DNA of 45,743 nucleotides. Origin: Oscillospiraceae bacterium. GTDB taxonomy: Bacteria > Bacillota > Clostridia > Oscillospirales > Oscillospiraceae. Made by a program: the position numbers and the translations under genes. The notes beneath the pieces are model-generated. The model ran no database searches and had not been told where the DNA came from. It saw only the letters and a list, made by a program, of their open reading frames with translations. Location: assembly GCA_017473225.1 (NCBI GenBank), contig JAFUMG010000012.1, positions 1-45,743 on the forward strand, read 5' to 3'. Of the stretch, positions 1-45,743 are shown one piece after another (position 1 is the stretch's first letter; every line of letters starts with the position of its first letter).

Positions 1-159
1 GGGGATTGTGCAGCAGAAGTCTGGAATAACCACCAACATTTCGGCGAATTCGTACTGCAGTGCAACAATCCCTCAGTCAAAAATCGGAGATTTTTGACAG
101 CTCCCTTTACACAAGGGAGCCTTGGGGCGCTCCCGCGCCAGTACGTTAAACTACAATTT
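1..159. repeat. Truncated copy of the 243-bp dispersed palindromic element
   Basis: This is the right-hand part of the element seen complete at 9869-10111. It ends with TAAACTACAATTT (147-159), the mirror image of the AAATTGTAGTTTA that opens complete copies. Inside are the short hairpin TCAAAAATC..GATTTTTGA and CTCCCTTTACACAAGGGAG. The left part is cut off by the window edge and is found at the other window end (45606-45743). There is no transposase; it is probably a non-autonomous, MITE-like element. Confidence 0.85.
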
Positions 160-176
160 GAAACAGCCAATCAGAA

Positions 177-208
177 AACGTCCCCCGATGGGTGCATCGG
201 GGGACGTT
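177..208 (-). terminator. Terminator of the nrdD-nrdG operon
   Basis: Perfect 14-bp stem AACGTCCCCCGATG / CATCGGGGGACGTT with a 4-nt loop, starting 3 nt past the nrdG stop on the minus strand and followed by TTTTCTG. Confidence 0.85.
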
Positions 209-211
209 CTG

Positions 212-724
212 TCAATATTCACCCAGCCAGCGGCCGTTGGTGATGGGCACTGCCTTACCCGCGGCAAGGCTCTTGGGCACATCAATGATCCGCTGGTTCC
301 GGCTGCCCCGGAAGCTCAGCTCCAGGCTCCGCTCCGCCAGCAGGAAGGGGCCGTCGATGAGCACATTGATGGCGTCCAGCAGCTCCCGCTGTTCGGGGGT
401 GCCCGTCAGCAGCTGCTCGAAGGTGTAGCCGGAATAGGAGGCCACCTCGTAGCCCTGATCTTTCAGGAGCCGGGCCAGCTTGGCGAAGCCCGCGCCCTGG
501 GCGAAGGGCTCGCCGCCGGAGAAGGTAACGCCCCGGCAGAGGGGGTTGCTCCTTACGATCTCCACCAGCCGTTCCTCCTCCATGGCGGTGCCGCGGCCGA
601 AGGCCCAGGTCTCCGGGTTATGGCAGCCGGGGCAATGGTGGGGACAGCCCTGGGCGAAGATCGTGGTGCGGATGCCGGGGCCGTCCACGATGGAGTCTTC
701 TACGATGCCGGAAAGATCAAGCAT
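212..724 (-). CDS. nrdG: Anaerobic ribonucleotide reductase activating enzyme NrdG
   Basis: A 170-residue radical SAM enzyme. It cleaves S-adenosylmethionine to create the glycyl radical on NrdD, allowing oxygen-free reduction of ribonucleoside triphosphates in the cytoplasm. The cluster motif C27-PHH-C31-PG-C34 is of the CxxxCxxC type, preceded by the family signature VDGPGIRTTIFAQGC. SGGEPFAQ (about residue 69) is the usual SAM-binding GGE motif. Length is normal for NrdG. Its ATG overlaps the end of the upstream glycyl-radical ORF by 8 bases, so the two are translationally coupled, which fits a protein that must meet its substrate domain. A strong hairpin terminator follows. Confidence 0.95.
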   Translation of the reverse strand: MLDLSGIVEDSIVDGPGIRTTIFAQGCPHHCPGCHNPETWAFGRGTAMEEERLVEIVRSNPLCRGVTFSGGEPFAQGAGFAKLARLLKDQGYEVASYSGYTFEQLLTGTPEQRELLDAINVLIDGPFLLAERSLELSFRGSRNQRIIDVPKSLAAGKAVPITNGRWLGEY

Positions 725-878
725 TCTTCGTCAGGCCGTGCTTCACACGGTCCCGCTCCTCGGCCCGCTTGGCGTCGTTCCACTTGTCCATGGTGCCCAC
801 CAGATAACCGGTGATCCGGCGGATGCGCTCAAAGCCCACACCCTGGCCCATTTTTTCATTGTTGGATTTTGCAGTCAT
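717..878 (-). CDS. Separate glycyl-radical C-terminal domain of NrdD (53 aa)
   Basis: A tiny ORF with a good ribosome site (GGAGG, 8 nt before ATG 878). The 53-residue product carries RRITGYLVG at residues 20-28, then DKWNDAKRAEERDRVKH. This matches the extreme C-terminus of ordinary NrdD (RRVCGYLG, then a GK..E..RVKH-like tail), in which the glycine of the GY pair stores the radical; here that is Gly24. The main NrdD gene upstream stops before this segment, so this ORF probably supplies the radical-bearing domain in trans. It overlaps nrdG by 8 bases. Short proteins named as anaerobic reductase exist in my memory of clostridial annotations, but I cannot check that here. The alternative, a decayed remnant of a once-fused nrdD, is less likely given the clean start site. 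Confidence 0.82.
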   Translation of the reverse strand: MTAKSNNEKMGQGVGFERIRRITGYLVGTMDKWNDAKRAEERDRVKHGLTKNA

Positions 879-906
879 TATAATTACCTCCATATGTTGG
901 GGTTGG

Positions 907-1010
907 AAAGAATAATGCATAATTGAGGTATCGCTGCACGATGATTTTAATTTGTTTGCGAAGCAAACACCATAATTATTCATCATTCATTATTCATTAT
1001 TCATTTTTCA
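907..1010. repeat. AT-rich palindromic repeat between nrdD and its glycyl-radical ORF
   Basis: Outer parts are made of reiterated words: ATAATGCATAATTG on the left and ATTATTCATCATTCATTATTC on the right. They flank a conserved core ATGATTTTAA plus the hairpin GTTTGCGAAGCAAAC. The copy at 26604-26731 has the same plan (AATTGCGGTAT, ATGATTTTAA, a TGTGCGC-type hairpin) with different outer words, so this is a dispersed family. It fills nearly all of the 135-nt gap between the two nrdD parts and is far more AT-rich than its neighbours. Confidence 0.75.
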
Positions 1011-1013
1011 CTA

Positions 1014-3296
1014 TTACTCGATTCCCTGGAACGCGGGCATTTCAGGGTACATTTTTCTCAGCTCGTCGATCCGTTCCTGGGGGATCTCCTCACCCTCCCG
1101 GCGGCCGCAGCGGGGGCAGACGTCGCCGATGATGCCCACATAGCCGCAGATGGGATCCCGGTCCACGGGGTGGTTGATGGAGCCGTAGCCCACGCCGCAG
1201 TCGTGCATACAGCGGACAACAGCTTCAAAGGCTTCCACATTCCGGGCGGTGTCGCCGTCCAGCTCCACATAGCTGATGTGGCCGGCGTTGCACAGGGCGT
1301 GGTAGGGGGCCTCCAGGCGAATCTTATCATAGGCGGAAATATGATACCAGACGGGAATGTGGAAGGAGTTGGTGTAGTATTCCCGGTCGGTGATGCCGCG
1401 GATCTTGCCGTAGCGCTTCTGGTCCATGCGGATGAAGCGGCCGGACAGGCCCTCGGCGGGGGTGGCCAGCAGGGAGAAATTCATCTTCAGCTCCTGGGAC
1501 CGCTTGTCGCAGTAGTCTCGCATGAAGCCGATGATCTCCAGACCCTTCTTCTGGGTCTCCTCGCTCTCACCGTGGTGCTGGCCATAGAGGGCGGTCAGAG
1601 TCTCGGCCAGGCCGATGAAGCCGATGGACAGGGTGCCGTGCTTCAGCACCTCCCGCAGGTCGTCCTGGAGGGTCAGCTTGTCGGAGTCCAGCCAGACGCC
1701 CTGGCCCATCAGGAAGGGATAGTTGTAGATGTGCTTGTTCGCCTGGATCTCGAAGCGGTCCAGCAGCTGCTGGGCCACCAGCTCCAGCATGGCCTGGAGC
1801 TTCTCATAGAAGACCTTCTCATCGCCATTGCTCTCCAACGCCAGACGGGGCAGGTTGATGGAGGTGAAGCTCAGATTGCCCCGGGAATAGGCGATCTCCC
1901 GGGTGGGGTCGTAAACATTGCCCATGACGCGGGTGCGGCAGCCCATGGTGGCGACCTCCGTCTCGGGCCGGCCGGGGACATAGTATTGCAGGTTGAAGGG
2001 CGCGTCCAGGAAGGTGTAGTTGGGGAACAGCCGCTTGGCGCTGACCTTGCAGGAAAGGCGGAAGAGCTCATAGTTGGGGTCGCCCTCGTTGTAATTGACA
2101 CCCTCCTTGACCTTGAAGATGTGGATGGGGAAGATGCAGGTCTCGCCGTGGCCCAGGCCGGCGTCCAGCGCCAGCAGGATGTTGCGGATGACCATCTGAC
2201 CCTCGGGGGTGGTATCGGTGCCGTAGTTGATGGAAGAGAAGGGGGTCTGAGCGCCGGCACGGGAGTGCATGGTGTTCAGATTGTGGACAAAGCCCTCCAT
2301 GGCCTGATGGGTGTCCCGGTCGGTCTTCTTCCAGGCACGCTTCTTGGTGCGGCTGACCACCTTGGCGGAATCCCCCAGGGGCAGGTCATACCGCTTGGTC
2401 AGGGCGTAGATCACGGCCTCGTCGAAGGCGGGGGAATTTTCCAGCCGGGGCTGCTCGCCCACCTTGGCTTCCACGTCCTTCACCAATGCCTTGATGGTGG
2501 CCGTCTGCTCCTCCAGGTCCAGCCGGTCCTCCAGGGCTTCCGCCAGCAGCCGGTAGTAGGCCTTGCGGTAGGTCTTGGCGACGCCCTCGGCCATGGCGTA
2601 GTCAAAATTGGGGATGGACTGGCCGCCGTGCTGGTCGTTCTGATTGGACTGGATGGCGATGGCCGCCAGCGCCGCGTAGCTCTGGATGCTCTGGGGCTCC
2701 CGGATATGACCGTGGCCGGTGGAGAAGCCGCCGTGGAACAGCTTCAGAATGTCGATCTGGCAGCAGGTGGTGGTGAGGGAATAGAAGTCGAAATCATGGA
2801 TGTGGATGTCGCCCTCCCGGTAGGCCTTGGCGTGCTCCGGGCGGAGCAGATACATCTCATTGTAGGCCTTGGCGCCGGCGGAACCGATCTGGAGCATGGA
2901 GCCCATGGCGGTGTTGCCGTCGATATTGGCGTTGTCCCGCTTCATGTCGCTGACGCGGGCGTCGATGTTGGTGATCTCATCGATGGTCTTCATCAGGGCG
3001 GTATTGGCCTCTCTGGCACGGGTCCGGTTGGCCCGGTAGAGGATGTAGGCCTTGGCGGCGGCGTTGAAGCCATGGTTCATCAGCTGCCGCTCCACGGCAT
3101 CCTGGATGGCTTCGATGTCCGGGGCGCTGCCCACGCTGTGCTTTTCCAGATCCCGCTGGACGTCATTGGCCACCCGGGCGGCATCGGCGGCGTTGCCGTC
3201 GGAGGCAGCCTCCATGGCCCGCAGGATCGCGGCGGCGATTTTATTCTGGTCATATAAAACGACCCGACCATCACGCTTGATAATACTCTGAATCAT
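1014..3296 (-). CDS. nrdD: Anaerobic ribonucleoside-triphosphate reductase NrdD, main part without glycyl-radical tail
   Basis: Reduces ribonucleoside triphosphates to deoxyribonucleotides under anoxia. The 760-residue reading starts at ATG 3296 (MIQSIIKRDGR), where the ATP-cone allosteric domain begins; longer in-frame readings upstream run through the promoter. The ATP cone covers about residues 1-90, followed by the ten-stranded barrel with GGQSIPNFD and the IHIHDFDFYSLTTTCCQ segment. The C-terminus has a cysteine knuckle ICGYVGIIGDVCPRCGR, in which the first cysteine of the usual CxxC pair seems to be Asp. The ORF stops at MPAFQGIE and lacks the RxxGY glycyl-radical motif, which is found on the separate ORF at 717-878. 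NrdR boxes lie upstream. Confidence 0.93.
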   Translation of the reverse strand: MIQSIIKRDGRVVLYDQNKIAAAILRAMEAASDGNAADAARVANDVQRDLEKHSVGSAPDIEAIQDAVERQLMNHGFNAAAKAYILYRANRTRAREANTALMKTIDEITNIDARVSDMKRDNANIDGNTAMGSMLQIGSAGAKAYNEMYLLRPEHAKAYREGDIHIHDFDFYSLTTTCCQIDILKLFHGGFSTGHGHIREPQSIQSYAALAAIAIQSNQNDQHGGQSIPNFDYAMAEGVAKTYRKAYYRLLAEALEDRLDLEEQTATIKALVKDVEAKVGEQPRLENSPAFDEAVIYALTKRYDLPLGDSAKVVSRTKKRAWKKTDRDTHQAMEGFVHNLNTMHSRAGAQTPFSSINYGTDTTPEGQMVIRNILLALDAGLGHGETCIFPIHIFKVKEGVNYNEGDPNYELFRLSCKVSAKRLFPNYTFLDAPFNLQYYVPGRPETEVATMGCRTRVMGNVYDPTREIAYSRGNLSFTSINLPRLALESNGDEKVFYEKLQAMLELVAQQLLDRFEIQANKHIYNYPFLMGQGVWLDSDKLTLQDDLREVLKHGTLSIGFIGLAETLTALYGQHHGESEETQKKGLEIIGFMRDYCDKRSQELKMNFSLLATPAEGLSGRFIRMDQKRYGKIRGITDREYYTNSFHIPVWYHISAYDKIRLEAPYHALCNAGHISYVELDGDTARNVEAFEAVVRCMHDCGVGYGSINHPVDRDPICGYVGIIGDVCPRCGRREGEEIPQERIDELRKMYPEMPAFQGIE

Positions 3297-3351
3297 AATG
3301 GCAGACCTTTCTGTTGTTCGTAGTAGTATTTCGGTTACCCTTGTAGACATA

Positions 3352-3419
3352 ACACAATATATTGTGTTTTTAATCGTCTTTCTACACAACATATTGCCAC
3401 AGTTCCCCAGCTTTGTCAA
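3352..3419 (-). promoter_or_regulatory. nrdD promoter with a pair of NrdR boxes
   Basis: ACACAATATATTGTGT (3352-3367) is a perfect 16-bp palindrome matching the NrdR consensus. A second, weaker copy ACACAACATATTGCCA lies at 3384-3399. The 32-bp offset is about three helical turns, the known arrangement for NrdR pairs. A minus-strand -35 TTGACA (3414-3419) with a 17-nt spacer leads to a weak -10 CAATAT (3391-3396) inside the weaker box. NrdR binding should repress the operon when deoxynucleotides are plentiful. Confidence 0.85.
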
Positions 3420-3445
3420 GAGCAAAAAGCAAATTGACAAAATAA

Positions 3446-3473
3446 TCCCGGCGGCCCGAGAGGGACGCCGGGG
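3446..3473 (-). terminator. Terminator of the ABC exporter operon
   Basis: GC-rich hairpin (CCCGGCG / CGCCGGG arms plus an inner stem) followed on the minus strand by ATTATTTTG, about 40 nt past the permease stop. Confidence 0.7.
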
Positions 3474-3510
3474 CTGTTATAGGGTAAAAAGTGGGGATTT
3501 TGCCTGCGTA

Positions 3511-4818
3511 TCAGTCTCTTCGCAGGGCTTCGATGGGGTTCAGGTTCGCCGCTTTCACCGCGGGGAGCAGACCGAAAACCACGCCGATCACGGTGGAGAA
3601 GATCACGGAGATCAGGATCGCCGTGGCGGAGATGGCCACCGGGATGCCGTTGGTCCGGGAGATCAGCTCCGCCAGCAGGATGCCCAGCACCACGCCCACG
3701 ATGCCGCCCAGGCTGGTCAGCACCGCCGCTTCCGTCAGGAACTGGATCCGGATCCGGTGTTTCCGGGCGCCCAGGGCCTTCTTCAGGCCGATCTCGCTGG
3801 TCCGCTCCGTGACGGACACCAGCATGATGTTCATGACGCCGATGCCGCCCACCAGAAGGGAGATGCTGGCGATCCAGATCAGCTGCTGGTTGGTGGAATT
3901 ACTCATCTCCTGGAGCTGCTGGGCCTGTTCCAGCAGGTCCTCGCTGCGGTAGGAGAAGGAGCTGCCGCCGGAAACCTCCGCCTCTTCCGTCTCCTCGCCG
4001 TCCTCGGCAGCCACCTTGGAGCCGTTGGAGGAGATCTGGTTGGCGGTCAGGTAGTCCGCCACGCTCTTGCCGGCCCTGGTCATGTCGTCGGTGCTGTTGG
4101 CCCGGACTACCACCGCCTGGGGCTCATCAAAGCGGTACACCACCGGCCAGGTGGGGCCGGGCATGAAGATGGAGCCGCCGGAGGTGTCGGCGTACATATA
4201 GTAGTCCTCCATGGAGTTGATGGTGGGGGCAAAGGACGCGCCCTTATCCACCACGCCCACCACCGTGAAGGCCTCGCTCTTGATCTCGATGGTCTTCCCC
4301 ACCGGGTACACGCCGGGGAAGAGGGTGGCCGCCGCGGTCTTGTCCAGGATCACCACCTTGCGGCAGTTCTCAAAGTCCGCGTCACCGAAGGTCCGGCCGT
4401 AGGTGATCTGATAGTCCATCAGTTCCAGATAGACCCGGTCCACGCCGAAGACGCCGCCGGAGAAGCTGTTGCTGCCGGCGCTGACGTTTTCGCTCCATTC
4501 CCGCTTGGTGAAGAAGGAGACCTGCTCCACGCCGTCCAGGCCTTCCAGCACTTCCCGGGTGGATTCCTCGATGACCTTGACGCCCTCGGGAGGGGGATTG
4601 TAGCTCAGATCATAGGTATAGCTGTCCTGATACAGCTGGACCGTCACCACATTGCTGCCGGAGCCGATCAGATTCTGCTTGATCTGCTCGTTGGTGCCCT
4701 TGATGGTGGACACGATGGTGATGATGGAGGCAATGCCGATGATGATGCCCAGCATGGTCAGAAAGGAGCGCATTTTGTGGCCCCAGATGCCCTGGAATGC
4801 CAGTCTGATATTTTCCAT
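3511..4818 (-). CDS. MacB-like ABC transporter permease (FtsX family)
   Basis: The 435-residue membrane subunit of a mechanotransmission-type ABC exporter. Residues 1-45 hold the N-terminal membrane helix after RLAFQGIWGHKMRSFLTMLGIIIGIASII, typical of MacB-type permeases. A large extracellular MacB-core domain follows (about 46-295), then three membrane helices in the C-terminal FtsX domain, including LLVGGIGVMNIMLVSVTERTSEIGLKKALGA, the coupling region of this family. It is the last gene of the operon, 12 nt after the adaptor gene. The substrate cannot be read from sequence; such systems export peptides, antibiotics or lipids. Confidence 0.92.
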   Translation of the reverse strand: MENIRLAFQGIWGHKMRSFLTMLGIIIGIASIITIVSTIKGTNEQIKQNLIGSGSNVVTVQLYQDSYTYDLSYNPPPEGVKVIEESTREVLEGLDGVEQVSFFTKREWSENVSAGSNSFSGGVFGVDRVYLELMDYQITYGRTFGDADFENCRKVVILDKTAAATLFPGVYPVGKTIEIKSEAFTVVGVVDKGASFAPTINSMEDYYMYADTSGGSIFMPGPTWPVVYRFDEPQAVVVRANSTDDMTRAGKSVADYLTANQISSNGSKVAAEDGEETEEAEVSGGSSFSYRSEDLLEQAQQLQEMSNSTNQQLIWIASISLLVGGIGVMNIMLVSVTERTSEIGLKKALGARKHRIRIQFLTEAAVLTSLGGIVGVVLGILLAELISRTNGIPVAISATAILISVIFSTVIGVVFGLLPAVKAANLNPIEALRRD

Positions 4819-4830
4819 ATTGCTGCCTCC

Positions 4831-6375
4831 TTAATAGCCGTACAGGTTGTCCCAGGTGCCCTCCTGGGTGGGCGCGCCTTCCTTGACGGTCTTACCATAG
4901 GGGAAGGCCACATAATCCTCCGCCGTCAGGCCGCCGAGGACCTCGGTGTAGCTGCCCCAAAGGCTGCCGCCCACCTGGATGGTCCGCTTTTCCAGCCTGC
5001 CGTTCTCGCCCCGGACATAGACATAGCTGGAAGCTCCCTCCGTCCGGACGAAGGCGCTGTTGATGTAAAGGCCCGACTGATCCTCGCCGGCCTGCAATGT
5101 CATGGACACATAGTAGCCATCCTGCAGGTCCGCGGATTCATCGATGAAGACCGTATAGGGGTAGTAGCTGACGTTCTGATTGCCGTAGTAGGAATACCGG
5201 GATTCCTGGGGGAAGGGCTGGATCTCCGTCACGGTGCCTTCGTAGCTCATGTAGTTGTCCCAGGACATGACGCTGACCTTCTGGCCCACCTGGATATTGC
5301 CCAGCTCCAGCTCGCTGACGGAGCCGGTGACATAGAAGCCACCGCCGCCGGAGACCTTCAGGAAGGGCTCCTCAGCGATCAGCATCTCAGGGTCCTGCAG
5401 GCCTACCACGATGCCGTCGAATTCCGCCACGGCTTCGCCGGAGTCCGCTTCCTTCTGCATGATGCTGTATTCCGCTTCGGCTACCTTGATGTTAAATTCC
5501 ATTTCCTTGATCTCCGCCTGCTTGGCGGTGCGCATGGAAGCGATCTCGGCGGCGGTATAGCCGGAGTTCCAGTCGATGCCGTCGTCCACGGGCGCGTTGC
5601 TCACCGCGGCGTTGGGATCAAAGAAGGAATAGCGGTAGGTGTAGCTCTGGCTGCCGTCCTCATCAGCAGTGCTCAGACGCATCATCTTGATGCCGTATTC
5701 CCCGGTGACGGCACCGTCGGCGGCGTCGTTCTCCGTGTGCCGAAACCGGACGAAGAGGACATTTTCCGTAGTCTCCGCGAAGAGGGCCGCCATCATGTTC
5801 TCATCCACCATGGCGGAGGAGCGGAGCCAGCAGTATTTGGGGGTCAGGGAGGTGCTGCCGGAGCCGGAATAGGCCAGGTAATCCTTCCCGGTCAGGTCGA
5901 ACTCTGCCAGATCGCCCACGGGCTCGGCAGGCTCCGTCTCCTCAGGGACCACCACCTCATGATAGGAGATGGGGACATAGGAATTGATCACCGCCAGCTC
6001 CTTCTTGGCGGTTTCCAGATCCAGCTTCGCCTGCTGGACGGAGAGGTCCTTCTGCCGCAGGGTAATGTCGGAGAGGGTGGTGTCGTAGGTGAAGAGGACT
6101 TCGCCCTTCTTGACCTCCTGGCCCTCGGTGACCAGTACCTCCAGCACGGTCTGGGTGCTGGAGAGGTACACCGGCTGAATCCGGTCGGTGGTGACCATGC
6201 CGCTGGACTCGTTGCCGCCGTCATAGTAGTCCGTCATGCCCGCGATGCCCTCGGAAAAGCCGTACACATATACGGGCTCCTTGTTATTCCGTGTCAGCAG
6301 GACTGCCGCTGTGATACCGCCCGCGAGAATGACCACCGCGGCGGCGATCCAGATCCATTTCTTAGCCTTCTTCAT
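4831..6375 (-). CDS. HlyD/MacA-type adaptor with a domain inserted in its coiled-coil hairpin
   Basis: A 514-residue membrane-fusion protein anchored by one N-terminal helix (about residues 7-27). The first lipoyl half is near residues 60-100 (QTVLEVLVTEGQEVKKGEVLF). Helix 1 of the hairpin is about 101-131 and helix 2 about 276-312. Between them lie roughly 140 residues that are not coiled coil (PEETEPAEPVGDLAEFD.., YCWLRSSAMVDENMMAALFAET..). The second lipoyl half and beta-barrel regions follow (AEFDGIVVGLQDPE onward). It overlaps the ATPase gene by 14 bases and has an AGGAGG site 9 nt before ATG 6375. It should link to the MacB-like permease outside the membrane. The inserted domain is unusual and I do not recognise it. 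Confidence 0.85.
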   Translation of the reverse strand: MKKAKKWIWIAAAVVILAGGITAAVLLTRNNKEPVYVYGFSEGIAGMTDYYDGGNESSGMVTTDRIQPVYLSSTQTVLEVLVTEGQEVKKGEVLFTYDTTLSDITLRQKDLSVQQAKLDLETAKKELAVINSYVPISYHEVVVPEETEPAEPVGDLAEFDLTGKDYLAYSGSGSTSLTPKYCWLRSSAMVDENMMAALFAETTENVLFVRFRHTENDAADGAVTGEYGIKMMRLSTADEDGSQSYTYRYSFFDPNAAVSNAPVDDGIDWNSGYTAAEIASMRTAKQAEIKEMEFNIKVAEAEYSIMQKEADSGEAVAEFDGIVVGLQDPEMLIAEEPFLKVSGGGGFYVTGSVSELELGNIQVGQKVSVMSWDNYMSYEGTVTEIQPFPQESRYSYYGNQNVSYYPYTVFIDESADLQDGYYVSMTLQAGEDQSGLYINSAFVRTEGASSYVYVRGENGRLEKRTIQVGGSLWGSYTEVLGGLTAEDYVAFPYGKTVKEGAPTQEGTWDNLYGY

Positions 6376-7066
6376 CCGCTGCCGCCTCCTTTCCCGTGGT
6401 GATCAGCTGACCGTCCAGAATGTGGTAGGTCTTATTGGCGCAGGCCGCGATGGAGGGCTCGTGGGTGATCATGATGATGGTCATGCCCTTGCCGCTCAGC
6501 TCCCGGAAGATCTCCATGATCTGGTTGCCGGAGGCCGTATCCAGAGCGCCGGTAGGCTCGTCCGCCAGCAGAAGCTGGGGATTTCCCACCATGGCCCGGG
6601 CGATGGCCACCCGCTGGCACTGGCCGCCGGAGAGCTGGTTGGGATAGAATCCCGCCCGCTCCTCCAGGCCCACAGCCTTCAGGGCCTCCGCCGCCCGCTC
6701 CCGCCGCTCCTTCTGGGAAACCCCCGCGTACAGCAGCGGCAGCGCCACATTGTCCAGGGCCGTCATCTTCGGCAGCAGGTAGAAATTCTGGAACACGAAG
6801 CCGATGTACTGGTTGCGGATATCCGCCAGGGCGTTGTCATCCAGAGAACCGATCTGCTTGCCGTCCAGGATATATTTGCCCTCGGTGGGCACGTCCAGAC
6901 AGCCGATCAGATTCATCAGGGTGGTTTTGCCGGAGCCGGAGGGGCCCATGATGGCCAGGTATTCGCCCTTCTCCACTTCCAGGCAGATGTCCTTCAGCAC
7001 CGGGACCTCCGTTTTGCCCCGGCTGTAATTTTTATAAACATGATCGAGTTGTAAAATCATACTCAT
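6362..7066 (-). CDS. ABC transporter ATP-binding protein (MacB/LolD type)
   Basis: A 234-residue ATPase that powers the adjacent permease. Walker A is GPSGSGKTT (about residues 41-49), the Q-loop is in GFVFQNFYLLPKM, the signature is LSGGQCQRVAIARA, Walker B is LLLADEPTGALD and the switch histidine is in IMITHEP. These are diagnostic of the LolD/MacB exporter ATPase subfamily. ATG 7066 overlaps the stop of the upstream adaptor by 4 bases (ATGA), showing tight coupling. Confidence 0.95.
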   Translation of the reverse strand: MSMILQLDHVYKNYSRGKTEVPVLKDICLEVEKGEYLAIMGPSGSGKTTLMNLIGCLDVPTEGKYILDGKQIGSLDDNALADIRNQYIGFVFQNFYLLPKMTALDNVALPLLYAGVSQKERRERAAEALKAVGLEERAGFYPNQLSGGQCQRVAIARAMVGNPQLLLADEPTGALDTASGNQIMEIFRELSGKGMTIIMITHEPSIAACANKTYHILDGQLITTGKEAAADEEG

Positions 7067-8361
7067 TCCCCCGTGGTTTCACCGGCGGGTGCAGTCGCCT
7101 CGCCGGGCAGCGGGTCTGCCAGGGCGGTCTCCTCGGTAATGATCTCTTCTTCGGGGATGATGACTTCATCAGAGCTCATCTCTTCCCCGGTGGTCGCGAG
7201 GACCGCGCCGCCGAAGTCCTCGGGCTCCCGGCGGACGGTGGACGCGCCGGCTTCGCAGCCGGGGACCGCGGGATCGGCCACATAGTCCTCCGCCGTCAGA
7301 CCCGAGAGGATCTCATAGCTGCCGGTCATGCCGTCGTACATGCCCAGAGAAACGTCCCTCTGCTCCAGCTTGCCCCGGCCGTTGTCCGCCCAGACCTTGG
7401 CGGTAGTCTCGCCGGTCTCCTCGTCGAAGGCCATGTCGGTCAGATAATTCTCCGGGACCCACAGGCCCTCCAGCCCGGTCTCAACGGCTGCCACTTCCAT
7501 ATAGACGTGCTGGCCCAGCAGCAGGCCCTCGGTGTCGTCCAGATCCACATAGAAGGGATAGCTGGAGCTGGTGGTCATGGTGTCGGTCATGCCGTAGCTG
7601 TTCCAGTAGTCGGTGTTATTCTGGGAAGCGTCCTCCAGATCGATGTAGGCCACGGTGCCCATCCAGACCTGGGAGCTGAGACGGGAGAAGATCTTCACCC
7701 GGGTGCCCTCCATGATGCCGCTGCCGATGCTCATTTCGTTGACCATGCCCTTGATCCGGTAGGCGCCGCTCTGCTGGATGGTGATGTAAGCGCCGGATTC
7801 GCCGGTCTCGTCGATCTGGCGGACGGTGCCGGCGGCGGGAGCGGTGATGTCAATGTTGTCCAGCATCTCCTGCAGCTTGGTGATCTCCTCCTCCCTGGCG
7901 GCCAGATTGTAGTCGTTCTCCATCTGGGTCGTTTTCAGGGTGTTGATCTCCAGGGTCAGGCGGACCTTGGTGGATTCGTCGTATGTACGCTTCAGCTGCT
8001 TTTCCAGGGTCTCCAGCTGGCCGGCGTAGGTGGTCTGCTCGTTCTGCATTTTCTCCACCTCCAGCTGGGCCTTTTCCAGATCCAGCTCCAGGGCGGCGGA
8101 GTCGTAGGTGAACAGCTTATCTCCGGCCTCCACCTTCTGGCCCACGGAGACATACAGCTCCTCAATGGTCTTGGTGCTGTCCCGCTGGATCTTCAGCACA
8201 TCCTGGCTGTCCACGATGCCCACATAGCGTTCCTCCGCCCGGGCGGCGGCAGTCAGTTGGTCGGCCCGCTGGACGGAGATACCGTCTCCCTGAGCGCCGC
8301 AGGCGTTCAGGCTCAGGGCCAGCGCCAGGGCGGCTGTGATCACAAACCTCTTCTTTACCAT
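7063..8361 (-). CDS. Lipoprotein HlyD-type adaptor, first gene of the exporter operon
   Basis: A 432-residue membrane-fusion protein. The start is ATG 8361, with GGAGG directly before it; the in-frame ATG 5 codons upstream lies before that site. The signal peptide ends in the lipobox LNAC, with Cys21 as the lipidated residue. Lipoyl halves flank a long helical hairpin at about residues 85-165 (LEKAQLEVEKMQ.., NLAAREEEITKLQEM). The beta-barrel follows, and the last 60 residues are acidic and disordered. Unlike the second adaptor it has a normal uninterrupted hairpin and is lipid-anchored, not helix-anchored. Two non-identical adaptors for one ATPase/permease pair suggest a hetero-assembly. Confidence 0.88.
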   Translation of the reverse strand: MVKKRFVITAALALALSLNACGAQGDGISVQRADQLTAAARAEERYVGIVDSQDVLKIQRDSTKTIEELYVSVGQKVEAGDKLFTYDSAALELDLEKAQLEVEKMQNEQTTYAGQLETLEKQLKRTYDESTKVRLTLEINTLKTTQMENDYNLAAREEEITKLQEMLDNIDITAPAAGTVRQIDETGESGAYITIQQSGAYRIKGMVNEMSIGSGIMEGTRVKIFSRLSSQVWMGTVAYIDLEDASQNNTDYWNSYGMTDTMTTSSSYPFYVDLDDTEGLLLGQHVYMEVAAVETGLEGLWVPENYLTDMAFDEETGETTAKVWADNGRGKLEQRDVSLGMYDGMTGSYEILSGLTAEDYVADPAVPGCEAGASTVRREPEDFGGAVLATTGEEMSSDEVIIPEEEIITEETALADPLPGEATAPAGETTGE

Positions 8362-8396
8362 GATGATGACCTCCATTTTCTGGTATTTTCAATATC

Positions 8397-8425
8397 ATCA
8401 TACCCTGTACAGGCCTGAGAATCAA
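8397..8425 (-). promoter_or_regulatory. Promoter of the ABC exporter operon
   Basis: On the minus strand, -35 TTGATT (8420-8425), 17-nt spacer, -10 TATGAT (8397-8402), about 35 nt before the first start codon. A long inverted repeat sits immediately upstream of the -35. Confidence 0.6.
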
Positions 8426-8426
8426 A

Positions 8427-8466
8427 TTAAGATTTCCTTAGGCTCCCATACTTAAGGAAATCTTAA
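8427..8466. promoter_or_regulatory. Perfect 14-bp inverted repeat upstream of the exporter promoter
   Basis: Arms TTAAGATTTCCTTA (8427-8440) and TAAGGAAATCTTAA (8453-8466) around a 12-nt centre, one base from the -35. The position suits an activator such as an OmpR-type response regulator. It also lies 17 nt after the oxidoreductase stop and could fold as that gene's terminator, although no U-run follows. No regulator gene for it is in the window. Confidence 0.6.
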
Positions 8467-8483
8467 ATGTTAATGACAGTTTT

Positions 8484-9783
8484 CTATTTTTTCCGCAGAT
8501 CCCCGGTGGCGGGGCCATCCAGAAGAGTGCCGCTTTTCTCAAACCGGGAGCCGTGGCAGGGGCAGTCCCAGCTGTGCTCCTGCCGGTTCCATTTCAGGGC
8601 GCAGCCCATGTGGGGGCACCGGGGGACCGTGGGCGTCAGCAGATTCCAGAGCGCATTGGCGCCATTGGCGGCCAGCCTGGGATGCAGCATGGACCGGGCG
8701 GGCGAAAAAAGCTCCCCGTCCGGGTGGCTTTTCCCCTGCGCCAGCTCGCAGAGGATCTCCGATGCCACCATGGAGGAGGTCATGCCCCATTTGTTGAACC
8801 CGGTGGCCACATAGAGGTCCGGCGTCCGGGGCGAGTACCGGCCGATATAGGGCATATCGTCCAGGGTCATACAGTCCTGGGTGGCCCAGCGCTGGCGGAT
8901 CACCGCACCGGGGTAATAGAGCCGGGCGGCCCGCTCCAGCGCGTCCCAGCCGCCCCCGGCATGGCCGGTGCGGTGGGAGCCGCCGCCCAGCAGGAGGACA
9001 TCCCCCTGATCACGAAGGGAAAGCCCTGTCCCGGATTCATCCAGGTACATGCCGTCCACCCGGCCGGCGTTTTCCAGGGCCAGCACATAGGACCGGTGCT
9101 GGTACTGCTTCAGCCAGAATGCCCCATGCTTGTTCCAGATGGGAAAATGGGTGGCGACGATGGTCTTTCCAGCCCGGATGATGGCCTTGTCCGTGCGGTA
9201 CATGGAGCCGTTGAAGGAACGGACCGCCGTATGCTCGAAGATATTCAGGTCCTTCGCGATGGCCGCCGCGAATTTCAGCGGATGGAACTGGGCCTGCTTC
9301 GGAAAACGGACAGCCCCGGCTGTGGGGAACGGCAGCGACGGCGTCTGGGCGGCGTCCGCTTCCGCGCCGATCTGGGCCAGCGCTTCCAGCTCCGCTTCGA
9401 GTTTTTGGGGGTCCTTCAGGCTGTAGACATAGCTGTCCTTCTCCTCAAAATCGCAGTCAATGCCCCGGCACAACCCCCGCCAGGCGTCCACCGCGCCCTG
9501 ATTCGCCTGATAATACTGCCGCGCCTTTTCCACACCGAAGCGGCGGACCAGGTCCTGATAGACCAGGCCATGCTGGGCGGTGATCTTGGCGGTGGTGCAG
9601 CCGGTGACGCCGCCGCAGATCCGGCCCGCCTCCACCAGCATATAGTCCACCCCCGCCTGCCGCAGCTTCCGCGCGAAGGAGCCCAGCCATTCCCCCACCA
9701 ATGATTAGCACGTCAGTCTGAAAGATCCCCTCCAGCCGGGGAAATTCCGGCATATGCACATCCTCGTTCCATATGGATTTCAT
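8484..9783 (-). pseudogene. Frameshifted FAD-dependent oxidoreductase with C-terminal Rieske domain
   Basis: The reading frame starts at ATG 9783 (MKSIWNEDVHMPEF) with the FAD-binding motif DVLIIGGGMAG. It then runs out of frame near 9671-9676, in a CGCGCG stretch. The other frame continues ARKLRQAGVDYMLVEAG to the end (stop at 8484), as expected for a DAO-type oxidoreductase. The last 80 residues hold a Rieske [2Fe-2S] domain: C-P-H-MGC, then CPCHGSRF. A two-base CG loss, or one extra base, explains the break. In life it would be cytoplasmic, transferring electrons between FAD and the cluster; the substrate is unknown. A sequencing or assembly error is as likely as true decay, since the rest of the frame is intact. 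Confidence 0.85.
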
Positions 9784-9827
9784 ATCACATCACCGTTCTT
9801 AAAATGCGCACCAAAATGGGAAATATG

Positions 9828-9858
9828 CAAAAACACCGCCAGCCAAAGCCGGCAGTGT
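9828..9858 (-). terminator. Minus-strand terminator beside the 243-bp repeat
   Basis: Hairpin ACACTGCCGGC / GCTGGCGGTGT with loop TTTG. It pairs fully only as minus-strand RNA, through two G-U pairs, and is followed by GTTTTTG. It shields the oxidoreductase gene from upstream transcription. Confidence 0.65.
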
Positions 9859-9868
9859 GTGATGTTTT

Positions 9869-10111
9869 AAATTGTAGTTTATCTGTCAGTTGTTTGCCGC
9901 ACCCAAAGGCCCCCTTGTGTAAAGGGGGCTGGCTCGGCGATAGCCGAGACTGGGGGATTGCGCAGCAGAAGTCTGGAATAACCACCAACATCTCGGCGAA
10001 TTCGTACTGCAGTGCAGCAATCCCTCAGTCAAAAATCGGAGATTTTTGACAGCTCCCTTTACACAAGGGAGCCTTGGGGCGCTCCCGCGCCAGTGCGGTA
10101 AACTACAATTT
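9869..10111. repeat. Complete 243-bp palindromic dispersed element
   Basis: Bounded by AAATTGTAGTTTA and TAAACTACAATTT, perfect 13-bp terminal inverted repeats. Internal segments are also mirrored: CCCCCTTGTGTAAAGGGGG near the left, CTCCCTTTACACAAGGGAG near the right. It has no transposase and no credible gene. It is the only full copy here; the two window ends carry the two halves of another copy with a few base differences. It sits between two terminators. Confidence 0.9.
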
Positions 10112-10131
10112 CCAGTCCTCCCCCGACTGAA

Positions 10132-10159
10132 AACACCGCCGGCTTTTGCCGGCGGTGTT
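10132..10159 (-). terminator. Terminator of the xylB-DUF4867-isomerase operon
   Basis: Perfect 12-bp stem AACACCGCCGGC / GCCGGCGGTGTT with a 4-nt loop, 13 nt past the isomerase stop on the minus strand. Confidence 0.85.
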
Positions 10160-10171
10160 CGGTTTCAGGAA

Positions 10172-11638
10172 TTATGCCCAGGGGTTCTCGGTGGCATAGG
10201 GCAGGGATTTGGGCTGGTTGTAGGCGATGTCGGAGATGCCGAAGTACTTCAGGACCTCGAACAGGGTCTTTCCGCAGTGGGCGAAGGCCACGGCGCCGTG
10301 ATGGGGATAGCGCTTCTGGATCAGCACATGGCGGTAGAAGCGGCCCATCTCGGGAATGGCGAAAACGCCGATGCCGCCGAAGGAGCGGGTGGCCACGGGC
10401 AGGACCTCACCTTCCGCGATGTAGGAGCGGAGGTTGCCCTCGCTGTCGCACTGCAGGCGGTAGAAGGTGATGTCGGAAGCGGCGATGTCGCCCTCCAGAG
10501 TACCACGGGTGATGTCGGGGGTGCCGCCATTTTCCAGCAGACGGTTCTGGATCAGCTGATACTTGACCGCGCAGTCGCCGCACATCTTGCAGCTGGGGGT
10601 ATTGCCGCAGTGGAAGCCCATGAAGGTATCCTTGATATCATAGGGGAACTTGCCGGCGATGTCCTCGTCGTAGATGTACTTGGGCACGGAGTTGTTGATA
10701 TCCAGCAGGGTGATGGCGTCGCCGGTGATGCAGGCGCCGATGTACTCACTCAGGGCGCCGTAGATATCCACCTCGCAGGCCACGGGGATGCCCCGGGAGG
10801 CCAGACGGGAGTTGACATAGCAGGGCTCGAAGCCGAACTGCTCGGGGAAGGCGGGCCAGCACTTGTCGGCGAAGGCAACGTACTTTCTCGCGCCCTTGTG
10901 TGCCTCTGCCCAGTCAAGCAGGGTCAGCTCAAACTGCGCCATCCGCTCCAGCAGGTCGGGATAGATCTTGCCGTTCATTTCGGCCTGCATATCCGCGATC
11001 ACTTCGGGGATGCGCACGTCGCCGGCATGGGCCTTATAAGAGACCAGCAGGTCCAGCTCGGAGTTCTCCTCCACCTCGACGCCCAGCTCGTACAGGCCCT
11101 TGATGGGGGCGTTGCAGGCGAAGAAGTCCTGGGGACGGGGGCCGAAGGTGATGATCTTCAGGCTCTTGACACCGATGATGGCCCGGGCAATAGGAACGAA
11201 TTCCTTGATCATCGCCGCGCACTCTTCCGCGGTGCCCACGGGATACTCGGGGATGTAGGCCTTCAGATGGCGCATACCCAGATTATAGGAGCAGTTCAGA
11301 ACGCCGCAGTAAGCGTCGCCGCGGCCGTTGATCATATCGCCGTCGCCTTCGGCAGCCGCGATGTACATTGTGGGGCCATCGAACTTCTGGCACAGGATGG
11401 TTTCGGGGGTCTCGGGGCCGAAGTTGCCCAGGAACACCACCAGGGCGTTGACGCCATTGGCCTGGACATCCGCCAGGGCAGCCAGAGCGTCCTTCTCGTT
11501 TTCCACGGTGATGGGGCACTCATAGATGCCTTCACCATAGGCGGCCACGATGTTCTTGCGGCGCTGGGTGGACAGAGCAATGGGGAAACAGTCACGGGAG
11601 ACGGCAATGATGCCAAGCTTTACTTCAGGAATGTTCAT
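10172..11638 (-). CDS. L-fucose/L-arabinose isomerase family protein
   Basis: The 488-residue product matches the FucI/AraA fold family, which interconverts aldoses and ketoses with a divalent metal in the cytoplasm. Visible family features include an N-terminal Rossmann-like part (VNALVVFLGNFGPETPETI), a middle domain with EVDIYGALSEYIGA (about residue 285) and the C-terminal GFHCGNTPSCKMCGDCAVKYQ segment. The last is cysteine-rich and typical of the unnamed subgroup, not of true AraA or FucI. It is the third gene of a minus-strand operon after the FGGY kinase and a DUF4867-like gene. The order isomerase plus kinase implies pentose or deoxyhexose catabolism. The exact sugar is not readable from sequence. 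Confidence 0.85.
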   Translation of the reverse strand: MNIPEVKLGIIAVSRDCFPIALSTQRRKNIVAAYGEGIYECPITVENEKDALAALADVQANGVNALVVFLGNFGPETPETILCQKFDGPTMYIAAAEGDGDMINGRGDAYCGVLNCSYNLGMRHLKAYIPEYPVGTAEECAAMIKEFVPIARAIIGVKSLKIITFGPRPQDFFACNAPIKGLYELGVEVEENSELDLLVSYKAHAGDVRIPEVIADMQAEMNGKIYPDLLERMAQFELTLLDWAEAHKGARKYVAFADKCWPAFPEQFGFEPCYVNSRLASRGIPVACEVDIYGALSEYIGACITGDAITLLDINNSVPKYIYDEDIAGKFPYDIKDTFMGFHCGNTPSCKMCGDCAVKYQLIQNRLLENGGTPDITRGTLEGDIAASDITFYRLQCDSEGNLRSYIAEGEVLPVATRSFGGIGVFAIPEMGRFYRHVLIQKRYPHHGAVAFAHCGKTLFEVLKYFGISDIAYNQPKSLPYATENPWA

Positions 11639-11654
11639 ATTGATCTATCTCCTT

Positions 11655-12293
11655 TTAAATTATATTTGCAATGTCGATGTTTTCGCCGGAGAGGCCCACC
11701 TTCGCGCCGCCCTTGGCTTCGTCGGACTCGGGATGGGCCAGCAGCCACTTGTTCCGGGCGGTGAGGAGCTCGTCCTCGGCGGTCAGATTCTTCATGACGG
11801 GACGGTCCGTATTGGTCAGCCAGGGCAGGGCCACCAGCACCCGGAAGCCCTTATCGGGATCGCAGTGGCAGGGGGCGTAGTGCAGGGTGGTGGCATAGAC
11901 CTCCACCAGCACACCGGCGGGGACCTTGAAGGCTTTGACCTTGGCGGTGTCCAGGATGCCGTTTGCGATCTCGTCCTGCTTCGCGATCAGCAGGATGAAG
12001 TCCTCAGTGCCCAGGTTGAATTCGCTGTCCCGGTGGTATTCCAGGCAGTTGAGCTTCGTATTGTGGCCGTTGCACCAGCCCAGCTGGACGGGCATACCGC
12101 CGTAGCAGTGCTCGCTGATCTCCACCGCGGCGGGCAGCTCCTGCAGGGGCTCCCAGGTGGGGACGTATTCCACAGCGGGGCCGCAGGGGGCATCCTTCAG
12201 GGTATCCAGGATCTCCGCCACGGTTTCCTCCATGCCGGTGACCACCTGGCCGTAGGCCTTGAATTCAGGGTCCAGAACAGAATAGATCTTCAT
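11655..12293 (-). CDS. DUF4867-like protein
   Basis: 212 residues, starting MKIYSVLDPEFKAYGQVV, a start I associate with DUF4867, a cupin-like family found next to sugar isomerase and kinase genes. It has no signal peptide and no membrane helices. It lies 5 nt after the kinase stop and 16 nt before the isomerase, so it is co-translated with both. A role as mutarotase, sugar epimerase or accessory isomerase is plausible from context, but no activity is proven in what I can see. His/Glu residues at ECHYxG-like positions (ISEHCYGGMPVQLGWCNGHN) could bind metal. Confidence 0.75.
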   Translation of the reverse strand: MKIYSVLDPEFKAYGQVVTGMEETVAEILDTLKDAPCGPAVEYVPTWEPLQELPAAVEISEHCYGGMPVQLGWCNGHNTKLNCLEYHRDSEFNLGTEDFILLIAKQDEIANGILDTAKVKAFKVPAGVLVEVYATTLHYAPCHCDPDKGFRVLVALPWLTNTDRPVMKNLTAEDELLTARNKWLLAHPESDEAKGGAKVGLSGENIDIANII

Positions 12294-12298
12294 AGCCG

Positions 12299-13783
12299 TT
12301 ACTCCTTTACAAATTCAGCGAACAATGCCTTGCACGCGGGGTAGATTTGCTTAAACTGCTGGTAGCGCTTCTCATACTTGGCAACCAGCTCCGGCTCGGG
12401 CTTGACCGTGGAGGCCACATGGACAAATTTGTCGCAGACTTCCTTCACGCTGCCGTACTCCCCTGCCGCCACCATGGCCAGCATCGCGCCGCCCATGCCG
12501 GGACCCTGCTCGGATTCCAGGCACTGCAGCTCCGCGTTCAGGACGTTGGCCATGATCTTCTTCCACAGGGGGCTCTTAGCGCCGCCGCCGCAGATCTTGG
12601 AGGAATTGATGACGATGCCGAGACTTCTCGCCACTTCCACGCTGTCCCGGATGGCGTAGGCCACGCCCTCCAGCACCGCCTGGGTCAGGTCGGCCCGGCT
12701 GGTGTCCATGGTCATGCCAATGAAGGTACCCCGGGCGTTGGTGTCGTTGATGGGGCTCCGCTCGCCCATCAGATAGGGCAGGAAGTAGACATGGTTCTCG
12801 CCCAGCTTGTCGTCGGTGATGGGGGCCTGCTCGGCGTTATAGTCCTTGGTCTGGTAAATGTCGTCCATCAGCCACTTGTTGCAGGAAGCGGCACTCAGCA
12901 TACAGCCCATCAGATGGTAGCCGCCGTCGGCATGGGCGAAGGCATGGAGGGCATTGTTGTTGTCCACGCCGAACTTTTCCGAGGAGATAAAGACGGTGCC
13001 AGAGGTGCCGAGACTGATATTGCAGCCGCCCTCGCCCACCACGCCGGTGCCCACCGCCGCGGCGGCATTGTCGCCGGCGCCGGCCGCCACCTTGACGTTC
13101 CCGCCGATGCCCAGCAGCTTGGCAATCTCGGGCTTGACGGTGCCGATGCACGCATAGGACTCGAAAAGCTTGGGCATCTGGCTCTCGGAAACGCCGCAGA
13201 TATCCAGCATCTCCTGACTCCAGCACTTGTGCTCCACGTCCAGCAGCAGCATACCGGAGGCGTCGGAATAATCGCAGGCATGGACGCCGGTGAGGATGTA
13301 GTTTACATAATCCTTCGGCAGCATGATCTTGGCGATCTTTTCAAAATTCTCGGGCTCATTCTCCTTCACCCACAGCACCTTGGGGGCGGTGAAGCCAGCG
13401 AAGGCGATGTTGGCGGTCAAGGCGGAGAGCTTGTCCTTGCCAATTTCGTTATTCAGGTAATCCACCTGCTTGGCGGTCCGGCCGTCGTTCCAGAGGATGG
13501 CGGGGCGGATCACATTGTCATCCGCGTCCAGGATCACCAGGCCGTGCATCTGGCCGCCGCAGCCGATACCGGCCACCTCCGCGCCATTGTAGCCCGTCAG
13601 CAGCTCGGGGATGCCCTCCAGCACTGCCTTGCGCCAGTCCTCCGGGGCCTGCTGGCTCCAGCCGGGCTGGGGGAATTCCAGGGGGTATTCTTTGGTCACA
13701 ACATTCAGGATCTTGCCGGTGGATTCCATCAGCAGCAGCTTCACTGCCGAGGTACCCAGGTCAACGCCGATGTACAGCTTCAA
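12299..13783 (-). CDS. xylB: Xylulokinase-like FGGY carbohydrate kinase
   Basis: A 494-residue kinase of the FGGY family that phosphorylates a ketose, typically D-xylulose to xylulose 5-phosphate. It starts at TTG 13783 (LKLYIGVDLGTSAVK) because GGGAG lies 8 nt before it; the in-frame ATG 13798 has no ribosome site and sits upstream of that motif. IGVDLGTSAVK is the N-terminal phosphate loop. GCGGQMHGLV, the C-terminal GDNAAAAVGTG and CGGGAKSPLWKKIMANVLN are conserved adenosine and sugar-binding segments. It is the first gene of the operon with DUF4867 and the isomerase, and divergent from an AraC regulator. L-ribulose or L-fuculose are alternative substrates given the FucI-type isomerase. 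Confidence 0.9.
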   Translation of the reverse strand: MKLYIGVDLGTSAVKLLLMESTGKILNVVTKEYPLEFPQPGWSQQAPEDWRKAVLEGIPELLTGYNGAEVAGIGCGGQMHGLVILDADDNVIRPAILWNDGRTAKQVDYLNNEIGKDKLSALTANIAFAGFTAPKVLWVKENEPENFEKIAKIMLPKDYVNYILTGVHACDYSDASGMLLLDVEHKCWSQEMLDICGVSESQMPKLFESYACIGTVKPEIAKLLGIGGNVKVAAGAGDNAAAAVGTGVVGEGGCNISLGTSGTVFISSEKFGVDNNNALHAFAHADGGYHLMGCMLSAASCNKWLMDDIYQTKDYNAEQAPITDDKLGENHVYFLPYLMGERSPINDTNARGTFIGMTMDTSRADLTQAVLEGVAYAIRDSVEVARSLGIVINSSKICGGGAKSPLWKKIMANVLNAELQCLESEQGPGMGGAMLAMVAAGEYGSVKEVCDKFVHVASTVKPEPELVAKYEKRYQQFKQIYPACKALFAEFVKE

Positions 13784-13839
13784 GTCGATCACTCCCATGT
13801 TTTTTTGTAATAATTTTCTATGAATTAACGGGGAAAAAC

Positions 13840-13868
13840 TTGATTCGTGCCCCGCAATTTGCTAAGAT
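13840..13868 (+). promoter_or_regulatory. Promoter of the first AraC regulator
   Basis: -35 TTGATT (13840-13845), 17-nt spacer, -10 TAAGAT (13863-13868), about 22 nt before the TTG start. The region also serves the divergent kinase operon, so it is the likely AraC target. Confidence 0.55.
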
Positions 13869-13890
13869 AAATGAATCGGAGGTGATGGTT

Positions 13891-14832
13891 TTGGACGAAC
13901 TGGAAATCATTCAATATCAGCAGGTCAACGGTCTGAGCGTTTTCGCCAACACGGTGACCTACCGCTCCCCCCATTTCCACAAGGATTGGGAGCTTCTGTG
14001 GGTCCTGGACGCCCCGCTGACCGTCACCTGTATGCAGCGGGATTTTCTGGTGGAGCCGGGAGAATTGGTGCTATTCCCGCCCAACATGACCCACGAGCTG
14101 GTGCAGAAGGAGCAGCTATGCACCTTCCTGTGCCTGCAGATCTCGCCGACGGCCTTTGCCACCGCCACCAACATCAGCACCGAGGACATCCGCCTGCGCA
14201 CCCATCTCTCCCCGGAGGATTACGCCTGGGTCCGGCGGACCACGCTGGATATCGCCAGCGCCTATTTTACCCGCAGCGATTTCTACGAGCTCTACTGCTT
14301 CGGCCAGTGCGGCCTGCTGCTCCACCGGCTGCTGACCAACCTCCCCTACCGCATCATGACCGCGGAGGAAGCCGCCAACACCGACCGGCAGAACGCGAGG
14401 CTTCTGCGGCTGGTGCAGTTCGTGGATGCCAATTTCAGCCATAAGATCCGGCTGTCGGATTTCGCGGCGCAGGAGGGCTGCTCGGTCAGCTACCTGTCCC
14501 ACTTCATCAAAAATACCATGAACCAGACCTTTCAGGAATACGTCAATTCCGTCCGGTTCAATCACGCCTGCAAGCTCATCGCCGCGGGCAAGGACTCCAT
14601 GCTCAGCATCAGCGTGGAATCCGGGTTCTCCGACTACCGCTATTTCTCCCGGGCCTTTCAGAAGGCCTACGGCATGACCCCCGCGGAGTACAGCCGCAAG
14701 GCCCATCTGGTGCTCCCGGAGGATACCACTCAGGGCCACAGCCACCACTCCGAGGAGCAATTCCTGACCCGGGGCCAGAGCCTGTATGTGCTGAAATGGT
14801 TCCAGGCCCAGCTAAGCGAAGAAAACATCTGA
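13891..14832 (+). CDS. AraC-family transcriptional regulator (first)
   Basis: 313 residues if started at TTG 13891, which lies 8 nt after GGAGG; ATG 13885 is only 2 nt after it and less suitable. The N-terminal part (1-150) is a cupin-like sugar-sensing domain (HFHKDWELLWVLD, LVEPGELVLFPPNMTHEL). Residues about 180-280 form the double helix-turn-helix: FVDANFSHKIRLSDFAAQEG, SYLSHFIKNTM, GFSDYRYFSRAFQKAYGMTPAEYSR. A 40-residue tail follows the DNA-binding domain and has a counterpart in the second AraC regulator of this window. It is divergent from the kinase-isomerase operon, so probably its activator. A hairpin terminator follows. Confidence 0.9.
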   Translation: MDELEIIQYQQVNGLSVFANTVTYRSPHFHKDWELLWVLDAPLTVTCMQRDFLVEPGELVLFPPNMTHELVQKEQLCTFLCLQISPTAFATATNISTEDIRLRTHLSPEDYAWVRRTTLDIASAYFTRSDFYELYCFGQCGLLLHRLLTNLPYRIMTAEEAANTDRQNARLLRLVQFVDANFSHKIRLSDFAAQEGCSVSYLSHFIKNTMNQTFQEYVNSVRFNHACKLIAAGKDSMLSISVESGFSDYRYFSRAFQKAYGMTPAEYSRKAHLVLPEDTTQGHSHHSEEQFLTRGQSLYVLKWFQAQLSEENI

Positions 14833-14841
14833 TACTTCCCG

Positions 14842-14869
14842 GACCGCGCCCCTCGGCGCGGTCTTTTTT
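14842..14869 (+). terminator. Terminator after the first AraC regulator
   Basis: GACCGCGCC / GGCGCGGTC stem, loop CCTC, followed by TTTTTT. It touches the stop codon of the convergent membrane-protein gene. Confidence 0.9.
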
Positions 14870-15518
14870 ACATTTCTTTCAGGAATCTGCCGCAGAGCTT
14901 TTCGGAAACCGGCAGGAAAATCTGCGCCGTGGGTCCCACCAGGAACGCGCAGATCACCGTGCCAAGGCCCACCGTGCCGCCCAGCAGAAAGCCCGCCAGC
15001 GCGAAGCACACATCCACGGCGATCCGGACGATGCCGAATTTCCATTTTGCCTTGTCACTGATCACCACGGCCACCAGATCATTGGGGCCGGTGCCCGCCT
15101 GGGATTTGATGACGATGGTCATGCCGAAGGCCAGGATCACGCACCCCAGCACCAGGCAAACCACCCGCCAGGCAAAGGGAGACCCGGCATGGATCACGCC
15201 GCCCAGCAGCAGCGTAAACATATCGATGATGGGGCCGCCCAGGATCATGCACAGCAGCGTCCCGATCCGGACATAGCCGCGGTCCACGATCAGCAGCACC
15301 AAAATGATCAAAAAGGATACACCCACATGGACCCAGCCGTGGGTCACGGGCAGGGCCGCCGGCCAAGAGATCCTGCGAAACAGGCCCTGGATCAGCACAT
15401 TGAAGGGGTCCGAGCCCAGGTCCGCCTGCAAGAACAGCGTCACGCCCAGATGGGCAATGGTCAGGCCGGCCAGGAGCAGGATCACCCGGGGGATCCACAG
15501 TCCCAGCTTACGCTTCAT
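14868..15518 (-). CDS. YczE/YitT-like integral membrane protein
   Basis: A 216-residue hydrophobic protein with about five membrane helices. The start MKRKLGLWIPR at 15518 is preceded by GAGGAGG at 9 nt. The N-terminal IPRVILLLAGLTIAHLGVTLFLQADLGSDPFNVL and the later TGPNDLVAVVISDK, with a Gly-Ser-Asp-Pro turn, are like the YczE/YyaS membrane family (DUF6198-like). Its function in that family is not settled; transport or regulation has been proposed. Its start overlaps the small upstream ORF by 11 bases. Convergent with the AraC gene. Confidence 0.75.
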   Translation of the reverse strand: MKRKLGLWIPRVILLLAGLTIAHLGVTLFLQADLGSDPFNVLIQGLFRRISWPAALPVTHGWVHVGVSFLIILVLLIVDRGYVRIGTLLCMILGGPIIDMFTLLLGGVIHAGSPFAWRVVCLVLGCVILAFGMTIVIKSQAGTGPNDLVAVVISDKAKWKFGIVRIAVDVCFALAGFLLGGTVGLGTVICAFLVGPTAQIFLPVSEKLCGRFLKEM

Positions 15519-15786
15519 CGGTCCGCTCCTCCTCTTTCCCGGCTTTGCGCCCACGCAGCCAGCTCCACAGGGCATAGCCCATCACGCCCAGTCCCGCCAG
15601 GGCCATCAGCCCCGCCAGGATCACCGTGGTGGTCATGCTCATGGTGGACGCGCCGCTGAGGGTATCCCGGACCATCTGATAGGCCATATAGACGAGATAC
15701 GCGCCGATCACCGCCACCAGCGTGGCGTGGGTACCGCCGCTCATATCCAGCTTCGCGTCAAAAATACTTTTCTTGTCTTTGCTCAT
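15508..15786 (-). CDS. Small two-helix membrane protein, unknown function
   Basis: 92 residues with two membrane segments, about 24-41 (LVAVIGAYLVYMAYQMV) and 53-75 (VILAGLMALAGLGVMGYALW), and a charged C-terminal tail. AAAGGA precedes ATG 15786. It overlaps the next membrane protein by 11 bases, so the pair is made together. It follows the terminator of the sugar importer, and may be reached by read-through. I do not recognise a family. Confidence 0.7.
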   Translation of the reverse strand: MSKDKKSIFDAKLDMSGGTHATLVAVIGAYLVYMAYQMVRDTLSGASTMSMTTTVILAGLMALAGLGVMGYALWSWLRGRKAGKEEERTDEA

Positions 15787-15797
15787 GCTTTTCCTTT

Positions 15798-15825
15798 AAA
15801 AAAGGGGCCGCCGGGAAGCGGCCCC
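15798..15825 (-). terminator. Terminator of the chvE-mmsA-mmsB operon
   Basis: GGGGCCGC / GCGGCCCC stem with a 6-nt loop, then TTTTTT on the minus strand, 25 nt after the permease stop. The U-run borders the AAAGGA ribosome site of the next small gene. Confidence 0.85.
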
Positions 15826-15850
15826 GATTCAGACAGACGATCAGGTGAAA

Positions 15851-17026
15851 TTACTTGGAGTCGTTGCGCTTGGAGATGACGTCGAAGATAACGGCAGCCA
15901 GCAGAACGGCGCCCTTGACGACCTTCTGGAAGTTCTGGTCGATGCCCATGACGGACATGCCCAGGTTGATGACGCCCATCAGGACCGCGCCGATGATGAC
16001 GCCGGGAACGGTGCCGACGCCGCCGTAAGCGGACGCGCCGCCGATGAAGCAGGAAGAAATGGCGTCCATCTCGTAGCTGTCACCATAGGTGGGCTGGGCG
16101 GAAGCCATACGGGCGATGGTCAGGATGCCTGCCAGGGCAGCCAGGAAGCCCATGTTGGTGTAAGCGAAGAAGTAGACCTTGCGGGTGTCGATACCGGACA
16201 GCTTGGTGGCCTTCTCGTTGCCGCCGACAGCGTACAGGTAACGGCCCATGGTGGTCTTGGAGGTGATGTAGGCGTAGACCGCGACCACCAGCACGACCCA
16301 GATCAGCGCGGAGGGGATGCCCTTGTACTGCGCCAGCTTGATGGTGACGAACATCAGCACCGCCACGATGACGACGCTGCGGACCACGGTGGACACCAGG
16401 GAGTCAACGGCATAGCCCTTCTTGACGCGGGTCATGCGGGTCCGGGCGGTCATGGCCAGGTAGATCACGCAGGCAATGATGCCCACCACCAAGCACAGCA
16501 GGTTCAGGCCCTCGCCGCCGCCCAGCAGGTCGGGAACATAGCAATTGGCGCCGCCGCCGAAGACGTCCTTGAACATCTGGACGTTGACGGTCTGGGTGCG
16601 GCCGTTCAGGATGACGTTGGACAGGCCGCGGAAGATCAGCTGGCCGGCCAGAGTCGTAATGAAGGGAGGAACATGGATGTAAGCGATGCAGAATGCCTGC
16701 AGGCCGCCGACCACCAGGCCGATGCCCAGCATGATGACCACTGCCAGCCACATGTTCATGCCGCTGGCCATCAGCAGGGCGCCCACAGCGCCCGCAAAGC
16801 AGACCACGGAGCCGACGCTCAGGTCGATGTTGCCGCCGGTCAGGATACACAGCAGCATACCGGTTGCCAGGATGAACACGTAAGCGTTCTGGGCGATCAG
16901 ATTGGTGATATTCTGGGGCAGCAGGATCTTACCCTGGGTCTGCCAGGTGAAGAACAGGACCACCAGCACCAGGATGAGGATCATGGTGTTCTTCTGGAGC
17001 CAGTTCAGAACTTTTGTCTTTGTCAT
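15851..17026 (-). CDS. mmsB: Multiple monosaccharide ABC transporter permease
   Basis: The 391-residue membrane channel of a CUT2-type sugar importer (GguB/MmsB subgroup). About ten helices are visible, with the family signatures GGNIDLSVGSVV (about residues 63-74) and VGGNEKATKLSGIDTRKV. The end has GGVGTVPGVIIGAVLMGVINLGMSVMGI, as in XylH/RbsC relatives. Start ATG 17026 has AAGGAG 10 nt before it and lies 15 nt after the ATPase stop. The MmsB group is recognised by its long middle loop and by ChvE-type binding proteins in the same operon, and usually transports several free aldoses. Confidence 0.93.
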   Translation of the reverse strand: MTKTKVLNWLQKNTMILILVLVVLFFTWQTQGKILLPQNITNLIAQNAYVFILATGMLLCILTGGNIDLSVGSVVCFAGAVGALLMASGMNMWLAVVIMLGIGLVVGGLQAFCIAYIHVPPFITTLAGQLIFRGLSNVILNGRTQTVNVQMFKDVFGGGANCYVPDLLGGGEGLNLLCLVVGIIACVIYLAMTARTRMTRVKKGYAVDSLVSTVVRSVVIVAVLMFVTIKLAQYKGIPSALIWVVLVVAVYAYITSKTTMGRYLYAVGGNEKATKLSGIDTRKVYFFAYTNMGFLAALAGILTIARMASAQPTYGDSYEMDAISSCFIGGASAYGGVGTVPGVIIGAVLMGVINLGMSVMGIDQNFQKVVKGAVLLAAVIFDVISKRNDSK

Positions 17027-17041
17027 GATGGAAGCTCTCCT

Positions 17042-18577
17042 TTAGTTGTTACTGGATTTCAGGATACAGGCCATGATGCTCTCCTGAGAGGCGTCCGCCT
17101 GCTGGAATTCGCCCACGATCTTGCCTTCGTTCATAACATAGATCCGGTCGCTCATGCCCAGGACCTCGGGCAGCTCGGAGGAGATCATGACCACGGACTT
17201 GCCCTGAGCGGCCAGCTCGTTGATGATGCAGTAGATCTCGTACTTCGCGCCCACGTCGATGCCGCGGGTAGGCTCGTCCAGGATCAGAATATCGGGGTCG
17301 GTGAACATCCACTTGGCCAGCAGCACCTTCTGCTGGTTGCCGCCGGACAGGTTGCCCACGTTCTGCTCCACACCGGTGCACTTGGTATGCAGCTTCTCGC
17401 GGTATTCGTCAGCCACGGCGTATTCCTTGTCCTGGTCGATGACGCCCCGGACGCACAGCGCGTCCAGATTCGCCAGGGTCGTGTTGACACGGATGGGGTT
17501 GCCCAGCAGCAGGCCGTCGCCCTTGCGGTCCTCGGTCACATAGGCAAGACCGCTCTTAATGGCGGCTCTGGCGTTCTTCAGGGTCACTTCCCTGCCGTTC
17601 AGCTTCAGCTGTCCGCTGATATTGGAGCCATAGCTGCGGCCGAAGAGGCTCATGGCCAGCTCGGTGCGGCCGGCGCCCATCAGGCCGGAAATGCCCACGA
17701 CCTCGCCCTTGCGGACGTGGAAATTGACATTGTCAACGACCTTCTTTTCCTGGTAAATGGGGTGGTGCACGGTCCAGTTCGTTACCTCCATGGACACATC
17801 GCCCACCTTGACATTGGGCCGCTTGGGGAACCGGTCCTCGATCTCACGGCCGACCATGCCCCGGATGATCCGGTCCTCGTCGATGTTGTGGCCGGCGTTA
17901 TCGATGGTCTCGATGGTGGCGCCGTCACGGATGACGGTGATCTCATCGGCAACATAGGAGACCTCGTTGAGCTTGTGGGAAATAATAATACAGGTCATGC
18001 CCTCGCTCTTGAACTGCAGGAGCAGGTCCAGCAGGGCCTTGGAATCGGATTCATTCAGAGAGGAAGTAGGCTCATCCAGGATCAGCAGGCGGGCATTCTT
18101 TGCCAGCGCCTTGGCGATCTCGACCAGCTGCTGCTTGCCGACGCCAATGTCCTTGATCAGGGTGTGGGAGGACTCGGACAGGCCTACGATCTTCAGATAC
18201 TTATCGGCATCCGCATAGGTGGTATCCCAGTCAATGGCCATGGACTTGCCGCGTTCATTGCCCAGGAACATATTCTCGCCGATGGTCATATAAGGGACCA
18301 GCGCCAGCTCCTGATGGATGATGACGATGCCCTTGGATTCGCTGTCGGTAATTTTGGAGAATTTGCAGACTTCTCCTTCATATACGATATCGCCCGTATA
18401 GGAGCCATAGGGATAAATGCCGCTGAGGACATTCATCAGGGTGGACTTGCCCGCGCCGTTTTCGCCGACCAGCGCGTGGATCGTCCCTTTCTTCACCTGC
18501 AGGTTCACGTTGTCCAGCGCGCGGACACCGGGGAACAGCTTGGTGATATTTTTCATTTCAAGAATATTTTCAGACAA
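17042..18577 (-). CDS. mmsA: Multiple monosaccharide ABC transporter ATP-binding protein
   Basis: A 511-residue tandem ATPase of a CUT2 importer. The first half has Walker A GENGAGKST, signature VGKQQLVEIAKAL and Walker B LLILDEPTSSL. The second half has the altered Walker A GLMGAGRTE, which is normal for this family, plus signature LSGGNQQKVLLAKW and Walker B ILILDEPTRGID. It starts at TTG 18577 behind GAGGTGA. A 15-bp hairpin stands between it and the upstream binding-protein gene. Confidence 0.94.
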   Translation of the reverse strand: MSENILEMKNITKLFPGVRALDNVNLQVKKGTIHALVGENGAGKSTLMNVLSGIYPYGSYTGDIVYEGEVCKFSKITDSESKGIVIIHQELALVPYMTIGENMFLGNERGKSMAIDWDTTYADADKYLKIVGLSESSHTLIKDIGVGKQQLVEIAKALAKNARLLILDEPTSSLNESDSKALLDLLLQFKSEGMTCIIISHKLNEVSYVADEITVIRDGATIETIDNAGHNIDEDRIIRGMVGREIEDRFPKRPNVKVGDVSMEVTNWTVHHPIYQEKKVVDNVNFHVRKGEVVGISGLMGAGRTELAMSLFGRSYGSNISGQLKLNGREVTLKNARAAIKSGLAYVTEDRKGDGLLLGNPIRVNTTLANLDALCVRGVIDQDKEYAVADEYREKLHTKCTGVEQNVGNLSGGNQQKVLLAKWMFTDPDILILDEPTRGIDVGAKYEIYCIINELAAQGKSVVMISSELPEVLGMSDRIYVMNEGKIVGEFQQADASQESIMACILKSSNN

Positions 18578-18599
18578 GCGATCACCTCATTTGGTGTTT

Positions 18600-18633
18600 T
18601 TCGGGCAAGGCAGGTCGCCCTGCCTTGCCCGAA
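18600..18633 (-). other. Intercistronic hairpin with GNRA tetraloop
   Basis: Perfect 15-bp stem TTCGGGCAAGGCAGG / CCTGCCTTGCCCGAA closing a GCGA loop in the minus-strand RNA. It lies between chvE and mmsA and has no U-run of terminator length (AAAAAC follows), so it probably stabilises the 3' end of the chvE message and lets more binding protein be made than channel. Confidence 0.75.
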
Positions 18634-18668
18634 GTTTTTTACAAGGATATTCGATTGGAGACTGTAAA

Positions 18669-19811
18669 TCAGCCGGCCAGCTGATCAGCGGTGTAGTAGC
18701 CGGAGTCGATCAGGATCTCCTGGATGTTGTCAGCGGTGCAGACCACGGGCTCGCACAGGTAGCTGGGGATGATGCCGGTGCCGTTGTCGTAGGTCTCGGT
18801 GTCGTTGACGGGAGGCTCGGAGCCCTTCATCAGAGCGTCGACCATCTCGACGGTCTTGGCAGCCAGGTCACGGGTGTCCTTGAAGACGGACATGGACTGA
18901 GCGCCGTTGGCCAGGTTGATGGCGTTGGCAACGTCGCAGTCCTGACCGGTCAGGATGGGATAGTTGCCGGTGTAGGAGGAAGCCAGAGCGTTGGCAACGC
19001 CCAGAGCGGTGGAGTCGTTGGAAGCCAGGACGACGTCCAGCTGAGTGCCGTCAGCGTAGTAGGAAGCCAGGATGTTCTCGAAACGGGCCTGAGCGGCGTC
19101 GGTAGCCCAGTTAGCGGTAGCGACGGTCTGCTTCTCGGTCTGGCCGGAGGGGCAAACCAGAACGCCGGAATCCAGGTACTCCTGCAGGACGGAGATAGCG
19201 CCGTCGAAGAAGAAGTTGATGTTGTTGTCGCCGGGGTCGCCGGTGATGAACTCGATGTTGTAGGTGGTGCCTTCAGCGGCGTTGGCCAGGTCCAGAGCCT
19301 CGACGATGTACTCGCCCTGCTTGACGCCCACATCCCAGTTGTCGAAGGTGGCGTAGTAGGAAACGGCGTCGGAGTTCATGATCAGACGGTCGTAAGCGAT
19401 GACGGGGATGTTGGCGGCCTTAGCCTGGTCCAGAACGGTGCCCAGAGCTTCGCCGTCGATGGAAGCGATAACCAGGACTTCGCAGCCGTTGGCGATCATG
19501 TTCTCGATCTGGGAAACCTGAGTGGTGATGTCGTTGGCGGCGTACTGCAGGTCAACAGTGTAGCCAGCGGCTTCCAGCTGAGCCTTCATGTTCTCGCCGT
19601 CCTGATTCCAGCGCTGCAGGTCCTTGGTGGGCATTGCAACACCGACCAGATTGCCGCCTTCAGGAGCGGGATCTTCATCAGCGGGAGCCTCGGTTGCAGG
19701 GGTGTCGTTGTTGACAGCGGGGGCATCGGTTGCGGGAGTGGACTCGTCGCCGCAGGCGACCAGAGCCAGGACCATAACCAGAGCCAGGAGCATAGCCAGG
19801 ATTTTCTTCAT
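18669..19811 (-). CDS. chvE: Sugar-binding lipoprotein of the monosaccharide ABC transporter
   Basis: 380 residues. The signal peptide ends in the lipobox LVAC with Cys20, then an Asp/Thr/Ala/Pro-rich linker to about residue 55. The periplasmic-binding fold follows: VGVAMPTKDLQRWNQDGENMK, GCEVLVIASIDGEALGTVLDQA, IPVIAYDRLI and FITGDPGDNN. All match the ChvE family, which binds arabinose, galactose, glucose, fucose or xylose and hands them to MmsAB. It is the first and probably most expressed gene of the operon; GGGAG lies 9 nt before ATG. Confidence 0.93.
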   Translation of the reverse strand: MKKILAMLLALVMVLALVACGDESTPATDAPAVNNDTPATEAPADEDPAPEGGNLVGVAMPTKDLQRWNQDGENMKAQLEAAGYTVDLQYAANDITTQVSQIENMIANGCEVLVIASIDGEALGTVLDQAKAANIPVIAYDRLIMNSDAVSYYATFDNWDVGVKQGEYIVEALDLANAAEGTTYNIEFITGDPGDNNINFFFDGAISVLQEYLDSGVLVCPSGQTEKQTVATANWATDAAQARFENILASYYADGTQLDVVLASNDSTALGVANALASSYTGNYPILTGQDCDVANAINLANGAQSMSVFKDTRDLAAKTVEMVDALMKGSEPPVNDTETYDNGTGIIPSYLCEPVVCTADNIQEILIDSGYYTADQLAG

Positions 19812-19895
19812 TTTTTGTTTCTCCCTTCATGTTGTTTGGACTTTCGTCCGATTTCGGTCCTCCAGCGCGTACACACTGTTTAAAACCTTACCAAC

Positions 19896-19926
19896 ATCTT
19901 ACAATACGCAATTGATAATTGTCAAT
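19896..19926 (-). promoter_or_regulatory. chvE promoter with an overlapping palindrome
   Basis: -35 TTGACA (19920-19925), 18-nt spacer, -10 TAAGAT (19896-19901) on the minus strand. The near-palindrome ATTGACAATTATCAAT (19911-19926) covers the -35, a typical repressor site. The 5' leader is about 80 nt. Confidence 0.65.
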
Positions 19927-19958
19927 GATGGATTTACCATTTTCTCCATTTTCGTTTG

Positions 19959-19981
19959 TTGGCACAAGCTGCAGGTGCCAA
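19959..19981. promoter_or_regulatory. Inverted repeat upstream of the chvE promoter
   Basis: TTGGCAC and GTGCCAA with a 9-nt centre, about 35 nt upstream of the -35. A second, shorter palindrome (TATGC / GCATA) lies near 20049-20064. Both may bind a sugar-responsive activator such as the AraC proteins nearby. The rest of this 337-nt gap is AT-rich and holds no ORF I trust. Confidence 0.5.
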
Positions 19982-20109
19982 ATGTACCCAGTTTGATATG
20001 CTCATTTTATTTTCCTTTTAGACTAATTTGCTGTCACAGTTATTTTGCTATGCCAATTTGCATAACAAGGCCACATTTTTGTTAGACGATTTGACACAAA
20101 ATTGACAAA

Positions 20110-20137
20110 CAGGCTCCGGAATTTCTTCCGGGGCCTG
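20110..20137 (-). terminator. Terminator after the amylase-unknown protein pair
   Basis: CAGGCCCCGGAA / TTCCGGAGCCTG stem with one mismatch, followed by TTTGTCAATTTT on the minus strand. Confidence 0.7.
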
Positions 20138-20148
20138 CTTTTCTGATT

Positions 20149-20580
20149 CTATTTTTTTGCTTTCGTGTTTTTACGCAGAAGCTTGTAAACCGTCTTCTGG
20201 ACAGGCATCCTGTCCATGGCCGGATAGGCGCCGTCATACCGGTCCCGCAGCGCCGCCCGGCGCTCCGGGGGCATCAGGGGGATCAGCTCCCGGGCATGTC
20301 CCTGAGCCGCGTACATGTACCAGAAGGTCTCCTCGTCCCGGTGGATGTCCGCCGCCATCAGGATCCATTCCGCGGCTTCCGCCGCTTCTTCCGTTCCGGG
20401 CTCCGCCGCCAGAAATTCCGCCACCCAGCTGCCCACATCCTCATAAAACTGGTCGTGGCAGGGATGCTTCCTGGGGTCCGCGCCCATGCCGAAGAGGCCG
20501 TCGGTGGGTCTTGCCTTCCGAACCGCCTCCCGGGCTTCCCGTTCATACTGCCCATAGCGGGCCTTCAGCCGTTCCAGCAT
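20149..20580 (-). CDS. Unknown soluble protein next to the amylase
   Basis: 143 residues, charged, no signal peptide or membrane segment, mostly helical by composition. Notable segments are GMGADPRKHPCHDQFYEDVGSWVAEF and AEWILMAADIHRDEETFWYMYAAQGHARELI. I do not recognise a family. It starts 4 nt after the GH13 stop, so the two form one transcript. The helical repeats resemble a small scaffold or regulator but nothing proves it. Confidence 0.75.
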   Translation of the reverse strand: MLERLKARYGQYEREAREAVRKARPTDGLFGMGADPRKHPCHDQFYEDVGSWVAEFLAAEPGTEEAAEAAEWILMAADIHRDEETFWYMYAAQGHARELIPLMPPERRAALRDRYDGAYPAMDRMPVQKTVYKLLRKNTKAKK

Positions 20581-20584
20581 TCTG

Positions 20585-22348
20585 TCAGCTCCTTTCCGGT
20601 CCGATCTTCTCGATCAGGATACCGCCGGGTGCCAGAGTGCAGTCGCCGTACTTCCGGGCAAAGAGGACCTGCCCCTCCCCCGGCACCGCCGCGGCGGTCT
20701 TCTGGCCGTTCAGCCAGACCCGGACCGTGCCAGCCCCGCCGGGACGGTCATAGCAGATCAGTCGGGGATTTTCCCCGGAATGATGCCAGCGGATCTCCGT
20801 GCCCCGGATGGCCATCTGCTCCTTCCGCAGGGCGATGAGCCCCTTCGTCAGGGCGATCTTTTCATCATGGACCCCGGCATCGATCTCGCCCCAGAGCATG
20901 GTGCGGCGGCAGTCGGGGTCATGACCGCCGGGCATGGCGATCTCGGTGCCGTAGTAGATGCAGGCGGAACCGGGCATGGTCATCAGCACCGCCAGCTGCT
21001 GATAGAAAACGTCCTCGCTGCCGCAGCGGTTCAGGGCCCGGAGGGTATCGTGGGTATCCAGGAAATTGAAGATCACCCGGTTGGTCTGCTCCGGGTACAG
21101 GCTGTAGCACCGGTTCATGGCGTACATAAAGTCCCGGGAGTCGGCGTCAGCGTCCACCCAGAAATTGTGCATGGACTCGAAGAAGGGGTAGTTCATGACG
21201 GAATCGTATTCATCCCCCTGGAGCCAGGCGATGGAGTCCATCCAGATCTCACCCAGCAGGAACAGGTCCGGCTTGATGGGCTTCAGCAGACCGTTGACCT
21301 TCTTCAGGAAGCTGTGGGAGATCTCGTTGCCCACATCGAAACGGATGCCGTCGATGTTCCAATTTTCCACCCAGTATTTGCACAAACCTGCGCAGTAGTC
21401 CGCCACCTCGGGATTGCCGGTATTCAGCTTTGGCATATTGTCCAGGAAGGCGAAGCCATAGTACCGGCCGTCGGTCAGGCTGGCGTATTTGCGCTCAAAG
21501 GGCACCCGGTTGATGCAGAACCAGTCAAAATACCGGGAATTTTCACCTTTTTCCCAGACGTCCTTCCAGGCAAAGAACTCCGTGCCGCAGTGGTTGAACA
21601 CCGCGTCCAGCATCACCCGGATGCCGAGACTGTGGGCCTTTTCCACCAGCTCCTTCACATCCTCTTCGGTGCCGAAGTCCGGGTCGATGCGGGTATAGTC
21701 GAAAATATTGTATTTATGGTTGGTATCGGATTCGAAAAGCGGCAGCAGGTAGATGCCCGTGACGCCCAGCTCCCGCAGGTACGGCAGCTTCTGAATGATG
21801 CCCCGCAGGTCGCCGCCGTAGAAATCGTGGCCGCCCACGGTCTCCCGGTCCTCCCAGTCCTTCAGCTTCATCCGCTTGGGCGCCTGACCGCCCCGGCAGA
21901 ACCGATCCGGCATGATCTGATACCACACCGTTCCCTCCACCCAGTCGGGCACTCGGATCACATCGCATTCGTTCATCCAGGCCAGCTTGAAATACTGCTT
22001 CCAGCGGCCCTTTTTGTTCAGCTGCTCCTCGGTGTAGAAATCGTCCTCGAACATCAGCAGCTTCTCGTCGCCGCAAAAAATTTCAAAATAGTATTGCAGC
22101 CGCTTGTATTTGGGCCGCACCTGAGCCGTCCAGATGAAGCTGTGCTTCAGCTCCCGCTTCACCTCCATCGCCAGGGGGATCCCGATCCAGTGGATATCGC
22201 CGGAAATGCCATAGGCATAGGGGTCCTCATAAACGAGATTCACCGCGGTAATGTCCTTGCCGGTGCGGAGATTCAGCACCGCTGTGTCCCGATCCAGGCA
22301 ATAGCAGTCCGTCAGGGCGCTGCGGTGGGAAATTGCGTTCAAATTCAT
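20585..22348 (-). CDS. Cytoplasmic GH13 alpha-glucan hydrolase (neopullulanase/maltogenic amylase type)
   Basis: A 587-residue enzyme without signal peptide, so it probably cuts imported maltodextrins inside the cell. The start MNLNAISHRSALTDCY (ATG 22348) has GGAGGG 6 nt before it. Residues 1-120 form a beta-rich N-domain like that of neopullulanases. The GH13 barrel follows: FYGGDLRGIIQKLPYL, LDAVFNHCG, the nucleophile region IDGIRFDVGNEIS, the acid LFLLGEIWMDS and the third acid NFLDTHDT. All three catalytic carboxylates are in place. A short all-beta C-terminal domain ends it. The unknown 143-residue protein follows at 4 nt. Confidence 0.92.
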   Translation of the reverse strand: MNLNAISHRSALTDCYCLDRDTAVLNLRTGKDITAVNLVYEDPYAYGISGDIHWIGIPLAMEVKRELKHSFIWTAQVRPKYKRLQYYFEIFCGDEKLLMFEDDFYTEEQLNKKGRWKQYFKLAWMNECDVIRVPDWVEGTVWYQIMPDRFCRGGQAPKRMKLKDWEDRETVGGHDFYGGDLRGIIQKLPYLRELGVTGIYLLPLFESDTNHKYNIFDYTRIDPDFGTEEDVKELVEKAHSLGIRVMLDAVFNHCGTEFFAWKDVWEKGENSRYFDWFCINRVPFERKYASLTDGRYYGFAFLDNMPKLNTGNPEVADYCAGLCKYWVENWNIDGIRFDVGNEISHSFLKKVNGLLKPIKPDLFLLGEIWMDSIAWLQGDEYDSVMNYPFFESMHNFWVDADADSRDFMYAMNRCYSLYPEQTNRVIFNFLDTHDTLRALNRCGSEDVFYQQLAVLMTMPGSACIYYGTEIAMPGGHDPDCRRTMLWGEIDAGVHDEKIALTKGLIALRKEQMAIRGTEIRWHHSGENPRLICYDRPGGAGTVRVWLNGQKTAAAVPGEGQVLFARKYGDCTLAPGGILIEKIGPERS

Positions 22349-22369
22349 GGTCATCCCTCCATGGGCTAC

Positions 22370-22398
22370 ATTATAGCAGTTTTTTCCCGAAATGCCAA
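22370..22398 (-). promoter_or_regulatory. Promoter of the amylase gene
   Basis: -35 TTGGCA (22393-22398), 17-nt spacer, perfect -10 TATAAT (22370-22375), about 20 nt before the start codon on the minus strand. Confidence 0.75.
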
Positions 22399-22443
22399 CC
22401 GGTGTTTTCAGCGCCCGCTGTGTGAAAAGTATGAAAAATATGA

Positions 22444-22472
22444 TTGACATGAATTATGGGATATGCTAAACT
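22444..22472 (+). promoter_or_regulatory. Promoter of scfA
   Basis: Perfect -35 TTGACA (22444-22449), 17-nt spacer, -10 TAAACT (22467-22472), giving a leader of about 25 nt with the strong GGAGGG site. Confidence 0.7.
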
Positions 22473-22504
22473 GTATGGGAATACTACATTTGGAGGGAAA
22501 ATCC

Positions 22505-22657
22505 ATGGAACATATCCAGACCATTGAAACCCGCAATCTGTGCGAGAGCGCGGTCAACGGCGGCTGCGGCGAATGCCAGACCTCCTGCCAGTCCGCCTGC
22601 AAGACCAGCTGCGGCATTGCCAACCAGCAGTGCGAGAGCAAGAAGGAAAGCAAGTAA
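22505..22657 (+). CDS. scfA: SCIFF (six-cysteine) ribosomal peptide precursor
   Basis: A 50-residue precursor of the SCIFF family, the RiPP shared by most Clostridia. The conserved C-terminal block runs GGCGECQTSCQSACKTSC, then C43. The six conserved cysteines are C21, C24, C28, C32, C36 and C43; C13 in the leader is extra. ScfB links one or more cysteines to a threonine through a thioether. The start is ATG 22505 with GGAGGG 7 nt before it. An upstream in-frame ATG lies near the promoter and is not needed. A terminator-like hairpin separates it from the maturase, so precursor should be in excess. Its biological role is not known. Confidence 0.96.
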   Translation: MEHIQTIETRNLCESAVNGGCGECQTSCQSACKTSCGIANQQCESKKESK

Positions 22658-22673
22658 GCATCATACAAAACAA

Positions 22674-22701
22674 AATGCCGCCGGTTCCGGCGGCATTTTT
22701 T
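22674..22701 (+). terminator. Attenuating terminator between scfA and scfB
   Basis: AATGCCGCCGG / CCGGCGGCATT 11-bp stem with a 2-nt loop, followed by TTTTTT. The scfB start is 19 nt further on, so only read-through would reach it. Confidence 0.8.
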
Positions 22702-22719
22702 ACAACAGGGAGAAAAATC

Positions 22720-24090
22720 ATGATACATCAGTATAAGCTGGGCGGCTTCAACATCGTGCTGGACGTCTGCTCCGGCAGCGTCCATGTGGTGGACGAGATC
22801 GCCTACGATATCATCGGCATGTTCGAGGACGCTTCCCGGGAAGCGGTCCTGGGTGCCATGGCCGGGAAGAACCCGGAGGTTTCCCCGGAGGAGCTGGCGG
22901 AATGCTACGGCCAGGTGGCAGACCTGAAGAAGGCCGGAAAGCTCTTCGCCCCGGACAATTTCGCCCCCATGGCGGGACGGCTGAAGGAAAAGACCGCGGG
23001 CGTTGTGAAGGCCCTGTGCCTTCATGTGGCCCATACCTGCAATCTGAACTGCGCCTACTGCTTCGCCAGCCAGGGAAAATATAACGGCGACCGGGCCGTC
23101 ATGAGCTTCGAGGTGGGCAAACAGGCTCTGGATTTTCTGGTGGCCCATTCCGGCACCCGGCGGAATCTGGAGGTGGATTTCTTCGGTGGCGAGCCCCTGA
23201 TGAACTTCCAGGTGGTCAAGGACCTGGTGGCCTACGCCCGGAGCATCGAAAAGGAGCACGGCAAGAATTTCCGCTTCACCCTCACCACCAACGGTATGCT
23301 GGTGGATGACGATGTCATCGAATGGGCCAACCGGGAGTGCCACAATGTGGTGCTGTCGCTGGACGGCCGGAAGGAGATCCACGACCGCTACCGGGTGGAC
23401 TACGCCGGAAAGGGCAGCTGGGAGCGGATCGTGCCGAAATTCCAGAAATTCGTGGAAGCCCGGGGCGGGAAGGACTACTACATGCGGGGCACCTTCACCC
23501 ACGCCAACCCGGATTTCCTGAAGGACATCCAGACCATGCTGGACCTGGGCTTCACGGAGCTGAGCATGGAGCCGGTGGTCTGCGCCCCCGGGGACCCCTC
23601 CGAGCTGACGGAAGCGGATCTGGAAACCGTCATGGACCAGTACGAGCGTCTGGCGGAGCTGATGCTGGAGCGGGATAAGGCGGGCAAGCCCTTCACCTTC
23701 TACCATTACATGATCGATCTCACCGGCGGCCCCTGCATCTACAAGCGGATCTCCGGCTGCGGCAGCGGCACGGAGTACATGGCCGTCACCCCCTGGGGCG
23801 ACCTGTACCCCTGCCACCAGTTTGTGGGCGACGAGAAATTCAAGCTGGGCGATATCTGGCAGGGCGTGACCAACCGGGAGATCCAGTCGGAATTCGCCGC
23901 CTGCAACGTCTACGCCCACGAGGAATGCCGGGACTGCTGGGCACGGCTCTACTGCTCCGGCGGCTGTGCGGCCAACGCCTACCATGCCACCGGCTCCGTC
24001 ACCGGCGTCTACGAAAAGGGCTGCCGCCTGTTCCGCAAGCGGATGGAGTGCGCCATCCTGGTGGCCATCACCCGGGCCCTGGGGCAGTGA
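22720..24090 (+). CDS. scfB: SCIFF radical SAM maturase
   Basis: A 456-residue SPASM radical SAM enzyme that cross-links the SCIFF precursor through thioethers. The N-terminal 95 residues form the peptide-recognition (RRE-like) part with YKLGGFNIVLDVCSGSVHVVD. The radical SAM cluster motif is C107-NLN-C111-AY-C114, and VDFFGGEPLMN is the SAM-binding GGEP. The SPASM cysteines cluster at the end (GCGSGTEYMAV, PCHQFVG, CNVYAHEECRDCWARLYCSGGC). Start ATG 22720 has AGGGAG 7 nt before it. The stop and the next start are 1 nt apart, so the decarboxylase gene is coupled. Confidence 0.95.
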   Translation: MIHQYKLGGFNIVLDVCSGSVHVVDEIAYDIIGMFEDASREAVLGAMAGKNPEVSPEELAECYGQVADLKKAGKLFAPDNFAPMAGRLKEKTAGVVKALCLHVAHTCNLNCAYCFASQGKYNGDRAVMSFEVGKQALDFLVAHSGTRRNLEVDFFGGEPLMNFQVVKDLVAYARSIEKEHGKNFRFTLTTNGMLVDDDVIEWANRECHNVVLSLDGRKEIHDRYRVDYAGKGSWERIVPKFQKFVEARGGKDYYMRGTFTHANPDFLKDIQTMLDLGFTELSMEPVVCAPGDPSELTEADLETVMDQYERLAELMLERDKAGKPFTFYHYMIDLTGGPCIYKRISGCGSGTEYMAVTPWGDLYPCHQFVGDEKFKLGDIWQGVTNREIQSEFAACNVYAHEECRDCWARLYCSGGCAANAYHATGSVTGVYEKGCRLFRKRMECAILVAITRALGQ

Positions 24091-24091
24091 G

Positions 24092-25414
24092 ATGAAGACG
24101 CCCATCTGTGATTTTGTCCGGCGGTACGCCCAAAGCGACGCGCTGCGGCTCCACATGCCGGGGCATAAGGGCCAGGGCCCTTTGGGCTGTGAAGCGCTGG
24201 ATATCACCGAGATCGCCGGAGCGGACAGCCTGTATGAAGCCTCCGGCATCATCGCCGAAAGCGAAGCCAACGCCAGCGCCCTGTTTGGCTGCGATACCTT
24301 CTATTCCACGGAAGGCTCCTCCCAGTGCATCCGGGCTATGCTGTATCTGGCCGGGCTGGACGCCAGGAAGCGGGGAAAGACGCCCCGGATCGCCGCGGGA
24401 CGGAATGTCCATAAGACCTTCCTCAGCGCCGCCGCGCTGCTGGATCTGGATGTGGTGTGGCTGTACCCGGAGACGGAGGAGACTTTCCTCTCCTGCCGGA
24501 TCAGCCCGGCCCGGTTGGAGGCGGCGCTGGCGGCGGGCGGCATCACGGCGGTGTATCTGACCAGCCCCGATTATCTGGGGGCCGGGGCGGATATTGCCGC
24601 CCTGGCGGCAGTGTGCCACCGCCACGGGGCGCTGCTGCTGGTGGACTGCGCCCACGGGGCCTATCTGCGGTTTCTGCCAGGCTCCCGGCATCCGATGGAC
24701 CTGGGAGCGGACCTCTGCTGCGCTTCCGCCCATAAGACGCTGCCGGTGCTCACCGGGGGAGCCTATCTGCATGTGGCGCCGCCTGATCTTTCCCGGCAGG
24801 CGAAGAATGCCCTGGCTCTCTTCGGCTCCACGAGCCCCTCCTATCTGATCCTGCAGTCCCTGGACCGGGCGAATGCATATCTGGAGGACTACCCCCGGAG
24901 ACTGGCGGAATTCCTGCCCCGGGCGGCGGAGCTGAAGGAGCGGCTGGCAGCCCATGGCTACCGCCTGTATGGAGACGAGCCCCTGAAGGTGACCATCGCG
25001 TCCAAAGCTTACGGCTACACCGGCACCGATCTGGCGCGGCTCCTGCTGGAGCAAAACATTATCTGCGAATTCGCGGACCCAGATTTTCTGGTGCTGATGC
25101 TGACGCCGGAGACCGGGCCGGCCGGATCACAGCGGCTGGAAGACGCGCTGACGGCCATTCCCCGAAGGGAACCACTGACCTCCCAGCCGCCCATAATCCC
25201 AAGAGCCCGGCGGGTCCTTTCCATCCGGGAGGCGGCGCTGGCGCCTTCGGAAACGCTGCCGGCAGACCAATGCGCTGGAAGGATCCTGTCCGCGGCGTCG
25301 GTGGGCTGCCCCCCGGCGGTGCCGATCCTGGTCTGCGGCGAACGGATCGATGAAGGGGCGGTTGCGTGCTTTCAATATTACAGCATCGGGACCTGCACGG
25401 TCGTTGAAGAATAA
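24092..25414 (+). CDS. Orn/Lys/Arg-type PLP decarboxylase
   Basis: A 440-residue fold-type I pyridoxal-phosphate enzyme of the Orn/Lys/Arg decarboxylase family (YaaO-like, shorter than the inducible enzymes). Early motifs are LRLHMPGHKGQGPL and SGIIAESEANASALFG with the STEGSSQ loop. The PLP lysine is K215 in CASAHKTLPVLTGGAYLHV, preceded by the Asp in VDCAHGAYLRF. It begins 1 nt after the scfB stop with a weak ribosome site, so translation depends on scfB. The C-terminal domain after residue about 350 is short. Substrate is uncertain; arginine, lysine or ornithine are possible. Confidence 0.88.
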   Translation: MKTPICDFVRRYAQSDALRLHMPGHKGQGPLGCEALDITEIAGADSLYEASGIIAESEANASALFGCDTFYSTEGSSQCIRAMLYLAGLDARKRGKTPRIAAGRNVHKTFLSAAALLDLDVVWLYPETEETFLSCRISPARLEAALAAGGITAVYLTSPDYLGAGADIAALAAVCHRHGALLLVDCAHGAYLRFLPGSRHPMDLGADLCCASAHKTLPVLTGGAYLHVAPPDLSRQAKNALALFGSTSPSYLILQSLDRANAYLEDYPRRLAEFLPRAAELKERLAAHGYRLYGDEPLKVTIASKAYGYTGTDLARLLLEQNIICEFADPDFLVLMLTPETGPAGSQRLEDALTAIPRREPLTSQPPIIPRARRVLSIREAALAPSETLPADQCAGRILSAASVGCPPAVPILVCGERIDEGAVACFQYYSIGTCTVVEE

Positions 25415-25419
25415 AAAAA

Positions 25420-25450
25420 GCGTCATCCGTTTTCAGCGGATGACGCTTTT
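25420..25450. terminator. Bidirectional terminator after the decarboxylase
   Basis: GCGTCATCCG / CGGATGACGC stem flanked by AAAAAAA on one side and TTTT on the other, so it can stop transcription both ways. Confidence 0.88.
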
Positions 25451-25469
25451 GTGCTTGTTAAAGAACTTT

Positions 25470-25674
25470 AAATTGTAGTTTGGCGCACAGTTAAAAAGAA
25501 TCATGTCATTGCGAGCCAGCGCGCACGCTGGCGTGGCAATCCCCCGGATCTTCCGTGGACTTACAAGGATGGGAACTGTAATTTTCCTGGATATACCAAG
25601 ACTTTTTGACATCTAACTCAGGTGCGCCGCCGTCGGAGATTGCCACGCCAGTGTGCGCACTGGCTCGCAATGAC
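25470..25674. repeat. TCATTGCGAGCC-type inverted-repeat element
   Basis: Arms at 25505-25541 (GTCATTGCGAGCCAG..GGCAATC) and 25638-25674 are nearly perfect inverted 37-bp repeats. Each arm contains its own palindrome (CCAGTGTGCGCACTGG in the right arm). About 97 nt lie between them. An AAATTGTAG end like that of the 243-bp family sits just to the left at 25470. Same family as 40522-40653. Confidence 0.85.
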
Positions 25675-25696
25675 GTGCTTATTTTGAGGCTTTTTT

Positions 25697-26542
25697 CTAC
25701 GCCTTTCCGGCACTGCCGAAAAGGGTGATCTTGTTAGCGACCACCTTTTTCATGGCGGCGATCTCATAGGGGATCAGGCCCATCATGGATCTCGCGCCGG
25801 CGGCGAGGCCTTCCTCAATGCCGGCCTTGCCTGCCTTGTCGATGTCGGTGAAGATGTTCACCTTGCAGACGCCCTCCCGCACGGCGGTCCGGAAATCCTC
25901 ATCGGACAGGCCGCTGCCGCCGTGGAGCACCAGGGGCACCCCGGTGCACTGGGAAATGTCGGTGATCCGCTGGAAGTCCAGCTTCGGCGGGAATTTGTAG
26001 TCGCCGTGGGCATTGCCCACCGCCACAGCCAGAGCATCCACACCGGTGCGCTTCACGAAATCCTCCGCCATGGCGGGGTCCGTATAATAATCGCTGGGAT
26101 CCGCCAGCCTGCCGGCGCCCTCGTTGTCGCCCACATGGCCCAGCTCGCCTTCCACGGTGGCGCCCATGGCGTGGCAGATCTTCACCATTTCCGCCACCTT
26201 CGCCACATTTTCCTCGTACCCATCCGTGGAGCAGTCGTACATGATGGAGGTGAAGCCCAGCTGCAGGGCTTCCATGCACTTTTCGAAGGTCAGGCCGTGG
26301 TCATAGTGGACGCAGACGGGGACCTTCGCCTTTTTCGCCATGGGGATCAGGTATTCCGCCACCCGCTCCAGACTCATGGCCGGCAGCAGCACCTGGGCGG
26401 TGCCCACGATCACCGGGGCGTTCAGCTCCTCGGCGGTCTCAATGACGGCCCGGGCCATTTCCACATTCACGGCGTTGAAAAAGCCCACGCCGTACCGTCC
26501 CTCCCGGGCCCTGCCCAGGATCTCTTTCATATTGACTAGCAT
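25697..26542 (-). CDS. Class II ketose-bisphosphate aldolase
   Basis: A 281-residue zinc-dependent aldolase that splits a ketose bisphosphate (fructose or tagatose 1,6-type) into dihydroxyacetone phosphate and an aldehyde phosphate. Family features are VCVHYDHG (metal histidine and catalytic Asp), GFTSIMYDCS, VEGELGHVGD, VGNAHGDYK and PLVLHGGSG with the second metal His, then KVNIFTD. It starts at ATG 26542 with GAGGTAATCAAA before it. It follows the kinase gene, across a 217-nt gap holding a repeat, in the same direction. Confidence 0.92.
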   Translation of the reverse strand: MLVNMKEILGRAREGRYGVGFFNAVNVEMARAVIETAEELNAPVIVGTAQVLLPAMSLERVAEYLIPMAKKAKVPVCVHYDHGLTFEKCMEALQLGFTSIMYDCSTDGYEENVAKVAEMVKICHAMGATVEGELGHVGDNEGAGRLADPSDYYTDPAMAEDFVKRTGVDALAVAVGNAHGDYKFPPKLDFQRITDISQCTGVPLVLHGGSGLSDEDFRTAVREGVCKVNIFTDIDKAGKAGIEEGLAAGARSMMGLIPYEIAAMKKVVANKITLFGSAGKA

Positions 26543-26603
26543 TTTGATTACCTCATATTTCCTGTGTCAAAGAGCTGCGAATTGCAGATTATCGCGCTGC
26601 ATC

Positions 26604-26731
26604 GTGAAATGCAGAATGCCGAATGCTAAATGCAAAATTGCGGTATTTCCTGCGGAAATGATTTTAAATCGTGCGCTTTGCGCACACTATCATTCTGTAT
26701 TTTGCATTTTGAATTTTGCATTGCCATACCG
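26604..26731. repeat. Second copy of the ATGATTTTAA-core palindromic repeat
   Basis: Same plan as 907-1010: reiterated short words (AAATGCAGAATGC, AATGCTAAATGC) on the left, core ATGATTTTAA, hairpin TGTGCGC/GCGCACA-type, then TTTTGCATTTTGAATTTTGC on the right. It lies between the PfkB kinase gene and the aldolase gene. Confidence 0.75.
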
Positions 26732-26759
26732 ATGGCAGAGCGAAAACTACACTGTCACC

Positions 26760-27872
26760 TTACATCGTCTCCCAGCCGGATGCGATTCTCTCTTCCAGTT
26801 CCTTCAGGGGCTTCAGGCCGCTGAGGGCATCGTAGGCCGTCACGGCGCAGGCGCCTTCCGCCGCGGCCAGGGCGGCGCATTGCGCGGGGCTGCGGCCCTC
26901 TGCCGCCGCCATCAGGAAGGCTGCGATGCTGGTATCCCCCGCGCCGGTGCCGGAGAGCACTTGATCCGCCCGGAAGCAGGGCTGAATCCCCTCCTTCGAG
27001 GCCCAGCTTTCCGCGTCCAGGCCCAGACGGCTGCCCACCCGGGCCATGGCATCCTTCCCGGCGGTGCGGTAATACATGCCGCTGGTGCCGCACTTGATCA
27101 GCACCGCTTTCGCGCCCAGCTCCAGGCATTTGGCCGCCAGGGGCTTCACATCCGCCTCCATGTCCAGTCCCTCTGCCATGTCGCCGCCCCGGGCCGTCAG
27201 CGTGTCATAGCGCTCCCGGTCCAGCATGAAGCACAGCTCCTCAAAGCTGGGGACGAAAAAGTCCGTATAAGGCAGTGCCGCCGCCAGAATGGCTTCCCAG
27301 TCGGCCCGGCCGGCGTCGGAATTGGGATCCACGTTGGTCATATCCAGACTGGTGGCAATATCATGCTCCTTCACCCGGCGCAGGATCGCCGCCAGCTCCC
27401 TGCCGCCGTTTTCGTAGAGGGTCTTCATAACAGGGGGATAGCCGAAGTGGAACAGCGCCGCGCCTTCCAGCGCCTCCTCCGGGATGTCGGAGTTGGTAAA
27501 GGTATTGTTGGCGCCGGGGCTGTGGAGGAAGATCCGGTCGATCCCCGGAATGGCCAGCACCACGGAATAGGAGGTGGAGCTGCTGTCATCCACGATAAGA
27601 CCGCCGGCTCCATAGCCTGCCAGCAGGTCCCGGATCATGGCGCCGAAGGCGTCGTTTCCCACCTTGCCCAGCAGCTGCACGTCCGCCCCGAGAATTTTCA
27701 GGGCCAGACCCGTGTTGGCCACGCTGCCGCCGGTATGGACGTCCGCGCCGTTCATATGGATCAGCCGTCCCGGCACCAGCAGATCGCTGATCCGCTCGCT
27801 TTTGGTATCCCGCGGGAACACCGGGGTGATGTCGATGCAGATATGTCCCGCGGCTATGATTTTCTGATTCAT
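26760..27872 (-). CDS. PfkB-family carbohydrate kinase
   Basis: A 370-residue sugar kinase of the ribokinase/PfkB family. The N-terminal segment GADVHTGGSVANTGLALKILGADVQLLGKVGND carries the sugar-binding glycine motif. The C-terminal GTGAGDTSIAAFL holds the catalytic Asp. Substrate class is not evident; tagatose-6-phosphate, 1-phosphofructo- and fructokinases all belong here. Next to an isomerase and a class II aldolase it would supply the phosphate needed for the aldolase reaction. Start ATG 27872, with AAAGGAG 9 nt before it. An intercistronic hairpin lies upstream. Confidence 0.87.
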   Translation of the reverse strand: MNQKIIAAGHICIDITPVFPRDTKSERISDLLVPGRLIHMNGADVHTGGSVANTGLALKILGADVQLLGKVGNDAFGAMIRDLLAGYGAGGLIVDDSSSTSYSVVLAIPGIDRIFLHSPGANNTFTNSDIPEEALEGAALFHFGYPPVMKTLYENGGRELAAILRRVKEHDIATSLDMTNVDPNSDAGRADWEAILAAALPYTDFFVPSFEELCFMLDRERYDTLTARGGDMAEGLDMEADVKPLAAKCLELGAKAVLIKCGTSGMYYRTAGKDAMARVGSRLGLDAESWASKEGIQPCFRADQVLSGTGAGDTSIAAFLMAAAEGRSPAQCAALAAAEGACAVTAYDALSGLKPLKELEERIASGWETM

Positions 27873-27893
27873 GGGCTTTCGCTCCTTTGGAGA

Positions 27894-27915
27894 GGGCCCC
27901 TCGGAAGAGGGGCCC
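27894..27915 (-). other. Intercistronic hairpin
   Basis: 9-bp perfect stem GGGCCCCTC / GAGGGGCCC with a 4-nt loop, 8 nt after the stop of the isomerase-like gene, without a U-run; probably mRNA processing or stability, not termination. Confidence 0.7.
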
Positions 27916-27923
27916 GGTGATCA

Positions 27924-28958
27924 TCAAACAATACCCATCAGCAGGTTCATGGTGTACATTTCCAGCTGCTCGAATTTCCGCGCTTCGATGAGCTTGTTCG
28001 CGTACTCGTAGTCGTAGCGGGCCACCTTTTCCTCCAGGGCCTTGAACACATCCAGAGAATTCTTCAGATGCTCATAGCTGTCCTCGTCGGAGGTGGTGCG
28101 CATGGCCTTCACGTCCAGGCCCACATACTCGCCCTTGGAGCCGTAATCGTTCTCCACCAGCACCTTCACCTGATTGAAGGCGGAGCGCAGATTCTCCACG
28201 CCGAAGGACTTGTCCTGGTCATAGCGGATGCCGTTCTGATCGTTCAGGTGGACGGTGAACAGCTTGCCGAAGGCCATGGCGAAGCCGATCTCGTTGGCAG
28301 GATCCAGGCCGGCCAGCACCGCATGGGCGGATTCCAGATTGCCGCCCACCCGCTTGGGGTCGATGGTGGCGGCGGAGACGGCCATGACGTGGCCGATGGT
28401 GCCGCAGATGGAGCGGTCGATGGGCTCATTGGGCTTGGGCTCGATGCAGATGCGGATGGTCTCGTCATAGGCGAGCATCTGGTTGATGGCCTCCACCAGC
28501 TGTTTGGTGGCCCAGACGGGGCTCTTGCTTTCGGCGCAGAGGGTGCCCTCCCGGGCCAGCCACAGGACGATCAGGTCGCAGCCCAGCTCCCGGGCGATGT
28601 CGATGGACCGCAGGGAGCGCCACATAGCGAAGTCCCGGTCCTCCTTGCGGCTGCTCATGTAGCCGCCGTCCTGGGTATGGGGGTCCATCCACAGCCGGGG
28701 AGCCACGAACTCCGCCTTCAGGCCGTACTTATCCAGCAGCTTCTTCACGCCCCGGGCATACTCCTTGATCTCCTCCTCGGTCATGTTGTTCATGTTGGGG
28801 ACCGCGTCGTCATCATGGAACTGGATGGCGGAGAAGCCCAGCTCGGCAAACTTTTTGAACTTCTCTTCCAGATCGATGGGCTGGCGGGTCTCGGGGCCGT
28901 AAGAATCGGCGCCGGTATGGACATTCCAGGGGCCTACGGAAAACTTGAATTTGGACAT
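27924..28958 (-). CDS. Xylose-isomerase-family sugar isomerase
   Basis: A 344-residue TIM-barrel enzyme matching bacterial xylose isomerases of the short (Streptomyces-like) type. EPKPNEP (about residue 184) and VGGNLESAHAVLAG correspond to metal-binding Glu and His segments; HLNDQNGIRYDQD is the second metal site. FHDDDAVPN near the N-terminus has the family Asp residues. It is shorter than the usual 380-440 residues. Start ATG 28958 has AGGAGG before it; a longer in-frame reading reaches upstream but has no site. It leads the operon with the PfkB kinase and class II aldolase. D-xylose or a different aldose are both possible. Confidence 0.83.
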   Translation of the reverse strand: MSKFKFSVGPWNVHTGADSYGPETRQPIDLEEKFKKFAELGFSAIQFHDDDAVPNMNNMTEEEIKEYARGVKKLLDKYGLKAEFVAPRLWMDPHTQDGGYMSSRKEDRDFAMWRSLRSIDIARELGCDLIVLWLAREGTLCAESKSPVWATKQLVEAINQMLAYDETIRICIEPKPNEPIDRSICGTIGHVMAVSAATIDPKRVGGNLESAHAVLAGLDPANEIGFAMAFGKLFTVHLNDQNGIRYDQDKSFGVENLRSAFNQVKVLVENDYGSKGEYVGLDVKAMRTTSDEDSYEHLKNSLDVFKALEEKVARYDYEYANKLIEARKFEQLEMYTMNLLMGIV

Positions 28959-29215
28959 ATGAATTCCTCCTGTATCATATTTCTGTTTTCTATATTTGAT
29001 TTTACAGGAAACGCCCCCGGCGCACATTCACTATTTCGCTTCAAAAAACAGATAAGTTTGCTTTTGTAGAGATACCCAAAGCCGTGCGGACGGATTTATT
29101 CAAACTGAACAAGCGGCCCGGTGAACCCCGGGCTTTTATGGCTCTTGTCCTACGGAAGAATGATTAATTTGTCTGTATTTGGTCGATAAGTTTGTGATTC
29201 TTAAAATCCAGGCAT
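28959..29215. other. Divergent intergenic region between isomerase-like gene and second AraC
   Basis: No convincing gene. A reading frame at 29084-29167 (GTG start, 27 codons, ending ALVLRKND) is open well upstream too, but has no good ribosome site. A weak hairpin GCCCGG / CCGGGC followed by TTTT lies near 29114-29136. The region carries the promoters of both divergent transcripts and likely AraC sites. Confidence 0.5.
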
Positions 29216-29244
29216 TTGACAGGAGCTGGGCCGTATTATATAAT
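29216..29244 (+). promoter_or_regulatory. Perfect-consensus promoter of the second AraC regulator
   Basis: TTGACA (29216-29221), 17-nt spacer, TATAAT (29239-29244): both hexamers are exact sigma-A consensus. The start codon is about 22 nt after the expected +1. Confidence 0.88.
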
Positions 29245-29272
29245 GGGATCAAAAAAGCGGGAGGTTTGCGCT

Positions 29273-30244
29273 GTGGCACAGGAATACGAGATCGTCAATC
29301 ATCCCCGGCTGCGGAATCTGAACGTGTTTCTGGTGCGGCTGGTTTCCAGAACGTCACACATCCATCAGGAGCTGGAGCTGGGGCTGATCCTGGAGGGAAA
29401 GACCCGGCTGGTGACCGGGTCCGAAGCCCTGCCGCTGGAACGGGGCGGGATGTACCTGATCAATCCCATGGAGGCCCATGAATTCCTCGCCGACGGCGAC
29501 GGAGCGCTGATCCTGTCGATCCAGATCTCCCCCCGGTTCCTGGACGCCTTTTCGGAGGATCAACCCCGGTCCCGGTTCCTGGGCAGTCCCCGGCTCCGGG
29601 ACCATATCCCGGAGGGGGATGCGCGGTACCGGGTCCTCTGGGCCCTGTGCGTGGAGCTGGCATACTCCTACCTCGGCAGCCAACCGGAGCAGGGCTGCCA
29701 GTGCTTCGGCCTGGCGGCGCAGCTGATGGCGCTGCTGAAGCGGCAGCTTCCCTCCGGCCCGGAGCCGGAAGAGAACGCCCGGCAGTCGGACCGGATCCTC
29801 TCCATTCTCGATCATATCGAAGCGAACTATACCCACAAGCTGCTGCTGGAGGACATTGCCCGGCGGGAGGGCCTGTCCATGCCCTATCTTTCCCACCTGT
29901 TCAAGGACACCCTTGGGGTCAGCTTCCAGGAATATCTGAAGGAAAAGCGCTTTGAGCACGCCTGCAATCTCATCGCCACCACCCAGCGGAAGATCCTGGA
30001 TATCAGCATCAGCAGCGGCTTTTCCGATGTCCGCTATCTGACGAAGCTGTTCCAGGAGCGCTACAGCTGCACCCCCAGAGAATTCCGCAGCCACCGGGCC
30101 GCCCCTGCCAGAAAGGATGACCGCGCGCCGGAGAGCGCCCAGTTTTTCTTCACCCGGGAGGACGCCTTGCGCCTGCTGTCCCCCATCCGCCGGCAGATGA
30201 TCGAAGAAGCCGGCCGGATCCCCATCACCGCCCTGTGGCAGTAA
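29273..30244 (+). CDS. AraC-family transcriptional regulator (second)
   Basis: 323 residues from GTG 29273, which has GGAGG 8 nt before it. The N-terminal cupin part (SHIHQELELGLILEGKTRLV, LERGGMYLINPMEAHEF) is like the first AraC protein. The DNA-binding part has HIEANYTHKLLLEDIARREG, SMPYLSHLFKDTLG and GFSDVRYLTKLFQERYSCTPREFR. A tail of about 45 residues follows (PESAQFFFTREDALRLL), with a counterpart in the first regulator. It is divergent from the isomerase-kinase-aldolase operon, which it probably controls. A terminator follows. Confidence 0.9.
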   Translation: MAQEYEIVNHPRLRNLNVFLVRLVSRTSHIHQELELGLILEGKTRLVTGSEALPLERGGMYLINPMEAHEFLADGDGALILSIQISPRFLDAFSEDQPRSRFLGSPRLRDHIPEGDARYRVLWALCVELAYSYLGSQPEQGCQCFGLAAQLMALLKRQLPSGPEPEENARQSDRILSILDHIEANYTHKLLLEDIARREGLSMPYLSHLFKDTLGVSFQEYLKEKRFEHACNLIATTQRKILDISISSGFSDVRYLTKLFQERYSCTPREFRSHRAAPARKDDRAPESAQFFFTREDALRLLSPIRRQMIEEAGRIPITALWQ

Positions 30245-30251
30245 AAAAACG

Positions 30252-30284
30252 AATGGCGCGCGGATATCCCGCGCGCCATTTTTT
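30252..30284. terminator. Bidirectional terminator between AraC and HxlR genes
   Basis: AATGGCGCGCGG / CCGCGCGCCATT 12-bp stem, flanked by TTTTT on the plus side and AAAAAAAC on the other, serving both convergent genes. Confidence 0.85.
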
Positions 30285-30639
30285 ATATGTACTTCTCCCC
30301 CCAGCGGGCCAGCTCGGTAAACACCGGCAGGAGGGCCTTGCCCTTCTCGGTCAGGGAATATTCCACATGGGGCGGGATCTCATTGAACTGCTCCCGGTGG
30401 ACGATCCCCACCTCCTCCAGATCCCGCAGGGTGGTGGAGAGCATGGTGTTGGTGATCCGGGGCACCGCCTTTTTCAGCTCGCCGAAGCGGCAGGTCCCGT
30501 GCTTGCACAGCTCATAAATGATGTGGGTACGCCATTTTCCGCTGAGCAGCTCCAGCGTCCGGCGCACAGGGCAGCTATCGCTGACCTTTCCGGTCAGCAC
30601 CCGCTGCAAATATTCTTCCGCGGTCAGTTCCTTTTTCAT
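30283..30639 (-). CDS. HxlR-family transcriptional regulator
   Basis: A 118-residue winged-helix protein. CPVRRTLELLSGKWRTHIIYELCKHGTCRFGELKKAVPRITNTMLSTTLRDLEEVGIVHR is the whole HxlR domain, including the near-N-terminal cysteine (C23) often used for redox or electrophile sensing. The start ATG 30639 has GGAGG 5 nt before it. It is divergent from a flavodoxin gene, and a palindrome overlaps that gene's -10. This arrangement is typical of redox-stress regulators controlling a neighbouring flavoprotein. Confidence 0.92.
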   Translation of the reverse strand: MKKELTAEEYLQRVLTGKVSDSCPVRRTLELLSGKWRTHIIYELCKHGTCRFGELKKAVPRITNTMLSTTLRDLEEVGIVHREQFNEIPPHVEYSLTEKGKALLPVFTELARWGEKYI

Positions 30640-30688
30640 AGCATCCTCCGGTACACTCAAAAGTACCATGTATGATTTATCTGCGTAC

Positions 30689-30717
30689 TTGTGAAGTATT
30701 ATTATACATAGTATAAT
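30689..30717 (+). promoter_or_regulatory. Flavodoxin promoter with palindromic operator
   Basis: -35 TTGTGA (30689-30694), 17-nt spacer, perfect -10 TATAAT (30712-30717). The palindrome ATTATAC-ATA-GTATAAT (30701-30717) overlaps the -10, so HxlR binding would block transcription. GTAC motifs around 30651-30690 may be further sites. Confidence 0.7.
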
Positions 30718-30750
30718 ATCCGTACCAATAAAATGCAAGGAGATTTCCAT

Positions 30751-31188
30751 ATGAAAACCGCAATTATCTATTATTCCCGCCATCACAGCAATACCAAGAA
30801 GCTCATCGACGCCATCGCCGCGGAGCATGAGGTGACCGCCATCGACGCCGCCGAGGTCCAGACCGCGGACCTGAGCGGCTACGACCTGGTGGGCTTCGCT
30901 TCCGGCATCTACTATTCCAAGTTCCACAAGACCGTGCTGGAATTCGCGGAAAAGAACCTGCCCGCCTGCAAAGATGTCTTCTTCCTGTATACCTACGGCG
31001 CCGAGAAGAAGGGCTATACCGCCGCCATCACCGCCGCTGTCCAGAAGCACAGCGCGAAGATCCGTGGTGAGTACGGCTGCTTCGGCTTCAATACCTTCGG
31101 CCCCTTCAAGCTCATCGGCGGCATCGCCAAGGGCCACCCCGACGCCCAGGACCTCCGCGGCGCTGTGGATTTCTTTAATAGCCTGTAA
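30751..31188 (+). CDS. Flavodoxin-like protein
   Basis: 145 residues, starting at ATG 30751 with AAGGAGAT 7 nt before it. YYSRHHSNTKKLIDAI is the FMN phosphate-binding loop, and LVGFASGIYYSKFHKTVLEF and FFLYTYGAEKKGY match the other flavin-contact loops. It probably carries electrons or acts as a small NAD(P)H-linked flavoprotein in oxidative stress. Regulated by the divergent HxlR. Confidence 0.88.
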   Translation: MKTAIIYYSRHHSNTKKLIDAIAAEHEVTAIDAAEVQTADLSGYDLVGFASGIYYSKFHKTVLEFAEKNLPACKDVFFLYTYGAEKKGYTAAITAAVQKHSAKIRGEYGCFGFNTFGPFKLIGGIAKGHPDAQDLRGAVDFFNSL

Positions 31189-31195
31189 AGTCTTT

Positions 31196-31422
31196 GAATT
31201 GTAGTCTGATTCACTGTTCACAACCCCACTTGGCTCTCCCTCTGGGAGAGCTGGCACACCGAAGGCGTGACTCTGCGCCCGCAGGCGCGTTTCGGAGCGC
31301 AACCGCCCGAAGGGCGGCTCTTAGCGCGGAGATGAGAGGGCCCTCTCCGCCCCTTCGGGGCACCTCTCCCAAAGGGAGAGGTAAGTTAGGCGCTCCCGCG
31401 CCAGTGCGTTAAACTACAATTT
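31196..31422. repeat. Third type of dispersed repeat, sharing ends with the 243-bp element
   Basis: The left end is GAATTGTAGT and the right end is GGCGCTCCCGCGCCAGTGCGTTAAACTACAATTT-like, equal to the right end of the 243-bp family. The interior differs: CTCTCCCTCTGGGAGAG / CTCTCCCAAAGGGAGAG mirrored segments and a GCGCCCGCAGGCGC hairpin. It is noncoding and fills most of the 304-nt gap between the flavodoxin and glmS genes. Confidence 0.8.
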
Positions 31423-31452
31423 CAAAATCGCATCTCCTCTACGATGCTCCGA

Positions 31453-31482
31453 ACTGCCCGCGCTTTGGCGCGGGCAGTTTTT
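31453..31482 (+). terminator. Hairpin at the 3' end of glmS
   Basis: ACTGCCCGCGC / GCGCGGGCAGT stem with loop TTTG. The T-run is on the plus side, so it mainly stops plus-strand transcripts leaving the flavodoxin; the same stem may protect the glmS 3' end. Confidence 0.65.
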
Positions 31483-31492
31483 GTTTTCCGCG

Positions 31493-33307
31493 TCACTCCA
31501 CCGTAACGGATTTCGCGAGATTTCTCGGCTTATCGATGTCACAGCCCCGTTCCCGGGCTGCATGATAGGCAAACAGCTGAAGCGGTACCGCCTGCACCGC
31601 CGGGCGAAACAGCGGTAGCGTTTCGGGGAGCAGCAGGACCTCATCCGCAAGCTGAATGGTCTTCTCATCCTCCGCTTCCGTCACCGCCAGCACCCGGGCG
31701 CCCCGGGCTTTGACCTCCAGGATGTTGCCGCGGGTCTTTTCCGCCGCTGGGCCGCCGCAGAGGGCAACCACCGGCTGTCCCTCCCGGATCAGGGCGATGG
31801 TCCCGTGCTTCAGCTCTCCCGCGGCGTAGGCCTCCGCGTGGATGTAGGAAACTTCCTTCAGCTTCAGCGCCCCCTCCAGCGCAGCGGCATAGTCCGTATT
31901 GCGGCCGATGTAGAAGACGGACTCCGCCCGGGCATACTCCTTCACGATGCGCCCGATCCCGGGATTCATCCCCAGCGCCTGTTCCAGCTGCCCCGGCAGG
32001 GCTTCCAGCGCTGCCAGATAGTCCCGGTACGCCCCCTCCCCGATGGTCCCCCGGCTCCTCCCGGCGTACAGGGCGAAAAGGTACAGCACCGCCAACTGGG
32101 TGGTATAGCCCTTGGTGGTGGCCACCGCGACCTCCGGCCCGGCCCAGGTGTAGAGGACATGGTCCGCCATCCGGGCGATGGTGCTGCCCACCACATTGAC
32201 GATGGCCAGGACCTTCGCCCCCCGGCGGTGGCACACCTCCACAGCGGCAATGGTGTCCGCCGTCTCCCCGGACTGGGACAGGACGATCAGCAGCGTGCGT
32301 CCGTCGATCAGAGGGTCCCCATAGCGCAGCTCGCTGGCAAGCTCCACCCGCGCCGGGATCCGGCAGAGCCCCTCGATGGCATACCGTCCGGCGCAGCCCG
32401 CGTAATAGGCGGAGCCGCACGCAGTGATCAGGATCCGGTCGATCCCGGAAAGCTCCAGGTCCAAACCGTCCAACATGATCTCACCGTCCCTGAGCCGGGG
32501 CGACAGGGCGGCCTTGAGGGCCAGGGGCTGCTCCAGGATCTCCTTGAGCATAAAGTGGGCGCAGCCGCCCTTCTCCGCCGCCCGGATATCCCAGGAAACG
32601 GTGTCGGTTTTCTTTGCCACAGGCTGGCCCGCCCGGTTGAAGACCCGGACCGAATCCGCCGTCAGCTCAGCCATTTCCCCGTCTTCCAGAAAAATAACTT
32701 CCCGGGTAAAGGCCGCCACCGCCGCCGGGTCGGAAGCGAGGAAATTCTCCCCCGCCCCGATGCCCAGGATCAGGGGGCTGGCCTGCCGCACCGCCAGGAG
32801 CTTTCCCGGCTCGTCGGCGCAGAGAATGCCCAGGGCATAGGAGCCCCGGAGCCGGGCCGTGACCTCCCGCACCGCCCGCGGGAGATCTCCCCGGTAGGCC
32901 AGCCCTAACAGATGGGCCACCACCTCCGTATCCGTCTCGCTTTCGAAGCGGCAGCCCGCCGCCGTCAGCTCCTGCCGCAGTTCCTGATAATTCTCGATGA
33001 TGCCGTTGTGCACCACGGCGAAGCGTCCGTCGCCGCTGCGGTGCGGATGGGCATTGGCCAGCATGGGAGGGCCGTGGGTAGCCCAGCGGGTGTGCCCAAT
33101 GCCGGTGCGCCCCGGCATAGCCGTGCCGTCCCGGGTCTTCTCCCGCAGGGCAGCCACCCGGCCCGTCACCCGGCAGACGCCGATCCCCTCTTTCCCGGCA
33201 ACCGCCAGCCCGGCGGAGTCATAGCCCCGGTATTCCAGCCTTTGCAGGCCGTCGAGCAATACAGGCACGGCGTTCCGGCCGCCCACATATCCGATGATCC
33301 CGCACAT
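31493..33307 (-). CDS. glmS: Glutamine-fructose-6-phosphate aminotransferase (isomerising)
   Basis: A 604-residue enzyme that makes glucosamine-6-phosphate from fructose-6-phosphate and glutamine, the first step to peptidoglycan and other amino sugars. It begins MCGIIGYVGG: after Met removal Cys is the glutaminase nucleophile, so ATG 33307 is the true start (GAGGGGG site before it). The glutaminase domain is about 1-235 (GHTRWATHG, VVHNGIIENYQELR). Two SIS domains follow (ACGSAYYAGCAGRYAIEGL.. and SVFYIGRNTDYAAALEGALKLKEVSYIHAEAYAAGELKHGTIAL). The C-terminal LAKSVTVE is characteristic. No glmS ribozyme was recognised in the leader. Confidence 0.97.
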   Translation of the reverse strand: MCGIIGYVGGRNAVPVLLDGLQRLEYRGYDSAGLAVAGKEGIGVCRVTGRVAALREKTRDGTAMPGRTGIGHTRWATHGPPMLANAHPHRSGDGRFAVVHNGIIENYQELRQELTAAGCRFESETDTEVVAHLLGLAYRGDLPRAVREVTARLRGSYALGILCADEPGKLLAVRQASPLILGIGAGENFLASDPAAVAAFTREVIFLEDGEMAELTADSVRVFNRAGQPVAKKTDTVSWDIRAAEKGGCAHFMLKEILEQPLALKAALSPRLRDGEIMLDGLDLELSGIDRILITACGSAYYAGCAGRYAIEGLCRIPARVELASELRYGDPLIDGRTLLIVLSQSGETADTIAAVEVCHRRGAKVLAIVNVVGSTIARMADHVLYTWAGPEVAVATTKGYTTQLAVLYLFALYAGRSRGTIGEGAYRDYLAALEALPGQLEQALGMNPGIGRIVKEYARAESVFYIGRNTDYAAALEGALKLKEVSYIHAEAYAAGELKHGTIALIREGQPVVALCGGPAAEKTRGNILEVKARGARVLAVTEAEDEKTIQLADEVLLLPETLPLFRPAVQAVPLQLFAYHAARERGCDIDKPRNLAKSVTVE

Positions 33308-33424
33308 AAAGGTCCCCCTCACAAGATCGCGAAATAACGAAAGGCGTCCAAAGTCCCCCGGGAACGCCTTCCCCCAATATTTTACGCTTCCCCTCCCGGT
33401 TCTGTGACACGCGCCGCGCCATTC

Positions 33425-33491
33425 GTAGGGACCGGCGTCCTCGACGGTCCGTCAAAAAAGCGCCCGGACCGTCCGGGAGGCCGGTCCCTAC
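33425..33491. repeat. Small palindromic element (GTAGGGACCGG type)
   Basis: 27-bp imperfect arms GTAGGGACCGGCGTCC..GGTCCG (33425-33451) and CGGACCGTCCG..CCGGTCCCTAC (33465-33491), with a 13-nt spacer. A fourth short repeat type, upstream of glmS. Confidence 0.8.
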
Positions 33492-33504
33492 AATTCAACC
33501 GAAC

Positions 33505-33537
33505 AAAAAATGGCCCGGCGCATTGCTGCGCCGGGCC
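33505..33537 (-). terminator. Terminator of the first SLH protein gene
   Basis: GGCCCGGCGCA / TGCGCCGGGCC 11-bp stem with a 4-nt loop, then TTTTTT on the minus strand. The same stem is reused after the second SLH gene (40672-40701), evidence that gene plus terminator were duplicated together. Confidence 0.9.
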
Positions 33538-33572
33538 GGGGGTTAGGGTTTATGCGGTTTTCCTGTTGGGAA

Positions 33573-34883
33573 TCAGTTGAAGTAACGGTACAGGAAGGTC
33601 ACGATCTGACCGCGGGTGCAGTCATCAGTGGTGCCGAATTCATCGGAACCGGCATAGCCGTTGGTGATCTCTTCCTCAACTGCCCACAGGATGGCATTGG
33701 TATACCACTGGCCTTCCGCGACATCGGAGAAGGGATTCTCCACATCGGAGACGGCGGGCTCGCCGGCCATGCGGTACAGGAAGGTTGCGATGTGAGCGCG
33801 GCTGCAGACGTCGTCGACGCCGAACTCAGTGCTGTTGTCATAGCCCAGAGCGATGCCCTCTTCAGCGGCCCACAGGACGGCCTCGGTGTACCACTTGCCT
33901 TCCTCCACGTCGGAGAAGGGATTGGCGGTGGTGGTAGGAGCGGGGGAACCGGCGGCACGCCACAGCAGGGTCACGGCCATGGCACGGGTGCATTCGCCGT
34001 TGGGCTCGAAGGTGGTGGAGGTGGTGCCGTTGGCGATGCCGCTGTTGGCGGCCCACAGGACAGCGTCGTAGTAGTACGCACCCTCGATGACATCCACGAA
34101 GGGATTCACATACTCAGGATCCTCACCGCCGCAGACGGTGCAGATGCCGTTGTGGTAGCTGTGGCCCAGAGCGGCGATGACGGTCTGCTCGACCAGGACT
34201 TCCCCGCAGACGGCGCAGTGGCTGCCGTCGGTCAGGCCGGTCTCGGTGCAGGTGGCGGCATAGCCGGCATCAGCAGCCTCGGTGTGGCCCAGAGCGGCGA
34301 CGGTCTCCTGAGCGACCAGGACATCCTCACAGACGGAGCAGTGGACACCGACGGTCAGGCCGGTCTCGGTGCAGTCGGGAGCGACGGCCTCGTCGATGAC
34401 CAGCTGGTGGCCCAGAGCGTCGACATAGTCAGCCTTGTAGCTGTAGCCGCAGTCGCAGGTGTAGGTGGTGTAGCCGGCGGTATCGCAGGTGGGAGCGGTG
34501 ACGACGCCCTCATCGAAGCTGTGGCCCAGCTTCGCGATGGCCTCGGTGTAGCTCTCGCCGCAGGCGCAGGTGTAGGTGATGACGCCTTCAGCCTGCTCGG
34601 TGGCCTCGGTGGTCACGGTGCCGTTGTCCCAGCTGTGGCCGGTGGCTGCCACATAGTCAGCGACGTAGCTGTCGCCGCAGGCACAGGTGTAGGTGGTGTA
34701 GCCCAGAGCGGTGCAGGTGGGCTCGGTCACAACGGACTCATAGGTGTGAGCCAGAGCCAGGACGTAGTCAGCGACGTAGCTGTCGCCGCAGGCGCAGGTG
34801 TAGGTGGTGTAGCCCAGAGCGGTGCAGGTGGGCTCGGTCACGACGGACTCGTAGCTGTGGCCGGTGGGGGGCGATGATCTCAT
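33573..34883 (-). CDS. C-terminal part of the first SLH surface protein (frameshifted)
   Basis: 436 residues that belong to the protein starting at 40155. It begins in the cysteine-repeat region: HSYESVVTEPTCTALGYTTYTCACGDSY-type units recur about every 36-42 residues with PTC and CxCG or CSVC motifs. Three SLH domains close the protein (about residues 258-436: YVNPFVDVIEGAYYYDAVLWAA, ANPFSDVEEGKWYTEAVLWAA and ENPFSDVAEGQWYTNAILWAV), each with CTRA/CSRA/CTRG in place of the common TRAE. They bind the secondary cell-wall polymer. The frame joins the upstream ORF if one G of the run 34866-34871 is removed. Confidence 0.88.
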   Translation of the reverse strand: MRSSPPTGHSYESVVTEPTCTALGYTTYTCACGDSYVADYVLALAHTYESVVTEPTCTALGYTTYTCACGDSYVADYVAATGHSWDNGTVTTEATEQAEGVITYTCACGESYTEAIAKLGHSFDEGVVTAPTCDTAGYTTYTCDCGYSYKADYVDALGHQLVIDEAVAPDCTETGLTVGVHCSVCEDVLVAQETVAALGHTEAADAGYAATCTETGLTDGSHCAVCGEVLVEQTVIAALGHSYHNGICTVCGGEDPEYVNPFVDVIEGAYYYDAVLWAANSGIANGTTSTTFEPNGECTRAMAVTLLWRAAGSPAPTTTANPFSDVEEGKWYTEAVLWAAEEGIALGYDNSTEFGVDDVCSRAHIATFLYRMAGEPAVSDVENPFSDVAEGQWYTNAILWAVEEEITNGYAGSDEFGTTDDCTRGQIVTFLYRYFN

Positions 34884-37800
34884 CCACGTAGGTATCGCCG
34901 CAGCCGGTGCAGGTGTAGGTGGTGAAGCCCTCGGTGGTGCAGGTACGCTTGGTGATGACGCCCTTGTAGGAGTGCTGCGCTGGGATCATCTCATCGGTGT
35001 AGCTGTCGCCGCAGCCGGGGCAGGTGTGGACGGTGTAGCCGAACTCGTCACAGGTGGGAGCGACCACGGTGATCTCGTAGCGGTGGCCGTTGACGATCTG
35101 CCAGGCCAGGACGGGATAGCCGTCGAACAGGGCGGGGCAGTCAGTGTCTTCTGCGTAGGCTTCGCCCAGCAGGGTCAGCATATCGGCGGCCTTCAGCTCT
35201 TCCTCGGTCTTGAAGGCGGAAGCCTCGTCGATGGTGCCGCCGCCGACCAGGTTCGCGCAGGAATCGGTCAGAGCGTAGCAGTTGGTGACGGTGCCGCTGT
35301 TGCCGCCGGCGATAGCGCCCTTGGGATCACGCTGGGAGCTGACAGCGCCGGTGCTGTAGCAGTTGGAGATGGTGCCGGAGTTGTTGCCGACGATGCCGCC
35401 GGCATGGGTGCCGGAGTGCTGGGTGACGGAAACCGCTGCCATGTTGTAGCAGTTGGTGACGGTGCCCGCGTTCACACCGACGATACCACCAGCGTTGTTG
35501 GTGAAGTAAGTAGAGCCCTTGACGGTACCGGCGTTGACACATTCGGAGATGGTCACGTCAGCGCAGTCGACTCTGCCTGCAATGCCGCCGGCATAGTAGG
35601 ACCAGCCGCCGTTCAGGGTGATGGCGCCGTAGTTAACGCAGCGGGTGATCTTAGCACCGGAAGCATCCGCGGAGATGGTGCCGACGATACCGCCGATGTT
35701 GGTGCCTCTGGAACCGGAGTTGACATTGGCCTTGTTGACGCAGTTCTCAATAGTAGCAGCGCCCTTGATGGTCTTGACGATGGCGCCGGTGGTGCCGCCG
35801 CTGACGGAGCCGGTGACGGTCAGGTTCTTGACGGTGCCGGTGGTGATGGAGTTGAACAGAGGAGTCTTGATGTTCAGGCTCTTGCCGTTGCCGTCGAAGG
35901 TGCCTTCGTAGTCACTCATGGTGGGCATGGTGATGCCGGTCAGGTCGATGTGTCTGAGCAGGATGGCGTTGGCGTCCTTCGCGCCGCAGTTGACCTTGAC
36001 GCCGAACCAGTAGACATCCTCAGCGGTCTTCAGCTGGTAGTAGCCGTCAACAGGCTGCTTGTCTTCCATGACGACCAGCTTGCCCCAGCTCTTGACGATG
36101 GTGCTGTCGTTGTAGGTGTAGGCCATCTTCAGGGTCGCGCCGTTGTGCTCCGCGGTCAGAGCGCCGTCGACGGACAGGATGACGCCGTTGTCGCACTCAG
36201 CGTACCACTCAAGAGCGTCCATGGCTTCGCCCTCCAGGTACAGGCTGACGCCGCTGCTTCTGTAGTAGCCGACCTTAACCAGGCTGCTGATATCCAGGGT
36301 ATCGCCCACGAAGTAGTAGCTCAGCTTGGGGCTGCCTGCGTTCATCAGGAAGCCGGTGAGCTTGTCCAGGGTAACGACCACGGTCTGCTCCACATAGTTG
36401 ACCTCGGTGCCGTTGGCGGTCCAGGTGACCTTCAGGGTCTTGCCGTTGTCATCCATATCGAAGGCGTAGCTGGCAGTATCCAGCAGCTCACCGTCCAGGT
36501 AGACCTGGTATTCCTTGGTCTCCAGGACATCGTCGTTGTTGTAGATATTGTAGATCTTGAAGGAGCCGATGGAGAACTTCTGGTTCTGGATGTACTCATA
36601 CTTGAACTCGCCCTCGTACTTGGAGGAGACGGCGATGGGCTCCGCGACGCCCAGCTGCCAGCCCAGAACGGGGAAGCCATTGTTGATGGGGTTCGCGCTG
36701 TCGTCGCTGACGAATGCGCCCAAGTTATCCACATTGATGAGCTCCAGGAACGCCGCGTCCTTCAGCTCAGCGGCGGTCTTGGCAGTGCCGTTGGCGGAGC
36801 TGCTGCCGTTTTCCAGAGCGGTGTCCAGATAGTAGCAGTTGCGGATCTCACCGCCCGCGCCGACGATGATGCCAAAACTGCGGCTGCCACCGCTGCCCTT
36901 GATATCCACGACGCCGGTGTTGTAGCAGTTGATGATCGCGGGGGCTGTGCGGCCGCTTGCGTAGTCACCCGCGACGCCGCCGGAGTAGGCGGAGTAAGCG
37001 GTGTAGGCCAGGTAGACATCGCCGGTGTTGTAGCAGTTGGAGATCTGGCTGGCGTAGGTGCCCACGATACCGCCGGTGTGGACCTTCTGGATGCCATGGC
37101 CCACGATGCGGCCGCCGTTGTAGCAGCGGTCAACAGGGGAATTGGCGGAGTAGATCAGGCCCACGATACCACCGGCGTACTGGTAGCCCTCGACGGTGCC
37201 GGTGTTGCTGTTTTCGCTGATGGTGACAACACAGGAGTCAGAATCGATCAGGCCGATGATGCCGCCAACACGGCCGCCCTTGTTGGTATCGAGGCAGAGG
37301 ACATGGCCGTAGTTCTTACACTTGGTAACGGAAGCGGTGCCGGCCACATTGCCGACGATGCCGCCCACCGCGCCGCCGCTGGAGACGCCGTCCTCAACGC
37401 CGCCGTTGGGGGTGGTGCCGCCGTCGGCGAAGACGATGGCCTTATTGGCGCAGTTGACGATGGTGCCGCCGTTCAGGTTGGCCACGATGCCGCCGACAAC
37501 GATCTTGCCGGTGACGCAGCCGGAGACGGTCAGGTTCTGGATGGTGCCGGAGACGATGCCGAACAGGCCCTGGACGGTGTCGGTATTGCCGGAGGTGCCG
37601 TCCTTGGTGCCGGTGTACAGGCCGGTGATGGCGTAGCCCTTGCCGTCGAAGGTGCCGGCGAAGACATTACCGGAAGCGTTGGTATTGGAGGTAGCGGAGC
37701 CGGAGCCGATGGGGGTCCAGACGGGAGCCGCTTCCTTCAGATAGTACTGGGTGGTGGTCAGGGTGTAGCCGGAGCCGCCGTAGGTGACGTTCTCGACGGT

Positions 37801-40155
37801 CTCGTACAGGCCGTTCTCACCCAGGGCGATGTTGCCGCCCAGCTGGACGGTCTTGCCCTCGAAGGTATCCTGAGCGATGCCCTCGGCGGTGCCATTGACG
37901 ATGGCGGCCAGGCCAGCCAGCTCGGTGGGGGTATTGATGATGAAGACAGTGTCCTCGGTGTTATACCAGGCGGTGTCGATGGTGGTGCCGTCCCAGTACG
38001 CGCCGGTGTAGGAGAACTCGGCGGTGACGGTGACGTCGCCCTTGGGCATCACGAAGGTATAGACACTGGCGTCCTCGGTAGCGGTGAGGGCGGTGTAGGT
38101 CTCGCCGTCGGTGGTGTAGGAGATGGACTTCAGAGCGTAGTTCTTCTCAGCACGGACGGAGACGCTGACGGTGTTGCCCTCAGCCACGGCAGCGGCATTG
38201 ACAGTCAGCTCGCCGAAGGTGATGGACTTGTCCACGCTGACGGTGCCCATGGTCAGGCCGCGCTGCCAGTAGAGGACGGGATAGCCGTTGTTGATGGGGC
38301 TTTCCGCGCTGTCAGCGACGAAGGCGGGGTTGATCAGGGACAGGAATGCAGCATCCTTCAGCTCAGCCTCAGTCTTGGGGCCGCAGTTGACGGAGGTGGC
38401 GTTCCCGTCATAGTTGTAAACGCCGGACTCGTCCCAGACCTTCATGGTGTTCAGGTAATAGCTATTGTAGACCTTGCCCTCGTTATGGCCGACAATGGGA
38501 TTGCCGGTGTTGTAGCAGACGACCTTGCCCAGATCATAGCTGTCGTAAACGAAGGAGGAAGGGGCGTTGAAGCCGGAAATGCCGCCGACGCGCTTGTTGC
38601 CGTCGATCAGGCCAGTGTTGTAGCAGCCGATGATCGTGCCGGTGGTGATGTTGGAGTGGCCGTTACGGGCGACAATACCGCCGGTCTGCTCCTTGAAGCC
38701 ATCGGAGCTGTTGTTGATGAAGCCGTTGTTGACGCTGTAGCTGACCAGGCCCGCGTTCTCGGCGGCGATACCGGCCATGTACTGGTAGCCGTAGATCTTG
38801 CCGTTGTTGACGCAGCGGGTGACCAGAGCGGGGGCGCCCTTGCCGTCGTTGTAGCCGTCATTGTGGCCCACGACGCCGCCGATGATCAGGGCCTTGGGGG
38901 CGGAGACGTCGGCGTTGTTGACACAGTCGGAAACGGTGCCGCGGTTCAGAGCGACGATACCGGCGATCATGTACTCGGAATCGTAGCTGGCGGCGGTGTT
39001 GGTGACGCTGCCGTTAACGGTCAGGTTCTTGACGGTGCCGGTGTTGAAGGCGAACAGGGCCAGGCCGTGGCCGGAGGTCTTGATGTACAGGCCGGAGACG
39101 GTGTGGTCCTGGCCGTCGAAGGTACCGGCGAAGTAGGCGGAGCCTTCAGCGGCGGAGTGGATGTAGGTGTCGACGCCGCAACTGGCGTACATGTCGCCCA
39201 GGGTCTCGGAGTAGATCACGGAGCCGATGGGGTTCCAGGGATTCTCCTCGCTGCCTTCCAGGTCGATGTCATTGCCCAGCAGGACGGTCTTGCCCTCGAA
39301 GGTGTTGCCCTCGTCGACCAGCTGTGCAAGGCCAGCCAGCTGAGCGGCGGTGGTGATGGTGAAGGTGGTCTCATCAGCGTTGTACCAGCTGGTATCGACG
39401 CTGGATTCCTCCTCGGGAGCTTCGGTGGGGGCCTCAGTGGGTTCCTCGGTAGGAGCTTCGGTGGGCTCCTCAGTGGGGGCCTCGGTGGGCTCCTCGGTGG
39501 GAGCTTCGGTGGGTTCCTCAGTAGGAGCTTCGGTGGGCTCCTCAGTAGGAGCTTCGGTGGGCTCCTCGGTGGGAGCTTCGGTAGGCTCCTCAGTGGGCTC
39601 TTCGGAGGGAGCTTCGGTGGGCTCCTCGGTGGGAGTCTCAGTCCCGCCTCCCACGGTGACGGTGGCGGAAGTGGTGGCCACGTCGGTGATCGTGACCATG
39701 TTTTCGCTCATGATCATGCCCCAGCCGTTGGAGCCGGCAACGACGGAAACGGTGTGCTCGCCCACATCCAGGGCTACATCGTAGGCCAAGGTCACGGAAG
39801 CCACATCCGCGTCAGAGGTGATGTTGGCGTAGTTGATCATGGTCTGCAGATAGCCATTACCGATGTGGACCTCGGCGGCCATTACATTATTGCCCGCGGT
39901 GACGGTAGGCTTCACAGTCAGGACCTCGCCGTCCACAGCAATGTCAGACATCAGGACGAAAACTTTGGCATCCGTGACGTCCTCAAAATAGAGGCCGGAC
40001 CACTCCAGGTCCACAGTCAGTACGCCGTCAGCATAGGATGCGTTCTTGACGGTGGCCTTGACGGTGGATTCCGCCGCGAACGCGGTCAGCGGGCACATGG
40101 AAACGACCATGACCACGACCAGGATCCAGGACAGGATCTTGTTGAATTTCTTCAT
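34768..40155 (-). CDS. Giant GLUG-repeat surface protein, main part of first SLH protein
   Basis: Begins MKKFNKILSWILVVVMVVSM with a signal peptide cut after AFAA (residue 28). Residues 30-165 are a beta-rich, cohesin-like region. Residues 170-248 are a tandem Pro-Thr-Glu linker. Three GLUG modules follow (about 250-640, 718-1170, 1375-1690), each starting with a WYN..TF.I.T..LAGLA..V segment and holding many GG(I/V)xGxNxGxIxNCYNTGxV units. Beta-sandwich domains separate them. Cysteine repeats start near 1690. The frame breaks at the G6 run 34866-34871 (DEIIAP then out of frame); with five Gs it continues to the SLH domains for about 2193 residues in all. It is probably an adhesin or scaffold on the cell surface. 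Targets are unknown. Leader about 200 nt. Confidence 0.88.
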   Translation of the reverse strand: MKKFNKILSWILVVVMVVSMCPLTAFAAESTVKATVKNASYADGVLTVDLEWSGLYFEDVTDAKVFVLMSDIAVDGEVLTVKPTVTAGNNVMAAEVHIGNGYLQTMINYANITSDADVASVTLAYDVALDVGEHTVSVVAGSNGWGMIMSENMVTITDVATTSATVTVGGGTETPTEEPTEAPSEEPTEEPTEAPTEEPTEAPTEEPTEAPTEEPTEAPTEEPTEAPTEEPTEAPTEEPTEAPTEAPEEESSVDTSWYNADETTFTITTAAQLAGLAQLVDEGNTFEGKTVLLGNDIDLEGSEENPWNPIGSVIYSETLGDMYASCGVDTYIHSAAEGSAYFAGTFDGQDHTVSGLYIKTSGHGLALFAFNTGTVKNLTVNGSVTNTAASYDSEYMIAGIVALNRGTVSDCVNNADVSAPKALIIGGVVGHNDGYNDGKGAPALVTRCVNNGKIYGYQYMAGIAAENAGLVSYSVNNGFINNSSDGFKEQTGGIVARNGHSNITTGTIIGCYNTGLIDGNKRVGGISGFNAPSSFVYDSYDLGKVVCYNTGNPIVGHNEGKVYNSYYLNTMKVWDESGVYNYDGNATSVNCGPKTEAELKDAAFLSLINPAFVADSAESPINNGYPVLYWQRGLTMGTVSVDKSITFGELTVNAAAVAEGNTVSVSVRAEKNYALKSISYTTDGETYTALTATEDASVYTFVMPKGDVTVTAEFSYTGAYWDGTTIDTAWYNTEDTVFIINTPTELAGLAAIVNGTAEGIAQDTFEGKTVQLGGNIALGENGLYETVENVTYGGSGYTLTTTQYYLKEAAPVWTPIGSGSATSNTNASGNVFAGTFDGKGYAITGLYTGTKDGTSGNTDTVQGLFGIVSGTIQNLTVSGCVTGKIVVGGIVANLNGGTIVNCANKAIVFADGGTTPNGGVEDGVSSGGAVGGIVGNVAGTASVTKCKNYGHVLCLDTNKGGRVGGIIGLIDSDSCVVTISENSNTGTVEGYQYAGGIVGLIYSANSPVDRCYNGGRIVGHGIQKVHTGGIVGTYASQISNCYNTGDVYLAYTAYSAYSGGVAGDYASGRTAPAIINCYNTGVVDIKGSGGSRSFGIIVGAGGEIRNCYYLDTALENGSSSANGTAKTAAELKDAAFLELINVDNLGAFVSDDSANPINNGFPVLGWQLGVAEPIAVSSKYEGEFKYEYIQNQKFSIGSFKIYNIYNNDDVLETKEYQVYLDGELLDTASYAFDMDDNGKTLKVTWTANGTEVNYVEQTVVVTLDKLTGFLMNAGSPKLSYYFVGDTLDISSLVKVGYYRSSGVSLYLEGEAMDALEWYAECDNGVILSVDGALTAEHNGATLKMAYTYNDSTIVKSWGKLVVMEDKQPVDGYYQLKTAEDVYWFGVKVNCGAKDANAILLRHIDLTGITMPTMSDYEGTFDGNGKSLNIKTPLFNSITTGTVKNLTVTGSVSGGTTGAIVKTIKGAATIENCVNKANVNSGSRGTNIGGIVGTISADASGAKITRCVNYGAITLNGGWSYYAGGIAGRVDCADVTISECVNAGTVKGSTYFTNNAGGIVGVNAGTVTNCYNMAAVSVTQHSGTHAGGIVGNNSGTISNCYSTGAVSSQRDPKGAIAGGNSGTVTNCYALTDSCANLVGGGTIDEASAFKTEEELKAADMLTLLGEAYAEDTDCPALFDGYPVLAWQIVNGHRYEITVVAPTCDEFGYTVHTCPGCGDSYTDEMIPAQHSYKGVITKRTCTTEGFTTYTCTGCGDTYVDEIIAPHRPQLRVRRDRAHLHRSGLHHLHLRLRRQLRR
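39411..39645. repeat. 24-bp tandem repeat coding the Pro-Thr-Glu linker
   Basis: Unit about GCTTCGGTGGGCTCCTCAGT plus 4 nt, repeated roughly nine times with small variation; it encodes EPTEAPTE units. It is a flexible stalk between the N-terminal domain and the GLUG modules and may change length by slippage. Confidence 0.85.
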
Positions 40156-40368
40156 TTCATTCTTTCCTTTCAAAAAATTAGATTTTTGACAGCGGCGAAA
40201 CCCCGCTGCCGGTTTACGCAAGCCGGATTGCCCCCCTTTCCTCTGTTTTTCCACGATGAGCCCCGCTGCGGACCGCCAGGGCCCGGCATACCTGCAATGC
40301 CCGCCCATGGCCCCCCCGCGGGGCCTGAAATCCCCGGACGGCATACACCGTCCACGTTATTCCAGTTC

Positions 40369-40397
40369 ATTATAACCCATTCCGACAGGTTTGTCGG
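40369..40397 (-). promoter_or_regulatory. Promoter of the first SLH protein
   Basis: -10 TATAAT (40369-40374), 17-nt spacer, -35 CCGACA (40392-40397). The -35 is one arm of the palindrome CCGACA-AACC-TGTCGG (40382-40397). The transcript would carry a leader of about 200 nt before ATG 40155 with several hairpins, including CAGCGG / CCGCTG near the start codon. Confidence 0.6.
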
Positions 40398-40521
40398 TTG
40401 GCTGAACAACATTTTTGAAATATTTTTTAATTTTGTCAAAATAATCCTAAGAAATTTGTTCACGCCGCCCCCCTGGGGGAAGGTATGCGCCTGCGGCGCA
40501 AAAAAGCCCCCAAATTAGCAC

Positions 40522-40653
40522 GTCATTGCGAACCAGCCCGCAGGTTGGTGTGGCAATCCCGTAAATAGAGGGAAAATGCTGGAATCTACGGCTGAAAATG
40601 TTTGAAAATCGACGGGATTCCCACGCCAGTGTGCGCACTGGCTCGGAATGACG
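40522..40653. repeat. Second TCATTGCGA-type inverted-repeat element
   Basis: Arms at 40522-40558 (GTCATTGCGAACCAG..GGCAATC) and 40616-40653 (..CCACGCCAGTGTGCGCAC..GGAATGAC). Same family as 25470-25674, with a shorter centre. Lies between the two SLH genes. Confidence 0.82.
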
Positions 40654-40671
40654 TGGTTTTTTGACACGCTC

Positions 40672-40701
40672 AAGGCCCGGCGCATTGCTGCGCCGGGCCT
40701 T
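40672..40701 (-). terminator. Terminator-like hairpin after the second SLH protein
   Basis: AAGGCCCGGCGCA / TGCGCCGGGCCTT 13-bp stem with loop TTGC, 13 nt past the stop. It duplicates the stem after the first SLH gene but lacks the U-run. Confidence 0.75.
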
Positions 40702-40714
40702 GGGTTGGGTTCGT

Positions 40715-43700
40715 TCAGTTGAAATAGCGGTACAGGAAGGTCACGATCTGACCACGGGTACAGCTGTTGTCGGGCGCGAAAATGGTCTCGCTGCCGTAAC
40801 CGTTGGTGACGCCTTCCGCCACCGCCCACAGGATGGCATCGGTGTACCACTCGCCGGACTCCACATCGGTGAAGGGATTCTCCACGCCGCTGACCGCGGG
40901 CTCATCCGCATAGCGGTACAGGAAGGTGGCTACCTGGGCCCGGGTGCATTCGCCGTCGGGGTTAAAGGTGGTCTTGCTGCCGTAGCCCTCGGTGATGCCC
41001 TGCTCCACAGCCCAGAGGACCGCGGTGTAATAATAATCCTTGGCCTTGATGTCCGTGAAGGGATTGACACCGGAGGTGGGCTGGGGCTCTCCGGCGACAC
41101 GCCACAGGAAGGTCACCACCTGGGCGCGGGTACAGACGACATCGGGGCAGAAGGTCGTTTCATCGCCATAGCCGGCAGTGATGCCGTTATGGGCGGCCCA
41201 CAGGACGGCGTCGTAATAATACTGGCCCTCGATCACGTCCACGAAGGGATTCACATAGCTCTGCTCCGCGCCGCAGACCGTGCAGACGCCGCCGGCATAG
41301 CTGTGGCCCAGGGCGTCCACGACAGTCTGGGCGACCAGGACTTCCTCACAGACGGAGCAATGGCTGCCGGCGGTCAGGCCGGTGCCGGTGCAGGTGGGAG
41401 CCACCGCGGCGTCGGCGACCTCGGTATGGCCCAGAGCGTCCACGACGGTCTGAGCAACCAGGATTTCCTCACAGACGGAGCAGTGGCTGCCGGCGGTCAG
41501 GCCGGTATCAGTACAGGTGGGAGCCACCGCGGCGTCGGTGACCTCGGTATGGCCCAAGGCGTCCACGACGGTCTGGGCAACCAGGATCTCACCACAGTTG
41601 GCGCAGTGAATGCCCTCAGTCAGGCCGCTGGCGGTACAGGTGGGCGCCACCGCGGCGTCGGTCACCCGGGTATGGCCCAGGGCGTCCACCACCTCGACGC
41701 TGTAGCTGTCGCCGCAGACGGAGCACCGGTACAGGATGTAGCCCGCCTCAGTGCAGGTGGGAGCCACCACGCTGGCTTCATAGCTGTGGCCGCCCTCCTT
41801 CAGCTGCCACGCCAGGATGGGATAGCCGTCAGCCAGCTTGGGGCAGCCGGTATCTTCCACATAGGCATCGCCCAGCAGGGTCAGGATTTCGGCGGATTTC
41901 AGCTCTTCCTCGGTCTTGGCAGCGCAGTTGACCTGATTGCCGCCGTAAACGCCGGAAGCGTCGTAGACCTTCATGGTATTCAGATAGTAGCAGTCGTAAA
42001 CGCCGCCGTTCTGGGCCGCGGCACCCTCGTTATAGCCGACGATGGGGTTGGTGGAGCCGCCGCCGGAGACCTTGCCCACGTCATAGCTGTTGGACACATA
42101 GGAGGTGGCGCTGTTGAAGCCCACGACGCCGCCGACCCACTTGTTGCCCTTGATAGCGCCGGTATTATAGCAGCCGATGACGGTGGAGACGGTCAGGGCG
42201 GTGCCGTTGTTGCCGCCGCGGCCCACGATGCCGCCGGTGCCTTCCTTGCCGTTGGTATTGGTGGAGGTGATGTCGCCGTAGTTGGCGCAGTAGCGAATGG
42301 TGCCGGCGTTCTCACCGGCGATGCCGGCCAGAGCCTGGTAAGCGGTGACATTGCCCTTGTTGACGCAGCGGGTGATCAGCGCGGCGGCGCCGGTGCCCTC
42401 GTTGTAGCCGTCGTTATAGCCGGCGATGCCGCCGACATTGTAGCTGCCGCCAGCGGTGATGGTCACATCGGCGGTCACATCGGCGATGGTGCCCCGGTTG
42501 AAGCCCACGACGCCGCCGATGTAGTCAGAGCCGGCCTTGGCGATGGTGCCGCTGACGGTCAGGTTCTGAATGGTGCCGGTATTGAAGGCGAACAGGCCCT
42601 GGCCCTGGGCGGAGGAGCTGATGTACAGGCCGGTGACGCTGTGGCCCTGGCCGTCGAAGGTGCCCGCGAAGGGAGCGGAGCCCGCCTTGACGGTATTGGC
42701 CAGGATGGTGGGGCCGTCCCAGCCCCATTCGTCCGTCACGCCGGTGTCAAAGCTGGCGTATTCGGCGGAGCCGATGGGGTTCCAGACGTTCTCCGCGCTG
42801 CCCCGCAGGTTGATGTCCCGGCCCAGCAGGATGGTCTTGCCGGCGAAGGTATTGCCCCCGTCCACCAGCTGCGCCAGGCCAGCCAGCTGACCGGCGGTGG
42901 TGATGGTGAAGGTGGTGTCTTCCTCGTTGTACCAGTCGGTGGTAGCAGCGGTCTGCTCCGCCTTGTTGACGGTGAGTTTGACGATGCTCTGGGGCATGCT
43001 GTCCACGCACTTGACCCGGCCGGTGAGCTCCTCAAGGGTCTGGCCATAGACGAAGCGGTAGGCGTTCAGGGTGTCGCAAGCCACCGTCTCCACTTCTTCG
43101 GCGGTCTTGGCCTGGTTGCCCTTGATGACCATCGCGTAGCCAAAGGGCGTGCCCTCGGTGGCGTTCACGCCGTTTTCCAGAATGTCGGAATAGTACTTAC
43201 GCTCCGCGGTCAGCTGCTCATAGGTATAGTCCTGGATGAAATTATCGGGAGCGGCGACCGTAACGCTGTCGCCCTCTTCCAGGGTGATGCCGCAGGCGTT
43301 CAGGATCTGCTCCAGCGTGACATACTGCTGGGCCACGCCGATGAAGGGGGTGGTCTCGGTGGACCAGCCGCTGTAGTAGCCGGTGCCGTTGGTCTCCGCC
43401 ATGGCCACCATCTCGGCGCGGGTCAGGGCCTTTTGCAGCTCGGCCTCCGCCTCGCCTTCCTTCACATAGACGCTCAGGTCTGCGTAGGTGATATCCAGCT
43501 CCACCGCGACAGCGGCGGCGGGCATGGTGAAGGTGTACTCCGCGTAATAGGTGACGCCGTTCTGGGCTTTCACATTGGCCTGCGTGGTCTCCACGGCGCC
43601 GGTGCCGGCGGTGACGGTGATGCCGGTAAAGGAGGTGCTCAGCGCGGCGGCCTGCTTGTCCACCACGATGGTGACGGAAGCGCCCTCGGCCACGGTGCCG

Positions 43701-45415
43701 GTTTCGGCGTCATACTGGGAAGAGCTGACGCTGACGTTCCAGATGGCGTCCAGTCCGGCGGGCAGGGTGACGGGGTAACGGGCCGCGCTGTCTTCCACGG
43801 CATTCTCCAGCACCACCGCGATGCTGACGGCACGGGCGGGCATGGTGAAGGAATAGGTGCCCTCAGACTCTCTGACGGTGACCGCCGCGCCTGCCGCGTC
43901 GGTCACGGTGACGCTCTTGATCTGCTTGCCCTCCTCCATATTGGAGACGGTGAAGCTGACGGTGCTCCCCTCCTGGGCGGACTCCGCCACGTTCAGAGCG
44001 GCGGTGCCGCCGGAGACAGCGGCGGTGATCCCATAGCTGCCCAGCACAGGCGCGCTGCTGCCGGTCTGCCAGGTCAGGAGGGGGTAGCCCTCGTCATTGC
44101 TCTGGAAGCTGTCGCCCAGAGCCAGCAGGACCTCAACGTCCTGGAGCTCGGACTCCGTCTTGGCAAGGACGTTCTCGGTGTCATAGATCTGGGGATTGGC
44201 CTTATAGCTGGCATTCCACCACTTGTAGCTTTCGTGGTCGGGGTCCTGGGCGGGGATGCAGCCCTCCAGGTAGAAGCAATCCTCATAGCCCATGGTGTTG
44301 CCGTCGGAATTATTGCCGCCAGAGATGGCACCGGTCAGGTAGATGTACTTGCCGGTCACCATTTTGGAGGTATCCAGATTGATGGTGCCCACATTATAGC
44401 AATTGGTGATGGCGGTGCCGGCGGGATGATCCTCCTCGCAGCCGGCGATGCCGCCGACGGCGCGGATGTGTCCGGTGCCCCAGGGGCTGGCATTGATGGT
44501 GCCCCAGTTATAGCAGCTGTCAATGCTGCCCGCGCCCAGCTTGCCCGCGATGCCCGCGACATAGATCTTGCCGAAGCTGATGCCGGTCAGAGTGCCGGTA
44601 TTGAAGCAGCCCCGGATCTCCACATTGCCGAAGGCGCCGCCGATGATGCCGCCGATGTACTGGTAGCCGGTGATGTCAGCGGTGTTGGAACAATTGGTGA
44701 TGGCGGCGCTGTAGGCGGAATCCACCCGGCCCACGATGCCGCCGTAGCGGCCGGTGCTTTTGTCAGCGGCCGCGCCGCCGTTGGTGATGACGCCCTTGTT
44801 ATGGCAGTCGGTGAAGGAAACCACGCCCAGGGCGTCGCCCAGGATGCCACCGGCATACTGGCCGTCGGCAGGGACGGTCACATTCACCCGGTTGGTGATG
44901 CCGCTGAAGGTGCCGCAGCCCACGGCAGCCACGCCGGCAACATAGTATCTGCCGGCGGCGGTGCCGGAAACGGTCAGATTCTGAACGGTGCCGGTGACAT
45001 AGCCGAACAGGGCCGCGCCGCCATTGGTGATGGATACATTCAGGCCGGAGATGGTCTTGCCACAGCCGTCAAAGGTGCCGGCAAAGTCATAGCTCGTGGT
45101 CAGCATACCGATCTCGTCCACGGTCACCTGGCCGATGGGCGTCCACTCGTCGGAAGCCAGGTCGATATCCCCCGCCAGCTTCACGGTCTTGCCGGAGAAG
45201 CTGTCCTGGGCGATGCCCTCCGCGGTGCCGTTGACGATGGCCGCCAGCTGGGCCAGCTCCCCGGCGGTGCTGATGGTATATTCCGCCGCGGTGCCGTCGC
45301 CGTACCAGCCGGCATCGCCGTCCGCCGCGAAGGCTGTCAGATCCAGGGCCGGGCACATGGCAATGACCATGGCAAAGGCCAGGATCCAGGACAGGAGCTT
45401 GTTGAATTTCTTCAT
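40715..45415 (-). CDS. Giant GLUG-repeat SLH surface protein (second)
   Basis: A 1566-residue paralogue of the first SLH protein, complete and in frame. Signal peptide 1-31 (MKKFNKLLSWILAFAMVIAM..TAFAA). GLUG module 1 about 35-460, starting AAEYTISTAGELAQLAAIVNG. Beta-sandwich and an unassigned domain about 460-820 (GYYSGWSTETTPFIGVAQQYVTLEQILNACGI). GLUG module 2 about 825-1205, starting DWYNEEDTTFTITTAGQLAGLA. Cysteine repeats about 1208-1385, each with PTCT and HCxxCxE. Three SLH domains 1388-1566 with CTRAQV, CTRAQV and CTRGQI. Anchored in the cell wall through SLH. Its leader is short, unlike the first protein. Ligand unknown. Confidence 0.9.
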   Translation of the reverse strand: MKKFNKLLSWILAFAMVIAMCPALDLTAFAADGDAGWYGDGTAAEYTISTAGELAQLAAIVNGTAEGIAQDSFSGKTVKLAGDIDLASDEWTPIGQVTVDEIGMLTTSYDFAGTFDGCGKTISGLNVSITNGGAALFGYVTGTVQNLTVSGTAAGRYYVAGVAAVGCGTFSGITNRVNVTVPADGQYAGGILGDALGVVSFTDCHNKGVITNGGAAADKSTGRYGGIVGRVDSAYSAAITNCSNTADITGYQYIGGIIGGAFGNVEIRGCFNTGTLTGISFGKIYVAGIAGKLGAGSIDSCYNWGTINASPWGTGHIRAVGGIAGCEEDHPAGTAITNCYNVGTINLDTSKMVTGKYIYLTGAISGGNNSDGNTMGYEDCFYLEGCIPAQDPDHESYKWWNASYKANPQIYDTENVLAKTESELQDVEVLLALGDSFQSNDEGYPLLTWQTGSSAPVLGSYGITAAVSGGTAALNVAESAQEGSTVSFTVSNMEEGKQIKSVTVTDAAGAAVTVRESEGTYSFTMPARAVSIAVVLENAVEDSAARYPVTLPAGLDAIWNVSVSSSQYDAETGTVAEGASVTIVVDKQAAALSTSFTGITVTAGTGAVETTQANVKAQNGVTYYAEYTFTMPAAAVAVELDITYADLSVYVKEGEAEAELQKALTRAEMVAMAETNGTGYYSGWSTETTPFIGVAQQYVTLEQILNACGITLEEGDSVTVAAPDNFIQDYTYEQLTAERKYYSDILENGVNATEGTPFGYAMVIKGNQAKTAEEVETVACDTLNAYRFVYGQTLEELTGRVKCVDSMPQSIVKLTVNKAEQTAATTDWYNEEDTTFTITTAGQLAGLAQLVDGGNTFAGKTILLGRDINLRGSAENVWNPIGSAEYASFDTGVTDEWGWDGPTILANTVKAGSAPFAGTFDGQGHSVTGLYISSSAQGQGLFAFNTGTIQNLTVSGTIAKAGSDYIGGVVGFNRGTIADVTADVTITAGGSYNVGGIAGYNDGYNEGTGAAALITRCVNKGNVTAYQALAGIAGENAGTIRYCANYGDITSTNTNGKEGTGGIVGRGGNNGTALTVSTVIGCYNTGAIKGNKWVGGVVGFNSATSYVSNSYDVGKVSGGGSTNPIVGYNEGAAAQNGGVYDCYYLNTMKVYDASGVYGGNQVNCAAKTEEELKSAEILTLLGDAYVEDTGCPKLADGYPILAWQLKEGGHSYEASVVAPTCTEAGYILYRCSVCGDSYSVEVVDALGHTRVTDAAVAPTCTASGLTEGIHCANCGEILVAQTVVDALGHTEVTDAAVAPTCTDTGLTAGSHCSVCEEILVAQTVVDALGHTEVADAAVAPTCTGTGLTAGSHCSVCEEVLVAQTVVDALGHSYAGGVCTVCGAEQSYVNPFVDVIEGQYYYDAVLWAAHNGITAGYGDETTFCPDVVCTRAQVVTFLWRVAGEPQPTSGVNPFTDIKAKDYYYTAVLWAVEQGITEGYGSKTTFNPDGECTRAQVATFLYRYADEPAVSGVENPFTDVESGEWYTDAILWAVAEGVTNGYGSETIFAPDNSCTRGQIVTFLYRYFN
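41290..41790. repeat. Tandem 123-bp repeats coding cysteine units
   Basis: At least three nearly identical 41-residue units (GHTEVTDAAVAPTCT, GLTAGSHCSVCEE, LVAQTVVDAL) plus diverged flanking units. Each holds C-x10-C-x2-C. The near-identity at DNA level points to recent expansion by unequal exchange. Confidence 0.85.
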
Positions 45416-45481
45416 ATCATTCTTTCCTTTCGTTCATGATTTCTTGCAGCGGCCGATCCGCCGCATACACTGTCATACTAT

Positions 45482-45510
45482 CTTATACTACAAATTTCGC
45501 GAAAAGTCAG
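45482..45510 (-). promoter_or_regulatory. Promoter of the second SLH protein
   Basis: -35 CTGACT (45505-45510), 17-nt spacer, -10 TATAAG (45482-45487) on the minus strand, with TTTCGCGAAA in the spacer; leader about 60 nt. Confidence 0.5.
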
Positions 45511-45605
45511 TTGTCTCAACAACATTTCCAGTAAGTTTGTAATATTTGTCAAACCAGCCATCAGTTTTCTGTTGATTGTGCCCCCCTCTCCACCTGGAGG
45601 GATTC

Positions 45606-45743
45606 AAATTGTAGTTTATCTGTCAGTTGTCTGCCGCACCCAAAGGCCCCCTTGTGTAAAGGGGGCTGGCTCGGCGATAGCCGAGACTGGGGGATTGTGC
45701 AGCAGAAGTCTGGAATAACCACCAACATTTCGGCGAATTCGTA
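45606..45743. repeat. Truncated copy of the 243-bp element at the window end
   Basis: Left part of the element seen complete at 9869-10111, starting AAATTGTAGTTTA. Its last 54 bases equal the first 54 bases of the window. Joined to the window start it gives a single intact copy of exactly 243 bp. Confidence 0.88.

Follow-up and report, generated by a model that had tools for sequence, protein, structure and literature searches.

The window, by which is meant the whole stretch of 45,743 nucleotides analyzed here from an Oscillospiraceae bacterium, very probably encodes an obligatory, working class III ribonucleotide reductase (RNR) of the formate type that is built from two chains, with the glycyl radical supplied in trans. 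As read from the sequence, the nrdD core would supply the ATP cone, the barrel, the thiyl-radical cysteine, and the zinc knuckle, and a separate chain of 53 residues would supply the glycine loop and the C-terminal tail. This gut bacterium, like many of its relatives, divides between two genes the coding of an oxygen-sensitive enzyme that produces the building blocks of DNA.

Anatomy of the locus

The features of the locus are the following:

177..208, no strand: perfect 14-base inverted repeat just past nrdG (inverted-repeat search)
212..724, minus: nrdG, radical-SAM activase, 170 aa (TIGR02491, above cut-off)
717..878, minus: standalone glycyl-radical-domain (GRD) gene, 53 aa (Pfam/NCBIfam profiles, conservation, selection)
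807..809, minus: predicted radical glycine, codon of G24 within RRITGY (sequence, alignments)
887..891, minus: GGAGG ribosome-binding site of the GRD gene
about 905..1015, minus: one copy of a palindromic repeat found throughout the genome, in the core-GRD gap (genome search, folding)
1008..1016, minus: end of the core at three in-frame stops in a row, TAA TAG TGA (sequence)
1014..3296, minus: nrdD core, class III RNR chain without glycyl-radical loop, 760 aa (Pfam/NCBIfam profiles, alignment)
1017..1100, minus: C-terminal tail of the core, predicted helix (tail comparison; helix 740-749 in both folds)
1107..1148, minus: zinc-knuckle cysteines C717, C727, and C730, DPICGY...CPRCG (sequence, alignments)
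1938..1940, minus: finger-loop cysteine C453 in the MGCR motif, proposed thiyl-radical site (aligned with Prevotella copri NrdD)
3021..3287, minus: ATP-cone domain of the core, residues 4-92 (Pfam PF03477, E 3e-21)

An earlier note on this DNA described a main nrdD gene that ends at MPAFQGIE without the radical motif, and a separate gene of 53 codons that has its own GGAGG, carries RRITGYLVG and the RVKH tail, and overlaps nrdG by 8 bases. All of this anatomy holds. The core ORF matches positions 1-531 of the 562 in Pfam NRDD (E 9e-184), closes with ...PEMPAFQGIE after the zinc knuckle, and runs into the three stops; it has no RxTGY motif, and its alignment to single-chain NrdD reveals no complete glycyl-radical site. 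The small ORF contains both RRITGYLVG and DRVKH, and it matches NRDD positions 533-562, radical glycine included (E 1.2e-8), as well as NCBIfam models of the NrdD tail (E down to 4e-15); with such values, the match is well beyond chance. Together, the two ORFs cover the profile nearly without interruption.

NRDD is the only family that the GRD ORF matches at E ≤ 1, and Pfam Gly_radical (PF01228) is not among its matches. Five GRD proteins of 87-101 aa likewise match NrdD/NRDD models in Pfam and NCBIfam, besides one sub-threshold stray. Public databases may label such small proteins NrdD.

The GGAGG lies shortly before the ATG at 878, and of 15 GRD genes inspected by eye, the window's included, 12 have GGAG upstream and three have AGGA. 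The pooled pN/pS of the small gene is 0.041 over 14 comparisons: it is under strong purifying selection. The overlap with nrdG covers 717-724; the glycyl-radical motif is encoded beside the core and together with nrdG, the three genes being one operon in the window. The inverted repeat that follows nrdG is probably a terminator.

As for the core, the zinc site typical of class III NrdD has four cysteines; the knuckle has three only, in the window's core as in the fused proteins aligned with it. The NRDD barrel and the finger-loop cysteine in MGCR assign the core to class III, formate type: the C453 motif aligns with ATMGCRTRV of P. copri NrdD, and PMC9669993 associates a methionine-containing finger-loop motif with this type. 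Tails like ERxxELRKxYPxxPxFxG are found in many, not all, split cores, and they are possible docking elements; the xGxGV leader of the GRD may have a docking role as well. A separate observation, from the alignment and the tail listing, is an apparent likeness of the split-core tail ERIDELRK to the lost glycine strand ERIRRITG.

Distribution of the split and rival explanations

The earlier note regarded a radical supplied in trans as an unusual way to build a class III enzyme. It is less unusual than thought, since a split gene is widespread among anaerobic Bacillota. Of the 80 best related loci, in a ranking that favors split ones, 64 are split (the core being seen only as a piece of <300 codons in 6 of them), 8 are fused, and 8 have no core nearby. 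Within the genus, this NrdD type is missing from 30 of 37 genomes; of the seven that have it, the window's included, six are split, and one (G015) has the gene truncated by a contig end. At the level of the order, the core stops at profile position 530-540 in 27 of 117 sampled genomes (by eye). In family f54, the core match falls short of the profile end in 28 of 31 genomes: 26 stop at 529-540, G277 at 478, and G280 at 552 with an internal stop. By eye, 11 of these 28 genomes have the GRD no more than 500 bases away, 16 have it elsewhere, and in one it was not found.

The two genes need not be neighbors. In G241, a single contig, the GRD gene is about 428 kb from the sole core. In the drafts G377 and G321, from another genus, NrdD is cut just before the glycine position, as are the cores of G122 and G086 (f54), and the single GRD gene is on another contig; a third genome of that same genus combines a fused NrdD with a related GRD gene. 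A tree of 110 rows (70 split and 40 fused, genome G217 being represented by two rows, L150 and L173) requires a minimum of 9 changes between the two states, 4 of them forced by well-supported branches, and it is to be read as a quick method with uneven sampling and long branches, from which 31 of 141 rows, G039 among them, were left off as partial, duplicate, or redundant. Two earlier alignments (A3 and A4), in which core tails or GRD rows had been shifted out of place by MAFFT, were set aside.

Another question is whether the split form is the only RNR of its host. No class I/II enzyme was found in G241, in G039 and G051, each with one NrdD, which is split, or in G377 and G321; this is judged from PF02867, whose absence in incomplete genomes is not proof that such an RNR is lacking. 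Class I/II enzymes are present in 3 of 13 and in 8 of 33 split genomes examined, and some split genomes have a second NrdD; because several have another RNR, the split form is not the sole source everywhere. A different, distant NrdD of about 725-760 aa is also present in many genomes of the genus. For the window's own genome, with a completeness of 78.6%, another RNR could be missing from the assembly. Collectively, the conservation of the split, the purifying selection, the far-apart genes of G241, and the genomes whose only detected RNR is split argue for a radical that would act in trans, as the earlier note had proposed.

Could the small gene be a repair part only, that is, a GrcA/YfiD-like spare for oxygen-damaged glycine domains and not an obligatory subunit? 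YfiD does this for pyruvate formate-lyase (PMC8683613), and some genomes do have a GRD gene in addition to a fused NrdD (G357, G365, G293, G346, G286, G043, and seven further ones). For the window this explanation is improbable: here, as in other split forms, the core has no in-cis glycine to replace, and the GRD is therefore needed from the start. As the origin of the gene, a spare part is likely.

The palindromic repeat deserves its own discussion. It has 44 matches in the window's own genome at E ≤ 0.001, on both strands and itself included (28 places by eye), and it folds better than shuffles (z -2.8). The earlier note had reported that the separation coincides with this repeat, and suggested a search for the split in relatives with and without it. 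The coincidence stands in the window, where a copy occupies the gap, but in five relatives of the same genus NrdD is split in the same way, with a short gap and without the window's repeat, which rules the repeat out as the cause.

Still less probable than a mere repair part is a broken gene, a relic of an ordinary nrdD cut in two by insertion of the repeat or by an assembly error. In its favor are the mobile-looking repeat that sits right in the gap and the reading frame that the two ORFs share in the window, where the split is made by stops and a spacer, not by a frame change. However, the same split is found in relatives without the repeat and with other gaps and frames, and it prevails among the best related loci; the GRD gene has its own ribosome-binding site and a pN/pS of 0.04, and it lies far from the core in G241. 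The shared frame is also the one point in favor of a single chain after all, joined by stop read-through, recoding, or RNA or protein splicing. This is just as hard to credit, given the three consecutive stops between the parts, the different frames at other loci, the GRD gene's own start and ribosome-binding site, and the separation of the parts, by about 428 kb in G241 and onto different contigs in other genomes. Least credible of all is a core that is no longer an active RNR and has taken on another function while the GRD serves another NrdD, such as the distant one of many same-genus genomes: split and fused rows alike keep C453, C717, C727, C730, and many residues of the barrel unchanged, core, GRD, and NrdG share an operon in the window, and no other RNR was found in G039, G051, G241, G377, and G321.

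The two-chain enzyme and known systems

How would a two-chain class III enzyme work? We infer that the two chains bind each other, the small one filling the slot of the in-cis domain of single-chain NrdD. NrdG, encoded directly behind the GRD gene, is expected to put the radical on the glycine of the small chain, which would pass it to the core cysteine for catalysis.

Structure prediction is in part consistent with this arrangement. A first fold, built on 16 rows, was the poorer one (mean pLDDT 69.6). In the second, a read-through of both chains as one sequence, the core is confident; residues 828-859, which hold the glycine, have pLDDT <50, and the preceding segment about 60-66, so that the placement of the glycine is weak, and it is in part imposed by homologous rows. 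Against T4 NrdD, the alignment spans 516-537 residues at an rmsd of 2.1-2.8 Å and extends across the linker as far as the glycine loop, the model ending at 831-835 against chain 583-587. Against P. copri 8p23 it reaches 831 at an rmsd of 9.6 Å over 622 residues, and the best-ranked P. copri alignments stop at model residue 709.

With the single-chain enzymes (P. copri 8p23, T4 1h78-1hk8, and Streptococcus thermophilus 9d3x) the core has the barrel and the cysteine loop in common. The ATP cone is shared with P. copri and S. thermophilus NrdD and is not aligned in T4, and the glycine-loop sequence is common to P. copri NrdD and the GRD. The glycyl domain of class III RNR is placed at the C-terminus of the enzyme in PMC9669993, whereas here it is a separate chain and the core ends with a different tail.

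Other split RNRs are the class I enzyme of phage Aeh1 and the class II NrdJa/NrdJb of Pseudomonas aeruginosa (PMC3267527). There, as here, two genes together encode one catalytic chain, in our case with conservation in relatives; they belong to other RNR classes, however, and the piece detached here carries the radical storage site. The split RNRs named in that review are class I and II cases only, and with a conserved two-chain enzyme of class III all three classes would be represented. Interrupted nrdD genes in more than one ORF are known from six phage cases, as fragmented coding regions for which the accessible part of PMC3653736 describes no conserved separate glycine domain. In openly licensed full texts, as far as these were available, no description of a separate NrdD glycyl-radical gene was found; one may exist in subscription papers or preprints. 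A two-chain enzyme would separate radical storage from catalysis, and NrdG activation, docking, and oxygen damage would each become measurable apart.

Spare parts and phage copies

GrcA/YfiD and T4 Y06I, the spare parts of pyruvate formate-lyase, are likewise small radical-glycine proteins that act in trans (PMC8683613). In contrast to these, the partner here is NrdD and has no glycine of its own from the start, a fused NrdD beside a GRD gene being found only in other genomes; the sequence matches the NRDD tail, with PF01228 unlisted. Whether spare-part glycyl-radical proteins exist beyond pyruvate formate-lyase was left as speculation by Andorfer et al. 2021 (PMC8683613), and a two-chain NrdD makes this question testable.

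A tentative suggestion, to which we give somewhat less than even weight, is that the GRD is an exchangeable cartridge: it would have started as a spare part beside fused NrdD, become obligatory, on repeated occasions, with the loss of the in-cis glycine, and been carried by phages of anaerobes. A tiny phage gene, in some cases beside holin and endolysin genes, might then run or repair the NrdD core of the host and thereby supply phage DNA synthesis, a role comparable to that of T4 Y06I toward pyruvate formate-lyase. As an auxiliary gene, such a phage copy would be very small and would act on an enzyme essential to the host. On viral contigs, NrdD is absent from the examined stretch in 65 of the 80 best GRD loci, and the three viral GRD loci tested all precede holin genes.

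A probable class III reductase encoded in two ORFs

On the minus strand of the window, the genes follow one another in the order nrdD core, 53-codon gene, nrdG:

3296-1014, minus strand: nrdD core, matching positions 1-531 of the 562 of the Pfam profile NRDD, plus an ATP cone
878-717, minus strand: 53-codon gene of the glycyl-radical domain (GRD), matching NRDD 533-562
724-212, minus strand: nrdG, the radical-SAM activase, TIGR02491 cut-off passed

The earlier note had placed the radical glycine of a class III ribonucleotide reductase (RNR) on a gene of its own, and this is borne out: the core and the GRD lie on separate ORFs that divide the profile between them at 531/533, and the core ORF terminates in TAA TAG TGA. 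The alignment with single-chain NrdD that it proposed agrees, as both parts align with the P. copri enzyme (8p23), the core up to its residue 735 and the small protein with the chain at 707-738, the stretch with RITGYLVGT. According to PMC11226230, the radical glycine of P. copri NrdD is Gly711 and the zinc site belongs to the same domain; consequently, the break falls between the zinc site and the glycine loop. The zinc site itself (window 1107-1148) has only three cysteines, with DRDPIC in place of the P. copri CLDC; fused, single-chain rows of the alignment resemble the window here, and the three-cysteine site thus seems unrelated to the split.

The small gene shows signals of selection and expression. 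Pooled pN/pS is 0.041 over a 41-codon GRD block (window versus 14 relatives), and, by eye, 12 of 15 sequences have GGAG ahead of the GRD start, the remaining 3 having AGGA.

How would the two chains fit together? Both in-frame window ORFs were folded as one hypothetical read-through chain (58 rows), with a mean pLDDT of 81.6. The core is modelled with confidence, unlike the spacer and everything from residue 828 onwards, and the GRD leader scores 60-66. Five entries of T4 NrdD, whose radical glycine is residue 580 by the title of a cited reference, align across the linker (rmsd 2.1-2.8 Å over 516-537 residues) and end at model 831-835 versus T4 583-587. The alignment of 8p23 also extends to model residue 831, but at an rmsd of 9.6 Å, and that of the other P. 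copri entries stops at 708-710; all these ranges denote end points only. The model is compatible with a small chain that would fill the usual slot of the glycine domain, and is no proof of it.

Extent of the split among relatives

The palindromic repeat in the gap (905-1015) occurs at 28 places, counted by eye, in its own 1.78 Mb draft genome, where a repeat search gave 44 matches on both strands. The earlier note had linked it to the split and suggested a search of related genomes, which did find the same arrangement: in five genomes of the same genus (G021, G011, G007, G013 and G020) the core ends in the same way and a small GRD gene is present, and the gaps could not accommodate the repeat. 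The repeat is thus ruled out as the cause. This NrdD type is present in 7 of the 37 genomes of the genus, window included, and six of the seven are split, the contig of the seventh (G015) ending inside the gene; most of the other 30 have a distant NrdD type instead.

With ten split GRDs as queries, named genome contigs yielded at least 584 relatives. Among the best 80, 64 loci are split: a short GRD ORF closely follows a GRD-less NrdD ORF. This count is not a frequency, because the ranking favours split forms. A further 8 loci are fused, and no core is visible in the other 8, three of which have less than 1 kb upstream. Of the 64 split loci, 55 have a recognisable NrdG. In six of the 64 the visible core piece is shorter than 300 codons, five being at a contig edge; in one of the six (L045), the last 52 core codons keep the frame, unlike the rest of the core. 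Named strains include Gemmiger sp. An87 (L057), Massiliimalia timonensis (L066), Bacterium 1XD42-1 (L078) and Oscillospiraceae bacterium MH27-2 (L108), the other loci coming mostly from metagenome assemblies or uncultured bacteria. Two loci that look like the same genome (L049 and L197) have a tandem pair of standalone GRD genes behind one core.

In an even sample of the window's order, among the matches listed, NRDD is matched in 112 of 117 genomes, and the core stops at profile positions 530-540 in 27 of the 117 (by eye, window included). In a phylum sample, also read by eye, 89 of 199 genomes have a GRD match, mostly fused; in 16, window included, it lies in a frame of fewer than 200 codons, 7 times beside a fused GRD. 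A tree of 110 NrdD cores has at least nine changes between split and fused, four of them forced by well-supported branches; therefore, the split was gained or lost several times.

Probable action in trans and its possible origin

Can the GRD work away from its core? In family f54, NRDD is found in 30 of 31 genomes, and fused NrdD is the only form in G266 and G284. In the other 28 the core match falls short of the profile end. By eye, 11 of these have the GRD gene no more than 500 bases away and 16 have it elsewhere, with none found in 1, different contigs not being in themselves proof of distance; one of the 28 (G192) also has a second, full-length NrdD. G241 is a single contig with the core at 1,466,662-1,468,881 and the GRD beside nrdG at 1,038,106, in which neither a class I/II RNR (PF02867) nor a second NrdD was found. 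Closer to the window, G039 and G051 have one NrdD each, split, and no PF02867 match. In two sets of genomes selected because their NrdD is split or truncated, PF02867 is absent from 10 of 13 and 25 of 33, the remainder having another RNR; some PF02867-less genomes, such as G021 and G378, have a second NrdD. Collectively, these data very probably describe a conserved two-chain class III RNR with a glycyl-radical subunit predicted to act in trans.

Such an enzyme is a variant on a known theme, since split class I and class II RNRs (PMC3267527) and a glycine domain acting in trans on pyruvate formate-lyase (PMC8683613) have been described. The present case is of class III, for which no separate glycyl-radical subunit was found described in an open-licence library.

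Another question is how such a subunit arose. The single contig of G357, in genus g229, carries a fused NrdD with a GRD gene ∼372 kb from it. In the same genus, the cores of G377 and G321 end just before the glycine position (ERVERIKL and ERVARIKA); both genomes lack a PF02867 match, and the one GRD gene of each is on a different contig from the core. The G357 and G377 cores share 78% identity over the last 480 residues, and the GRD proteins have an N-terminal part in common. In family f80, G286 combines a fused NrdD with a GRD gene similar to that of G122, whose core ends in FERIHRITE and which also has a class I/II RNR. These series, mostly from draft assemblies, suggest that the GRD may have been a spare part first and an obligatory subunit later. 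A second GRD protein type (L148-L160, L164, L165, L190, L191, L206, L207, L213, L214, L216, L217) is ∼85-110 aa long and extended at the N terminus; for the five proteins scanned, Pfam and NCBIfam gave no family for this extension. In several genomes it stands beside fused NrdD, as a candidate spare part for NrdD.

Copies on viral contigs

Among viral contigs, 396 relatives were detected, and the best 80 (L218-L297) were examined. In 65, a GRD frame of 40-216 codons occurs with no NrdD in the stretch examined, at least 2.5 kb upstream being covered in 54; 5 others are split with a core, 7 are fused and 3 lack a clean ORF. The 65 comprise 55 different GRD blocks, and 61 fit a loose G-x-G leader before FERIRRITGY, as in the window's protein. 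The shortest GRDs have 46 residues, and some standalone genes have 46-60 codons. On the three contigs tested (L223, L248 and L297), the GRD is directly followed by a gene matching PHROG holin families and then, in L248 and L297, by one matching endolysin families; 7 of the 80 loci have a holin-like motif after the GRD. Phage identity rests on the collection's assignment and these lysis genes; phages may use the GRD part on the core of the host. Searched against PHROG, the window's small protein matched only the tail of NrdD.

Two further entries recorded as phage differ. In Eggerthella phage EL753P1 (L192), the nrdD product lacks a glycine domain and is interrupted at the cysteine loop by an intein-like insert, and a separate GRD stretch downstream, its reading frame interrupted, is annotated as hypothetical. 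The unverified "Bacteriophage sp." scaffold MT837933.1 (L193) has a fused NrdD, 100% identical to G357 over the core stretch compared, which points either to a copy in a phage or to bacterial DNA wrongly filed as phage.
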